In this document: positions 1 to 41,623 of the stretch, piece after piece
Position numbering within the stretch: position 1 is the stretch's first letter
How the letters are laid out: each line of letters starts with the position of its first letter
Virus record (IMG/VR): IMGVR_UViG_3300031952_000044
Coordinates: 1 to 41,623 of that record
Source: a virus
Direction: 5' to 3' (one strand)
DNA: 41,623 bases
The notes under the pieces: generated by a model
Databases searched by the model: none
Seen by the model: only the letters and a program-made list of their open reading frames with translations
What the model was told of the DNA's origin: nothing
Position numbers and translations under genes: made by a program

Positions 1-2
1 AA

Positions 3-107
3 CTTTCATCAGATGCAACTGCTTGGGTACACATGCATGATTGGGACACACCCAATTTTCTCGATTTTCTCAAGGATTCAAAGAAAGTGCAGGAGATTTT
101 GAAATGA
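3..107 (+). CDS. C-terminal fragment of an unidentified protein (cut by window start)
   Basis: An open frame enters from the left edge and ends at a TGA at 105-107, giving about 34 residues that finish with a charged, helix-like tail (DFLKDSKKVQEILK). The next gene's ATG at 104 overlaps this stop as ATGA, the usual junction style in this genome, so the frame is probably real. The only internal ATG in this frame is at 33. No family is recognised and the N-terminus lies outside the window. Confidence 0.5.
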   Translation, partial: LSSDATAWVHMHDWDTPNFLDFLKDSKKVQEILK

Positions 108-322
108 CTTACAGGCGTGATGGTTGCCCACTCTCAATGGAACGATGGAGTGAAGAAAAAGACGGAAGCATGGGTACTGATAGAGTAGTACTCGAGGATT
201 GGATAGAATTCAAAAACGCTGATGGCAAGACAATACTCAAGGTTGCTTTTAGTCTTTGGAGCCACCTTGGATTTGAATTGCAGGGGCGACTCATAGAGGA
301 GATGAAGAATCTTTATGGATAG
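104..322 (+). CDS. Small hypothetical protein (72 aa)
   Basis: The start at 104 is chosen over the in-frame ATG at 41 because it makes an ATGA overlap with the preceding stop. The product is small, mixed alpha/beta in character, with a central segment (EDWIEFKNADGKTILKVAF) that looks like two strands, and a C-terminal helix. It belongs to a run of short early-type genes. No family is recognised. Confidence 0.6.
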   Translation: MTYRRDGCPLSMERWSEEKDGSMGTDRVVLEDWIEFKNADGKTILKVAFSLWSHLGFELQGRLIEEMKNLYG

Positions 323-331
323 TGAAAAACT

Positions 332-520
332 ATGCTAAAAATTGAAATCACCTTGTGGAAAAGCAGTATTGAAAACGAGAGCTGGGTATGCAAATGCGAT
401 GCTTTGAATGTCAGGAAAACAGGTAGTACGCCGAGAGTCGCGTTCATGAACGTCATAAACGCGCTGAAGCGAATCAAGAAAGAACAACTGGAGGGATTAC
501 TACGAACCCGTGTGGATTGA
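332..520 (+). CDS. Small hypothetical protein, HicB-like fold possible (62 aa)
   Basis: The order of elements (N-terminal strand, ESWVCKCDALNV, then a helix after a TP turn) resembles the HicB/UPF0150 antitoxin-like fold, in which a beta strand carrying W-x-A/C-x-C-P-x-L is followed by a T-P-x-E/A-A helix. The resemblance is by eye and weak, and there is no HicA-like toxin next to it. It ends inside the start of the next gene. Confidence 0.5.
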   Translation: MLKIEITLWKSSIENESWVCKCDALNVRKTGSTPRVAFMNVINALKRIKKEQLEGLLRTRVD

Positions 521-704
521 AGAAGTGCAAGCTCGCGATAAGAGATTGTGGAGATTGCCCCTACCTGAGGAGGAAGAAAGCATGATTTTTGCGAGTAAGA
601 CAGAAGAGACTCTTTGCTGGTTGTTTTTTCTGAAAGGCATGTTGCTGGGCGTGGCAGTGATTGTTATCGTTTTTTTTGTTTACCACTTGATAGGAGGGCT
701 TTGA
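510..704 (+). CDS. Small single-span membrane protein (40-64 aa)
   Basis: The C-terminal half is one strongly hydrophobic segment (about 20 residues, LLGVAVIVIVFFVYHLI), so the product is probably a membrane-anchored peptide. Two starts are possible. GTG at 510 (64 aa) has a GGAGGG about 13 nt upstream. ATG at 582 (40 aa) has a GAGGAGG 8 nt upstream, which is the better spacing. The stop overlaps the next ATG by one base. Function unknown. Confidence 0.5.
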   Translation: MWIEEVQARDKRLWRLPLPEEEESMIFASKTEETLCWLFFLKGMLLGVAVIVIVFFVYHLIGGL

Positions 705-850
705 TGGGACAAAAAGAGTTCGACAAAGAGTTTGAGAAGCGATATGGTTTCAAGAAATCGGACTTCAATAAGTGCAAGGAATGCGGTGGGGAAATTGTGA
801 CTTGTCCGCATTGCATGAAAGACTTTTGCTCGGAGTGTGAGCAACCGTGA
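704..850 (+). CDS. Small zinc-ribbon/treble-clef-like protein (48 aa)
   Basis: ATG 704 follows a good ribosome site (AGGAGGG at 692-698) and overlaps the previous stop. The product has three CxxC knuckles at C24/C27, C34/C37 and C42/C45, enough ligands for one zinc ion and perhaps two, and a charged N-terminal helix. Such mini zinc proteins are frequent in archaeal viruses and often bind nucleic acid, but no specific function can be assigned. Confidence 0.65.
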   Translation: MGQKEFDKEFEKRYGFKKSDFNKCKECGGEIVTCPHCMKDFCSECEQP

Positions 851-1386
851 GGCGAATGAAATGCAAGTGCGGAAGCGAGCATTTTAAAGCTCATCCGAAA
901 GACGGAGTGCTGCAATGCTGGCGCTGCAACCAGAGATACAAGGCGGTTTACCTGGCAGTGAACCCGAGCGACCTGCGGTTCATGAAGTGGATGGAGCAGA
1001 ATTTCTCCAAGCCGCAGCAGGTCGTGCAGGCTGTGAAAGAGGCCGTGAGTGCGCCACTCGAATGGGTGCAGTTGAAAGTGATGCATCCGAAACGTGAGAA
1101 ACCTGGGATTTTTCAAACTCCAGAAGATAAGCAGCAGGAAATCCTTGCGATAGAAAAAATAGAGCGAACGCAATCCCTGGATATCGAGAACAGGATAAAG
1201 CACAGATGGATATCCGAAATAAAAATACTCGAAACAGGGGAAAAGCCTTATTTCTCAAACTACACGCACAAGGGAAAGATGAGGGGAAAGGACATCGCCA
1301 GGATTTGCCATCGGGACCTGCAGAGAATTGGAATAAAAACCAGGCTGGTTTTTGATGATGGCGGCGGATCATTGGAGGCGATTTGA
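847..1386 (+). CDS. Zinc-ribbon N-terminal hypothetical protein (179 aa)
   Basis: A GTG start at 847 overlaps the preceding TGA. An N-terminal zinc ribbon (CKC at residues 6-8, CWRC at 24-27) is followed by a helical linker and a basic C-terminal domain of about 80 residues (KILETGEKPYFSNYTHKG and KDIARICHRDLQRIGIKTRLVF). The layout suggests a DNA- or RNA-binding early protein. The C-terminal domain is not recognised. Confidence 0.6.
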   Translation: MRRMKCKCGSEHFKAHPKDGVLQCWRCNQRYKAVYLAVNPSDLRFMKWMEQNFSKPQQVVQAVKEAVSAPLEWVQLKVMHPKREKPGIFQTPEDKQQEILAIEKIERTQSLDIENRIKHRWISEIKILETGEKPYFSNYTHKGKMRGKDIARICHRDLQRIGIKTRLVFDDGGGSLEAI

Positions 1387-1547
1387 TGGGAATGGTTTAC
1401 ATTTTATGCAAGACCATCGAGTGCGCGAAATGGAACAGTTGCGGTTCGAACTACGCATCCAGGGGAAAAACGCTCGTCGAAGAAAAAAACAATGACAAGA
1501 CTTTTTTGTGCAAGAACTTCAAGCCCGGGGGCAAGAAAGATGCCTGA
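1386..1547 (+). CDS. Cysteine-rich mini protein, DUF1540-like pattern (53 aa)
   Basis: The ATG at 1386 shares its A with the preceding TGA stop. Cysteines at 8, 13, 19 and 42 follow the pattern C-x4-C-x5-C-G-x-N-Y, also found in the 50-aa product at 37815-37967, so the two are probably distant paralogues. The pattern is like the DUF1540 metal-binding peptide family. It is missed by length cut-offs but has coding-type junctions on both sides. Confidence 0.5.
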   Translation: MGMVYILCKTIECAKWNSCGSNYASRGKTLVEEKNNDKTFLCKNFKPGGKKDA

Positions 1548-1851
1548 AGTGGAATACGATTACAGCGAAAAAGGAACTCTCTTTTTCAAGAAAGTCAAGA
1601 CAAGGCAAGTTACTTTCGAAGCCATTGTCATGAGCATAGAAGCACGAGTGGATAAGAACAACAGGCCCTTTACAACAATCTTATTGCAGCCTTTGGGCGA
1701 AAAAGCAGCCAAGTGGAATTGCTTTGACTCAGAGCAAGCAAGGTTTATTAAGTCCAAAACAATGGTTTTGGTGCATGGCACTTATTTCGGGCCGTTCAAG
1801 AAAAGAATTGACCAGACCGAAGTAATAAAGACACTGGGAGGGAAAAAATAA
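1540..1851 (+). CDS. OB-fold nucleic-acid-binding-like protein (103 aa)
   Basis: The ATG at 1540 lies inside the end of the preceding gene, and the alternative upstream start at 1492 would add an unlikely N-terminus. The order FEAIVMSIEARVDKN, FTTILLQPLG, AKWNCFDSEQARFIK, TMVLVHGTYF resembles an OB fold: strand, turn, strand, strand with F-D, then a V-x-V-x-G strand, as in single-stranded DNA-binding domains of RPA and RecG type. This is inferred from pattern only. It may bind viral ssDNA during replication. Confidence 0.5.
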   Translation: MPEVEYDYSEKGTLFFKKVKTRQVTFEAIVMSIEARVDKNNRPFTTILLQPLGEKAAKWNCFDSEQARFIKSKTMVLVHGTYFGPFKKRIDQTEVIKTLGGKK

Positions 1852-2294
1852 TGAGGACTGAAATGCAGAAAAAAATGGATGAATTAGCTGGGCTTGAGAA
1901 TGTCGAGTTCAAGTTTGACGCAAAGACCGGCAAGATTGTTGAAACAGGAGTCATTAACAAGGGCTTTGACGGAGAAGCATTGGAAAAAAGCTTGCCGGCT
2001 TACAAACAGCAAGTGGGTGACTTGGAAAAACAGTTAGAAGAAACCCAGGCAAAATTGAACCTGTGTTCGGCAGTAGAGGAAACAGAAGAGTTAAAGAAGT
2101 TTGTTGAATTGCAGAAAAACTCGGCTTTGTTGCAGCAAAAGAAAGGATTATTGGAAGTCGTGGAAAGAAAAAAAGAAGAACTGCAGTTCCACAAGGACAA
2201 CCTGAGTGACCAGTATAAGATGCTGAAAGAATGGCATAATTGGAAAAAAGACCATGAGCATAAACCGGATGCAAAAAATCCGAAGGCAAAGTAA
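1851..2294 (+). CDS. Coiled-coil protein (147 aa)
   Basis: The ATG at 1851 overlaps the previous TAA by one base. After about 50 residues of mixed composition there is a long heptad-rich, Lys/Glu/Leu region (residues 55-135) predicted to be a coiled coil, then a polar basic tail. It sits directly after the OB-fold-like gene and is probably co-translated. No family is recognised. Confidence 0.6.
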   Translation: MRTEMQKKMDELAGLENVEFKFDAKTGKIVETGVINKGFDGEALEKSLPAYKQQVGDLEKQLEETQAKLNLCSAVEETEELKKFVELQKNSALLQQKKGLLEVVERKKEELQFHKDNLSDQYKMLKEWHNWKKDHEHKPDAKNPKAK

Positions 2295-2308
2295 GGGAGG
2301 AAGAAAAC

Positions 2309-2530
2309 ATGGAAAGGCAAATAGTTGACATGATAGCACTGATTTTTTCCTTCTTTTTTCCTGGATTAGGGCAGGCAGCAAAAGGGCATTGGTTGAGAGG
2401 CGGACTCATATTCTTCGCGGCTTTATTCTTGGCGGCGACAATGCTCGTGCTCATAGGATTCGTCTTGCTTCCATTGTTCTGGATATTCAACATTCATGAC
2501 GCGTGGAAACTGGAGCCAAAACCGAACTGA
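2309..2530 (+). CDS. TM2-like small membrane protein (73 aa)
   Basis: Two hydrophobic spans (about residues 8-26 and 31-60) flank a short loop with the signature FPGLGQAAKGHWLRGG, and the end carries an IHDAW motif. The P-G-L-G-Q ... G ... G-x-x-F and D-A-W elements are those of the TM2 / DUF5683-type small membrane proteins. A GGGAGGA site precedes the start. Role in the virus unknown. Confidence 0.6.
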   Translation: MERQIVDMIALIFSFFFPGLGQAAKGHWLRGGLIFFAALFLAATMLVLIGFVLLPLFWIFNIHDAWKLEPKPN

Positions 2531-2542
2531 GGGAGGGACAAT

Positions 2543-2605
2543 ATGGACGACGAAGAGTTCGATGACGAGGATGAAGACGAGCCGAATCCTGAAGACGAGT
2601 TATAA
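2543..2605 (+). CDS. Acidic micro-protein (20 aa)
   Basis: A GGGAGGG site (2531-2537) stands 5 nt before ATG 2543. The peptide is almost entirely Asp/Glu (about 13 of 20). It might be a DNA-mimic-like or charge-masking peptide, or simply a leader. Only the strong ribosome site and operon position support it. Confidence 0.3.
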   Translation: MDDEEFDDEDEDEPNPEDEL

Positions 2606-2700
2606 TGCTGAAAAGCCGGGCGGAAAGCAGGAAAGGGCAGACATCGTTTCGGTTTCCTAACCAACGTTACTGTTGTTTCCTGCCCGATCTCCGGCAATGA
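2606..2700 (+). ncRNA. Structured intergenic RNA element upstream of the methyltransferase
   Basis: No gene lies here, but nested inverted repeats are visible: GCCGG (2615-2619) with CCGGC (2691-2695), GGGCAG (2635-2640) with CTGCCC (2680-2685), and an inner hairpin CGTT.GGTT (2645-2654) with AACCAACG (2659-2666). A competing pairing is GCAGGAAA (2627-2634) with TTTCCTGC (2676-2683). It could be a terminator of the upstream operon, a small RNA or a control element. No known RNA family is recognised. Confidence 0.4.
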
Positions 2701-2705
2701 AGGAA

Positions 2706-2719
2706 GGTTTAAAATTGAG
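2706..2719 (+). promoter_or_regulatory. Archaeal TATA promoter for the methyltransferase gene
   Basis: GGTTTAAAATTGAG begins 34 nt before ATG 2740, the spacing expected for an archaeal TATA box with a leaderless or nearly leaderless transcript. It matches the TATA half of the recurring viral promoter but lacks the second A-rich block. Confidence 0.5.
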
Positions 2720-2739
2720 AAAAGGAGTTATGGTACTAT

Positions 2740-3936
2740 ATGATGCCTGTGAGGTTTATTGACCTTTTTGCAGGCGTAGGTGGTTTTCACATTGGACTCG
2801 AACGAGCAGGAAACTTTGAATGCGTCTGGGCAAACGAATGGGACAAGTACGCTGCCAGCATTTATCGAGACAGGTTCCCTGGAACAAACTTCAATGGCGC
2901 TGACATTAGAAAAATTGAACCAGAGTGGATTCCAGAGTTTGACTTGCTCGTTGGAGGCTTTCCATGCCAGGCTTTCTCAGTTGCTGGAAAACGGCGCGGA
3001 TTTGACGATACAAGAGGAACAATGTTTTTTGAAATTGCTCGGATTCTTAAAGCCAAGAGACCAAGGCTCGTGTTGCTTGAGAACGTCAAAGGACTCCTCA
3101 ATCATGATGCAGGAAGAACTTTTGAAACGATTATCAGTACGTTGGATGAATTGGGGTATAATGTTGAATGGCAGGTGCTTAACAGCAAGGATTTTGGCGT
3201 TCCCCAAAACAGGGAGCGTGTGTTCATTGTCGGGCATCTTAGAGGAATCAGTTCATCCCCGATATTTCCTCTCACAGAAATTCAAGGAATACATACTGAG
3301 GCATACGAAGAATCCTCGAATATTGCACAAGCCCTCACTGCAACAGACTTCAAAGGACCAAGCAAACAAAGGAGCAACATCGTGTTAGAAGAAATAACAA
3401 GCGGATTGGGTGATGCACAACGAGTTTATGCTGAGAATGGTTTGGCAAGGACTTTGAAAGGAAACAGTGGGGGGCAAGGCGGCAAAACAGGGCTTTATAG
3501 CGTGGCATACAGGACTCGGACTCTACAGGGCTTGCCGGGGCGCATCGAGCAAAGGAAAGACAAAATCGCAAACCAATTAACAACCGTACCCAAAGACAGC
3601 ATGATTGTTGTCCACAACCTGCAGCCTCGTTCTCCCGACAGACCTTCCTTAAAATACTCTCATGGCGGAAGCGGTCATTTGACAAAACAAGACGGTTCGA
3701 CTTACTGTTTGGATAGTGGAAATGCCCAAGCAATCGAACTCCAAGGCTCAATAAGACGTTTAACTCCGCGCGAATGCGAACGCTTACAAGGATTTCCTGA
3801 CGATTGGACACTCAACAGACTCGTTTCTTTGAAAAAAGATATGGCTGACAATCAGCGTTACAAAATGCTTGGAAACGCAGTCACAACAAACGTCATAACA
3901 GCAATCGGCAAAAGAATCCTGGAGGTTGGCGCATGA
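2740..3936 (+). CDS. dcm: DNA (cytosine-5) methyltransferase
   Basis: Transfers a methyl group from S-adenosylmethionine to C5 of cytosine in a specific DNA site. Canonical motifs appear in order: motif I FAGVGGF (10-16), motif IV GGFPCQAFS with catalytic C76, motif VI ENV (114-116), motif VIII QNRER (156-160), motif IX RRLTPRECERLQGF (near 340) and motif X RYKMLGNAV (near 373). The target-recognition region is about residues 200-330. At 398 aa it is full length. ATGs at 2740 and 2743 both fit the promoter. No restriction enzyme is adjacent, so it is an orphan enzyme that may protect viral DNA from host restriction. Confidence 0.95.
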   Translation: MMPVRFIDLFAGVGGFHIGLERAGNFECVWANEWDKYAASIYRDRFPGTNFNGADIRKIEPEWIPEFDLLVGGFPCQAFSVAGKRRGFDDTRGTMFFEIARILKAKRPRLVLLENVKGLLNHDAGRTFETIISTLDELGYNVEWQVLNSKDFGVPQNRERVFIVGHLRGISSSPIFPLTEIQGIHTEAYEESSNIAQALTATDFKGPSKQRSNIVLEEITSGLGDAQRVYAENGLARTLKGNSGGQGGKTGLYSVAYRTRTLQGLPGRIEQRKDKIANQLTTVPKDSMIVVHNLQPRSPDRPSLKYSHGGSGHLTKQDGSTYCLDSGNAQAIELQGSIRRLTPRECERLQGFPDDWTLNRLVSLKKDMADNQRYKMLGNAVTTNVITAIGKRILEVGA

Positions 3937-4538
3937 GCGAAATCAAAATTCCGGCAGTGGAACTCGTCGAAATAAACAGTTTGCAAATAGACGGCAACAA
4001 TCCCAACAAGATGACAGACAAACAATTCGAAGCCCTGCAGGAAAACATTAAGCGCTTTGGCTTCATCAACCCAGTTATTACAAACAAGGATGGAGTAATA
4101 GCAGACGGTGAACACAGGTGGGAAGCCGCTAAAGCCCTCGGAATGACACAAGTTCCCGCCATAAAACTCCCTGTTTCTGACGTAGACCGCAGGATTCTAC
4201 GCCAAGTCTTGAACAAATTGAAAGGCGAGCATGACGCGGTTTTGGATGACGCTGAGTACAAGTATATTTTTGACCAAGATGAAATCGGAGTCCTTAACAT
4301 GCTTTTGGGAGAAAACGACAGAAAACTCGTGCAATTCATGGCAAGCATTGACAAGAAAAACAAAGAAGACTTATCAAGTCTAATAAAAAAAACCGAAGAT
4401 TATCTCACTACAATGACTTTTTTAATTAGCACCGAAGCAGAAAAAACAATCTTAGAAGCCATAAAAAAAACAGGTTTTGACTCAAAAGGCGAAGCACTCG
4501 CCACTATTTGCCAAGCCTACTTAAACAGCAAAGATTAA
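3933..4538 (+). CDS. ParB/Srx-domain protein (201 aa)
   Basis: The N-terminal 90 residues form a ParB-like nuclease domain: LQIDGNNPNKM, then LQENIKRFGFINPVI and the diagnostic GEHRWEAAKALG (the G-E-H/N-R motif near residue 55). The C-terminal half is helical and unrecognised. It starts inside the methyltransferase stop (ATGA). ParB-domain proteins next to DNA methyltransferases are common in tailed viruses and may act in DNA modification or as CTP-binding or nuclease proteins. The exact role is unknown. Confidence 0.8.
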   Translation: MSEIKIPAVELVEINSLQIDGNNPNKMTDKQFEALQENIKRFGFINPVITNKDGVIADGEHRWEAAKALGMTQVPAIKLPVSDVDRRILRQVLNKLKGEHDAVLDDAEYKYIFDQDEIGVLNMLLGENDRKLVQFMASIDKKNKEDLSSLIKKTEDYLTTMTFLISTEAEKTILEAIKKTGFDSKGEALATICQAYLNSKD

Positions 4539-4545
4539 ATAAAAC
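4530..4545 (+). promoter_or_regulatory. Probable TATA promoter before terminase small subunit
   Basis: AAGATTAAATAAAAC lies about 28 nt before ATG 4560 and resembles the box at 9847. It is followed by ACATAAAA immediately before the start, a weak version of the second block of the late promoter. The transcript would be leaderless. Confidence 0.4.
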
Positions 4546-4559
4546 ATTCTACATAAAAC

Positions 4560-5090
4560 ATGGCGTTCATGACCGACCAACAATTTCCTTTGGCAAGGCT
4601 TCAAAGAACCAAAGGGGAAATAAGAGAACTCGTTCAAAAAGTCGGAAGACTTCGAGCCATGGGCTTTCCATTCCGCGCAATAGGAGAACAACTAAAAATA
4701 GGTGAAAGAACAGCAGGCAGGTATTACGAAGCTTGGATTGAAGAGCATAAGAAAGATTGGGATAAAAACAAGGGAAACACGTTCATTAAAATTAACGAAA
4801 TTTTTAGCAGGAAGATTGCTGAAGCCGATAAGAATTATGAAAAAGCCAAAGATTCAAGCGATACAAATGGAATGGGTGGCTGGCACAAATTGACAATTGA
4901 AACCGTGGAAAAATACATGAATTTTTTAAAAGACTGCGGCTTTATTTCTCCCGAAGCCTTGAACCCGCCTATTTCTTATGAAGAGAACGAACCGCTCGCA
5001 GTTATACTCAAGCGGCAGAAAGAAGAAATCTTGGAGAGGTTTAACAATGCCGATAAAAGAATTACAAGCCCGGGAAATGTACTTGAGTGA
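4560..5090 (+). CDS. terS: Terminase small subunit-like protein (176 aa)
   Basis: An N-terminal helix-turn-helix (residues about 30-60, MGFPFRAIGEQLKIGERTAGRYYEAW) is followed by a helical, charged region. Position directly before the large terminase and the HTH-plus-helical layout fit a small terminase that recognises viral DNA for packaging. The assignment rests on context, because small terminases are too divergent to identify by motif. It overlaps the terL start. Confidence 0.65.
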   Translation: MAFMTDQQFPLARLQRTKGEIRELVQKVGRLRAMGFPFRAIGEQLKIGERTAGRYYEAWIEEHKKDWDKNKGNTFIKINEIFSRKIAEADKNYEKAKDSSDTNGMGGWHKLTIETVEKYMNFLKDCGFISPEALNPPISYEENEPLAVILKRQKEEILERFNNADKRITSPGNVLE

Positions 5091-6477
5091 AGCCGACAAC
5101 CTTGTCTCATCCTATTTCTTGGACAAAGACGGCCAGCCACTGAGGCTTGTTTCTTATCAATCCGAATTCGTGAACGATATTCTCAAGAGAGAGCATGACC
5201 GCTTTGTTTTTGTGGCTGCAACGCAAAGCGGCAAAAGTGAAGCAATTGCTTGCGCAATAGCCATGCTTGCAATTTATTACCCGAACGAGCGAATCATCAA
5301 CATTTCTTACACTGACGAACAAGCCAGAATAATTTATGACCGAGTAAAATCTCATTTGGTCAATGATTCGGATTACGTGCGGTCACTCGTGGACATGAGA
5401 AGAAGCATGGGCTTGTCAAAAGAGTTCTCGAGAAAAAGAATGTTCATGCGGAATGGAACAGAAATAAGAATCATGTCCACTGGAACAGGCGAAACAGAAA
5501 AGACCGGCGAGAGCTTATTGGGATTCGAAGGCACAGTCGTGATTGTGGACGAAGCAGGTAGCATTCCCGACAAAGTCTTTTTAACAAAAATTTTGAGAAT
5601 GCTGGGAGCCCAAAGAAGCAAAGGCTTTCCAAAAATGCTTATTTTGTCAGGAACTCCTCACAATCCAGGCTACTTTGAAGACGCTTTTAACGACGAAAGA
5701 TACAAGCGATTTCATGTGGACTGGAAAAAAGCGGTTGAATGCGGGCGAATGAGTCTTAAATTGATAGAAGAGCAAAAAGAAAAAATGACAGCCATAGAAT
5801 TCGAATGCTGGTACGAGGCAAGGTTCCCAAGCATGACTGAAGACAGCATGTTTGACATGAGAGAAATCGAGAGAAACATTGTTGCTGAGGATCCCCAGTT
5901 TTATGGAACCAAAATCTTGAGCGTGGATGTCGCAAGATTCGGCATAGACAAAACCGTTTACACAATGCTCGATTACTGCAATGACGTTTATCGGGTCGTG
6001 GACACGATTGCGGATGACCAAAAAAGCACGATGCAGGTAGCTGGAAAAATAATTGCTTTGAACAACGTGCACCATTTTGACAGGATAAACGTGGATGAAG
6101 CTGGAGTTGGTGGCGGGCCCTTGGACAGGTTAAGAGAACAGGGAATCGAAGCGACGGGAGTGATTGCCGGCAGTCAGTGCACGAACAAGGAAGCCGAAAA
6201 AACTTGTTTGAATTTGAAAGCCGAGTTATATGCGACCGCAAAGAGAAGGTTCGAGCAGAACACTCTCAAAATAACAGGCAGACAGGAATTGAAATACCAG
6301 TTGAGGCAAATAAAGAGAGATTATCAGAGCAATGGAAAGCTCAAAATCATTGATCCTGATAAAAGTCCAGATTTTGCAGACTCTTTGGTTTATGGGCTTT
6401 ACAATCCGAGCAGGGGAACTTTCATCGTGCTTGACCGAAACAAGGGAAACGATGAAGGATTGCCATGGGGAAGATAG
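5047..6477 (+). CDS. terL: Terminase large subunit (476 aa)
   Basis: ATP-driven DNA-packaging motor and nuclease. The ATPase has a Walker A-like ATQSGKSE (58-65), Walker B VVIVDEAG with D168/E169, and coupling motif SGT (201-203). The RNase H-like nuclease domain shows SVDVARFG with D294, NVDEAG with D350, and PDFADS near D445, the expected acidic triad. ATG 5047 is chosen because GGAGAGG stands 8 nt upstream. A longer start at 4978 lies inside the previous gene without a ribosome site. Length is normal for the family. Confidence 0.95.
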   Translation: MPIKELQAREMYLSEADNLVSSYFLDKDGQPLRLVSYQSEFVNDILKREHDRFVFVAATQSGKSEAIACAIAMLAIYYPNERIINISYTDEQARIIYDRVKSHLVNDSDYVRSLVDMRRSMGLSKEFSRKRMFMRNGTEIRIMSTGTGETEKTGESLLGFEGTVVIVDEAGSIPDKVFLTKILRMLGAQRSKGFPKMLILSGTPHNPGYFEDAFNDERYKRFHVDWKKAVECGRMSLKLIEEQKEKMTAIEFECWYEARFPSMTEDSMFDMREIERNIVAEDPQFYGTKILSVDVARFGIDKTVYTMLDYCNDVYRVVDTIADDQKSTMQVAGKIIALNNVHHFDRINVDEAGVGGGPLDRLREQGIEATGVIAGSQCTNKEAEKTCLNLKAELYATAKRRFEQNTLKITGRQELKYQLRQIKRDYQSNGKLKIIDPDKSPDFADSLVYGLYNPSRGTFIVLDRNKGNDEGLPWGR

Positions 6478-6488
6478 GGAAAACAAAA

Positions 6489-6518
6489 GTTTTTATACAA
6501 GATAAAGTATAAGAAGGG
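6489..6518 (+). promoter_or_regulatory. Composite late promoter before portal gene
   Basis: TATA block GTTTTTATACAAG (6489-6501) plus second block GTATAAGAAGGG (6507-6518). ATG 6525 is 36 nt from the start of the TATA block, so the leader is at most a few nucleotides. One of the best copies of the motif that recurs before late genes. Confidence 0.7.
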
Positions 6519-6524
6519 AACTGC

Positions 6525-9251
6525 ATGCCAGCTAATTTTAAGGACCGAAACAGCGAGATTTTTTATCCTTCAAAACAAAAAACCGGTTTGGCAATAGAAA
6601 ATCACCCCCAGATTGTGCCAAAAGAAATTCCTGCTGAAAGCCGGGGCAATGCCTTTCCTCTGGTCACGTGGAGCGACCCGTTTGGAGTCGGACTGCAAAA
6701 ACAATTGCATCCCTATTACGGAGTTGTTTCCGGCGTCTACTACGCTATGACTGGAATGCCCTGGCTTTCAGCTGACGCAAGAAAAGCTGTCAAGACCGAA
6801 TGGTTTTGGCAGCCGATTAGGGGACAACCTAGAAGAGTTGACACGAACGAACTCAGAAAGTATGCGAATACTGTTTGGATACAATCCATTGTAATGACGA
6901 TTCAAAAACAGATATCTAATGTGCCTTGGGACATCGTGCCATTGGACGAAGAAACTTCTTATGAAGAAGTCGCTGATGAAATAGACAGAGTCAAAGAATT
7001 TTTCAAGCATCCGAACAAGAACAATGAGAGTTGGAATGACATCGTGAGTGCTTGGGTCAAGGATATTGAAGAAATCGACGCGGGTGTCTTGGTAAAAGTC
7101 TACACAATGGATTCTTACGATTTCGAGCATTTGGAGCCGAGAAGCGGAGCGCCTTTGTTAAAACCGCTTGTTTGCCCGGAGTGCATGGGAAACAAAAAGA
7201 CTAATTCTGCTCTTGCACAAGGCAAGGCAATGAGAGTAATCGAAGCCATTTTCAAAGCCGAAACTGGTTTGCCAAAAGAATACGAGCACAAGATAATTGG
7301 CGGCGAAGCCGAAGTCACAGAAAAATACAAGCTCTTAAAGCCTGATTATGACCAAATGAGGGAAAAAATGATGCAAGTGGTTTCCGCGAACAGCACAGGC
7401 GATGAAAACACTGTGGATATCGAGTGCCCTTTTTGCAATGGAACAGGCAAAGGCAGGCAAATAACCGAAGTCTATTGCTTTGACGGAGCAAGCTTTTTGA
7501 AAGATTGTGACAGGACTGGTTGGAATTACGGTTACTGGCAATACTCTTACGCGATTCCAGCTCATCCGATGTGGTTCAATCGTGACGAAATAATTTATTA
7601 CATGGCGAACCCGAGAGGATTCAGTGTTTATGGTTACGCGCCAATGCAATCAAGCCTCGAGTTAGTCAAGAGCCTCGAGTATAGCGTCAAGCACAACATG
7701 GCATTGTTTTTGGATGGAGCAGTGCCGGATGGAATAGTTGGAATCGAAGACATGAGCGACGCGGAACTCACGAGAATGAAGACCGCTTGGGAAAACGAAT
7801 TAAAGGGCCAGCCCCACAAAGTGCTTTTTTTGAACAAAAAAACGACTTTTAGCCCGTTTGCTTTCAACAACAGGGACATGCAATTCTTGGAAGGCCAGAA
7901 ACAAACTTGGTTACAGGTAATGGCAAACTTTGGGGTAGGGCCAACAGATCTTGGAATCTTTGAGGATGTAAACAGGGCCACAGCAGGAAGCGCTGCGGAG
8001 ACTGGAAGAAGGAAAGCAATAAGGCCTATTCTCAAGAAAATCGAGGATATGATTAATGTTCAACTCATGCCTGACTTGGGAGCAAAAAAAACCAAGTTCG
8101 CTTACATTGTCGACGATCCTGTTGAAGAAAGAATGAAAGCAGAATTAAACGAGATTTACCTTCGAAGCGGATTGAAGAGCGTGAACGAGATAAGAATAGA
8201 AGACGGTTTGCCCCCGGTTTCTTGGGGCGACGGGCCAAGCAACCCAATGCAAAGAATCGGCCTTGAAGGAGAAAAGCCTGGTGAAGTTCAAGGAATCCAG
8301 GACACCGAGGATGCTGCAGAAGAAGGACCAAAGGATTCAAAAGAAAAAGCGGCTTTCAACTCGCACATTCCTTTCATTACAACGATCCAGAACCTGAGCA
8401 CGCCATTGTCTTTTGCGGTTCCAAGAAGCGGGCATCCGAACTCGCAGTATCCTTACAATTCAATGAGCGGAATCTGCCCGGGATGCGGGAAAGCAGGACT
8501 GATGCCTATTGGAGAGGATCCAAGTGGAGTATCAATTGCAAGGGCTTATTTGTGCAATTTTTGTGGAAGAAAGTATAATGAGGAAGAACTTGCAACAGCT
8601 GAATCCGAACAAGCAAAGATGCATTCGGCAGGCGAAAGAACTGATCCTTTCAAGCGACCGCAAAGAATTGACGAGGCAACCCGCGACATTTTAGCGGGTT
8701 CCGCGCAAACCATGACTCCTACTGCTCCGGATCCGAATCTCACGCCTACGGTTGCTCCGCGCAAAAAGAAAGTTGAGCCTGACTTAAAAAAAAAAGTCGA
8801 GCCATTAGCACCAGTTTTTCTTGATACTTGGGTGGGATTCCAAACAGCGCCCTTGTTTGCTTTTGTGGCAAGGTTCCTGCAAAATTATGACTTCGGGCTC
8901 GTGACAGGATCGAACAAGAAAAGAAGCGCTCTGAGAAGCATTTTTGAGGACGCTTTCACGAACGGCATGAACCTGCATCAGCTCGCGGGAGAAATCGAGT
9001 CAGCGGGATTCGACAAAATAAGCGCTGATGCGATAGCGCGGACAGAAACAATCAGAATAGCGAATGAAGCAAAACTCTTGCAGGCAGAAGCGAATGGTTA
9101 CAAAAAAGTTATTTTTGTAGCGACCCATGACAAGCATGTGTGCGAGGAATGCGCTGCTCTTGACGGCAAGATAATGGGTGTTGAGAAAGCAAAGGGGTTG
9201 ATTCCCGTGCACCCGAATTGCAGATGCACTTACCGGATGGTGGTTGAATGA
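6525..9251 (+). CDS. Portal protein fused to MuF-type head morphogenesis domain (908 aa)
   Basis: Residues about 40-580 look like a portal: helices and the VMANFGVGPTDLG ... NRATA stretch (465-487) typical of phage portals. The C-terminus (about 770-908) is a phage Mu gpF-like minor head domain: IARTETIRIANEAKL, then C873/C876 and HPNCRCTY (896-903). Two zinc-knuckle pairs interrupt it: C217/C220 with C301/C304 (DnaJ-like CPFCNGTGKG), and C651/C654 with C677/C680. The linker 690-765 is Pro/Lys-rich. The two functions are usually separate genes, and the fusion would tether one MuF domain per portal subunit. It follows terL with its own promoter. Confidence 0.85.
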   Translation: MPANFKDRNSEIFYPSKQKTGLAIENHPQIVPKEIPAESRGNAFPLVTWSDPFGVGLQKQLHPYYGVVSGVYYAMTGMPWLSADARKAVKTEWFWQPIRGQPRRVDTNELRKYANTVWIQSIVMTIQKQISNVPWDIVPLDEETSYEEVADEIDRVKEFFKHPNKNNESWNDIVSAWVKDIEEIDAGVLVKVYTMDSYDFEHLEPRSGAPLLKPLVCPECMGNKKTNSALAQGKAMRVIEAIFKAETGLPKEYEHKIIGGEAEVTEKYKLLKPDYDQMREKMMQVVSANSTGDENTVDIECPFCNGTGKGRQITEVYCFDGASFLKDCDRTGWNYGYWQYSYAIPAHPMWFNRDEIIYYMANPRGFSVYGYAPMQSSLELVKSLEYSVKHNMALFLDGAVPDGIVGIEDMSDAELTRMKTAWENELKGQPHKVLFLNKKTTFSPFAFNNRDMQFLEGQKQTWLQVMANFGVGPTDLGIFEDVNRATAGSAAETGRRKAIRPILKKIEDMINVQLMPDLGAKKTKFAYIVDDPVEERMKAELNEIYLRSGLKSVNEIRIEDGLPPVSWGDGPSNPMQRIGLEGEKPGEVQGIQDTEDAAEEGPKDSKEKAAFNSHIPFITTIQNLSTPLSFAVPRSGHPNSQYPYNSMSGICPGCGKAGLMPIGEDPSGVSIARAYLCNFCGRKYNEEELATAESEQAKMHSAGERTDPFKRPQRIDEATRDILAGSAQTMTPTAPDPNLTPTVAPRKKKVEPDLKKKVEPLAPVFLDTWVGFQTAPLFAFVARFLQNYDFGLVTGSNKKRSALRSIFEDAFTNGMNLHQLAGEIESAGFDKISADAIARTETIRIANEAKLLQAEANGYKKVIFVATHDKHVCEECAALDGKIMGVEKAKGLIPVHPNCRCTYRMVVE

Positions 9252-9598
9252 CTTGTCCGCATGAAGTCTACACTTACATTGGGGAAAACACATGGAAATG
9301 CACTGATTGCGGAAAAGTTGAATTCGACCAATTTACTGGAAAGGTGGTTGAGAAAATGAATTCAAAGACAGAGAATTATTTTGATGGACTCAAGGGCGAA
9401 CAAGGACTCAAGGACTTGCTCATCATGAATGGATTCGATTCCAGGCCGGATGCGGACTTCGATGCAGCGGCACTGGCGCAGGGAATCCAAGTTGAACTCG
9501 AGCACACGAACAGCATCGAGATAGCGAAAAAGATTGCAAAAGACCATTTGGAAGAAGACAAGAATTACTATGAGAAGCTCGCCAAACTGAGGCTGTGA
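9248..9598 (+). CDS. Zinc-ribbon + DUF5661-like protein (116 aa)
   Basis: The start overlaps the portal stop as ATGA. A small N-terminal zinc site (C3, H5, C18, C21) precedes a helical domain whose core, QGIQVELEHTNSIEIAKKIAKD followed by HLEEDKNYYEKL, matches the DUF5661 pattern (A-x-G-x-x-V-E-x-E-H-T ... A-x-x-H-L-x-E-D-x-x-Y-Y). That domain is common near phage capsid genes. Function is unknown; a structural or capsid-assembly role is likely from position. Confidence 0.65.
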   Translation: MTCPHEVYTYIGENTWKCTDCGKVEFDQFTGKVVEKMNSKTENYFDGLKGEQGLKDLLIMNGFDSRPDADFDAAALAQGIQVELEHTNSIEIAKKIAKDHLEEDKNYYEKLAKLRL

Positions 9599-9601
9599 AT
9601 C

Positions 9602-9847
9602 ATGCCTGCTGAAGTCTTGAACCAAGTCAGGGCCCTGATGCGGGAAGGATACTCCGAGAGCAGGGCCTATGCGATAGCCGTCGCGAATTACAAGCGCAGG
9701 CACGGGCATCCTCCGGAAATGCATCACAAGCAAAGCCAAGAAATCTTTTTCAAAACGCCCGCGACTCCAGAAATGCTGCAATGGGAAACGCTCAAGGAAC
9801 TCCAGCGCATCAGGGAAAGCCTTGAAAGAATGGAAAGAAAACAATAA
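9602..9847 (+). CDS. Small helical hypothetical protein (81 aa)
   Basis: The N-terminal 35 residues (LNQVRALMREGYSESRAYAIA...) resemble short phage modules of the kind L-x-x-G-x-s-x-s-x-A-y-A-I-A, followed by a basic segment and a C-terminal coiled coil (LKELQRIRESLERMERKQ). It stands between portal-MuF and protease genes, which suggests a minor capsid or assembly factor. Confidence 0.6.
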   Translation: MPAEVLNQVRALMREGYSESRAYAIAVANYKRRHGHPPEMHHKQSQEIFFKTPATPEMLQWETLKELQRIRESLERMERKQ

Positions 9848-9877
9848 GATTAAATACAAGAAAGTGCAATAAAAGGG
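9847..9877 (+). promoter_or_regulatory. Composite late promoter before prohead protease
   Basis: AGATTAAATACAAG (9847-9860) plus second block GCAATAAAAGGG (9866-9877). ATG 9881 begins 34 nt after the TATA block starts. This copy supports the spacing of the two-part motif. Confidence 0.65.
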
Positions 9878-9880
9878 AGC

Positions 9881-11170
9881 ATGCAGAACTTTCAGATTTT
9901 TATTCCCATTACGAAAGGATTGCCCTCGGATGGCGCATATAAAATAACTGAGACTTTGCCGACCGGGGAAACGCGCACGAGATACAGGCTCAAAGGAATT
10001 GCTTCAACAACGAGCCTGGACAGGGACAGTGAAAGAGTCACCAGAGAATGCATCGAAGACATGGTGAACACGATTAAGGCAAAGAAGCTCCCAATTTTTG
10101 GGAACCACCAACACGAATGGGAAAACATGCTCGGATACGCGGATGATGCGGAAGCAATGGAAAACCAAATGGGAATAAGCATTCTCACAGCTTATGCGGA
10201 GAAGAATCCGAAAGTCGAGCAGTTGATAGAGAACCTTGACGCAGGGCTTCCCTATGGATTGTCAATCGGCGGAAGCATAATCGAAAAAGGAGACGCTTAC
10301 GAGCCATCGCTCGACAAGAACATCAAGCTCATAAAAAAAATCGGCTTGCTTGAAACAAGCGTGGTTGGCATCGGATCGAACCCGGATGCTTTCCTTTCAC
10401 TGCCGGAACAGATTTCTAAGTCTCTCAAAAAGGAGGAGATTGAATTGAATGAAACTTTGAAAGCCGCCGGGCAAGCCGGTGTCTTGTCCTACGGAAAACT
10501 CGGAGAGCAGACAGTGGAGCAAACTTGCCCTGGCTGCGGAAGGCCCGCGGAGCTGAGAAAGCTCTCGGACGGAAAAGCCGTGTACTTATGCCCCTTCGAT
10601 GGAACTCTTTTCGAAGTCGATGAGAACAAAAAGAAGTTCGTTGCGAACCCGATATCACAGCCGGCGAGAATGCCGTCTCAAAACATCGAGCAACAGCAGC
10701 CGAAGCCGTTGGGAGGCAAAGGCAAAGGTTTAAATTCAAGTTTGAGTGTAAAAAAGACCAATGGAGGAAAAGCCATGACAGATAATGAGGACGGCGAAAA
10801 GCCCGACAAAGAAGAAAACAAAAAGACCGCCAAAGAAGAGGCGGAAGAAAAGCCCGAAGACTCCGAAGAGGACGAAAAGGCTTACAAACGTTTTGTAAAG
10901 TTTATGACCAGGTATGCGAAAGAAACTGCTTCCAAAGCCGAAGGAGTTAACAGCGCACCCGGTTCAGAAAACGCTGATGCCAAGAACGAAATTGGTGGAA
11001 GCGGAAAAGCTGCCACGCCCGTGCAGGAGAAATCCGTCAAGGATTTCGAGAGCATGAAGAAGGCATTCAAGGAAAACGTTGGCGTAGAGGGCCTTGAGAA
11101 AGAAGGTTCCATTGCTGCAGTTGGCATGGACTTCAAGAGCATGAGAGAAGAACAACTGAAGAGGAAGTGA
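9881..11170 (+). CDS. HK97-type prohead protease with C-terminal scaffold domain (429 aa)
   Basis: The N-terminal domain (1-180) has prohead-protease features: LKGIASTTSLDRDSERV, the histidine-containing GNHQHEW (H76/H78) and nucleophile motif GLSIGG (S128). A zinc ribbon follows (C216/C219, C237). The C-terminal 130 residues are Lys/Glu-rich, disordered and helical, like a scaffolding or delta domain that guides capsid assembly and is then cleaved. A nested start at 10775 would make the scaffold alone. It precedes the capsid gene, as in HK97 and lambda order. Confidence 0.8.
   Translation: MQNFQIFIPITKGLPSDGAYKITETLPTGETRTRYRLKGIASTTSLDRDSERVTRECIEDMVNTIKAKKLPIFGNHQHEWENMLGYADDAEAMENQMGISILTAYAEKNPKVEQLIENLDAGLPYGLSIGGSIIEKGDAYEPSLDKNIKLIKKIGLLETSVVGIGSNPDAFLSLPEQISKSLKKEEIELNETLKAAGQAGVLSYGKLGEQTVEQTCPGCGRPAELRKLSDGKAVYLCPFDGTLFEVDENKKKFVANPISQPARMPSQNIEQQQPKPLGGKGKGLNSSLSVKKTNGGKAMTDNEDGEKPDKEENKKTAKEEAEEKPEDSEEDEKAYKRFVKFMTRYAKETASKAEGVNSAPGSENADAKNEIGGSGKAATPVQEKSVKDFESMKKAFKENVGVEGLEKEGSIAAVGMDFKSMREEQLKRK
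10728..10757 (+). promoter_or_regulatory. Internal promoter for the nested scaffold gene
   Basis: Inside the protease gene, GGTTTAAATTCAAG (10727-10740) and GTGTAAAAAAGA (10746-10757) reproduce both blocks of the late promoter at the right spacing. A GGAGG (10763-10767) and ATG 10775 follow. This combination inside a coding region is unlikely to be chance. Confidence 0.6.
10775..11170 (+). CDS. Nested in-frame scaffolding protein (131 aa)
   Basis: An internal ATG in frame with the protease (residue M299) has GGAGG 7 nt upstream and its own promoter. The product is acidic and lysine-rich at the N-terminus (EDGEKPDKEENKKTAKEE) and helical at the C-terminus. The arrangement is like lambda C/Nu3, in which a scaffold is made from the 3' part of the protease gene. 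Production as a separate protein is an inference. Confidence 0.6.
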   Translation: MTDNEDGEKPDKEENKKTAKEEAEEKPEDSEEDEKAYKRFVKFMTRYAKETASKAEGVNSAPGSENADAKNEIGGSGKAATPVQEKSVKDFESMKKAFKENVGVEGLEKEGSIAAVGMDFKSMREEQLKRK

Positions 11171-11176
11171 GGTAAA

Positions 11177-12355
11177 ATGGATGACATGAAAATCGGAACA
11201 CTTACAGCAATGGACGCAGGAGGCGAAGACGCTTCTATGCTAAAAAGTTCTGCTTTATTTGGCGGAGCGCCTAACGGCAGCATCATAAAGCGCTGGGTAT
11301 GGGCTCCGAACCAGGACGGCGGAACAGAATACGGTCTCGTGAAAGGCATTCAGAGCCATTTCGCGGACTTCAAAAAAGCAATGACCACGACCTTGAATAC
11401 TTACAGTGCAGGAACACTGCCTGTGCTTATTCCGGTTTACGTGGACCCGGAAATCGTGGATCTTACCAGGAGAGCAACTCCTTTGGTAGAACTGATTCCG
11501 AGAGTTACCAATTATGGTAGCTACGCCAGTTATAACCAACTGAGCACAATCGCAACAGGACAAGCAGTCACAGAAGACGCTGCATTGACCGAGCAAAACG
11601 ACACTTATGCCAGAAAGACAATCCCGATCAAGGTATTGGTAAGCGTTGGCAGAGTCACAGAATTCATGATGGAGGCAAGCAAGCCTTACTTGAGTTCAGG
11701 CGGATACATTGACGCTTTGAGCCTCGACGTCAGGGCCAAGACACTGGCACTGAGAAGGCTCGAGGAAGCCATGATTCTGTTGGGCGATGGCGTGACAGAC
11801 TGGACAGAACCAGTCAACAGTTCGACCATTACTGGCACAAACAGCTACAACGGGCTTTATCAGCTGATAACCAATGCGAACAGCAACGGTTTCGGCGGAA
11901 GCTCAAGCTACAGGACAGACAAGGCCGCGGCAGCACTGACACTCGCAGACATGAGGACAGGAATAAGGACCTGCAGGACAGCAGGCGGAGAACCAAACCT
12001 CATAGTCATGGACTATGCAAGCTACGACCATCTTAAGGGCTTGATACAGGACCAGTTAAGGTACGTGTCTACTCAGACAATTGCCTGGGGAATCACAACC
12101 TTGAGCTTTGAGGGCGTTCCAATCATAGCATCAAGGTTCCTGAGCACGACCGCAGGAAGCGGAAGCTCGACTCCGGCAAACGGAAAGAGCGTGTTCATAC
12201 TTGACACAAACGTAATCGAAATGAGAGTCCTGAGGGACGTGACTTACGAAGAACTTGCGCAAACAAATCTGAGCAAGAAATTCGTACTGAGCGTTTTCGA
12301 GACACTCGTATGCAAGGCCCCTCAATTTTGCCATTGCATTTTTGACATATTGTGA
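11177..12355 (+). CDS. HK97-fold major capsid protein (392 aa)
   Basis: Forms the icosahedral shell. Features that fit: an N-terminal arm of about 100 residues; a strand and helix region with TRRATPLVELIPRV and the YNQLSTIATGQAVTEDAA stretch; the E-loop area; AEAMILLGDG-like RLEEAMILLGDGV (near 195); and the C-terminal NLIVMDYASYDHLKGL and TLSFEGVPIIASRFL followed by FILDTN, characteristic of HK97-type capsid P and A domains. It follows the protease/scaffold gene by 6 nt and is followed by a strong hairpin. Confidence 0.85.
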   Translation: MDDMKIGTLTAMDAGGEDASMLKSSALFGGAPNGSIIKRWVWAPNQDGGTEYGLVKGIQSHFADFKKAMTTTLNTYSAGTLPVLIPVYVDPEIVDLTRRATPLVELIPRVTNYGSYASYNQLSTIATGQAVTEDAALTEQNDTYARKTIPIKVLVSVGRVTEFMMEASKPYLSSGGYIDALSLDVRAKTLALRRLEEAMILLGDGVTDWTEPVNSSTITGTNSYNGLYQLITNANSNGFGGSSSYRTDKAAAALTLADMRTGIRTCRTAGGEPNLIVMDYASYDHLKGLIQDQLRYVSTQTIAWGITTLSFEGVPIIASRFLSTTAGSGSSTPANGKSVFILDTNVIEMRVLRDVTYEELAQTNLSKKFVLSVFETLVCKAPQFCHCIFDIL

Positions 12356-12364
12356 GGCTAAAAG

Positions 12365-12412
12365 AAAGGGCTTTGAGGCGGGATTAAATTCCCGTTCTCA
12401 AAAGAGCCTTTT
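12365..12412 (+). terminator. Large RNA hairpin after the major capsid gene
   Basis: Left arm AAAGGGCTTTGAGGCGGGA (12365-12383), loop TTAAAT, right arm TCCCGTTCTCAAAAGAGCCTTT up to 12411; pairing is imperfect but long (about 17 pairs). No coding is seen in this 80-nt gap. It probably stabilises capsid mRNA or partly terminates transcription, lowering expression of the following genes. Confidence 0.6.
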
Positions 12413-12435
12413 GAAGAAACGGAGGAAGAAAAATT

Positions 12436-12741
12436 ATGGCGACATTTTCAACAAGCGACACGGTCACAGAAGTCACGCCTAACGCTGGCTTGAAGGAAAT
12501 TATTGTTACGACTCCGACAACTATGATTAACAGTGATGCAATCACGGTCGTGTTGGAGGATTATGGCATTTCAAAAGCTGGTTTGCTTACAATACAAGGT
12601 TATGTGCAGACAACAGCAGGAAGTGTTATTGCAGGAGAAGCTCCGACGACAGCGGTTTCGTCAGGGACTCTGACAGTGACTTCACCGACAGGAATCGCGA
12701 CAGGCGCGAGAATTTACAGGATTTTGGGAAAAAGCAATTAA
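12436..12741 (+). CDS. Small beta-rich structural protein, copy 1 (101 aa)
   Basis: A GGAGG site precedes the ATG. The sequence is Thr/Ser/Val-rich with alternating strands and no charged helices, typical of decoration or spike proteins. It is paralogous to the next gene: both begin MATFSTSDTVTE and end YRI-(L/I)-G. Position just after the major capsid protein suggests capsid decoration. No family is recognised. Confidence 0.65.
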   Translation: MATFSTSDTVTEVTPNAGLKEIIVTTPTTMINSDAITVVLEDYGISKAGLLTIQGYVQTTAGSVIAGEAPTTAVSSGTLTVTSPTGIATGARIYRILGKSN

Positions 12742-12756
12742 GGAGGACGAAAGAGT

Positions 12757-13059
12757 ATGGCGACATTTTCGACGAGTGACACAGTCACAGAGATTGTGCC
12801 TAATGCGGGATACAAGGAAATAATTGTGGAAACGCCTGCCACTTGTATTGATGGAGATACGGTGACAGTCAGCTTAAGCACTTATGGCATAACAGGTTTG
12901 CTTACAGTGAGCGGCTATGCCAATAGTTCGACAAACAATGCTATCTTGGCGAACGCGCCAACAACCTCGGTGACGGCTCAGACTCTCACAATCACGGTTC
13001 CTTCCAGTGGAATAGGAGTCATGAAAAGAGTCTACAGGATAATCGGGGACAGTTCGTGA
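12757..13059 (+). CDS. Small beta-rich structural protein, copy 2 (100 aa)
   Basis: Tandem duplicate of the preceding gene, sharing the first 12 residues, the NAG-x-KEIIV motif, the LLT(I/V)-x-GY strand and the TLT(V/I) strand, while loops have diverged. An AGGAGG stands before the ATG. The two may form hetero-oligomers or be differently expressed surface proteins. Confidence 0.65.
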   Translation: MATFSTSDTVTEIVPNAGYKEIIVETPATCIDGDTVTVSLSTYGITGLLTVSGYANSSTNNAILANAPTTSVTAQTLTITVPSSGIGVMKRVYRIIGDSS

Positions 13060-13068
13060 GGTGTTTGA

Positions 13069-13314
13069 ATGACAGCGGTAACAGAAGTTGCGTCAAAGGA
13101 AATAACCGGCATCTCGGGCTGCAGGCTTTACAAGCTTGACGAAGTGGCGGATGGGTACACGCTTGCTGTTCCTTTTGGAACAGTCTGGGCAGTGTTTATC
13201 CAAGTCATTGAGGCGACAACGCCCCAGTACGCGTCTTACACGGTGTCCGGAAGCACAATAACATTCGAAACATCCGGCACAGTGGATATGGACGTAATGG
13301 TTTTTGGTGAGTAA
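13069..13314 (+). CDS. Small beta-rich structural protein, second family copy 1 (81 aa)
   Basis: Starts 9 nt after the preceding gene with GAGGTG upstream. Shares with the next gene the framework KEITG...RLYKL...FGT-x-x-AVFI...YTVSG-x-TITFET...D-V-x-V-x-GE. It is a compact beta protein, probably a virion surface or decoration subunit. No family is recognised. Confidence 0.65.
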   Translation: MTAVTEVASKEITGISGCRLYKLDEVADGYTLAVPFGTVWAVFIQVIEATTPQYASYTVSGSTITFETSGTVDMDVMVFGE

Positions 13315-13554
13315 ATGACTGAAGCAGCGAGATTGCCGACAAAGGAAATCACGGGATTCGGATGGAGGCTTTACAAGCTTGCATCCGTTTCCGATACGAA
13401 TACTTTGACAACAGACTTTGGGACAGCGCATGCTGTTTTCATTTCCTCGACCAGTGGCAATCCGACATATATTTCCTACACGGTTTCAGGCGGAACAATA
13501 ACGTTTGAAACGCCCATGACTTGTAATTTGGATGTTTTGGTTTGGGGAGAGTAG
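13315..13554 (+). CDS. Small beta-rich structural protein, second family copy 2 (79 aa)
   Basis: The ATG follows the previous TAA with no gap. It is a clear tandem paralogue of the 81-aa protein, with matching KEITGFGWRLYKLA, FGTAHAVFI and YTVSGGTITFET segments. The 3' end carries a GGAGAG that can pair with the downstream CTCTCC. Confidence 0.65.
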   Translation: MTEAARLPTKEITGFGWRLYKLASVSDTNTLTTDFGTAHAVFISSTSGNPTYISYTVSGGTITFETPMTCNLDVLVWGE

Positions 13555-13585
13555 ACTCTCCAATTCGTTTCCTTAAAAAGGAGAG
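13546..13585 (+). promoter_or_regulatory. Alternative hairpins at the ribosome site of the next gene
   Basis: CTCTCC (13556-13561) can pair either with GGAGAG at 13546-13551, across the upstream stop codon, or with GGAGAG at 13580-13585, the probable Shine-Dalgarno site of the gene at 13595. The two pairings exclude each other, a layout that would couple translation of the two genes. Function inferred. Confidence 0.4.
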
Positions 13586-13594
13586 GCTTTAAGG

Positions 13595-14050
13595 ATGGCG
13601 CACGTGGTAGGAATAGTGGAAGGGCCGAAGGACTGGTACGATGTTTTTCTCCACGACTTGGAGAAGCAACAATACCATTATCTTGCCACGCATAACAAGA
13701 CTGGTGTAATAGGCCCGATGGTTAGGGAAATCCATATTTTAGACATAACTGTGCCGGAACAGAATCTTCCGAACCTTTTTTCTGATCTTGCTCCTTTCAT
13801 TGGAAGCTCTGGGCATCCTTCGAAAAGCAAAAGTACTGCCGTTTTTTTGCAGAAAGCAATGGGAATAGCGAGTTTTCTATCCAAGTTTTTCAAGGGAGTG
13901 GAATTAAAAAAAATTCCGCCTGCAAAGGCAAGCGGAGAAATCAGGCGAAGAGCACTTAATGTGCTGCCTTTGTTTTGGTTCGAGGACAAAGTCTGCAGGG
14001 ATGAAGGCCTTGTTTTGCCGATGAAAGACGGTGGAGGAGAGTTATTGTGA
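13595..14050 (+). CDS. Hypothetical protein (151 aa)
   Basis: The N-terminal half has the look of a small globular domain (HVVGIVEGPKDWYDVFLHDL) and the middle is helical and hydrophobic, followed by a basic segment. No family is recognised. It lies in the structural operon between decoration-like genes and small zinc-finger genes, so a minor virion role is possible. Confidence 0.55.
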   Translation: MAHVVGIVEGPKDWYDVFLHDLEKQQYHYLATHNKTGVIGPMVREIHILDITVPEQNLPNLFSDLAPFIGSSGHPSKSKSTAVFLQKAMGIASFLSKFFKGVELKKIPPAKASGEIRRRALNVLPLFWFEDKVCRDEGLVLPMKDGGGELL

Positions 14051-14214
14051 AGTGCTTTTATTGTAGGAACGAAGGCAGCGCAAAAATCGGGGAAAGCAAA
14101 GGAAACATTTTGCTCGCATTATTGGGGCAAAAGTGCTGGGCAAAAAAAGAGATTTATGTTTGCAAAAAACACTACGAGGAGATGACTCATGGAGAACGAA
14201 GAGAAACACGCTAA
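14047..14214 (+). CDS. Zinc-finger-like mini protein (55 aa)
   Basis: A GTG start overlaps the previous TGA (GTGA). Residues C3-F-Y-C6, C30 and C39-x2-H42 could bind one zinc ion. It is short and basic. The next gene's ATG lies inside its 3' end. Supported by junction style on both sides rather than by homology. Confidence 0.5.
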   Translation: MKCFYCRNEGSAKIGESKGNILLALLGQKCWAKKEIYVCKKHYEEMTHGERRETR

Positions 14215-14644
14215 GGGAGCAGTCTATTATTTGAACGGAGCCGTTATTTCGATGGAAAACAAAGGCGACCACTTCGAAATAAGATTGTATGACCATGCTG
14301 CAGAGTATTTCTGCAGAACAGGCTTGGGAATAAAGGTCAGCAATGGTTATCGGTTCGGAATCAGGGACACGGACACAAAGAACAGGTACGAAATAGTTAG
14401 CGTCGAACAGCAAGCCATAAAAGAACCGGCTTTCCAAGTCCAAGGCGCGCAAAAGAACTTGCTTGCAATATCCGTCGAAGATTACAAGGAGCTCGTGGGC
14501 GGAAAGCACATTAAGATTCGAAAGGAATCCCTGGATGTCGCGCTCAAAATTTTGGACAAGTTTGTCAAGGAAAAAGTCACTCCGGAAGAATACTTGAAAA
14601 TGGCGCGCGAGCTCGCATTGAAAGCCGAGCCATACTACGAGTGA
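14189..14644 (+). CDS. Hypothetical protein (151 aa)
   Basis: A GAGGAGA stands 8 nt before the ATG. The N-terminal half is beta-rich (AVYYLNGAVISMENKGDHFEIRL-like strands), the C-terminal half is helical (residues 90-150, HIKIRKESLDVALKILDKFVKE). No family is recognised. Confidence 0.55.
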   Translation: MENEEKHAKGAVYYLNGAVISMENKGDHFEIRLYDHAAEYFCRTGLGIKVSNGYRFGIRDTDTKNRYEIVSVEQQAIKEPAFQVQGAQKNLLAISVEDYKELVGGKHIKIRKESLDVALKILDKFVKEKVTPEEYLKMARELALKAEPYYE

Positions 14645-14650
14645 TAAAAC

Positions 14651-14980
14651 ATGGGCTTGGTGGACAAATACGTTTATTTTTGGCAAGTAAGAGGCCTTGG
14701 AAAAGGCCAGTTCACCCAGTTCCTGGACTTGCTTAACTTCAATTTCGTGGCAATGCTTTTGATTTTGCTCAAAGCATACTTTCCCGGCGTGGACAGCATG
14801 ATAATATGGATTTTTGTTCTCGCCATTGTGATTGAAACAACCGGTTTTTTTGGCGGAGTCATCCTCGAAAGAAAATATCACTTAATCAACAGCCAGCAAA
14901 AATTCAGCAATACGCGGAATGACGAGCTACAAGAAATTTTGGTTAGGCTGAGAAGAATGGAAGCATTGATGAAAAAGTAA
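14651..14980 (+). CDS. Two-span membrane protein, holin-like (109 aa)
   Basis: Two hydrophobic segments (about residues 30-45 and 50-72) are followed by a charged C-terminal coiled coil ending in KK. Size and topology fit a class II holin, but archaeal virus holins are not recognisable by motif, so it could be any small membrane protein. It ends just before the next promoter. Confidence 0.55.
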   Translation: MGLVDKYVYFWQVRGLGKGQFTQFLDLLNFNFVAMLLILLKAYFPGVDSMIIWIFVLAIVIETTGFFGGVILERKYHLINSQQKFSNTRNDELQEILVRLRRMEALMKK

Positions 14981-14986
14981 CGAAAA

Positions 14987-15018
14987 GGCTTTTATACAAG
15001 AAAAGCCGTAAAGAAGAG
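14987..15018 (+). promoter_or_regulatory. Composite late promoter before the 15040 gene
   Basis: GGCTTTTATACAAG (14987-15000) plus second block GCCGTAAAGAAGAG (15005-15018). An AGGAGG follows before ATG 15040, so here the leader is long enough to carry a ribosome site. Confidence 0.65.
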
Positions 15019-15039
15019 CAAACAAAGGAGGAATTCATC

Positions 15040-15201
15040 ATGGCTTATTTGGCTGTTAAAAGCACTTCGTTTGATCCGACAGTTGACTCGGATGCAACAA
15101 TCGCGGCTGCCTTATCAACGACTTATACGACTATTCACGCGGTCATTCCGTGCGTCATTTCGAACACGAAAGTGAAGGTCATCGTGTTTTACCAAGAATA
15201 G
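15040..15201 (+). CDS. Small structural-type protein (53 aa)
   Basis: AAAGGAGGA lies upstream and the gene has its own promoter. The product is Ser/Thr/Ala/Val-rich with a C-terminal strand (KVKVIVFYQE), like the small decoration-type proteins upstream. No family is recognised; expression from a strong late promoter suggests a virion component. Confidence 0.5.
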   Translation: MAYLAVKSTSFDPTVDSDATIAAALSTTYTTIHAVIPCVISNTKVKVIVFYQE

Positions 15202-15210
15202 GAGAACTGA

Positions 15211-15495
15211 ATGGGCACGTTTTCAGAAAGCGACAAGCGTTCCGAAACTTTTTCTTTGGCTTGGAAGCCATTCATCGTAACCGAAGAGCACGCTATATTC
15301 GGTTTCAGCGACGTGAAGGGAACAAAAATCGGAGCCGGAGAAATTCCTGAAAGAATCAGGGGAACATTCGGAGCCACGGGAGCGGATCCAAATCAGCCTC
15401 TTTGCCCCCTAATGCCAGCGATAAAGCGAAACAAAGACAACAAACTTGCAATGAGTTTGGAAGAAAATCCTTTGGAAAGAAAGCTCGTGCAATAG
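15211..15495 (+). CDS. Hypothetical protein (94 aa)
   Basis: Preceded by GGAGAA and 9 nt after the previous stop. Sequence is globular with FSLAWKPFIVTEEHAIFGFSD-type strands, and the C-terminal third is basic. No family is recognised. Its stop overlaps the next promoter. Confidence 0.5.
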   Translation: MGTFSESDKRSETFSLAWKPFIVTEEHAIFGFSDVKGTKIGAGEIPERIRGTFGATGADPNQPLCPLMPAIKRNKDNKLAMSLEENPLERKLVQ

Positions 15496-15525
15496 GTTTT
15501 TATACAAGATAAAGCATAAAAGAGG
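15495..15525 (+). promoter_or_regulatory. Composite late promoter before the BppU-like gene
   Basis: GGTTTTTATACAAG (15495-15508) plus GCATAAAAGAGG (15514-15525): the closest match to the two-block consensus in the window. It lies on the 3' end of the preceding gene. Confidence 0.7.
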
Positions 15526-15543
15526 AAAAGCGAGGCGACGAGT

Positions 15544-15864
15544 TTGACAAAAGTCCTGATAAGGAACGACCAGAAATTCGATTTGAATTTCACGGTAACC
15601 GATTCTGCCGGGACAGTCTTGTCGCTGAGCGATGTCACGACAGTGGTATTCAAAATGAAAGCCCTGAATGCAACCGAAAACAAGGTCGAAAAAGCATGCA
15701 CAGTGGATGTCGCAGGAAGTGGAACCTGCCACGTCAATTTGGTTGCAGCCGACATGGACACAAGCGGAAACTATCGCGCTGAAGTCGAATTGACTTACAC
15801 TGATTCCAAGGTTGTGACAGCAGACCTCGAAGATATTTACATAAAGGATGACAATGCAAACTAA
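15544..15864 (+). CDS. BppU-N-like Ig-type domain protein (106 aa)
   Basis: A TTG start at 15544 follows GAGGCGACGAG. The order of strands with LIRNDQKFDLNFTVTDSAGTVLSL at the N-terminus and the ending SGNYRAEVELTYTDSKVVT strongly resembles the N-terminal Ig-like domain of phage baseplate upper protein BppU (DUF2479 type), which links fibres to the tail tip. Here it is a stand-alone domain with its own promoter. Probable tail or fibre attachment protein. Confidence 0.6.
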   Translation: MTKVLIRNDQKFDLNFTVTDSAGTVLSLSDVTTVVFKMKALNATENKVEKACTVDVAGSGTCHVNLVAADMDTSGNYRAEVELTYTDSKVVTADLEDIYIKDDNAN

Positions 15865-15878
15865 GGAGGAAGACAAGA

Positions 15879-16448
15879 ATGGCAGCAGTATTTAGCGTGT
15901 ATTTTGATTTCGGAGGAGCCGATGCGAGCCCTGCAACAAGCCAGGACGTTGACGCATTAGGACCGCCGACAATAAGGTTCAAACAAGCGGACAACGCGAC
16001 AATTGACAGCGTTGCACCGATTCCGATTCCTACATCTGGAAACAATTTCAGTTACTGGAAAAACGTTTATTTGAAATGCGACACTGCTCCGAGCACTCAA
16101 GTAGACAATGTCAAGTTTTATACTGACGGAACAGCATTCGGAACAGGCGTGAGGCTTTGGGTAGCTAACACGAATCCCCAGAGAATAAACGGAAACTACA
16201 CAGGTTATGAGGTTTCGGATGCCGCAGTAGCAATGTCCAGCACGAACACGCAAGTCGTGGGAGTCACAGACGCTTTCACTTTCACAAGCGGAAGCCCGAG
16301 AACTTGCACGATATCCGAAGCAGGAAACATTATCAACGCAATCAGCGAAACAACCAACTATCTCGTATTACAAATGACAGTTGACAGTTCAGCGAGCCCA
16401 GGAGACCTGGCGAATGAAACACTTACGATACAATATGATGAAATATAA
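15879..16448 (+). CDS. Beta-rich virion protein (189 aa)
   Basis: AAGGAGG is 8 nt before ATG. Composition is Thr/Ser/Asn/Asp-rich with few helices, with stretches such as NVYLKCDTAPSTQVDNV and a C-terminal LTIQYDEI. It looks like a fibre or spike subunit and directly follows the BppU-like gene. No family is recognised. Confidence 0.6.
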   Translation: MAAVFSVYFDFGGADASPATSQDVDALGPPTIRFKQADNATIDSVAPIPIPTSGNNFSYWKNVYLKCDTAPSTQVDNVKFYTDGTAFGTGVRLWVANTNPQRINGNYTGYEVSDAAVAMSSTNTQVVGVTDAFTFTSGSPRTCTISEAGNIINAISETTNYLVLQMTVDSSASPGDLANETLTIQYDEI

Positions 16449-16464
16449 TCATTAGGCTATGATA

Positions 16465-16478
16465 ACATTTAAAATAGG
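16465..16478 (+). promoter_or_regulatory. TATA promoter for the homing endonuclease
   Basis: ACATTTAAAATAGG lies about 40 nt before ATG 16508. It lacks the second late block, which suggests the inserted gene brought its own simple archaeal promoter. Confidence 0.45.
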
Positions 16479-16507
16479 TTTCATTCATAAGATTGATAGG
16501 TGATTTT

Positions 16508-16960
16508 ATGAATGAAACACAAAAAGCCTATTGGGCAGGATTCGTAGATGGTGAAGGAAGCATAGGGATAATGAAAACAAAAAGCTCGCACTTTTTGAGA
16601 ATAACTATCTCTCAAAATAAAAAATATATAGTTGAAGAAGCAAAGGAGGAATTTGGATTTGGTTCTGTTGGCAGTAGCACAGCAAGAGAAAGAAAAATTA
16701 ATGGAATAATAACTTCAAAAAAAACCGTGATGTGGTATTGGAATACGACAACAAATCAAGCAGAAGAAGTTTTGAAATTGCTTTTGCCATATTTGAGAAT
16801 AAAAAAGAACCAAGCTCTTTTGGCATTGCAATTTCAAAAATACAAAAGGAAAACCACTGTCAGAGGCCAAAAGAAAGGCGGTGGATATCAATCAATGAGT
16901 AAAGAAGTGTTAAACAAAAGAGAAAGTTTCAAACAAGAAATTTCAAAATTAAATAATTAA
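16508..16960 (+). CDS. Free-standing LAGLIDADG homing endonuclease (150 aa)
   Basis: Residues 8-18 (YWAGFVDGEGS) are a clear LAGLIDADG dodecapeptide with the catalytic Asp/Glu. A single motif in 150 aa implies a homodimer that cuts a long target. ATG 16508 follows AGGTGAT, better than the TTG at 16493. The gene is more AT-rich than its neighbours and splits the structural operon, so it is a selfish insertion that spreads by cleaving alleles lacking it. Confidence 0.85.
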   Translation: MNETQKAYWAGFVDGEGSIGIMKTKSSHFLRITISQNKKYIVEEAKEEFGFGSVGSSTARERKINGIITSKKTVMWYWNTTTNQAEEVLKLLLPYLRIKKNQALLALQFQKYKRKTTVRGQKKGGGYQSMSKEVLNKRESFKQEISKLNN

Positions 16961-16981
16961 AAAAAAAGGAAGTGCAATACA

Positions 16982-17374
16982 ATGCAAGACATTTACTGGA
17001 AGGCGGTTTACAAGGACGGGCGTAACTTGTCCCAGTTTAACGCTGACGGAACCGAAAACAAGTATCCGGATATTGACCGGAATAACCTACTTTTTTTTGA
17101 ATTGCTTAAAGGCGATTCACTTATTTTCAGACTGCATTTGGAAGCTGGCCGCAGGCTGATTGTTCGAAAAAGAGTCATTGGAAAAGTATTTGACCCAAAG
17201 AGCCTTAAGGCGGTTTGGATGATTGGCTGGCAATGGAATGCCAATGGGCGAAACGTGCAGGACATTGCATGGGTATTCGAAGACGGTCATGTCGAGCTTA
17301 CTGGGCAATTCAAAGAATGCCCTTTTAACGAACCCGAGCATTTGCTTGAATGCGAAAAGGAGGAATCAAAGTGA
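16982..17374 (+). CDS. Hypothetical protein (130 aa)
   Basis: AAGGAAGTG precedes the ATG. The sequence looks like a small beta-sandwich (QDIYWKAVYKDG, LLFFELLKGDSLIFRLHLE, MIGWQWNANGR, DIAWVFEDGHVE). It may be a virion or carbohydrate-related protein given the neighbouring enzymes. No family is recognised. Confidence 0.55.
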   Translation: MQDIYWKAVYKDGRNLSQFNADGTENKYPDIDRNNLLFFELLKGDSLIFRLHLEAGRRLIVRKRVIGKVFDPKSLKAVWMIGWQWNANGRNVQDIAWVFEDGHVELTGQFKECPFNEPEHLLECEKEESK

Positions 17375-17847
17375 AATTAATTAAGATGAAAATAAAGCGG
17401 ACTGAAGAGAATGGAAGAACGCATTACGATTATCCGAGTGCTTACAAAGCCGAACTCGTGAAATTCGGGCCAATCTATGAAAGCGCTTTGCCAGAGAATC
17501 TTGCGATAGTTTCTGCCAGGGGAAACAAGGACGAGTTTATTTTGTTTGGAGTTGAAGACAAGGCTGCACAAGTTTTTCTTTCTTCTCAAGGCGTTTTTGA
17601 AAAAGCGTTTTCTTTTGAAGCCCAAGAAATAACTGAAGAAGCTGCAAAACAAATTGGGAGTTCTTGGACAAGGCAGACTGAGAAGATAACTGATGAAGCC
17701 AAAGTTATTCAGATTCTTGCCAAAGTAGCAAGGAACGAGCAGCTTACTCAAGCCGAAAAAGACGCTTTGGATCCGAATAAACCAGAATCAGGAATAAGTT
17801 TGTCAAAGTCTTTCGAGGCGTATTTGAATGAGTTTCTGGGAAAATAA
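17371..17847 (+). CDS. Hypothetical protein (158 aa)
   Basis: A GTG start at 17371, with AAAGGAGGA upstream, overlaps the previous TGA. The first 95 residues are alpha/beta; the C-terminus (about 110-158) is helical with VIQILAKVARNEQLTQAEKDAL, a short helix-turn-helix-like pattern seen at the ends of phage tail-associated proteins. Function unknown. Confidence 0.55.
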   Translation: MKLIKMKIKRTEENGRTHYDYPSAYKAELVKFGPIYESALPENLAIVSARGNKDEFILFGVEDKAAQVFLSSQGVFEKAFSFEAQEITEEAAKQIGSSWTRQTEKITDEAKVIQILAKVARNEQLTQAEKDALDPNKPESGISLSKSFEAYLNEFLGK

Positions 17848-18340
17848 GGTTGTTACTACGGATGACGTTTGCTTGCATAACCTTTGCTATTGGGCTTATT
17901 GGGATGAATTGAAAAAAGCGTTTCCAGAACTCAAAGTGATTGCTTTCACTGTTGCTGATTGGGGAAACAAAGAGAATGTTTCAGATAGCCAAGAGTTCAA
18001 GAACTGGTTTGAGGAAAGAAAAGACTGGGTGCAAATAGGCGTGCATGGATATGACCATCTTTACCCGCCTGAGTGTGAAAGGGATAACCAAGAAGAATTT
18101 ATTGCAAGGGCTTTGGGTGTTTTAAAGTCTTTTTTGCCAGAAAAATTTTTGTATCGCGCGCCTGGTTTTCAGGTCACGAATCAAACCGAACCGATTTTGA
18201 AAAAACTTGGTTTTGCGGGAATTGCTCATCAGGGGCGAATAAAGTTTTTTGACGGAAGATTTGTTGAAACTTTTGACACGCATTGCAGTGGCAAGGGCGT
18301 TAATCCTATTGCGGAGGTGTCTAAATGTTTAGCATTGTGA
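17828..18340 (+). CDS. Polysaccharide deacetylase-like protein (170 aa)
   Basis: NodB/CE4-like motifs are visible: the TDD metal-base segment (residues 11-13), the metal-binding GVHGYDH (71-77, giving H73 and H77), and RAPGF (110-114). These fit a metal-dependent deacetylase that removes acetyl groups from N-acetyl sugars, on a host surface polysaccharide or on virion glycans. At 170 aa it is shorter than typical CE4 domains (about 200). It starts inside the previous gene and overlaps the glycosyltransferase start. Confidence 0.7.
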   Translation: MSFWENKVVTTDDVCLHNLCYWAYWDELKKAFPELKVIAFTVADWGNKENVSDSQEFKNWFEERKDWVQIGVHGYDHLYPPECERDNQEEFIARALGVLKSFLPEKFLYRAPGFQVTNQTEPILKKLGFAGIAHQGRIKFFDGRFVETFDTHCSGKGVNPIAEVSKCLAL

Positions 18341-19647
18341 TGCCAGTGAAAGACAATGCGGTAATAACTCGCGTGGCAATAGAAAGCATAAAAAACTATA
18401 CAACTGAGCCATACGAGTTAATCGTAGTGAACGATGGAAGCAAAGAAGAAACAACAGAATACTTGCGTTCTCTGCAGGGCATTTCACTCATTGAGAACAA
18501 AGAAAGCCAGGGCTGGTGCAAGGCAATAAACCAGGGAATTGAAAAAGCGAGAGGAGAGTTTGTTGTCTTTTCCAACAACGATGTCGTAGTAACGCCTGGG
18601 TGGGACAAGGGAATGCTCTTGCATTTTGATGTTGACAAGAGCCTTGGGGTTCTCGGGCCTGTTTCAAGTAGCGTTAATGGATTTCAGCACATAGACTATA
18701 ATAGAGAAGGCGTTGATTTCCAGTATTCTGATTCTCTCATGTTTTTTTTTACAATGGTTCGCAAAGAAACAATTGACAAAATCGGGGGGCTTGACGAACG
18801 ATTTGGAATCGGGGGACAAGACGATGCCGATTATTGTATTCGCGCAAAGCAGGTTGGTTGGAAAGTTGGAATTGCAAGAAACGTTTTCGTTTACCATTAC
18901 GGCAGCATGACTTACAGGGACATTTTTCACAACAATGCAAAGGCTTCTGTTGAGTTTGCGAATTCAAGGCAAAAAATTTTGTTGGAAAAGTATGGGGGAA
19001 ATCCTTTTAAGAAAAAAAAGGTTTTTATTGCGATTCCGAATCTTGGAACAATTGTTCCAGAGCTTGCCACGAATTTGTTGCAGTGGACTCACGATGATAG
19101 GTTTGATACAAAGGTTTTCATGCCAAAAAATCTTCAACCTGAAACAGTGGCTCGGAATACTTGTGTAAAGAGTTTTTTGGAAAGCGATTGCGATTACTTG
19201 TTGTGGATTGATGATGACGTTTTTTGCCCGCCAGAAACTTTGTACAGGTTAATTGAACATGACAAGGATGTTGTCGGTGCAGTAGTTTTCGCTTTGAAAT
19301 TTGACAAGAATGAAGTTTTTTCTTACCCAGTTACTCTGCGTTACAATGAAGAAAAAGAATACAAAGCGTTTTATGGAAAAGGCTTGGAAGAAGTGGATGC
19401 AACAGGCAGCGCTTGTGTCTTATTTAAAAGAAAAGTCTTTGAACACAAGGAGCTTGAAACGCCTTACGAATTCCAGTTTCACAAAGACGGGACTCTTGTC
19501 TTGACTTGTGATTTTTCTTTGATGCAAAAGGTTCAAAAAGCAGGTTTCAAAATATTCGTGGACTTTGATTTGATTTGCTCTCATATAAAAGGAGTGGATT
19601 TAAAATTGTTGAACAACTTGCTGGCGAGGATGAAAAATGGCGAATAA
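18325..19647 (+). CDS. Double-domain family 2-type glycosyltransferase (440 aa)
   Basis: The first domain (1-215) is a GT2 fold: FSIVMPVKDN, VVNDGS (34-39), SNNDV (83-87, DXD-like) and GGQDDADYCIRAKQ (163-175). After a short linker a second GT-A domain (232-430) begins with FIAIPNLG, then VARNTCV (275-281) and the DXD motif WIDDDV (294-299). Both would transfer sugars from nucleotide donors, probably in series. No membrane span is seen. It sits in a tail/fibre operon with the deacetylase, which implies virion or host-surface glycan modification. Confidence 0.8.
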   Translation: MFSIVMPVKDNAVITRVAIESIKNYTTEPYELIVVNDGSKEETTEYLRSLQGISLIENKESQGWCKAINQGIEKARGEFVVFSNNDVVVTPGWDKGMLLHFDVDKSLGVLGPVSSSVNGFQHIDYNREGVDFQYSDSLMFFFTMVRKETIDKIGGLDERFGIGGQDDADYCIRAKQVGWKVGIARNVFVYHYGSMTYRDIFHNNAKASVEFANSRQKILLEKYGGNPFKKKKVFIAIPNLGTIVPELATNLLQWTHDDRFDTKVFMPKNLQPETVARNTCVKSFLESDCDYLLWIDDDVFCPPETLYRLIEHDKDVVGAVVFALKFDKNEVFSYPVTLRYNEEKEYKAFYGKGLEEVDATGSACVLFKRKVFEHKELETPYEFQFHKDGTLVLTCDFSLMQKVQKAGFKIFVDFDLICSHIKGVDLKLLNNLLARMKNGE

Positions 19648-20251
19648 TGTTTTAAGTTCAGATGCCAGTTCTAATATAATTTATCGGCATTCTGGTTTTT
19701 CTGCAACTGTTTCTGATAGTTTTTCAAGCCCAAGCACAAATGCAATAAGCATTGAATGGGATGGCACTAATGTTTTAAGTGCAGATGCCACTTCTGATAA
19801 AATCTATAAGCATTCTGGTTTTTCTGCAACTGTTTCTGATAGTTTTTCAAGTCCAAGCACGGTTCCATCTGGTATCGCTTGGGATGGCACTAATGTTTTA
19901 AGTGCAGATTATGTTACAACTAAGATTTATCTTCATTCTGGTTTCAGTGCTACAGTTTCAAACAGTTTTTCAAGTCCGAGTTTAGAACAATATGGTATTG
20001 CTTGGGATGGCACTAATGTTTTAAGTGCAGATACTGGGTCAGATAAGATTTATCTTCATTCTGGTTTTAGTGCTACAGTTTCAAACAGTTTTTCAAGTCC
20101 GAGCAACAATTTGATAGGTGTTGGTTGGGATGGCATCAATGTTTTAAGTTCAGATGCCACTTCTGATAAAATCTATAAGCATTCTGGTTTTTCTGCAACT
20201 GTTTCTGATAGTTTTTCAAGTCCAAGCATAAATCCCCGTGGTGTTATTTGG
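19637..20251 (+). repeat. Five tandem 123-bp coding repeats
   Basis: The five 41-residue blades are nearly identical at DNA level in segments such as TTCTGGTTTTTCTGCAACTG, which shows recent duplication or recombination. Copies 1, 2 and 5 form one subtype and copies 3 and 4 another (ACAGTTTCAAACAGTTTTTC). Confidence 0.75.
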
Positions 20252-21457
20252 GCTACAGGAATGGCTGAACTGCCAGTCATAAAGACCTTCACAGCGAATG
20301 CCTTTTTGAAGAAAACTTTGACAAAAACTTTCACCGCAGATGCCTTGTTGAATAAAACATTTGCAAAATCATTCACTGCAGATGCAATAATTGTAACAAG
20401 AACAACGAAGACCTTCAGTGCAGATGCCATTTTGGAAACGGGCGTCCAAACATACACAAAGACTTTTACTGCCGACGCAATCGTCGTGAACAGGAATACC
20501 AAGACCTTCACTGTAGACGCTTACGTGCAGAAGCAAGGGACAACAAAAACTTTCACCGTAGATGCAATTCTCAAATCGACTTCAACAAAGACACTTACTG
20601 CGGATGCAATCCTCAAGGCGACAACTGCGAAGACCTTTACGGCGGATGCATACATCCAGTTAGCGGGAACAAAGACCTGCACTGCCGACGCCATCCTAAT
20701 CAGGACTTCAACAAAGGAATTCACGGCAAACGCTGTTCTTACCTCAGCCAATGCCAAGACCTTCACTGCCGATGCATTACTACAGGCGACTGGAAGAACA
20801 AAAGAATTTTCAGCAGACACCATCCTGAAAGCGACTATTGAAAAAGAATTCACGGTTAACGCAATTGTAGTCATCAGAGCCACAAAAACCTTTTCAGCGG
20901 ACGCACAACTCCAGATTACTTCGACAAAGACATTCACAGCAGACACTTACATTAGGCGCACAAGCACGAAGGAATTCTCCGCAGATGCTTATGTGGAAAA
21001 AGAGCAAACCAAGACTTTTACTGCAGACGTATTGATTGAGAAGACTCAAATCACAACTTTCACTGCGGATGCATACGTTAGGAACACTTACTCGAAGACT
21101 TTCACAGCTGACGCCTACCTGAGAGCAAGCGAAACAAAAGAGTTTTCCGCAGACGCCATTCTTGTCGCAACAAGCGAAAAGGAATTCACTGCAGATGCCT
21201 TGATTGTCAGCAGAGAAACAAAGACATTCACCACAGATGCATACATAACAATGCAATCAACAGTCACCTTTTCGGTGGACGCATTCCTGATAAAGACCGG
21301 AACAAAGACCTTCACAGCAGATGCGACAATCCTGAAATCCTTTTCAAAAGGGACTCTGACCGCAATTGCGAAAGACACAAGCATGACGGCTACAGCCAAA
21401 AGCACGAGCATGACAGCAACTGCAAAGAGCGTTTCCATGACCGCCATTGTTTCGTAA
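19637..21457 (+). CDS. Large repetitive fibre/adhesin (606 aa)
   Basis: Residues 4-205 contain five 41-residue repeats with NVLS(A/S)D, KIYxHSGFSATVS and WDGT, resembling blades of a small beta-propeller. Residues 216-570 contain about 25 repeats of 14 residues with the core K-T-F-T-A-D-A-(I/Y/L), likely one strand pair each in a beta-solenoid or a strand-rich shaft. The end has three 9-residue MTATAKS repeats. A host-adhesion or tail-fibre role is inferred. Its start overlaps the glycosyltransferase end by 11 nt. Confidence 0.75.
   Translation: MANNVLSSDASSNIIYRHSGFSATVSDSFSSPSTNAISIEWDGTNVLSADATSDKIYKHSGFSATVSDSFSSPSTVPSGIAWDGTNVLSADYVTTKIYLHSGFSATVSNSFSSPSLEQYGIAWDGTNVLSADTGSDKIYLHSGFSATVSNSFSSPSNNLIGVGWDGINVLSSDATSDKIYKHSGFSATVSDSFSSPSINPRGVIWATGMAELPVIKTFTANAFLKKTLTKTFTADALLNKTFAKSFTADAIIVTRTTKTFSADAILETGVQTYTKTFTADAIVVNRNTKTFTVDAYVQKQGTTKTFTVDAILKSTSTKTLTADAILKATTAKTFTADAYIQLAGTKTCTADAILIRTSTKEFTANAVLTSANAKTFTADALLQATGRTKEFSADTILKATIEKEFTVNAIVVIRATKTFSADAQLQITSTKTFTADTYIRRTSTKEFSADAYVEKEQTKTFTADVLIEKTQITTFTADAYVRNTYSKTFTADAYLRASETKEFSADAILVATSEKEFTADALIVSRETKTFTTDAYITMQSTVTFSVDAFLIKTGTKTFTADATILKSFSKGTLTAIAKDTSMTATAKSTSMTATAKSVSMTAIVS
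20282..21350 (+). repeat. About 25 tandem 42-bp coding repeats
   Basis: Each unit encodes about 14 residues with K-(T/E)-F-(T/S)-A-D-A. Four units are longer by one to three residues. DNA identity between units is much lower than in the 123-bp array, so this array is older and kept by selection on the protein. Confidence 0.75.
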
Positions 21458-21480
21458 GGTTTTAATATGAGTTAATACAA
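21457..21480 (+). promoter_or_regulatory. Late-type promoter before connector operon
   Basis: AAGGTTTTAATATGAG (21457-21472) is followed by ATACAAAAGAAG, a looser second block. ATG 21495 follows after GTGAT, part of the SD complement. Confidence 0.5.
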
Positions 21481-21494
21481 AAGAAGTGATTGAA

Positions 21495-22187
21495 ATGAGC
21501 TATTGCACGGTTAGCCAAGTGAGAATGAAAACAGGCTTGACGACCACAGAAATCTCTGATGACGATATCCAGGTCTTGATAGGTTTCTCTGATTCCGAAG
21601 TCGAGCAAATAACAGGGCAAAGTTTTGGAAACGCGACAAGCACGACTGAATACCATTCGCTTTATCCTCCCAAAAGAGCCGATGATGTTCTTCCGAACAG
21701 GATTCTTTTGAAGCATTATCCGGTCATGAGCGTGACATCTTTTGTGCTCACGAATTCAACGGAAACCGTCACGACAGCCTTGGACACTTTGAGTGCTGCA
21801 GAAATTTCAGGCAAGATTTTTCAAAGCGCGGATTATTACTGTGACACAATCGCAGGGATTGTCGAGCTTTCCACAAAGCCATTCGATTTCGTGCCGAACA
21901 GAGCCAAGATTACTTACACGTACGGGCATGAGATTCTGCCGACAATTATCAGCGAGATCTCCGCGAATCTGGCTGGAATAAGAGCCTGGGTGAATTTTTT
22001 GGGCGGGAATTACGACAGGTTGAACAGTTACACGCTGCCTGAGCAGTCTTACAATAAGGGCGATTTTTACGACAGGGGTTTAAAAATGATTGAGCAATTG
22101 AGGAAGAACTCAGAAGACCTTTTCAACCAGGTCGGGAAGAAACAAAGAAGCATGATTGGAATTTCAGGCGGGGGCTACTTCGAATGA
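21495..22187 (+). CDS. Head-tail connector, gp6-like (230 aa)
   Basis: The first 45 residues (CTVSQVRMKTGLTTTEISDDDIQVLIGFSDSEVEQITG) have the helical YCTx(D/E)VR...T...(I/L)SD..I...I..A...I pattern of phage head-tail connector gp6/gp15 adaptors, which attach to the portal. Beta segments follow. ATG 21495 is chosen because of the GTGAT site rather than GTG 21486. Gene order (connector, closure, gp10, terminator, tube) supports this. Confidence 0.65.
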   Translation: MSYCTVSQVRMKTGLTTTEISDDDIQVLIGFSDSEVEQITGQSFGNATSTTEYHSLYPPKRADDVLPNRILLKHYPVMSVTSFVLTNSTETVTTALDTLSAAEISGKIFQSADYYCDTIAGIVELSTKPFDFVPNRAKITYTYGHEILPTIISEISANLAGIRAWVNFLGGNYDRLNSYTLPEQSYNKGDFYDRGLKMIEQLRKNSEDLFNQVGKKQRSMIGISGGGYFE

Positions 22188-22249
22188 CTGATAAGGGAGG
22201 GAAAAAGCCCTATGGTCAAGAAAAACGAGGTAAAGGGGGCTTTTTTTAA
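22184..22249 (+). CDS. Possible 21-aa basic micro-protein or leader peptide
   Basis: ATG 22184 overlaps the connector stop as ATGA and its TAA (22247-22249) overlaps the next ATG (22249), so it is perfectly linked at both ends. The peptide is Lys/Gly-rich (MTDKGGKKPYG...KGGFF). Its mRNA contains the hairpin at 22202-22246, so it may be a leader controlling the next gene. Confidence 0.35.
   Translation: MTDKGGKKPYGQEKRGKGGFF
22202..22247 (+). terminator. Hairpin with T-run just before the closure gene
   Basis: AAAAAGCCC (22202-22210) pairs with GGGCTTTTT inside 22237-22245 and the 3' side is a T7 run. It also covers the GGGGG that could serve as ribosome site of ATG 22249. It may be an attenuator or a translation switch. 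Confidence 0.5.
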
Positions 22250-22614
22250 TGAGTTTGGGGATATCAGCAAACGATTTTAGCGCTATCTTGGCTGATTTGG
22301 GGACTGCATTGACTTATCGCGCGTATGCTGGGAGTCTTGATGAATTCGGAGGCACTTCTTATTCTTTTGCCGCAGATACCACAAAAACCTGGATTTTTTT
22401 CAAGCACGGGAGCAAAACTTTCCTGAGCAAATTCGGCATTGTCGAGGAAGGCGACGCTTACGTCATAGTGCCGGCAACTGTGACAATCAGTTACAGGGAC
22501 AGGATTGTCTATAACAGCGAAACCTTTGAATACACGCCAGACTGCGTCTGGGCTGAGAGAAAAGCCGGCGGGACATCGTGTTATAAATATTACACGCTCA
22601 AGAAGGTCGGTTAA
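22249..22614 (+). CDS. Head-closure/head-tail joining-like protein (121 aa)
   Basis: A beta-barrel-like protein (ALTYRAYAGSLDEFGGTSY, KTWIFFKHG, VTISYRDRIVYNSETFEYTPDCVW) typical of the small head-tail joining or stopper proteins found between gp6-like connectors and gp10-like proteins. Assigned mainly by order and fold impression. Confidence 0.55.
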   Translation: MSLGISANDFSAILADLGTALTYRAYAGSLDEFGGTSYSFAADTTKTWIFFKHGSKTFLSKFGIVEEGDAYVIVPATVTISYRDRIVYNSETFEYTPDCVWAERKAGGTSCYKYYTLKKVG

Positions 22615-22616
22615 GA

Positions 22617-22991
22617 ATGATTGAGAGGATTGACGAAAGCGTCTTCGAGAGAAAGAAGGGAATCGTGCTCGAAAAAATTGGGGCATTGGTTGAAGGCAAG
22701 GCTATCCTGCGCGCGCCCGTAGTCACTGGAAACCTGAGGGCAAAGATAACGCACGTGGTCGAAGGCGATTCAGTCATGATAGGGACAATCGGAGTCCCGT
22801 ATGCCGCTTTTGTCGAACACGGAACTGTCGCAATGGTCGCAGCCCACGGTCCGCACAATCCAGCCAAACCAGTAACGGATTGGGAAGCGTTGAAGAAAAG
22901 AGGGGGATTTGGACAAACAATGCCGTTCCTTTTGCCTGCTGCTTGGGAATCCAAGTCGGAAATAGAGCGGATTTTTGGGGAAGTGTTCTGA
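22617..22991 (+). CDS. HK97 gp10-like tail completion protein (124 aa)
   Basis: The pattern VEGKAILRAPVVTGNLRAKI, then IGVPYAAFVEHGT and FLLPAAWESK matches the HK97 gp10 family (A-P-V-x-T-G-x-L-R ... Y-A-x-x-V-E-x-G-T ... P-F-x-x-x-A). It joins head and tail. The ATG is 2 nt after the preceding stop. Confidence 0.75.
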   Translation: MIERIDESVFERKKGIVLEKIGALVEGKAILRAPVVTGNLRAKITHVVEGDSVMIGTIGVPYAAFVEHGTVAMVAAHGPHNPAKPVTDWEALKKRGGFGQTMPFLLPAAWESKSEIERIFGEVF

Positions 22992-23666
22992 ATGTCAACC
23001 TTCAATATGAAAAAAGTGAGAGAAGAATTAATGGTCTTCCTCAGGAACTCAGACATCCTGAGCACTACGCAGAGAGGCGTGACAACCGCGACCGACAGTT
23101 TTACCGCGACTTTGAGCCAGACGCTTTTCACTCTCACGAATTACACAGTGAGGAACATTCGGAGTGTGACCGTCAACGCTGTGGCAAAATCCGTTTATCA
23201 GGACTACACGCCTACTTACAACACTGGAAGCGCTTCGACAGTGACGCTTGGAACAGCAAGCGCTTTGAGTGACGCAGTTTCAATCCAGTATGATTACTCT
23301 TCCGGGACCACAGAAAAAGTTTGGCCAGATTACCCCGAAATCATTTTTTTGCCGACAAGTTGCCCAAGAATAGGATTCGACTTTATTTCCATGCGAACCA
23401 AGCCAATTGGCTGCGGTTCAGTGGGATGGATTACTGACGCGCTCGTGAGAATAAAATTCTATGACTTGGGGACTTATCTCACAATAGACGACTTCATAAC
23501 GACATTCAGAGCAGCAGTCAAAGCAGCAGAAAAGAATTTTTACCATTTCCAGATTGCCTGGATTGGCGACATGGGTCCCGTGAACCCGGTAATCGAGAAT
23601 GTTGGGACAAAAAAAGTGTTCGAGAGATACAATGACATGACGCTTAGCTTGGCTTTTGAAAGCTGA
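22992..23666 (+). CDS. Putative tail terminator/completion protein (224 aa)
   Basis: The ATG directly follows the gp10-like stop. The N-terminal helix (MKKVREELMVFLRNSDI) and the beta-rich middle and C-terminal strand (YNDMTLSLAFES) suit a tail-terminator ring protein, which in siphoviruses lies between gp10-like and tube genes. At 224 aa it is longer than usual (about 130-150), with an Ig-like insert around residues 30-105. Assignment by position. Confidence 0.5.
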   Translation: MSTFNMKKVREELMVFLRNSDILSTTQRGVTTATDSFTATLSQTLFTLTNYTVRNIRSVTVNAVAKSVYQDYTPTYNTGSASTVTLGTASALSDAVSIQYDYSSGTTEKVWPDYPEIIFLPTSCPRIGFDFISMRTKPIGCGSVGWITDALVRIKFYDLGTYLTIDDFITTFRAAVKAAEKNFYHFQIAWIGDMGPVNPVIENVGTKKVFERYNDMTLSLAFES

Positions 23667-23672
23667 TACAAA

Positions 23673-23705
23673 GGTTTAAATCCTACTTTCGCCGTAAAAA
23701 GAGAG
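23673..23705 (+). promoter_or_regulatory. Composite late promoter before tail tube genes
   Basis: GGTTTAAATCC (23673-23683) plus GCCGTAAAAAGAGAG (23691-23705), with ATG 23707 immediately after. The second block is nearly the same as that at 15005-15018. Confidence 0.65.
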
Positions 23706-23706
23706 C

Positions 23707-23859
23707 ATGAAAAAACAAGTCTTTGCTAATGCTGAAGTGCGGGACGCACCAAGCGAAGACGGTTTCATCAAGAGGCTTGAGGAAACAAAAAGCGCGGTTG
23801 ACTTTTACAACCAAAAAGAGGAAATTTTGAAAAGATTGCGTGGAACGCAGGAGGAATAA
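23707..23859 (+). CDS. Small charged protein before the tail tube (50 aa)
   Basis: A leaderless-type ATG directly follows the promoter block. The peptide is helical and charged (FIKRLEETKSAVDFYNQKEEILKRL). It may be a tail assembly cofactor. It ends 3 nt before the tube protein start, whose GGAGG lies within this gene. Confidence 0.55.
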   Translation: MKKQVFANAEVRDAPSEDGFIKRLEETKSAVDFYNQKEEILKRLRGTQEE

Positions 23860-23862
23860 TTT

Positions 23863-24837
23863 ATGGCAAACTTTCCTATAGCGGGTGCCAGTGTCCGGGT
23901 GAGCTATGGATGGGAAACAACTTTCGGAACAGTTTCCGGAAGCGTCAATAAGGCTTTTGGCCAGGGCGTGAAACTTAACACTTTTGACATTGACAACAAC
24001 GTTGACTACATTTATGGCTTGGGCAACCAAGACGCCCAAAAGAGCGTGTGCAAGGAATTCAAGGGAACTTGGGGCGTAGAATTCGCGTTATCGGATCCCT
24101 GGTGGCTTAGGTCAATCCTGGGAGGAGCGCCGGCAGACGCGGGAGCGGCTCCTTACACGCACACATACAATTCTTCTACAGGAATCAGCAATGCGATGAC
24201 TTCCCTAAGCACGGTTGTCGGATTCGACTTGGACACGGATTCAAACCAGACTTTGCTCGGATGCATTGTAAACAGCATGACTCTCACGGCTTCGGTCGGA
24301 GAATACGTCAAAGTAAGCCTCGAGGGAACTTTCGCAAACCTTGACAAAGACACGACTTTGGATGCTTTGGTGAATCCAGTTGAAGATCCGTTCAGTTTCG
24401 GAGCAGCGAGTTTCGAGCAGCCGAACGCGACAACTATTGCAGACATTCAGAGCATTGACATGACTTGGAACAGGAACCCGAAGCAAATTTATGGACTCGG
24501 AAGCAGGATACAGCAAAAGAGCGTGCCGACTCAGAGGGAATGGAATATCAAAGTGACAGCGACTTATGAGAACGACAACCAGTTCTGGGATGCTGCGCTT
24601 GGAAGCACGACAGCTCCGGCAGCAATTCCAGCGGAGGTCGCAACAGCCGAGCTCACGATAAGCAATGGTGAAGCCGGAAGCAGCACGAGAAGTTATGTCT
24701 TCTTGTTCGCGAACGTGAGAGTCGAAAAAGGAACAATCACCGCGGTCACAGACGATGTGGTGAAACAGGACATAACGATTAGGGCAAGGACCTTGACGAG
24801 CGTCGTGATAAGCAATGCAACTCAATATGCTTTGTAG
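23863..24837 (+). CDS. Major tail tube protein (324 aa)
   Basis: The layout fits tail tube proteins: N-terminal SVRVSYGWETTFGTVSG, FKGTWGVEFALSDPWWLRSILGG, and a beta-sandwich with VNSMTLTASVGEYVKVSLEGTF, a common tube signature (S-x-T-l-x-x-x-x-x-x-V-K-V-x-x-x-x-x), followed by a repeat of the same fold. The first residues resemble the ETTFGT motif of many tube proteins. It would polymerise to the tail tube. A hairpin follows. Confidence 0.75.
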   Translation: MANFPIAGASVRVSYGWETTFGTVSGSVNKAFGQGVKLNTFDIDNNVDYIYGLGNQDAQKSVCKEFKGTWGVEFALSDPWWLRSILGGAPADAGAAPYTHTYNSSTGISNAMTSLSTVVGFDLDTDSNQTLLGCIVNSMTLTASVGEYVKVSLEGTFANLDKDTTLDALVNPVEDPFSFGAASFEQPNATTIADIQSIDMTWNRNPKQIYGLGSRIQQKSVPTQREWNIKVTATYENDNQFWDAALGSTTAPAAIPAEVATAELTISNGEAGSSTRSYVFLFANVRVEKGTITAVTDDVVKQDITIRARTLTSVVISNATQYAL

Positions 24838-24866
24838 TTAAGCAGGGCTTCGGAGAAGCCCTCTTA
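24838..24866 (+). terminator. Perfect hairpin after the tail tube gene
   Basis: AGGGCTTC (24844-24851), loop GGA, GAAGCCCT (24855-24862), with TTAAG and CTTAA flanks extending the stem. No long T-run follows. Like the hairpin after the capsid gene, it follows a highly produced structural gene and probably sets mRNA stability or partial termination. Confidence 0.65.
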
Positions 24867-24886
24867 AAAATTCCCGGAGGGATGAA

Positions 24887-25273
24887 ATGGACGAAGAAGG
24901 ATTGACGAGACAAGTGCAGATTCCAGCGGAATTGTTCGAACTGGCGAACAAGAATTTTAAGAAAAACTGGCAGGACGACAAGGTTGTCATAAAACTATTG
25001 GAATACGGGGACAATCTTAAAATAAAAAGAGCTAGTATAAAAATCAGGGGAATCCCTGGAAACAGGAACCTGACTGCTGACATGAGTGCTGCAGACTGGG
25101 AAAGCCTGACCATTCTTTACGGTGTAGTTAGCGCGCCCTGGGGCGCGAACAGCATGGAGGCAATAGAACATCTTCCTACTCCAATCGGTGACTGGATTAG
25201 GAGCGAAGTGGAGAAATTCAATACTTTGGAGGTAAAAAAAAAACTGGACTCTACGGAATCATCAACAGAATAG
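24887..25273 (+). CDS. Tail assembly chaperone, short form (128 aa)
   Basis: Located between tube and tape measure, the standard site for a gpG-like tail chaperone. CGGAGG precedes the ATG. The product is alpha/beta (TRQVQIPAELFELA, VVIKLLEYGDNLKIKR) with an acidic tail. A run of ten A at 25234-25243 near the 3' end allows -1 slippage to make a longer form. Confidence 0.7.
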   Translation: MDEEGLTRQVQIPAELFELANKNFKKNWQDDKVVIKLLEYGDNLKIKRASIKIRGIPGNRNLTADMSAADWESLTILYGVVSAPWGANSMEAIEHLPTPIGDWIRSEVEKFNTLEVKKKLDSTESSTE

Positions 25274-25449
25274 CAAGCGATGATCCTGATGTGGAAGCAA
25301 TAGCGGATTATTATTTGTTCGCAAAAGAGTTCGGAATAAAGCCATGGGAACTTGATAGAATGGATTTGCTGACAATTGATGGCATGAAGACAATCCACAA
25401 TGCAAGAGTCGAGAAAGAGGAAGCAGAAGCAAAGAAACTGAGAAGGTGA
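24887..25449 (+). CDS. Tail assembly chaperone, -1 frameshift form (187 aa)
   Basis: If ribosomes slip back one base on A10 (25234-25243), translation continues at ACT 25243 and adds 68 residues (starting TGLYGIINRIASDD, ending with KLRR) before TGA 25447-25449. The extension is a well-formed helical domain with YYLFAKEFGIKPWELDRMD, like gpT-type chaperone ends. No other start explains it. Long form and gene order match gpG/gpGT of lambda. Coordinates span both frames. Confidence 0.65.
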
Positions 25450-25508
25450 TTTGAATTCCAGAAGGCGATGTTACAGTCTATTACAGGCTCATTCCAACAC
25501 AGGAATCC

Positions 25509-26966
25509 GTGAAAAAAGCAGCCGAACAAATGGTTGGCAAAATCAATTCTTCAATCGGAAAGACAACCGAAGGAATCGGAAAGGCGTTCAGCGGAAGCTC
25601 TTTTGGAAAAGGATTCGGAAAGACTCTCGAAGGCATGGGAAAAGAGTTCTCCAAAATACCGGGCGTGAGTGCTGTTGGACAAGGAATGGCTGCAGGCGGA
25701 GGAGCAGAAGCAGGAGCCGGTGGAGCAATGGCAAGCATGGCTGGAAGCATGACTGCTTTGGTTGGAATAGGATTGGTCATCTCAGCCGCACTGGCTATAG
25801 TGAGCGCTTTCTTTGAGGCAGTCGGGCCCATTATAAAGGTCATGAGCAAGACACTTACCGCCATGATGCTCATTCTTTTAATGCCACTTTTGAGGATACT
25901 ATTGCCTTATTTGCCAGCAGTCATCAAAGCGCTTATCGGAGCATCCCAGTGGCTCGCGGGAATCTTCACAATAATGCTGAATGTAATGGGCAAATGGCTC
26001 CAAGCCATTTGGAACTCTTTGATGAAAGTCGGAGAAAAAATTGGTTTGGCGTTCGAAGCCCTGGGAAGAGGAGACTTGGCGGGATTCTTTGCGAACATCT
26101 TGGGCGCAGGCGTGGAACTTCTCATCAGCGCAATGATTGGCTTGGCAGGGCCGATTCTTTTCGGTTTGGCGACAGCCATTGTTGAGAACTTGCCGCAGAT
26201 AATAACCGCCATTCAAACGGTTTTCGCAGGAGCAGCCGAGGTTCTCAAGAATACCATAAATGCGATTGGCATGGCTGTGTTCGGGGAAGAGCAGTGGACA
26301 AAAATAAAGTCGGTCATTGAATTCATAAGGGACAAGATTTTTTCAGCCGAAGGAGTCTGGGGCAAAGTGAAAACCGCGATTGACTTCATTGGTACGAGCA
26401 TATTCGGAGAAGAAATCTGGGGAAAAATCCAGGCAGCAATAACATTTTTGCAGGAAAACGTTTTCAGCATCGACGGATTATGGGCGAATATAAAAGGCGT
26501 AGTGAATTATATCGGCGAGCAAGTCTTTGGAACGGACATGTGGACCAAAATAAAGCAGGCGATAGCAGATGTCAACAAAATGATTGATGATGAATGGCAG
26601 ACAATCATCAAAACACTGCAGGACATTGGCGCTTTGCTTTTGCCAATAGCACAGGGATTTCAAGGCATCTTGAATTGGATAAGTTCTTGGAGTCCGCCGA
26701 AGAGCGGCGGCGGAGGCGGCGGTGGAAAAGCAGGTGATTTCATTAGCAGGCCAGGCATGGGAGTCCAGGCTTTCAGTGCGGGCGACACGGTAATTGGAGT
26801 CAAAAACCCGGGAGCAATTGGCGGGAACGTTACCATTAATAACATTTTCCACATAGACCCGAGAGTCGACAAGGGCGAACTCAAGAGAATCGTCGAACAA
26901 GTTGGAAGAAACCAAGGAAGGGAACTCAGGACCAGAACCAGTTATACCGGAGGCTTCTACGCATAG
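25509..26966 (+). CDS. Tail tape measure protein (485 aa or longer)
   Basis: A long helical hydrophobic protein with central membrane-like segments (about 75-200), then four W-x-K-I-K-type helical repeats of about 30 residues (255-370), a Gly-rich linker and a beta C-terminus. This is typical of siphovirus tape measure proteins that set tail length. At about 73 nm predicted by the usual 1.5 angstrom per residue, the tail would be short. The start is uncertain: GTG 25509 has no site, but the frame stays open back to ATT 25455 with AAGGTGAT upstream and likely coding (GDVTVYYRLIPTQES). Confidence 0.8.
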   Translation: MKKAAEQMVGKINSSIGKTTEGIGKAFSGSSFGKGFGKTLEGMGKEFSKIPGVSAVGQGMAAGGGAEAGAGGAMASMAGSMTALVGIGLVISAALAIVSAFFEAVGPIIKVMSKTLTAMMLILLMPLLRILLPYLPAVIKALIGASQWLAGIFTIMLNVMGKWLQAIWNSLMKVGEKIGLAFEALGRGDLAGFFANILGAGVELLISAMIGLAGPILFGLATAIVENLPQIITAIQTVFAGAAEVLKNTINAIGMAVFGEEQWTKIKSVIEFIRDKIFSAEGVWGKVKTAIDFIGTSIFGEEIWGKIQAAITFLQENVFSIDGLWANIKGVVNYIGEQVFGTDMWTKIKQAIADVNKMIDDEWQTIIKTLQDIGALLLPIAQGFQGILNWISSWSPPKSGGGGGGGKAGDFISRPGMGVQAFSAGDTVIGVKNPGAIGGNVTINNIFHIDPRVDKGELKRIVEQVGRNQGRELRTRTSYTGGFYA

Positions 26967-26976
26967 GTGTTGTTTT

Positions 26977-27246
26977 ATGCTTGAACCGATTGAAAAAAAA
27001 CTGGATGTTTTAGCGAAAGACCTTGTTGAAACCAACAAGCAATTCAAGGCCCTCGCAGAAGAGTTCAAGAGAACGCAGACAAAACTAATTGGACTGAGCT
27101 ATGTTTCAAAATGCAATTTCAACATGCTCGAAGCCATTACAAAAGACCGAGCAGAAAAGCACAAGCAGCATTTCGCTTACATGACGGTTTCACTCAAGGT
27201 TCTTGAAAAAATTGCGAAAAAACTCGGATTGGAGGCACAAGCATGA
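26977..27246 (+). CDS. Small coiled-coil tail protein (89 aa)
   Basis: ATG 26977 with AGGTG upstream is chosen over the longer frame starting inside the tape measure gene. The product is a predicted coiled coil (LDVLAKDLVETNKQFKALAE...) with a basic C-terminal helix. Probably a tail-tip assembly protein by position. Confidence 0.55.
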   Translation: MLEPIEKKLDVLAKDLVETNKQFKALAEEFKRTQTKLIGLSYVSKCNFNMLEAITKDRAEKHKQHFAYMTVSLKVLEKIAKKLGLEAQA

Positions 27247-27722
27247 CTTTGACAAACCCAACGCTTGCAGGAGGAGCTTCAAAAACTTTTACTTCGAGCA
27301 CGAGCTCGACACTGACGCTTTACAACGTGCAAGAAGAGCTTATACATAAGACAAGCAATTTGTTCGACTTCCCAATGCCGACGCTGGACAGCAACAAAAA
27401 AATCTTGATGGATTTGATGGGCTGCACGAGGACAATCAGCATCAAGGGAATCGTGACGAAAGACGACGTGTCCGACATCTACAAGTTCGCAGACGACATC
27501 GCTGGACTTGGGACAAATGCCCTCATCTTCGGAACACAAGGAAGCAATGGAGGGCAAATAGGATACGTTTACACGCCTGAAATCCTCAACAGGGGCAGGG
27601 GATCCAACACCACGATAACGGTTTATGTGCTCGATGCGGAGGTCAAAGCCATAAAAGCGGACCCGAACAGCTTCGAGTACAGCATCGAGCTCATGGAGTG
27701 CGATTCAACGAATTCCATTTAA
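27243..27722 (+). CDS. Distal tail-type protein (159 aa)
   Basis: The ATGA overlap marks coupling to the preceding gene. The N-terminus is Thr/Ser-rich, followed by a mixed fold with MGCTRTISIKGIV and YVYTPEILNRGRGSNTTITVYVLD strands, similar in position and shape to distal tail or LysM-less hub proteins between tape measure and hub genes. No family is securely recognised. Confidence 0.55.
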   Translation: MTLTNPTLAGGASKTFTSSTSSTLTLYNVQEELIHKTSNLFDFPMPTLDSNKKILMDLMGCTRTISIKGIVTKDDVSDIYKFADDIAGLGTNALIFGTQGSNGGQIGYVYTPEILNRGRGSNTTITVYVLDAEVKAIKADPNSFEYSIELMECDSTNSI

Positions 27723-27733
27723 AGGAATTTTTT

Positions 27734-29272
27734 ATGGCAAAAAACATTTTGGTTAAACTGGGCGGAATCGATTGCACAGACTTCCTCATCAATGCAGAAA
27801 AAATAGAGAGCTATGGGGACAGCATTTCGACCTATGGTTTCAAATTCACGAAGAACATCGGCAGCCTTGTTACCTTGGACAACACGCTCACGGTCGAAGT
27901 CTGGGAGGATTCGAACGACCCGCCGACAACCAAAACCTTCACCGGATTCCTTGATTTGTTAGAGCCAAAAGGAGGATTCCTTGACCTGACCGCGAAGGAT
28001 GAGCTTGCGAAACTCATCAACCGCCAAGTAATGCACTATTACGACAAGAACGTCCTAGGAGACCCGGCTTACCCGGATGGAAAAATCTCGGACATTTTCA
28101 TCGATCTTGTGGAAACCTACGGAGGCCTTAGCACGAACAGTGGGGCAACAGTGCAGGACAGTGGAACAGAAACCATTTTAGAAAAATTTCCCTGCAGGAA
28201 CGCGGATATTTTCGAGAGATGCAGGAAGCTCGCGGAATCCCTCAACTGGGTTTTTTACTACAAAGCAGACACCGGGTTTGCTTATTTTGAGCCAAAGAAC
28301 TACACAACCAATACGAATGTCCTGACTGTCGGCAGCAATGTCGTCCAAATACCTGACTGGGAATACGACCGTAGTGAAATGATAAATGACTTAAGGCTCG
28401 AAGGAGCACAACAACTCGTGCAAAGCAGCGAAGTGTTTTCCGGTGACGCAAGCGAAACAGAGTTCGAACTCACTGCCATTCCTGAGGATGTGGCTGTTTA
28501 TTATTCGGCAGCCAAAAACTATGCTACTACGGCAAAACTGCAATCCGAGATTTTGGTCGGAGATATTTTGGATGGGACTTCAAGCCATGACTACGAAATC
28601 GACAAAAAGAACAAAAAAATAGTCACGACTTCCTTTACAGCAACCTCAAGCACAAACAACATTCTCGTAGATTACTCTTATTACGCTCCGATTCCAGTGC
28701 ACTTATCAGACGACGAATCCCAAACAGACTACAACATGGCGTACCAAAAGACCGTGACCTTGACGGACGCAATAACTCTTTCCGATGCCTGGAAGAGAGG
28801 AAACAACATTCTCGGCAAATACAAAGTTCCTTTCAAGTCAACAAGGCTAAAGGTTCTCTGGACTCCGACTCTGAACGTGCATGTGGGGCAAAGCATTCGG
28901 GTTGTCGACACCATAAACGTGCCAAATGTTGACCAGTTTTTCACGATATACAAGGTCATTGACGGTTGGCCGCAGGCACTTGTCGAAATCGAAGTTGGTG
29001 ACAAGCAGTACACGATTGAGGAATACCAGGCAAACATTATTGAGAGAGTCAAGAGGCTCGAGGAAACAGTGATTGGATCAACCGACGCGGTCACGGAAAT
29101 CGTGCAAAAAACCATGGAATTGCCCTTGGTGCCAGAGAAAACCATTGTTTTAATCCAAGACATTAACGATTCAGCCATTTATGGGCATGCAACAAATGGG
29201 GTTTATGGAACATCCATATACGGAAACAAAATAACAGAACAGAGTAGTACAACGCATGAATGGAATGTTTAA
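27734..29272 (+). CDS. Baseplate hub/tail tip protein (512 aa)
   Basis: ATG 27734 with AAAGGA upstream is chosen over 27698. The fold order resembles T4 gp27/late control D hubs: beta-barrel start (VKLGGIDCTDFLI, VTLDNTLTVEVWED), helical middle with DIFERCRKLAESLNWVFYY (residues near 165) followed by FEPKN, and a second barrel (LNVHVGQSIRVVDT). It would cap the tail tube and hold fibres. The C-terminal 60 residues are fibre-like. Confidence 0.65.
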   Translation: MAKNILVKLGGIDCTDFLINAEKIESYGDSISTYGFKFTKNIGSLVTLDNTLTVEVWEDSNDPPTTKTFTGFLDLLEPKGGFLDLTAKDELAKLINRQVMHYYDKNVLGDPAYPDGKISDIFIDLVETYGGLSTNSGATVQDSGTETILEKFPCRNADIFERCRKLAESLNWVFYYKADTGFAYFEPKNYTTNTNVLTVGSNVVQIPDWEYDRSEMINDLRLEGAQQLVQSSEVFSGDASETEFELTAIPEDVAVYYSAAKNYATTAKLQSEILVGDILDGTSSHDYEIDKKNKKIVTTSFTATSSTNNILVDYSYYAPIPVHLSDDESQTDYNMAYQKTVTLTDAITLSDAWKRGNNILGKYKVPFKSTRLKVLWTPTLNVHVGQSIRVVDTINVPNVDQFFTIYKVIDGWPQALVEIEVGDKQYTIEEYQANIIERVKRLEETVIGSTDAVTEIVQKTMELPLVPEKTIVLIQDINDSAIYGHATNGVYGTSIYGNKITEQSSTTHEWNV

Positions 29273-29296
29273 ATAGGGGAAACGACAAAAAAGAGG
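29264..29296 (+). promoter_or_regulatory. Late promoter before fibre genes
   Basis: AATGTTTAAATAGG (29264-29277) plus CAAAAAAGAGG (29286-29296), followed by ATG 29303. Confidence 0.55.
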
Positions 29297-29302
29297 TTTA
29301 AC

Positions 29303-29710
29303 ATGGCAAACGGAGCAGTAATAACTAAGAACGGGGCAAACGCTATTTTCAACAGGGCTTACAAAGCCACTCCGGATTACACGGTTCCGAGCCGGTTTAA
29401 AATCGGAATAGGAACAACCACGCCAGCAGAAGCTGACACTGGCCTTAAAACAGTGATAGCTGGATGGAACGCAGCTAGTGACTTCAAGGATTTTGTTTCT
29501 GGATACCCGACTTTTGACACGACGAACCAAAAAGTGACGACCCAGGGATTCATTGGAGCTACGCAGGCAAATGGGAACACAATCACCGAATTCGGCGATT
29601 TTAATACGGATGGAACTCCGATTTGCAGTAGCCATCTTGTTTTTACCGGAATAACAAAGGTCGCGACAATCCAAGTATTTGTGACTACGACCTATAAAAG
29701 AGGGACTTAA
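29303..29710 (+). CDS. Fibre or baseplate-associated protein (135 aa)
   Basis: Beta-rich, with FKIGIGTTTPAEADTGLKT and a GFIGATQANGNTITEFGDFNTDG segment (IGATQANG and similar motifs occur in fibre-associated phage proteins). It ends 1 nt before the next gene. Likely part of the adsorption apparatus. Confidence 0.55.
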   Translation: MANGAVITKNGANAIFNRAYKATPDYTVPSRFKIGIGTTTPAEADTGLKTVIAGWNAASDFKDFVSGYPTFDTTNQKVTTQGFIGATQANGNTITEFGDFNTDGTPICSSHLVFTGITKVATIQVFVTTTYKRGT

Positions 29711-30496
29711 ATGCCAGCAGCACAATACGTGTATCCAAAATCAGACGATGATGTTATCTATGCCAGTAATGGAAATGCGGTCGGAATGATTAATGTAGTA
29801 GCAGGAGAAAACCTGACTGCAGGAAACATTGTCTTCATAAAGAAAAACGATTGCAAAGTCTACCAAAGCGGGACAGTCACTGCTGACGACATCAGAGCTG
29901 ACGGTGTCGTGATAGCGACAGTGAGTTCCACATATACGGCATACGTCCAGACTTATGGGAACTACGTAACAAGCGGGCTTTCTTCCGGAGTCGTTTATTA
30001 CCTCTCAACAAGCGGGCAGATAAGCGCGACAAAAAGCTGCATTGAAGTTGGGAAAGCGACTTCTGCGACAAACCTTTTTATCAACATTGTGCAGGATGAC
30101 GCGGATCCGATTGGAACCGTGAAGCATGTCTTGGCTAACATTACGGGCGTGCCGACTTACAATGTTTCCGCTTTTTGGACTCTTGCAGATGGAACAACTG
30201 TCAGCGATGCAGAGAGCCCGATAAACGGCCAAGCAGTACCAGATTTGAACGGATTAGGCAAGTTCATAAGGTCTGCTGACACAGCAGGAGGAACAGGCGG
30301 ATCCGACACAATGGCACACACACATGCCGTCAATGGAAGCACTGCGAATAATACAGGAGACCAAAACTATGTGTCAGCTGGTTCAAGTTCTTCAGGAGTG
30401 CATAGTCACTCAATGAATTTTGCATCTGGAGCAGCAAGCAACGAGGAGAACAGGCCGCCTTACCATAACGCAATCGCAATCGTGAAGTACAAGTGA
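29711..30496 (+). CDS. Receptor-binding fibre with T4 gp12-like tip (261 aa)
   Basis: The N-terminal half is a beta domain (GMINVVAGENLTAGNIVFI, VYYLSTSGQISATKS, as in hedgehog/fibre head domains). Residues about 195-261 match the collar/tip of short tail fibres: DLNGLGKFIRS, HTHAVNG, HSHSMNF and the C-terminal ENRPPYHNAIAIVKYK. The His-x-His pairs probably bind metal ions in a trimeric knot. It would contact the host surface. Confidence 0.75.
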   Translation: MPAAQYVYPKSDDDVIYASNGNAVGMINVVAGENLTAGNIVFIKKNDCKVYQSGTVTADDIRADGVVIATVSSTYTAYVQTYGNYVTSGLSSGVVYYLSTSGQISATKSCIEVGKATSATNLFINIVQDDADPIGTVKHVLANITGVPTYNVSAFWTLADGTTVSDAESPINGQAVPDLNGLGKFIRSADTAGGTGGSDTMAHTHAVNGSTANNTGDQNYVSAGSSSSGVHSHSMNFASGAASNEENRPPYHNAIAIVKYK

Positions 30497-31302
30497 GGAA
30501 AAAAATGTTGAAAGATTTTTTTGGAAGAATCTTTGGTTTCAATGACAGGATAGATTCCCTCATGCTGCAGAACAATGATTTAAGAATATCTTTGCAGAAT
30601 GCCAAAGAGAATTTTTCACAAAACGAGAAAACAATCTCGCAGTTGGAGACAGAGGTTCTCTCTTACAAAAACCAGTTATTTCTTACCTTGCCGTCTGATG
30701 TAGAGGTCTTTTACGAGAACAAGTACCCGAAGATTGACATGGAATACATTGTGCATGCGACGGATGGGAACTACAACATTGATGTGCGGAACTTTTTCCA
30801 GTATTATGACTGCAAGTTACCTGTGGTTACTGGCAGTAACGATGAGAAAGCCCTGAAGGCATTGCTGTGGGTTATGGCGAACGTGAAGTACGTTCCGGAC
30901 AAGCAAGCCTATGGCTTTGATGAGTACTGGGCTTTTTCTTGGCAGACTTTGAAAAGAAAGGTCGGCGACTGCGAGGATGGCGCGATTCTTTTGGCTAATA
31001 TTCTCATGAAATCTGATGTGCCTTATTGGCGCGTGCGATTGAATGCCGGTTTAGTTGCGGGAAATACAGGGCACGCGTATTGTACTTATTGCCGAGAAAC
31101 AGACAACAAATTCTTGGTATTAGACTGGTGCTTTTTTCCAAACAAAAAGCCTGTTTCTGAAAGACCAACGCACGAGGAAGAAAGAAATTACAATGACATT
31201 GAAAAAAATTGGGGAATTTGGTTTTCTTGGAACCGGCATGATGCTTACGGAAAAATGCAGACAATGACAGGAATGCCAAAAAACTTTAAGAGGCAAGCAT
31301 GA
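30493..31302 (+). CDS. Transglutaminase-like cysteine peptidase (269 aa)
   Basis: The C-terminal domain has a complete catalytic triad pattern: GDCEDGAILLANIL with C160, GHAYC with H194 and FLVLDW with D211. The N-terminal 65 residues form a coiled coil. Archaeal virus pseudomurein endopeptidases (PeiW/PeiP) belong to this superfamily, so a cell-wall or S-layer-directed lysin or entry enzyme is plausible. GTG 30493 overlaps the previous TGA; ATG 30505 is an alternative. Confidence 0.75.
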   Translation: MRKKMLKDFFGRIFGFNDRIDSLMLQNNDLRISLQNAKENFSQNEKTISQLETEVLSYKNQLFLTLPSDVEVFYENKYPKIDMEYIVHATDGNYNIDVRNFFQYYDCKLPVVTGSNDEKALKALLWVMANVKYVPDKQAYGFDEYWAFSWQTLKRKVGDCEDGAILLANILMKSDVPYWRVRLNAGLVAGNTGHAYCTYCRETDNKFLVLDWCFFPNKKPVSERPTHEEERNYNDIEKNWGIWFSWNRHDAYGKMQTMTGMPKNFKRQA

Positions 31303-31637
31303 TTTCAAAGCAAGAGCTTGGAATAAACGGCCAGCATAAAGCGCTTGGCAGAGAGTTTGAAATGGCTGAATTCAAAGGATATACAATCGCAGAACTGAAT
31401 AGCATCAAAGGACTTCTCAAGGAAATGAAGGACGATTACGTGAGGGAAACAATCGAATTCACAAAAGCATGCCAAGGGCATAGGGAATCCATTGGAATAA
31501 GGATAAAGGACTGTGAAAGCAATATAAGCGGATTGGAGGCTTTTAAAAACAAGGTTTTAGGCATAGCAGCCTTGGTTGGAATCATGGCAGGAATAATAGG
31601 AAATTTTATAACAGGATTTTTTAAAGGAGGAATCTAA
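31299..31637 (+). CDS. XhlA/holin-like membrane protein (112 aa)
   Basis: ATGA overlap with the peptidase gene. Residues 20-80 are a charged coil, followed by one membrane span near the C-terminus (VLGIAALVGIMAGIIGNFITGFF), the topology of XhlA-type holin partners. The pairing with an upstream peptidase supports a lysis role. Confidence 0.6.
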   Translation: MISKQELGINGQHKALGREFEMAEFKGYTIAELNSIKGLLKEMKDDYVRETIEFTKACQGHRESIGIRIKDCESNISGLEAFKNKVLGIAALVGIMAGIIGNFITGFFKGGI

Positions 31638-31832
31638 ATGGGAAACGATTGGAGAATCGCCTTAAGCAAACTGGCAAAAAGCGCGGTGATGGGCGTGGTA
31701 GCGATTGGCATCGGTTTTTTTTCGCAAATTGATGCGCAGTGCCCTGGAGCTTCTCTTGCTATCGGAGGAACGACAGTGGGCATAAAAGTCGTATTGGATT
31801 TCCTTGGAAACATATACAAGCACAAGGATTGA
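31638..31832 (+). CDS. Small hydrophobic protein, holin-like (64 aa)
   Basis: AAAGGAGG precedes ATG 31638. Contains a hydrophobic stretch near residues 16-30 (AVMGVVAIGIGFF) and a second, weaker one (ASLAIGGTTVGIKVVLDFLG). Topology is like a small phage holin. No family can be named. Confidence 0.5.
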   Translation: MGNDWRIALSKLAKSAVMGVVAIGIGFFSQIDAQCPGASLAIGGTTVGIKVVLDFLGNIYKHKD

Positions 31833-31876
31833 GGCTTACAATCTTGAATTGTATTGACTGAAAAGGAGGTAAAAAA

Positions 31877-32083
31877 ATGGCTGAAGAAAAAGAGAAAGAG
31901 AGTGACTACTCTGCAAAAGGCCTGGTAAAAGGCGCGATAGGCGGCTTTGTGCTTGGCTTTGCATTGCAGGTAATAGCTGTGGCAGCAGGTGTTGCCGCGG
32001 TAGGAGCCGGTGTTCCGGTGACCTTGATATTGCCGGTGACAACGGTTGCTTCGGCAGTAGCGGGTGCAGTCAAGGCTTTCTAA
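31877..32083 (+). CDS. Ala/Gly/Val-rich membrane protein (68 aa)
   Basis: AAAGGAGG lies 8 nt upstream. An acidic N-terminus (AEEKEKESDYS) is followed by two adjacent hydrophobic spans (residues about 20-40 and 42-62). Probably a membrane protein of the lysis or tail-tip group. Confidence 0.55.
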   Translation: MAEEKEKESDYSAKGLVKGAIGGFVLGFALQVIAVAAGVAAVGAGVPVTLILPVTTVASAVAGAVKAF

Positions 32084-32258
32084 GGCAAGTTGTTCTGAGA
32101 AAGCGATTGCACGGGCCCAGTTCTTGCGAGAGCAGGGGCGAGGGGACCTCGTCCTTGTGCTCATCGCTGTGGAGAGATTCATGAGAAAAAAGCGGTTTTT
32201 TTTTGTTTTTACAGGGCTTTTTTTTGTAGGCATAGCAGTCTTTTTTTATTTCCAGTGA
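32064..32258 (+). CDS. Possible small membrane-anchored protein (64 aa)
   Basis: A GTG-started frame overlaps the preceding gene by 20 nt. The first 40 residues are charged and helical (ARAQFLREQGRGDLVLVLIAVERF), followed by a basic stop-transfer and one span (FFFVFTGLFFVGIAVFFYF). The frame lacks a clear ribosome site and is followed by poly-T tracts. A shorter start is ATG 32181. Confidence 0.35.
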   Translation: MQSRLSKASCSEKAIARAQFLREQGRGDLVLVLIAVERFMRKKRFFFVFTGLFFVGIAVFFYFQ

Positions 32259-32288
32259 CAAGACTTTTAAGTGGGGGCTTAAAAGTCT
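32196..32288 (+). terminator. Poly-T tracts and hairpin ending the late operon
   Basis: T-runs at 32196-32204, 32206-32210, 32218-32225 and 32241-32247, the kind of signal used by archaeal RNA polymerase, are followed by a perfect 11-bp hairpin AGACTTTTAAG (32261-32271) / CTTAAAAGTCT (32278-32288). This is the most probable end of the late transcripts. Confidence 0.6.
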
Positions 32289-32352
32289 GTGATTGACGAA
32301 ATGAATCCGATTCGTCAAAATGGTCTGAAAAAACATAAAAGCACGATTTTGG

Positions 32353-32386
32353 GGCTTTTAAGTGGGGGCTTAAATCAGAATTAAGC
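32353..32386 (+). repeat. Iteron-like direct repeat, copy 1 (34 bp)
   Basis: Reads GGCTTTTAAG, TGGGGGCTTAAATCAG, AATTAAGC. It matches the second copy at 32473-32506 in 31 of 34 positions (by eye). It contains the internal inverted repeat TTTAAG/CTTAAA. Confidence 0.65.
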
Positions 32387-32472
32387 GTTTAATTAAATCT
32401 GTATAGGTGTCGGATGGGTGAATTTGGCAGCAGAAGCAATACAATGGCTTTACAAGGCAATTCTCTTTTTTT

Positions 32473-32506
32473 GGCTTTTAAGCGGGTGCTTAAATCAGAG
32501 TTAAGC
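32473..32506 (+). repeat. Iteron-like direct repeat, copy 2 (34 bp)
   Basis: Reads GGCTTTTAAG, CGGGTGCTTAAATCAG, AGTTAAGC, 120 bp from copy 1. It contains a 7-bp inverted repeat TTTAAGC/GCTTAAA and GCTTAA/TTAAGC. Confidence 0.65.
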
Positions 32507-32544
32507 AAAGGTATTTAAGCAAGGTAATCGGTATTAGATTGCCA

Positions 32545-32590
32545 AATCTGTTTTTTTAAAAAAGAATGATTTGAATCTGTTTTTTTAAAA
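32545..32590 (+). repeat. Paired 17-bp direct repeat
   Basis: AATCTGTTTTTTTAAAA at 32545-32561 and 32574-32590, with a related TTTTTTAAAAC at 32662-32672 that is also the TATA-like box before the next gene. The repeats may be protein-binding sites or promoter duplicates. Confidence 0.5.
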
Positions 32591-32658
32591 CTTTTTTTTG
32601 CATCCGGGAAACGAAGAACCAGGCAATGCAGTAGGATTTAATTAATTGCTTAAATGTC

Positions 32659-32672
32659 GGGTTTTTTAAAAC
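32659..32672 (+). promoter_or_regulatory. TATA-like promoter of the early operon
   Basis: GGGTTTTTTAAAAC lies 30 nt before the start of ATG 32689, so the transcript would be leaderless. It lacks the second late block, in keeping with an early promoter. Confidence 0.45.
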
Positions 32673-32688
32673 GTACCGCTGTAGTTAG

Positions 32689-32913
32689 ATGTGGCTAAAA
32701 GGGCCAGGAGGGATAGAATTGTATAGGATAGGAAGGACTTACAAGTTCGAAATGCCCAATGCTATTTTTTACACGGGCGAAGTAGTCGAGGAGGACGGTT
32801 CGCTGATTAGGATAGTGACAGTCCGAGGCGAAGAGCTTGTTTTGAACAAATCAAGAATAGTGCAAAGCAAAAGAATAGAAGGTGGAGCGGATGAAACTGG
32901 CGGAAGAACTTAA
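32689..32913 (+). CDS. Small beta-barrel-like early protein (74 aa)
   Basis: Five short strands (IELYRIGRTYKFEM, AIFYTGEVVEED, SLIRIVTVRGEELVLN, RIVQSKRI) suggest an SH3- or Sm-like small barrel. It is the first gene after the control region and probably leaderless. It may be an RNA- or DNA-binding regulator. No family is securely recognised. Confidence 0.55.
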   Translation: MWLKGPGGIELYRIGRTYKFEMPNAIFYTGEVVEEDGSLIRIVTVRGEELVLNKSRIVQSKRIEGGADETGGRT

Positions 32914-33226
32914 CAAAATCAGACAGTTTGATTTGGTGCTTCTCAAGGCGATTGTTTCTCTCGGAAACCCATCCACGAAAGACCTGATTCAGGAGATAAA
33001 GCGGCTTCACAAAGCATACGGATTCAGGGCGCCGAGTAGGCCATTCTACACGATGAGGCTGCAGTATCTTGAGAGGCTCGGGCTCATCAAGAGGGCGAGG
33101 AGCCAGATAAACGTGTACTCAATCGAGGATGACTTTCGTTTTTGCGTCTTGAATTTAACGGGCGCGTATTTTGAAATCTGGGGAAAACTGAAAGGAGGTG
33201 TTTTGCATGAATCGAATGCTAAGTGA
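32891..33226 (+). CDS. Winged-helix DNA-binding protein (111 aa)
   Basis: ATG 32891 with AAGGTGGAG upstream. Helices LNKIRQFDLVLLKAIVSLG, STKDLIQEIKRLH, and MRLQYLERLGLIKRARSQINVYSIED form a classical winged helix with the recognition helix near 50-65 and a wing near 70-85. Likely an early transcription regulator that acts on the adjacent control region. Confidence 0.65.
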   Translation: MKLAEELNKIRQFDLVLLKAIVSLGNPSTKDLIQEIKRLHKAYGFRAPSRPFYTMRLQYLERLGLIKRARSQINVYSIEDDFRFCVLNLTGAYFEIWGKLKGGVLHESNAK

Positions 33227-33497
33227 ACTCATAAAAATAAGGGAATTGTTGGAAGTGATTGCCGGAGAGAAAGCCCAAGATTTGAAAAAACTGGAAGTTT
33301 CTGACGAACTCAGGAAAGAAATCCGGGAATGGCGGTCGATTCAAGTCAGGGCCACAATCGAAGGAAAGCCGCAACAACAGGAAAATGCCAACAAATTCAG
33401 GGATGAGCTTTGTAAAAAGCACGGTTTGACAATAGTGGACTTGGTGGATATAGCCGAGGGAAGGGAAAGAAAAGAACCAGAGGAGGTGATTGAATGA
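33207..33497 (+). CDS. Hypothetical helical protein (96 aa)
   Basis: ATG 33207 follows GGAGGTG. Mostly helical, with a long N-terminal helix pair (LSELIKIRELLEVIAGEKAQD) and a C-terminal part rich in Glu/Arg/Lys. No family is recognised. Confidence 0.55.
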   Translation: MNRMLSELIKIRELLEVIAGEKAQDLKKLEVSDELRKEIREWRSIQVRATIEGKPQQQENANKFRDELCKKHGLTIVDLVDIAEGRERKEPEEVIE

Positions 33498-33661
33498 AAG
33501 AGAGATTGAGAGTAAGAGCACAAAGTTGTGCGGAGGCAAAGTGGAAAGCCAGGCAGCTTGCAGGACCGGGTTTGAAGGAACTCGGAAGAGCCAAGAGAAC
33601 GGCGTATAATGAATCACAGAAGCAGGGAATCTGGGATTTCGAAGCGGAAGTGGTCAGATGA
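33494..33661 (+). CDS. Small basic protein (55 aa)
   Basis: A perfect AGGAGGTGAT (33481-33490) lies 3-4 nt before an ATG that overlaps the previous stop. The peptide is rich in Lys/Arg (RLRVRAQSCAEAKWKARQLA) and probably binds nucleic acid. Both ends show the ATGA-type overlap typical here. Confidence 0.5.
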   Translation: MKERLRVRAQSCAEAKWKARQLAGPGLKELGRAKRTAYNESQKQGIWDFEAEVVR

Positions 33662-33963
33662 ACACGAGGGACAATGACTTCCTGGAAACATTACTGCGGA
33701 ATATAAAGAATTCAGGTACCGACATGAGCAAAGACCTGGTTATTTCCCAGAGGGCTTTTTTAATAGCGGTCAGGACTTACTTTGAAATCAAACAAGAGAA
33801 GACCTTGAAGAATCATGCCAGTTTTTTTGTCAAAGAAGGAATGTTTGAATTATGCAATGGGGATTTTTTGGTGACGGAAAAGGCAAAGCGGATGTTCGGT
33901 TGTACTCCGGGTTCAACCAGTGGTATAACCATTAAACCAGACAAAGTGAACAAAATCGGGTAA
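33658..33963 (+). CDS. Hypothetical protein (101 aa)
   Basis: ATGA overlap with the previous gene. It reads as a helix-strand protein: residues about 30-60 (ISQRAFLIAVRTYFEIKQEKTLKNHASFF) look like an HTH-like core, followed by LVTEKAKRMFG. A DNA-binding role is possible but unproven. Confidence 0.5.
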   Translation: MNTRDNDFLETLLRNIKNSGTDMSKDLVISQRAFLIAVRTYFEIKQEKTLKNHASFFVKEGMFELCNGDFLVTEKAKRMFGCTPGSTSGITIKPDKVNKIG

Positions 33964-33970
33964 AAAGACA

Positions 33971-33984
33971 AGATATTTAAATAG
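33971..33984 (+). promoter_or_regulatory. TATA promoter for the RHH-like gene
   Basis: AGATATTTAAATAG, a good archaeal TATA box, lies 40 nt before ATG 34011; the space between is AT-rich without a ribosome site. Confidence 0.5.
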
Positions 33985-34010
33985 ATTATAACATATTTTA
34001 ATTGGTTTTT

Positions 34011-34142
34011 ATGAGCAAAAAAACTTTAATTCAAGTCAATGAGGAACAAAAAACAAAGCTCGACAATATCAAGGAGCATCCAACAGATACATACGAAGCA
34101 GTCATACAGCGACTTTTGGAGGCTTACTTGAATGAGCATTAG
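34011..34142 (+). CDS. Ribbon-helix-helix-like small protein (43 aa)
   Basis: The N-terminal strand KTLIQVNEEQKTKLDNIK followed by a short turn and the helix TYEAVIQRLLEAYL matches the archaeal antitoxin-like or CopG/AbrB-type mini-regulators (T-I-x-V-x-E-E-x-K-x-x-L-x-x-L-K ... S/T-Y-x-x-V-I-x-R-L-L). It has its own promoter and a terminator-like hairpin at its end, so it is a monocistronic regulator. No adjacent toxin is seen. Confidence 0.6.
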   Translation: MSKKTLIQVNEEQKTKLDNIKEHPTDTYEAVIQRLLEAYLNEH

Positions 34143-34155
34143 GCTTTCATCTCAC

Positions 34156-34184
34156 AGCCTGCGTAATAAGGCGCGGGCTTTATT
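34156..34184 (+). terminator. Hairpin after the RHH-like gene
   Basis: AGCCTGCG (34156-34163) pairs with CGCGGGCT (34172-34179), with one G-T pair, and TTATT follows. Probable terminator of the single-gene unit. Confidence 0.5.
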
Positions 34185-34234
34185 CGTATCAATTTATGCC
34201 GGCGAGCGTCAAGCAGCCGGAGGAGAGGATACCA

Positions 34235-34474
34235 ATGAAGATAGTCGCGCTCTTTGTAGCGTTTAACGGTGAAAAAAAAGAATGCGCTCTCTGTAAGAGG
34301 CCGCACGGAAGAAGCTTTGTCTGCAGGACAGACGACGGAAAGCTCGAATTCTATGGTTCAGGATGCATTCAAAAAACAGGAATCGACAAAATGCAGTTAG
34401 CAAGCGTTTTGTCAAAAGCCACAGTGCAAACTGCCCGAATGTCTTATGACCTACTCAAGGGGGCGGAACAATGA
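34235..34474 (+). CDS. Zinc-binding hypothetical protein (79 aa)
   Basis: ATG 34235 with GGAGGAGAGG upstream is preferred to ATG 34196. Residues C17-x2-C20, H24, C30 and C44 (CALCKRPHG, GSGC) form a likely zinc site around a strand pair, and the C-terminus is helical. No family is recognised. Confidence 0.5.
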   Translation: MKIVALFVAFNGEKKECALCKRPHGRSFVCRTDDGKLEFYGSGCIQKTGIDKMQLASVLSKATVQTARMSYDLLKGAEQ

Positions 34475-34659
34475 AAGAACTGCAATGCAAGGATTGCGGA
34501 ATAACCGAGTCAGTGCCGGACGAAATGCCTGAACCATGGATCTGCGACAACTGCCAAGCACAGCACAAGAAGAACGAAGCAGAGGACTTCGACTTCGAGC
34601 AAGAAATGGCTAATGAGGAAGCATGGAACGACGAAAGAACCAGAGCGGAGAGTGAGTGA
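34471..34659 (+). CDS. Small zinc-ribbon acidic protein (62 aa)
   Basis: ATGA overlap. Two knuckles, C6-K-D-C9 (CKDCG) and C25-D-N-C28 (CDNCQ), make a zinc ribbon, and the second half is acidic. It is like the small zinc proteins at the other end of the window. Confidence 0.55.
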   Translation: MKELQCKDCGITESVPDEMPEPWICDNCQAQHKKNEAEDFDFEQEMANEEAWNDERTRAESE

Positions 34660-34662
34660 AAC

Positions 34663-34806
34663 ATGAATTGGGAAAAATACCCAACAGGACCAGAGCACCT
34701 GGAAAGAAACAGCAGCTTCAACAAAACAGTGGCAAGAGAAGCTGCGGCCCTGAAATATGGGGCGAACAAAAGTAAGACACTGGCGGGAATGGCTTATGAC
34801 GGCTGA
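34663..34806 (+). CDS. Small hypothetical protein (47 aa)
   Basis: ATG is 3 nt after the preceding stop region, with GAGAGTGAG nearby as a weak ribosome site. Mixed helical sequence (SFNKTVAREAAALKYGANK). No family is recognised. Confidence 0.4.
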   Translation: MNWEKYPTGPEHLERNSSFNKTVAREAAALKYGANKSKTLAGMAYDG

Positions 34807-34846
34807 AAAAGCAGTCAAAGCAAACAAAAATCGTGTTGGGAAAAAA

Positions 34847-34908
34847 GCCGGGCAATTTGCCCGGCCTGGCCAGCATGGAAAGTCGAGGTTCGATTCCTCG
34901 CCTGGCCT
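34847..34908 (+). other. tRNA 3'-end-like segment: candidate attachment site
   Basis: A hairpin GCCGGGCA (34847-34854) / TGCCCGGC (34858-34865) is followed by what looks like the 3' end of a tRNA: GGCCAG (34868-34873) pairs with CTGGCC (34902-34907), and a canonical T arm stem CGAGG (34884-34888), loop TTCGATT (34889-34895), stem CCTCG (34896-34900). There is no anticodon or D arm. Integrating archaeal viruses often carry such a tRNA 3' end as the attP core, but no integrase gene is in the window. Confidence 0.4.
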
Positions 34909-34945
34909 TTGCCAAGACCGTTATGGATTGGCAGGAGGAATCTGA

Positions 34946-35458
34946 ATGAAAGGAATATACCAGGGAGCAAAAGAAATAACGCTCCTGAAAGAAGGAACAA
35001 ACAAAAAGGGCCAAGCCTGGTTTTTGTACGGAACTAACTTGGAAGTAAGCGGGGAAACGTTCGGGCTTGCAGCATTTTCAAAAAGCGAACTCGAAGAGAA
35101 AATAAAAAAGTTGAAGCCAGGAATGCAGATTGAATTTGAAACCACTGAAAAAGGCGGCTACAAGAATGTCCAGCAGGACACAGAAATAAAGATTGTAGCA
35201 GAGGCAATTGCGAACTATGCGCCACCGGCAAAGCCAATGCAGCCGATAGCAGTGCAGGCCCAGGTGAAGAAGCCGACAATCGCGTTCATGACGGACGACG
35301 AGGTCTTCAAGCTCATGGATAGTTGCATCAAGGCCGTGAACGACAGCCTATCGAAACAGAACATAGTAGTTCAGTCCCTGGAAGAAACCACGACAATGAT
35401 TAACTCGGTTTTCATTGCCTGCAGGGAAGAACGCAAGGGGGCAAGACGATGGGAATAG
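34946..35458 (+). CDS. ssb: OB-fold single-strand DNA-binding-like protein (170 aa)
   Basis: GGAGG (34934-34938) precedes ATG. The N-terminal 85 residues look like an OB fold: strand ITLLKEGTNKKGQAWFLYGTNL, strand with TFGLAAFSKSELEE, LKPGMQIEFETTEKGGY and NVQQDTEIKIV; a helical C-terminal tail follows. This fits a replication-associated SSB. Assignment by fold impression. Confidence 0.6.
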   Translation: MKGIYQGAKEITLLKEGTNKKGQAWFLYGTNLEVSGETFGLAAFSKSELEEKIKKLKPGMQIEFETTEKGGYKNVQQDTEIKIVAEAIANYAPPAKPMQPIAVQAQVKKPTIAFMTDDEVFKLMDSCIKAVNDSLSKQNIVVQSLEETTTMINSVFIACREERKGARRWE

Positions 35459-36735
35459 AAGAAACACTGAAAGTCGAGGAAATATCCTTCAACCTTTTCA
35501 ATCCAAACAAAATGTCGGAGGAGAAGTACGCTGCGCTGAAGGAATCAATCTTGCAGGATGGGATACAGCAGCCCGTCATTGTCCGAAAAGTGGCGGACGA
35601 CCTGTACGAATTGATTGACGGAGAGAATAGGATTCGGATTGCGAAAGAACTCAAAATCCAGAACGTCAAGGCATTGGTCAAGTCAGCCGTCAAAGACGCG
35701 GACGCAATGCGACTCTGCTACAAAATCAACGCGGACAGGGGGATGCTCGACTGCTTCAAGGAAGGAATCTTTTTTGACCTCCTGAGGCAGACAGGCCTGG
35801 ACACAAAAGGCATCTCGAAAGAATATGGCCTGAGCGAGCAATTCGTCAAAGACAGGATGACACTGCTCACAATCAGAGAGGATGAGAAGGAACTCCTGAT
35901 TAAGAAGGTCGCAAAGGATGCGGAGCTTGATGGGACGCACTGGTTGGCTTACGCAAAGGCAAAGCCGGAAGTCAGGATTGAACTCTGCAAAACCATCGGG
36001 AGGTTTGGAAAAATCTCATTTAGGGACATAGAAGATCAGGCCAGGAGAGCGGAAGGCGAAATAAAGCAGCGCAAAGAATTTGAGGAAACGCTGGAAAAAG
36101 CAGAGTTCAAGACCTGCCCAAAATGCAAAGGCAAGGCAACAGGCCTGGACTGGAGAAAGCACCTCAAATGCGCGCAATACCACGACTGGGATTCAAAGAC
36201 AGGCAAATCCGAACAGGAAACAATAGGCGGAAGCTACAACAAGACAGAGAAGCAAAAAAAGCCCAAGTTCAGGAGAAACTTGGAAATAGAAATCGATTGG
36301 CCCAGGGCTTACAATGACGCGCAGGAATTCGTCCTCAAGAATCTTGGCGAAATAAACTCAATTTCCTTCACGGACAAAAACAAGAAAGACTGGAACCTGA
36401 GCATGTCGAGGGACAAGGACTTCGGCCACATAAGCATCAGGCGCGAACACGAAACGGAATTCCAACTCGTCAGGAATTACAGGGGAAAAGATGGATCATC
36501 CGTCTGCGGCCCTGCAGCAGGGGAAATAACGAAGAAGGATTACGAGGGAATGCTGCAACTCGTCAAGCAGTTCAAAGGCAAAGTAATCGACAAGCGGATA
36601 GAGAAGAAAGAAACAAAGAAGGCAGTCTGCAAGAAATGCGGCAAGCCTTTTTCAGAACAAGAGAAAAAAGCTGGTTGGAAAATCTGCGAACATTGCGAAG
36701 CAAAAAAGGCGGCGAAAAAGAAGGTGGTTAAGTGA
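35449..36735 (+). CDS. ParB-domain protein with HTH and zinc ribbons (428 aa)
   Basis: A ParB N-terminal domain (residues about 8-100: LFNPNKM, LKESILQDGIQQPVIV, and DGENRIRIAKEL) is followed by a helix-turn-helix (near 115-140, TKGISKEYGLSEQFVKDRM). The second half contains a CPKC...CAQYHDW zinc-like site (near 224-245), a domain of unknown fold, and a C-terminal CKKCGKPF ... CEHC ribbon. It resembles KorB/Noc-type DNA binders with extra nucleic-acid-binding ends. It may act in partition, replication or gene control. Confidence 0.75.
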   Translation: MGIEETLKVEEISFNLFNPNKMSEEKYAALKESILQDGIQQPVIVRKVADDLYELIDGENRIRIAKELKIQNVKALVKSAVKDADAMRLCYKINADRGMLDCFKEGIFFDLLRQTGLDTKGISKEYGLSEQFVKDRMTLLTIREDEKELLIKKVAKDAELDGTHWLAYAKAKPEVRIELCKTIGRFGKISFRDIEDQARRAEGEIKQRKEFEETLEKAEFKTCPKCKGKATGLDWRKHLKCAQYHDWDSKTGKSEQETIGGSYNKTEKQKKPKFRRNLEIEIDWPRAYNDAQEFVLKNLGEINSISFTDKNKKDWNLSMSRDKDFGHISIRREHETEFQLVRNYRGKDGSSVCGPAAGEITKKDYEGMLQLVKQFKGKVIDKRIEKKETKKAVCKKCGKPFSEQEKKAGWKICEHCEAKKAAKKKVVK

Positions 36736-37394
36736 ACGAATTGCGGATAACAAAAAAGGATTTGGATGAAAACAATTTTTTCAAAGAAGACGGAATAGAT
36801 TTTGATGGAAACGTTTTCTTTGAAGAAAATCTTGGCGTGGTTCGTTTCAAAAAAACTGTCAAGGCGACTGGAAGCATAACGGCTTCGGTTGGATGTGGCA
36901 TCAAGGCTGGATGGGACATCGAGGCTGGAAATGGCATCGAGGCTGGAAATGGCATCGAGGCTGGATGGGGCATCAAGGCTGGAGATGGTATCAAGGCTGG
37001 ATGGAGTATCGAAGCTGGAAATGGCATCGAGGCTGGATGGGGCATCGAGGCTGGATGGGGCATCGAGGCTGGATGGGACATCAAGGCTGGAAGTGGCATC
37101 AAGGCTGGAAGTGGCATCAAGGCTGGAAGTGGCATCGAGGCTGGATATGGCATCAAGGCTGGAATGTCAATTATCTGCAACGGATTGCTAAAATTCTCCT
37201 GCAATTTGTTTGCAGGCACGGCAACTTGGAAAAAAACAAGTGAAGAAGAACAAATTGTGGAATGCTCGAAACTTGAAGGAACCATTGTTTTCGGCAAACT
37301 CAGGCTCATAGAACAAGAGAAAGAATCTGAAAAAGAAAAGCGCATTAAAGAACTTGAAGTAGAATTGAAAAAATTGAAAGAGGAAAAGGCATGA
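36732..37394 (+). CDS. Beta-helix (hexapeptide-repeat) protein with coiled-coil tail (220 aa)
   Basis: Residues 55-144 are 15 tandem hexapeptides of pattern x-(G/S/D)-I-(E/K)-A-G, which should wind into a beta-helix, and a Cys pair follows. The C-terminus (190-220) is a coiled coil. A capping N-terminal domain precedes the repeats. ATG overlaps the ParB stop. Such 6-residue solenoids occur in phage and bacterial proteins of unknown function. It may be a regulator or a virion protein, but the early location argues against a fibre. Confidence 0.65.
   Translation: MNELRITKKDLDENNFFKEDGIDFDGNVFFEENLGVVRFKKTVKATGSITASVGCGIKAGWDIEAGNGIEAGNGIEAGWGIKAGDGIKAGWSIEAGNGIEAGWGIEAGWGIEAGWDIKAGSGIKAGSGIKAGSGIEAGYGIKAGMSIICNGLLKFSCNLFAGTATWKKTSEEEQIVECSKLEGTIVFGKLRLIEQEKESEKEKRIKELEVELKKLKEEKA
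36894..37163 (+). repeat. 18-bp tandem coding repeat, 15 copies
   Basis: Units of the form GGCATCGAGGCTGGATGG are repeated head to tail, with substitutions mainly at codons for residues 1 and 4 of the hexapeptide. All three forward frames stay open through the array, a by-product of the unit. Such arrays expand and contract by slippage. Confidence 0.8.
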
Positions 37395-37492
37395 ACAGGA
37401 AACTCGTAGAACACGAACGCTGCGGGATTTGCGGATTGCGGACAAGGTTTCCGCAATCCCATTACTTAGACAGACACAGAGGGAAAACATGA
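37391..37492 (+). CDS. C2H2-type zinc-finger mini protein (33 aa)
   Basis: ATG 37391 comes after GAGGAAAAGGC and its stop overlaps the next ATG. C11-x2-C14-x9-H24-x4-H29 matches a C2H2 finger with a slightly short spacer; flanking residues are basic. It may bind nucleic acid. Supported by coupling at its 3' end and motif. Confidence 0.5.
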   Translation: MNRKLVEHERCGICGLRTRFPQSHYLDRHRGKT

Positions 37493-37815
37493 GTAACTTA
37501 ATTGTCACAAATATGTGTTTTCAAGGCAAAGCTCCTTTCAAAGGCATTCTTGATTACAATAAGGTTTTGAAGAAAAGCAAGTTTTTTTGGATGACTCTTA
37601 ATGAAGAAATAGCTCCTTTTTTACAATTGAAAATAGGCAAGGATGGAAACACACACCCAAAAATAAAGACGGGTTGCATTTCAATTTGGAAAAATGGTTC
37701 AGTCTGCATTGTGGGCGTAAAAAGCAGGAAAGAAGCAGAGGCTTGCTATCAATTTGCACTCAGCGAAATCAAAGGTTGCCAATTCTTATCAAAAAAAGCA
37801 CATGGAGGAAGATAA
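37489..37815 (+). CDS. TBP-like protein with one TBP repeat (108 aa)
   Basis: ATG 37489 overlaps the preceding stop. Residues 60-80 (TGCISIWKNGSVCIVGVKS) line up with the most conserved strand-turn-strand of the TATA-binding protein repeat (a-L-I-F-S-S-G-K-x-V-x-T-G-A-K-S), followed by the helix KEAEACYQFALSEI. The N-terminal IVTNMCFQGK and LDYNKVL fit the first strand and helix. Trp67 replaces the intercalating Phe and F44 may be the other one. Archaeal TBP has two such repeats; here there is one, so DNA bending would require a dimer. Assigned by pattern. Confidence 0.6.
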   Translation: MSNLIVTNMCFQGKAPFKGILDYNKVLKKSKFFWMTLNEEIAPFLQLKIGKDGNTHPKIKTGCISIWKNGSVCIVGVKSRKEAEACYQFALSEIKGCQFLSKKAHGGR

Positions 37816-37967
37816 TGCCGAGGATTCAATGCGGAAGAATTGACTGCTTTTTTTTGAAAGCAAACTGCGGAGGAAATTACTGCACAAAATCTACGGTAGT
37901 TCTCGATACGAAAGGAAATTGTCTTGACTGGCTTTATGCAAGAACAACAAAGGATGTGAAGAAATGA
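37815..37967 (+). CDS. Cysteine-rich mini protein, DUF1540-like (50 aa)
   Basis: ATG shares a base with the TAA of the TBP-like gene. Cysteines at 6, 11, 18, 23 and 35 in the pattern C-x4-C-x6-C-G-x-N-Y-C match the DUF1540 metal-binding core and the paralogue at 1386. The stop overlaps the next ATG (ATGA). Probably a metal-binding peptide. Role unknown. Confidence 0.55.
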   Translation: MPRIQCGRIDCFFLKANCGGNYCTKSTVVLDTKGNCLDWLYARTTKDVKK

Positions 37968-38626
37968 CACCGGAAGAAAAAGTCCTGATGCTGAAAGCCC
38001 AATGCTTGCTACACCCAGAGATTCCAAAGGAAGTCCTCGAGGAGAATATGAAGCATGCTGATTTTGTAATGAAAAAAATGGAAGAAATACTCGCCTACAC
38101 TAAGGCATTGACGGATGAGAAACAAGTGTATTCTATAAAAGCCATGGTTCTCGGCCAGTTACTCGACAGTGTTCCGAATGGAGAAAGAATCGCGTTTTTG
38201 GATTCTGCCCTGCAGGACTTGGTTTATTCAAACAAAAACATGGCTACGAGTTTTGACTTGCTCGAAAGGTTGAAGGTTGAGGAAAACAGTGCTTACAATC
38301 ACAAATCAGACAACAGCGCTTACACTCACGATTTTCCATCTCATGAAGCGGAATTGAGGCGAAAAAGAATGAGTTATGATGGTGGACAAGATTCAGTTGC
38401 TGATGGGACGTGGGAAGACGGGTATGAACGAGGCAGAGAAGACGAAAACAAAAGATGCCTAAAAGAAATAAAAAAAATGTTCATGGGAAGCTCATTTGAA
38501 AGTTTACCGGCAAAAATAATGTCAGAGTCAGCCAATCAAGTTTATTGTATTGGTTGTCAAGACACAGAAGCAGTTTGGGAAGACAAAGTTCAAAAATTAA
38601 GAAAGCTTTTGGAGGCAGGCAAATGA
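37964..38626 (+). CDS. Helical hypothetical protein (220 aa)
   Basis: ATGA overlap. The N-terminal 100 residues are helical (PEEKVLMLKAQCLLHPEIPK, MKKMEEILAYTKALTDEKQ); a charged loop (YDGGQDSVADGTWEDGYERG, residues near 130) and a C-terminal helix with CIGC (residues about 197-200) follow. No family is recognised. Confidence 0.55.
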   Translation: MTPEEKVLMLKAQCLLHPEIPKEVLEENMKHADFVMKKMEEILAYTKALTDEKQVYSIKAMVLGQLLDSVPNGERIAFLDSALQDLVYSNKNMATSFDLLERLKVEENSAYNHKSDNSAYTHDFPSHEAELRRKRMSYDGGQDSVADGTWEDGYERGREDENKRCLKEIKKMFMGSSFESLPAKIMSESANQVYCIGCQDTEAVWEDKVQKLRKLLEAGK

Positions 38627-39159
38627 TTAGGCGATTGATTTCAAGAAAGACAATCGAAGCTGCTCGAAAGTTTGCTGAGAAAGTTTACAGGCTCCGCCAT
38701 GCAAACGCAGACAAGTTTTTACAAGGCGATGAGTTCAAGGCAGACGTCAAGGGATTCGAGGTCGAGTTTGCCAATTGCGAGGTTTTTAATTTGCCAAAAC
38801 CGGAAATTCACGAAGGCCGGGAAGTCGACCAATTCGATTGCTATCTTGCGGTACCTAATGAGAACGGATTGCTACAGGCTCTGAGATTTGACGTCAAGAC
38901 GTCCAGCGATTTTCTCATCAACAAGAAGCAGTTTGAGCACAAGGGCATTGATGCCTATTTGTTCGAAGAGATGGAGTTCCTCAGTTGGGAAACCAATGCG
39001 ATTTTCGTCAAGATTTTTGGTTGGATAAGAAAGCAGGATGTTGTTGCCAATAGTGAGCTGAAGAAGTTTGATAATGGGAGCGAGGCTTATGCCGTGAATC
39101 CAAGGGCTTTGAAGAATCCAAAAGATTTGTTCGGCTTGACTTATGCAGGAGGCGCTTGA
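38623..39159 (+). CDS. PD-(D/E)XK nuclease-like protein (178 aa)
   Basis: ATG 38623 overlaps the previous stop, with GGAGGC upstream. Acidic-strand pattern: GFEVEFANCEVF (E48), DQFDCYLAV (D72), RFDVKTSSDF (D90-x-K92) and a helix with KKQFEHKG. This fits the restriction-endonuclease fold, so a DNA-cutting or repair enzyme is plausible. Assigned by pattern only; a Holliday-junction or MTase-partner role is unproven. Confidence 0.5.
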   Translation: MIRRLISRKTIEAARKFAEKVYRLRHANADKFLQGDEFKADVKGFEVEFANCEVFNLPKPEIHEGREVDQFDCYLAVPNENGLLQALRFDVKTSSDFLINKKQFEHKGIDAYLFEEMEFLSWETNAIFVKIFGWIRKQDVVANSELKKFDNGSEAYAVNPRALKNPKDLFGLTYAGGA

Positions 39160-39465
39160 ATGAAGATTGAAGGAATAGACATCTTGTGCGATTCGGATTT
39201 CGAGAACGCATTGCTCATGAAAGTCAGCAGGATAATGGGCATCTTGGGTTTGGCACAAGACATCGTCGGAAAGTACCAGAATTATATCAGGCAGGATATG
39301 GCTATCATAAAGGACGGAAAAAATCCGAACGGAGTCGTGGCAGCCAGAATCTACCAGATTTGCCTTATTAGCAACAATGCGCGAACGCAACAAGTTATTG
39401 CGGAAGCTGCTGGAACTTCAGCAGAAACAGTTAGACATATTTTTCACAAAATGATTGAGAGGTGA
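39160..39465 (+). CDS. TFB/TFIIB-like protein with one cyclin repeat (101 aa)
   Basis: The stretch GKNPNGVVAARIYQICLI (53-70), RTQQVIAEAAG (75-85) and TSAETVRHIFHKM (86-98) aligns with the second cyclin repeat of archaeal TFB (G-K-x-P-x-G-L/I-x-A-A-A-x-Y ... R-T-Q-x-E-x-A-x-x-A-x-V-T-E-x-T-V-R-x-x-Y-K), the part holding the BRE-recognition helix-turn-helix. Residues 20-50 fit the first helices of the fold. There is no N-terminal zinc ribbon, B-reader or first repeat. It may redirect host polymerase or compete with TFB. Assigned by pattern. Confidence 0.65.
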   Translation: MKIEGIDILCDSDFENALLMKVSRIMGILGLAQDIVGKYQNYIRQDMAIIKDGKNPNGVVAARIYQICLISNNARTQQVIAEAAGTSAETVRHIFHKMIER

Positions 39466-39470
39466 TTTTA

Positions 39471-40289
39471 ATGGGATTTATTGAAGAGGCAAAGGAATTG
39501 CTGGAAAAGGAACTGAGTTTCAAGAAGCGAAAGAGTGGCTTTGAGTTGGTGAATTCGAAGAACTTGGCGCGTCTAAAGAAAGAGTTCAAAAAGATGCACG
39601 ATGCAGCATACGAAATTCAAGAGATATTCTCTTCCCTAGAAGAAAAGGAAGCGCCTGAAGCAAAAAACAAGGCGTCAAAAAGAAAGGTTGCTTTTGGCTT
39701 AGGAAGCGACGAGAAAAAAAAGAAGTGCAGCAAAAAAGCTCTGGATGAAGAAGAACGGGAAAAAAGGAATGCTTATCAGCGCGAGTACATGAGGAAAAAG
39801 CACGGTTACAAAGCCAGGGATAAAAAAAAAGCCGAGAAAAAGCCGGAAAAAAAACTAACTCCGTCCGAGCGAATGAAGGCGTACTGGAAAAAGCGCAAGG
39901 CAGGAGAACTGCCAGAGCAAACAGAGGCAGAAGAGGAAGAGGACGACGAGGAAGAATCCGAAGAAGAGCCAGAGGAAAACGATGCAATAATCGACGACAG
40001 AATAAAAGTAAAGCTGCAAGAAAACGTTGACAGGCTCAGCAAATTGCAGGAGAAAGTCCAGGGCGAAATCAAGGGCGCGCTTTCTTTTAACGCGCAAAAA
40101 GTCCTGACTGCAATTAAGCAGGGCGTGGAGAAAAGGCAGGCGATTCAAGACAAATCAGGCGTGCCCTTTGGAAGCATGACAGGCGCGTTGAAAGAACTCG
40201 AAGGACGAGGCCTGATAAAAAAAGCCGAATACGAAACGTACGTGCTTATCGAAAAAAGCGATGATATCGATTCAAAAGAAAGAGATTGA
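39471..40289 (+). CDS. Highly charged protein with C-terminal winged helix (272 aa)
   Basis: ATG 39471 follows GAGGTGAT. Residues 1-60 are helical; 60-150 very Lys-rich; 150-170 acidic; 190-272 contain a winged-helix-like domain (LSFNAQKVLTAIKQGVEKRQAIQDKSGVP, ALKELEGRGLIKK). It looks like a DNA-binding regulator with disordered charge-rich linkers. Directly downstream of the TFB-like gene, so possibly part of the same regulatory unit. Confidence 0.6.
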   Translation: MGFIEEAKELLEKELSFKKRKSGFELVNSKNLARLKKEFKKMHDAAYEIQEIFSSLEEKEAPEAKNKASKRKVAFGLGSDEKKKKCSKKALDEEEREKRNAYQREYMRKKHGYKARDKKKAEKKPEKKLTPSERMKAYWKKRKAGELPEQTEAEEEEDDEEESEEEPEENDAIIDDRIKVKLQENVDRLSKLQEKVQGEIKGALSFNAQKVLTAIKQGVEKRQAIQDKSGVPFGSMTGALKELEGRGLIKKAEYETYVLIEKSDDIDSKERD

Positions 40290-40302
40290 AGGAGGTAAAA
40301 CC

Positions 40303-40479
40303 ATGAACGCAAAATTTGAATTGGCGCAAAGCGCAGAGGATAACAAGTGGTATTTTCACTTGAAGGCCCCGAACGGAAAAGTCATCGCTCAAAGCGAGGG
40401 CTACAACCAGAAGCGAAACGCGAAGAAAGGAATCGCGGCAATCAAAAAGTTTGCAGCGAATGCAAAAGTGGAGGAATAA
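40303..40479 (+). CDS. DUF1508/YegP-like protein (58 aa)
   Basis: GGAGGT precedes ATG 40303. The pattern KFELAQSAEDNKWYFHLKAPNGKVIAQSEGYN followed by KGIAAIKKFA fits DUF1508 (F-E-x-x-x-x-x-x-x-W-x-F-x-L-x-A-x-N-G-x-x-I-A-x-S-E-x-Y). These are small proteins of unknown function, common in archaea and bacteria. Here it is one copy of the usual repeat. Confidence 0.75.
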   Translation: MNAKFELAQSAEDNKWYFHLKAPNGKVIAQSEGYNQKRNAKKGIAAIKKFAANAKVEE

Positions 40480-40481
40480 GG

Positions 40482-40688
40482 ATGAAGGCAGAGTACGAGC
40501 TAAAGGTAATCGATGTAGTTGAAACTGACCACAAGGATACAGAGAAAGGCACGAGTTGGAGAATTGTTTCAGTGAATGAAAACACTGGAGAACGATTGGC
40601 ACACAAAGTTGAAAAAGAACCTGAAGTTCAAATTGGTTGGAAAGCCAAAGTAGTATACTACAGTGACCAGACAAAGATTGGGAAGTGA
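40482..40688 (+). CDS. Small hypothetical protein (68 aa)
   Basis: ATG 40482 is 2 nt after the DUF1508 stop; GGAATAAGG is a weak ribosome site. A small beta-rich protein (EYELKVIDVVETDHKD, TSWRIVSVNENTGERLAHKV, KAKVVYYSD). No family is recognised. Confidence 0.5.
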   Translation: MKAEYELKVIDVVETDHKDTEKGTSWRIVSVNENTGERLAHKVEKEPEVQIGWKAKVVYYSDQTKIGK

Positions 40689-40926
40689 AACCACGGGCTT
40701 TGCTTTTCATTTCCGGCATGAAGGCGGAACGCATTACAAGTGCATTGAGGGAAATTGTCATCAGTGGTTCAATGACAAGACGCAGGTCTGGATGTGCGAT
40801 TGTAAGGACGGGTATTGGAAAAGCGTTAAGGAAAAGCCGCAAATGGATTGTTGTCATCTCAGGGAACTTCGCAGACGTTTGGGCGACAAGTATATGGAGG
40901 GAAAAACAAATGCAAAAAACGGTTAA
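40663..40926 (+). CDS. Zinc-binding hypothetical protein (up to 87 aa)
   Basis: Cys/His residues in HYKCIEGNCHQW, WMCDCKDGYW and DCCHLREL suggest a metal-binding domain with SWIM-like spacing (CxC...CxH). The start is uncertain: GTG 40663 or TTG 40678. A competing frame begins at GTG 40685 but its N-terminal part lacks protein character. The stop overlaps the next gene by 17 nt. Confidence 0.5.
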   Translation: MTRQRLGSETTGFAFHFRHEGGTHYKCIEGNCHQWFNDKTQVWMCDCKDGYWKSVKEKPQMDCCHLRELRRRLGDKYMEGKTNAKNG

Positions 40927-41203
40927 TGATGAAACAATAGGGGAACCGGTTCCAATCAAGGAATTCTATGAATCGAATCCGACTTGCATGAGGCTGACAG
41001 CGAGTTTCGAACTGAAGTGCAAGAAATGCAAAAGCAAATACTTGACAGTGGGATTGAGTGCAATCAAGTTATCGAAAGAGGATTTGCCTGCATTTTACTG
41101 CTTTCTATCCTGCCTGAATTGCGGAGCGAGAGCGGACAGTGTTTATCTCGTGCTCGAGGACGGCAAGTGGAGGATGGCGAATGAACAAAGAAAATATTCT
41201 TAG
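40910..41203 (+). CDS. Zinc-ribbon protein (97 aa)
   Basis: ATG 40910 follows GGAGGG. C38-K-K-C41 (residues by eye) and CLNC near residue 70 form a ribbon with ASFELKCKKCKSKYLTVGLS and SCLNCGARAD. A longer frame from 40685 is rejected because its first 75 residues overlap a better gene. Role unknown, perhaps transcription or nucleic-acid binding. Confidence 0.55.
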   Translation: MQKTVNDETIGEPVPIKEFYESNPTCMRLTASFELKCKKCKSKYLTVGLSAIKLSKEDLPAFYCFLSCLNCGARADSVYLVLEDGKWRMANEQRKYS

Positions 41204-41531
41204 GAAAAGAAACGACACAGCCAGGTTATTGAGGCTGAATGAAATGGGAAAGCGGAACGCGATTTACACAGGCGAGAATGAGGGCGACGAACACGCAAAA
41301 ACCAAGTTCGAGGTTTGCAGGGCCCTGACGAAGCTCAAGAAAGAGTTTTATACCGAGGGCGTTTTCAAGAACGGCATGAGATGCGATGTTCTCGATTTGG
41401 ATGATGGCTGCGCAATTGAGATTATGGACAGCGAAGAAGCTGAGAGCATTGAGTTCAAGAAGCAAAACTACCCGTGTAGAATCGTGACCATTAAAGCTGG
41501 GGAAAAATTCAAAGAGGAGATGATTGGATGA
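41181..41531 (+). CDS. Nuclease-fold-like protein (116 aa)
   Basis: ATG 41181 follows GAGGATG. The middle FEVCRALTKLKKEFYTEGVFKNGMRCDVLDLDDGCAIEIMDSEE has the pattern of PD-(D/E)XK nucleases such as CoiA-like or VRR enzymes: helix, then G-x-R-x-D-V-x-x-x-x-x-x-x-x-E-I, with D69 and E80; the Lys of the motif is replaced by Asp or Ser, so it may be inactive or different. Proposed by pattern. Confidence 0.45.
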   Translation: MNKENILRKRNDTARLLRLNEMGKRNAIYTGENEGDEHAKTKFEVCRALTKLKKEFYTEGVFKNGMRCDVLDLDDGCAIEIMDSEEAESIEFKKQNYPCRIVTIKAGEKFKEEMIG

Positions 41532-41623
41532 TTGGAGAAATGTCGGCAAAAAAATGTTATGGTTGTTCTGCAGCAGAAGAGATATGGAAAATGGGAGGCG
41601 GGTTGATGATAGTTTGCAGAATT
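41528..41623 (+). CDS. N-terminal fragment of a cysteine-containing protein (cut by window end)
   Basis: ATG 41528 overlaps the previous stop (ATGA), with GAGGAGAT upstream. The 32 visible residues (MIGEMSAKKCYGCSAAEEIWK...) have a CYGC knuckle and continue past the window end. The frame at the other window edge does not clearly continue it, so sequence is missing between. Confidence 0.5.
   Translation, partial: MIGEMSAKKCYGCSAAEEIWKMGGGLMIVCRI

Follow-up and report, generated by a model that had tools for sequence, protein, structure and literature searches.

Archaeal viruses depend on the RNA polymerase (RNAP) of their hosts, and little is known about the means by which they redirect it. 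In factors of the TFB family, the second cyclin fold reads the BRE and the zinc ribbon and linker serve RNAP, and the non-canonical TFB paralogue TFB3 can act in trans (PMC7289017). A TFB has been recorded in the archaeal virus family Aoguangviridae (PMC10768690), and thaumarchaeal integrative-conjugative elements encode a TFIIB beside ParB (PMC6563490). Viral pairs of TBP and TFIIB have been described in dsDNA viruses (PMC7221094) and as poxvirus VITF-3 (PMC12917281), and the plant TFIIB-like proteins AtBRP3 and AtBRP5 have a single cyclin fold (PMC7865254). For archaeal viruses, repressor sites overlapping the BRE have been proposed (PMC11065993). That archaeal mobile elements can carry TFBs is not new; what is new in the locus described here is the one-repeat form.

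The window, that is, the whole stretch of DNA that we analysed, is a linear IMG/VR virus record of 41,623 bases. It encodes a 101-aa protein that, as judged by sequence comparison, shares homology with the second repeat of TFB along its whole length (Table 1). The gene is an intact, well-initiated operon gene with a strong Shine-Dalgarno sequence and sits among tightly spaced or overlapping genes in one gene run. When scored against the codon usage of this virus's long genes, the ORF reached +0.19 in its coding frame versus -0.65 and -0.51 in the shifted frames.

Table 1. Coordinates of the one-repeat TFB-like gene, its parts and associated features in the window.
Feature	Position	Strand	Basis or remarks
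One-repeat TFB-like gene	39160..39465	+	ATG start, TGA stop, 101 aa; PF00382 above cut-off
Complete TFB second-type cyclin repeat, residues 19-101	39214..39462	+	HMM alignments; AlphaFold2 helices
HTH of repeat, residues 77-100, equivalent to BRE-reading HTH of TFB	39388..39459	+	45-sequence alignment, model
AlphaFold2 helices of TFB-like protein	residues 6-29, 34-38, 40-51, 56-70, 77-84, 88-100
Shine-Dalgarno AGGAGG	39147..39152	+	7 nt 5' of ATG of TFB-like gene; read from sequence
Preceding operon gene, 178 aa	38623..39159	+	Stop codon abuts ATG of TFB-like gene; no family match
Following gene, 272 aa	39471..40289	+	N-terminal part charged; C-terminal winged-HTH matches weak, all below cut-off
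Single-lobe TBP-like protein, 108 aa (tentative)	37489..37815	+	PF00352 below cut-off; model
ParB-like protein gene	35449..36735	+	PF02195 55.5 bits; upstream, same gene run as TFB-like gene
Non-coding region, 605 bp, before accessory genes	32084..32688		Three 40-nt elements (32256, 32347, 32467), three T7A4-like elements

A reading made earlier from the sequence only had matched residues 53-98 to the second cyclin repeat of TFB and had proposed a PF00382 profile search as a check. That search gave 29.0 bits (E 1.1e-6), above the gathering score of 23.6 bits, and no second Pfam family exceeded its cut-off in the 101-aa protein (HTH_Crp_2, 16.6 versus 27; Sigma70_r4, 15.2 versus 24.1). The NCBIfam TFIIB model PRK00423 aligned protein residues 22-100 with model positions 225-304 of 312, which form the C-terminal repeat (E 3e-9); the score is under the cut-off that this model sets for full-length proteins, which is normal for a fragment. 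The top sequence match in the PDB was P. woesei TFB (E 1e-7), with 26 bits for the second repeat and 7 bits for the first, and tblastn against cellular TFBs aligned residues 19/22-101, with approximately 30-37% identity among the top-ranking rows. An HMM of repeat 2, for which 44 cellular TFBs but not the viral protein were used, scored 51.2 bits on the latter, compared with 19.2 bits for the repeat-1 HMM; the best of approximately 1000 shuffles reached 12.6 and 6.7 bits, respectively. The proposed match to the second repeat was therefore borne out, and its span proved wider, at about residues 19-101.

Residues that are invariant in a 45-sequence alignment were retained in all eight columns of the viral protein (G53, P56, G58, Y65, T76, Q77, T90 and R92); Q77, T90 and R92 belong to the HTH, and T76 lies just before it. 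Among the differences from TFB, E89 stands where TFBs have V, just before the T-V/I-R that is conserved in the recognition helix, and H93 replaces a conserved N. We take the E89 position to be that of V283 in human TFIIB, a BRE contact, and R92 to be human R286. Because of E89 at the V283 equivalent and of H93 in place of N, BRE specificity may have been changed or lost. The AlphaFold2 model, whose input alignment consisted of 44 TFB second repeats and which is thus not independent of TFB, had a pLDDT of 83.2, a pTM of 0.75 and six helices, and the predicted fold is a cyclin fold. Its top Foldseek matches were nearly all TFIIB, TFB or Brf, and VIA-align superposed it on 1d3u_B with a Z of 13.4 and 1.9 A over 95 residues, the superposed part being the first repeat of 1d3u_B. 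Since both TFB repeats share the cyclin fold, fold alone cannot separate them. Prediction and superposition, likewise proposed as checks, thus agreed on a cyclin fold with TFIIB/TFB as best match, TFB relatives being present in the alignment. Neither a better match to a non-TFB HTH family nor a missing cyclin fold was seen, and the TFB reading stands.

The zinc ribbon, B-reader and first repeat had been reported as missing, and our scans agreed. Neither the ORF nor the in-frame sequence upstream of it contained a zinc ribbon, other Cys-rich part, B-reader or linker, and the protein gave no Zn_Ribbon_TF match. The 101 residues contain no first cyclin repeat; on the rest of the contig the repeat-1 HMM found nothing, and HMM searching yielded no further TFB repeat 2. 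The 600 nt upstream of the gene held no TFB remnant in any forward frame. The record is linear, and a full-length viral TFB may lie beyond the contig ends. Because the defining parts of a TFB are absent, we class the product as a TFB-CTD-derived single-repeat protein and not as a TFB.

We then consider how widespread this form is. Peptide patterns retrieved no close relatives from IMG/VR or GTDB contigs, tblastn against phage records gave nothing significant (E 9), and no one-repeat orthologue was found in these three sets. With a first degenerate DNA pattern for TFB repeat 2, 17 of 18 IMG/VR matches were true TFBs with two repeats; two such scans of IMG/VR returned 17 other records with true TFBs, of canonical architecture where complete (one, L012, extends to the limit of the stretch retrieved, and another, L013, is truncated there with only repeat 2 visible). 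The matches L019 and L020 were rejected as TFBs, being by eye portal-like and transposase-like, respectively. Annotated TFIIB-family proteins of haloarchaeal plasmids measured 271-416 aa (n=5 inspected). Cellular loci, of which 49 out of 80 were inspected, were full-length with three exceptions: two lay at the edge of a contig, and the frame of L093 was short, which we took as a frameshift. Among the matches listed for 371 Nanobdellota genomes, the TFB frames were full-length (approximately 305-350 aa, or more), except for a frame of 186 aa. Since the viral and archaeal TFBs that we inspected had their full length or owed a shorter one to truncation, the one-repeat form seems to be rare. A literature search found no published one-repeat TFB of an archaeal virus, an absence that is not proof.

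Two other contigs deserve mention. On the 150-kb contig IMGVR_UViG_3300027845_000169, genes for a TFB and a two-lobe TBP, each of full length, occur together, so viral capture of the two factors has a precedent; the TBP of contig L146 is identical to the one encoded there. A 36-kb virus-like contig in a Nanobdellota bin (L136:13922-14314; G061:C163) carries a 131-aa ORF whose N-terminus is RHH/VapB-antitoxin-like (27.1 bits against a cut-off of 27.9) and whose C-terminus holds a weak TFIIB-like repeat (PF00382, 17.4 bits, cut-off 23.6). From its sequence this fusion may be a further case in which a virus has reused a TFB repeat, and no relative of it was found in the 371 Nanobdellota genomes.

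A TBP-like gene had been placed 1.3 kb from the TFB-like gene. The distance was confirmed (1.34 kb, from 37815 to 39160), but the TBP assignment is weaker than the earlier wording implied. PF00352 scored 20.1 bits (E 6e-4) and did not reach its cut-off of 22.9, and HMMs of the archaeal TBP N- and C-lobes gave 5.6 and 6.4 bits, with best shuffles higher at 9.1 and 8.9. The model (pLDDT 71), with viral TBPs in its alignment, follows the strand and helix order of a TBP lobe, and it superposed on M. jannaschii TBP with a Z of 10.8 and 1.9 A over 81 residues, TBPs being part of the model's alignment. The 108 residues hold one lobe and no two-lobe saddle, and we tentatively regard the product as a candidate single TBP lobe, no more. 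In a Woesearchaeota genome (G046:C28:13768-14010), a TBP match was also seen in an open frame of just 129 aa, possibly shortened by a contig edge or a frameshift, besides the normal two-lobe TBP.

The rest of the record points to a tailed, Caudoviricetes-type virus that likely infects an archaeal host. It carries the Caudoviricetes hallmark genes for terminase (phrog_2), portal (phrog_2662) and an HK97-type major head protein (phrog_25898). Capsid relatives on IMG/VR contigs share 64-77% identity. Others were found in 2 of 371 Nanobdellota bins (38%, and 43-49% in segments), one of them on a 36-kb contig that is possibly mis-binned, and, weakly (22-28%), in 4 of 295 genomes of the Methanocorpusculum phylum; there were none in 245 Micrarchaeota-phylum or 115 Aenigmatarchaeota-phylum genomes. 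Portal and capsid also resemble their counterparts in haloarchaeal tailed viruses. No TFB or TBP match was present in 14 viral records sharing the capsid protein, and the accessory region has almost no counterpart in capsid-sharing viral contigs. The window gave no tRNA or Rfam matches, and no viral RNAP was seen in it.

The non-coding region before the accessory genes contains 40-nt repeats of the GCTTTTAAGTGGGGGCTTAAA type, and the copy at 32256-32295 is palindromic. It is a possible regulatory region, operator or origin and, by position only, a possible target of the TFB-like protein. In pattern scans, the BRE/TATA promoter pattern was not enriched over shuffles, and a TATA-type pattern was modestly enriched (15 versus 7.8 expected from shuffles). 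TATA-like sites lie at 6490 and 14989. Elsewhere, the window encodes a C-5 cytosine-specific DNA methylase (2740-3936; PF00145, 313.7 bits), an ORF containing 'AYWAGFVDGEGSIGI' that by eye looks like a LAGLIDADG homing endonuclease (16493-16960), and, among the structural genes, two adjacent genes that by eye are polysaccharide deacetylase-like and glycosyltransferase-like (17828-19647). The protein encoded at 36732-37394 consists of repeated GIEAGWGIKAG-type units, and L136 has a similar repeat-rich ORF region (8276-9051).

From its sequence, we propose with about an even chance that the protein is a TFB-CTD-derived promoter-binding regulator, chiefly a competitor that keeps host TFB out. It would bind promoter DNA through the retained HTH, at a BRE-like or a viral operator sequence, and alone would be unable to recruit RNAP; its action would be promoter-selective, with the TFB site occupied and host TFB excluded, and it may have a partner in the TBP-like protein or in the winged-HTH protein encoded next to it. 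The trans action of TFB3 (PMC7289017) and the BRE-overlapping repressor sites proposed for archaeal viruses (PMC11065993) speak for such a role. A competitor or modulator fits because the DNA-reading part is kept and the RNAP-recruiting and B-reader parts are absent; with DNA binding predicted and no known route to RNAP recruitment, such a role is favoured. Autonomous initiation is unlikely because nothing in the protein docks RNAP or opens DNA by a known route. Of the roles offered by the sequence-only reading, that of competitor therefore agrees with the anatomy, as a predicted role; that of reduced initiation factor is poorly supported, and nothing supports a takeover of host RNAP. In complete TFB, both repeats cooperate with each other and with TBP, and an isolated repeat may bind DNA weakly.

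It is possible, if doubtful, that the repeat has instead been repurposed as an ordinary viral operator-binding regulator, unrelated to the BRE or host TFB and perhaps directed at the repeats at 32256-32506. The changed recognition-helix residues, E89 and H93, would suit such a protein, as would the repeated palindrome-like elements before the accessory genes and the joining of an RHH (VapB-antitoxin-like) domain to a weak TFIIB-like repeat in the distantly related virus contig L136; however, the fold as a whole and residues R92, T76 and Q77 have been preserved in a way that would suit the ancestral DNA contacts, and the tie to the 32-kb repeats is positional only. An improbable reading is that the TFB-like protein and the TBP-like lobe form a miniature viral complex for promoter recognition, through which host RNAP is brought to viral promoters. 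Two one-repeat versions of mutually touching factors do lie 1.3 kb apart in one gene run, TBP/TFIIB pairs are known from other viruses (PMC7221094, PMC12917281), and full-length TFB and TBP occur together on one IMG/VR contig. Against this, the TBP-like protein scored below the Pfam cut-off and, with the archaeal lobe HMMs, did not rise above shuffles, and neither protein has an RNAP-recruiting module. The contact Arg and Thr of TFIIB, which presumably lie in the first repeat, are absent here, and this too counts against a complex. Those residues have been named (PMC7221094). That half a TFB and half a TBP, both cut to one repeat and possibly acting as dimers, make up a minimal viral promoter-recognition module is decidedly improbable; if true, the module would be an experimental model for single-repeat ancestors of TBP and TFB.

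Two-thirds of TFB are gone and no orthologue appeared in the searches made, as might be expected if the gene were the functionless remains of a full-length TFB gene that was captured and then decayed. We consider this very unlikely: the ORF is clean and has a start codon and AGGAGG of its own, the genes around it are tightly arranged, codon usage favours the coding frame, the invariant residues are conserved, and the 600 nt upstream are free of TFB remnants in any forward frame. Chance likeness of an unrelated HTH protein can draw on the unspecific nature of an HTH alone, since the degenerate HTH-level pattern also matched a transposase-like gene (L020). Here, however, the full repeat is matched, far above the best shuffle (51.2 versus 12.6 bits), and PF00382 is the sole Pfam family above cut-off; the full-length profile match refutes chance likeness for practical purposes.

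Viral evolution can take TFB apart, as this one-repeat protein shows, and a stand-alone C-terminal repeat would be a natural test of what the repeat can do by itself, from BRE reading to TFB blocking. The protein shares the second cyclin repeat, its HTH, fold and invariant residues with archaeal TFB and eukaryotic TFIIB (PF00382; P. woesei TFB, 1d3u), but has 101 residues instead of approximately 310, lacks the zinc ribbon, B-reader, linker and first repeat, and carries E89 in its recognition helix. TFB3 is the reverse of the viral protein, in that its N-terminal part is retained and proper cyclin repeats are missing. In Sulfolobus this non-canonical paralogue acts in trans with the canonical TFB (PMC7289017); a trans role here is a proposal. 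The TFBs of Aoguangviridae, haloarchaeal plasmids and IMG/VR records L002-L018 are, as here, TFB-family proteins on mobile elements, but those read from plasmids and IMG/VR are full-length, have both repeats or are truncated where the retrieved stretch ends, unlike the one-repeat form. The thaumarchaeal elements likewise combine a TFB relative with a nearby ParB-like gene, although their TFIIB homologues are not described as single-repeat (PMC6563490) and ParB lies several genes upstream here. AtBRP3 and AtBRP5 also have one cyclin fold, but they keep the linker (and in BRP3 the zinc ribbon) and are eukaryotic and non-viral. Finally, VITF-3 and the viral TBP/TFIIB-like pairs are, like the present protein, virus-encoded and strongly diverged factors; they are, however, larger proteins, VITF-3 working with a virus-encoded RNAP, whereas the virus described here encodes single domains.
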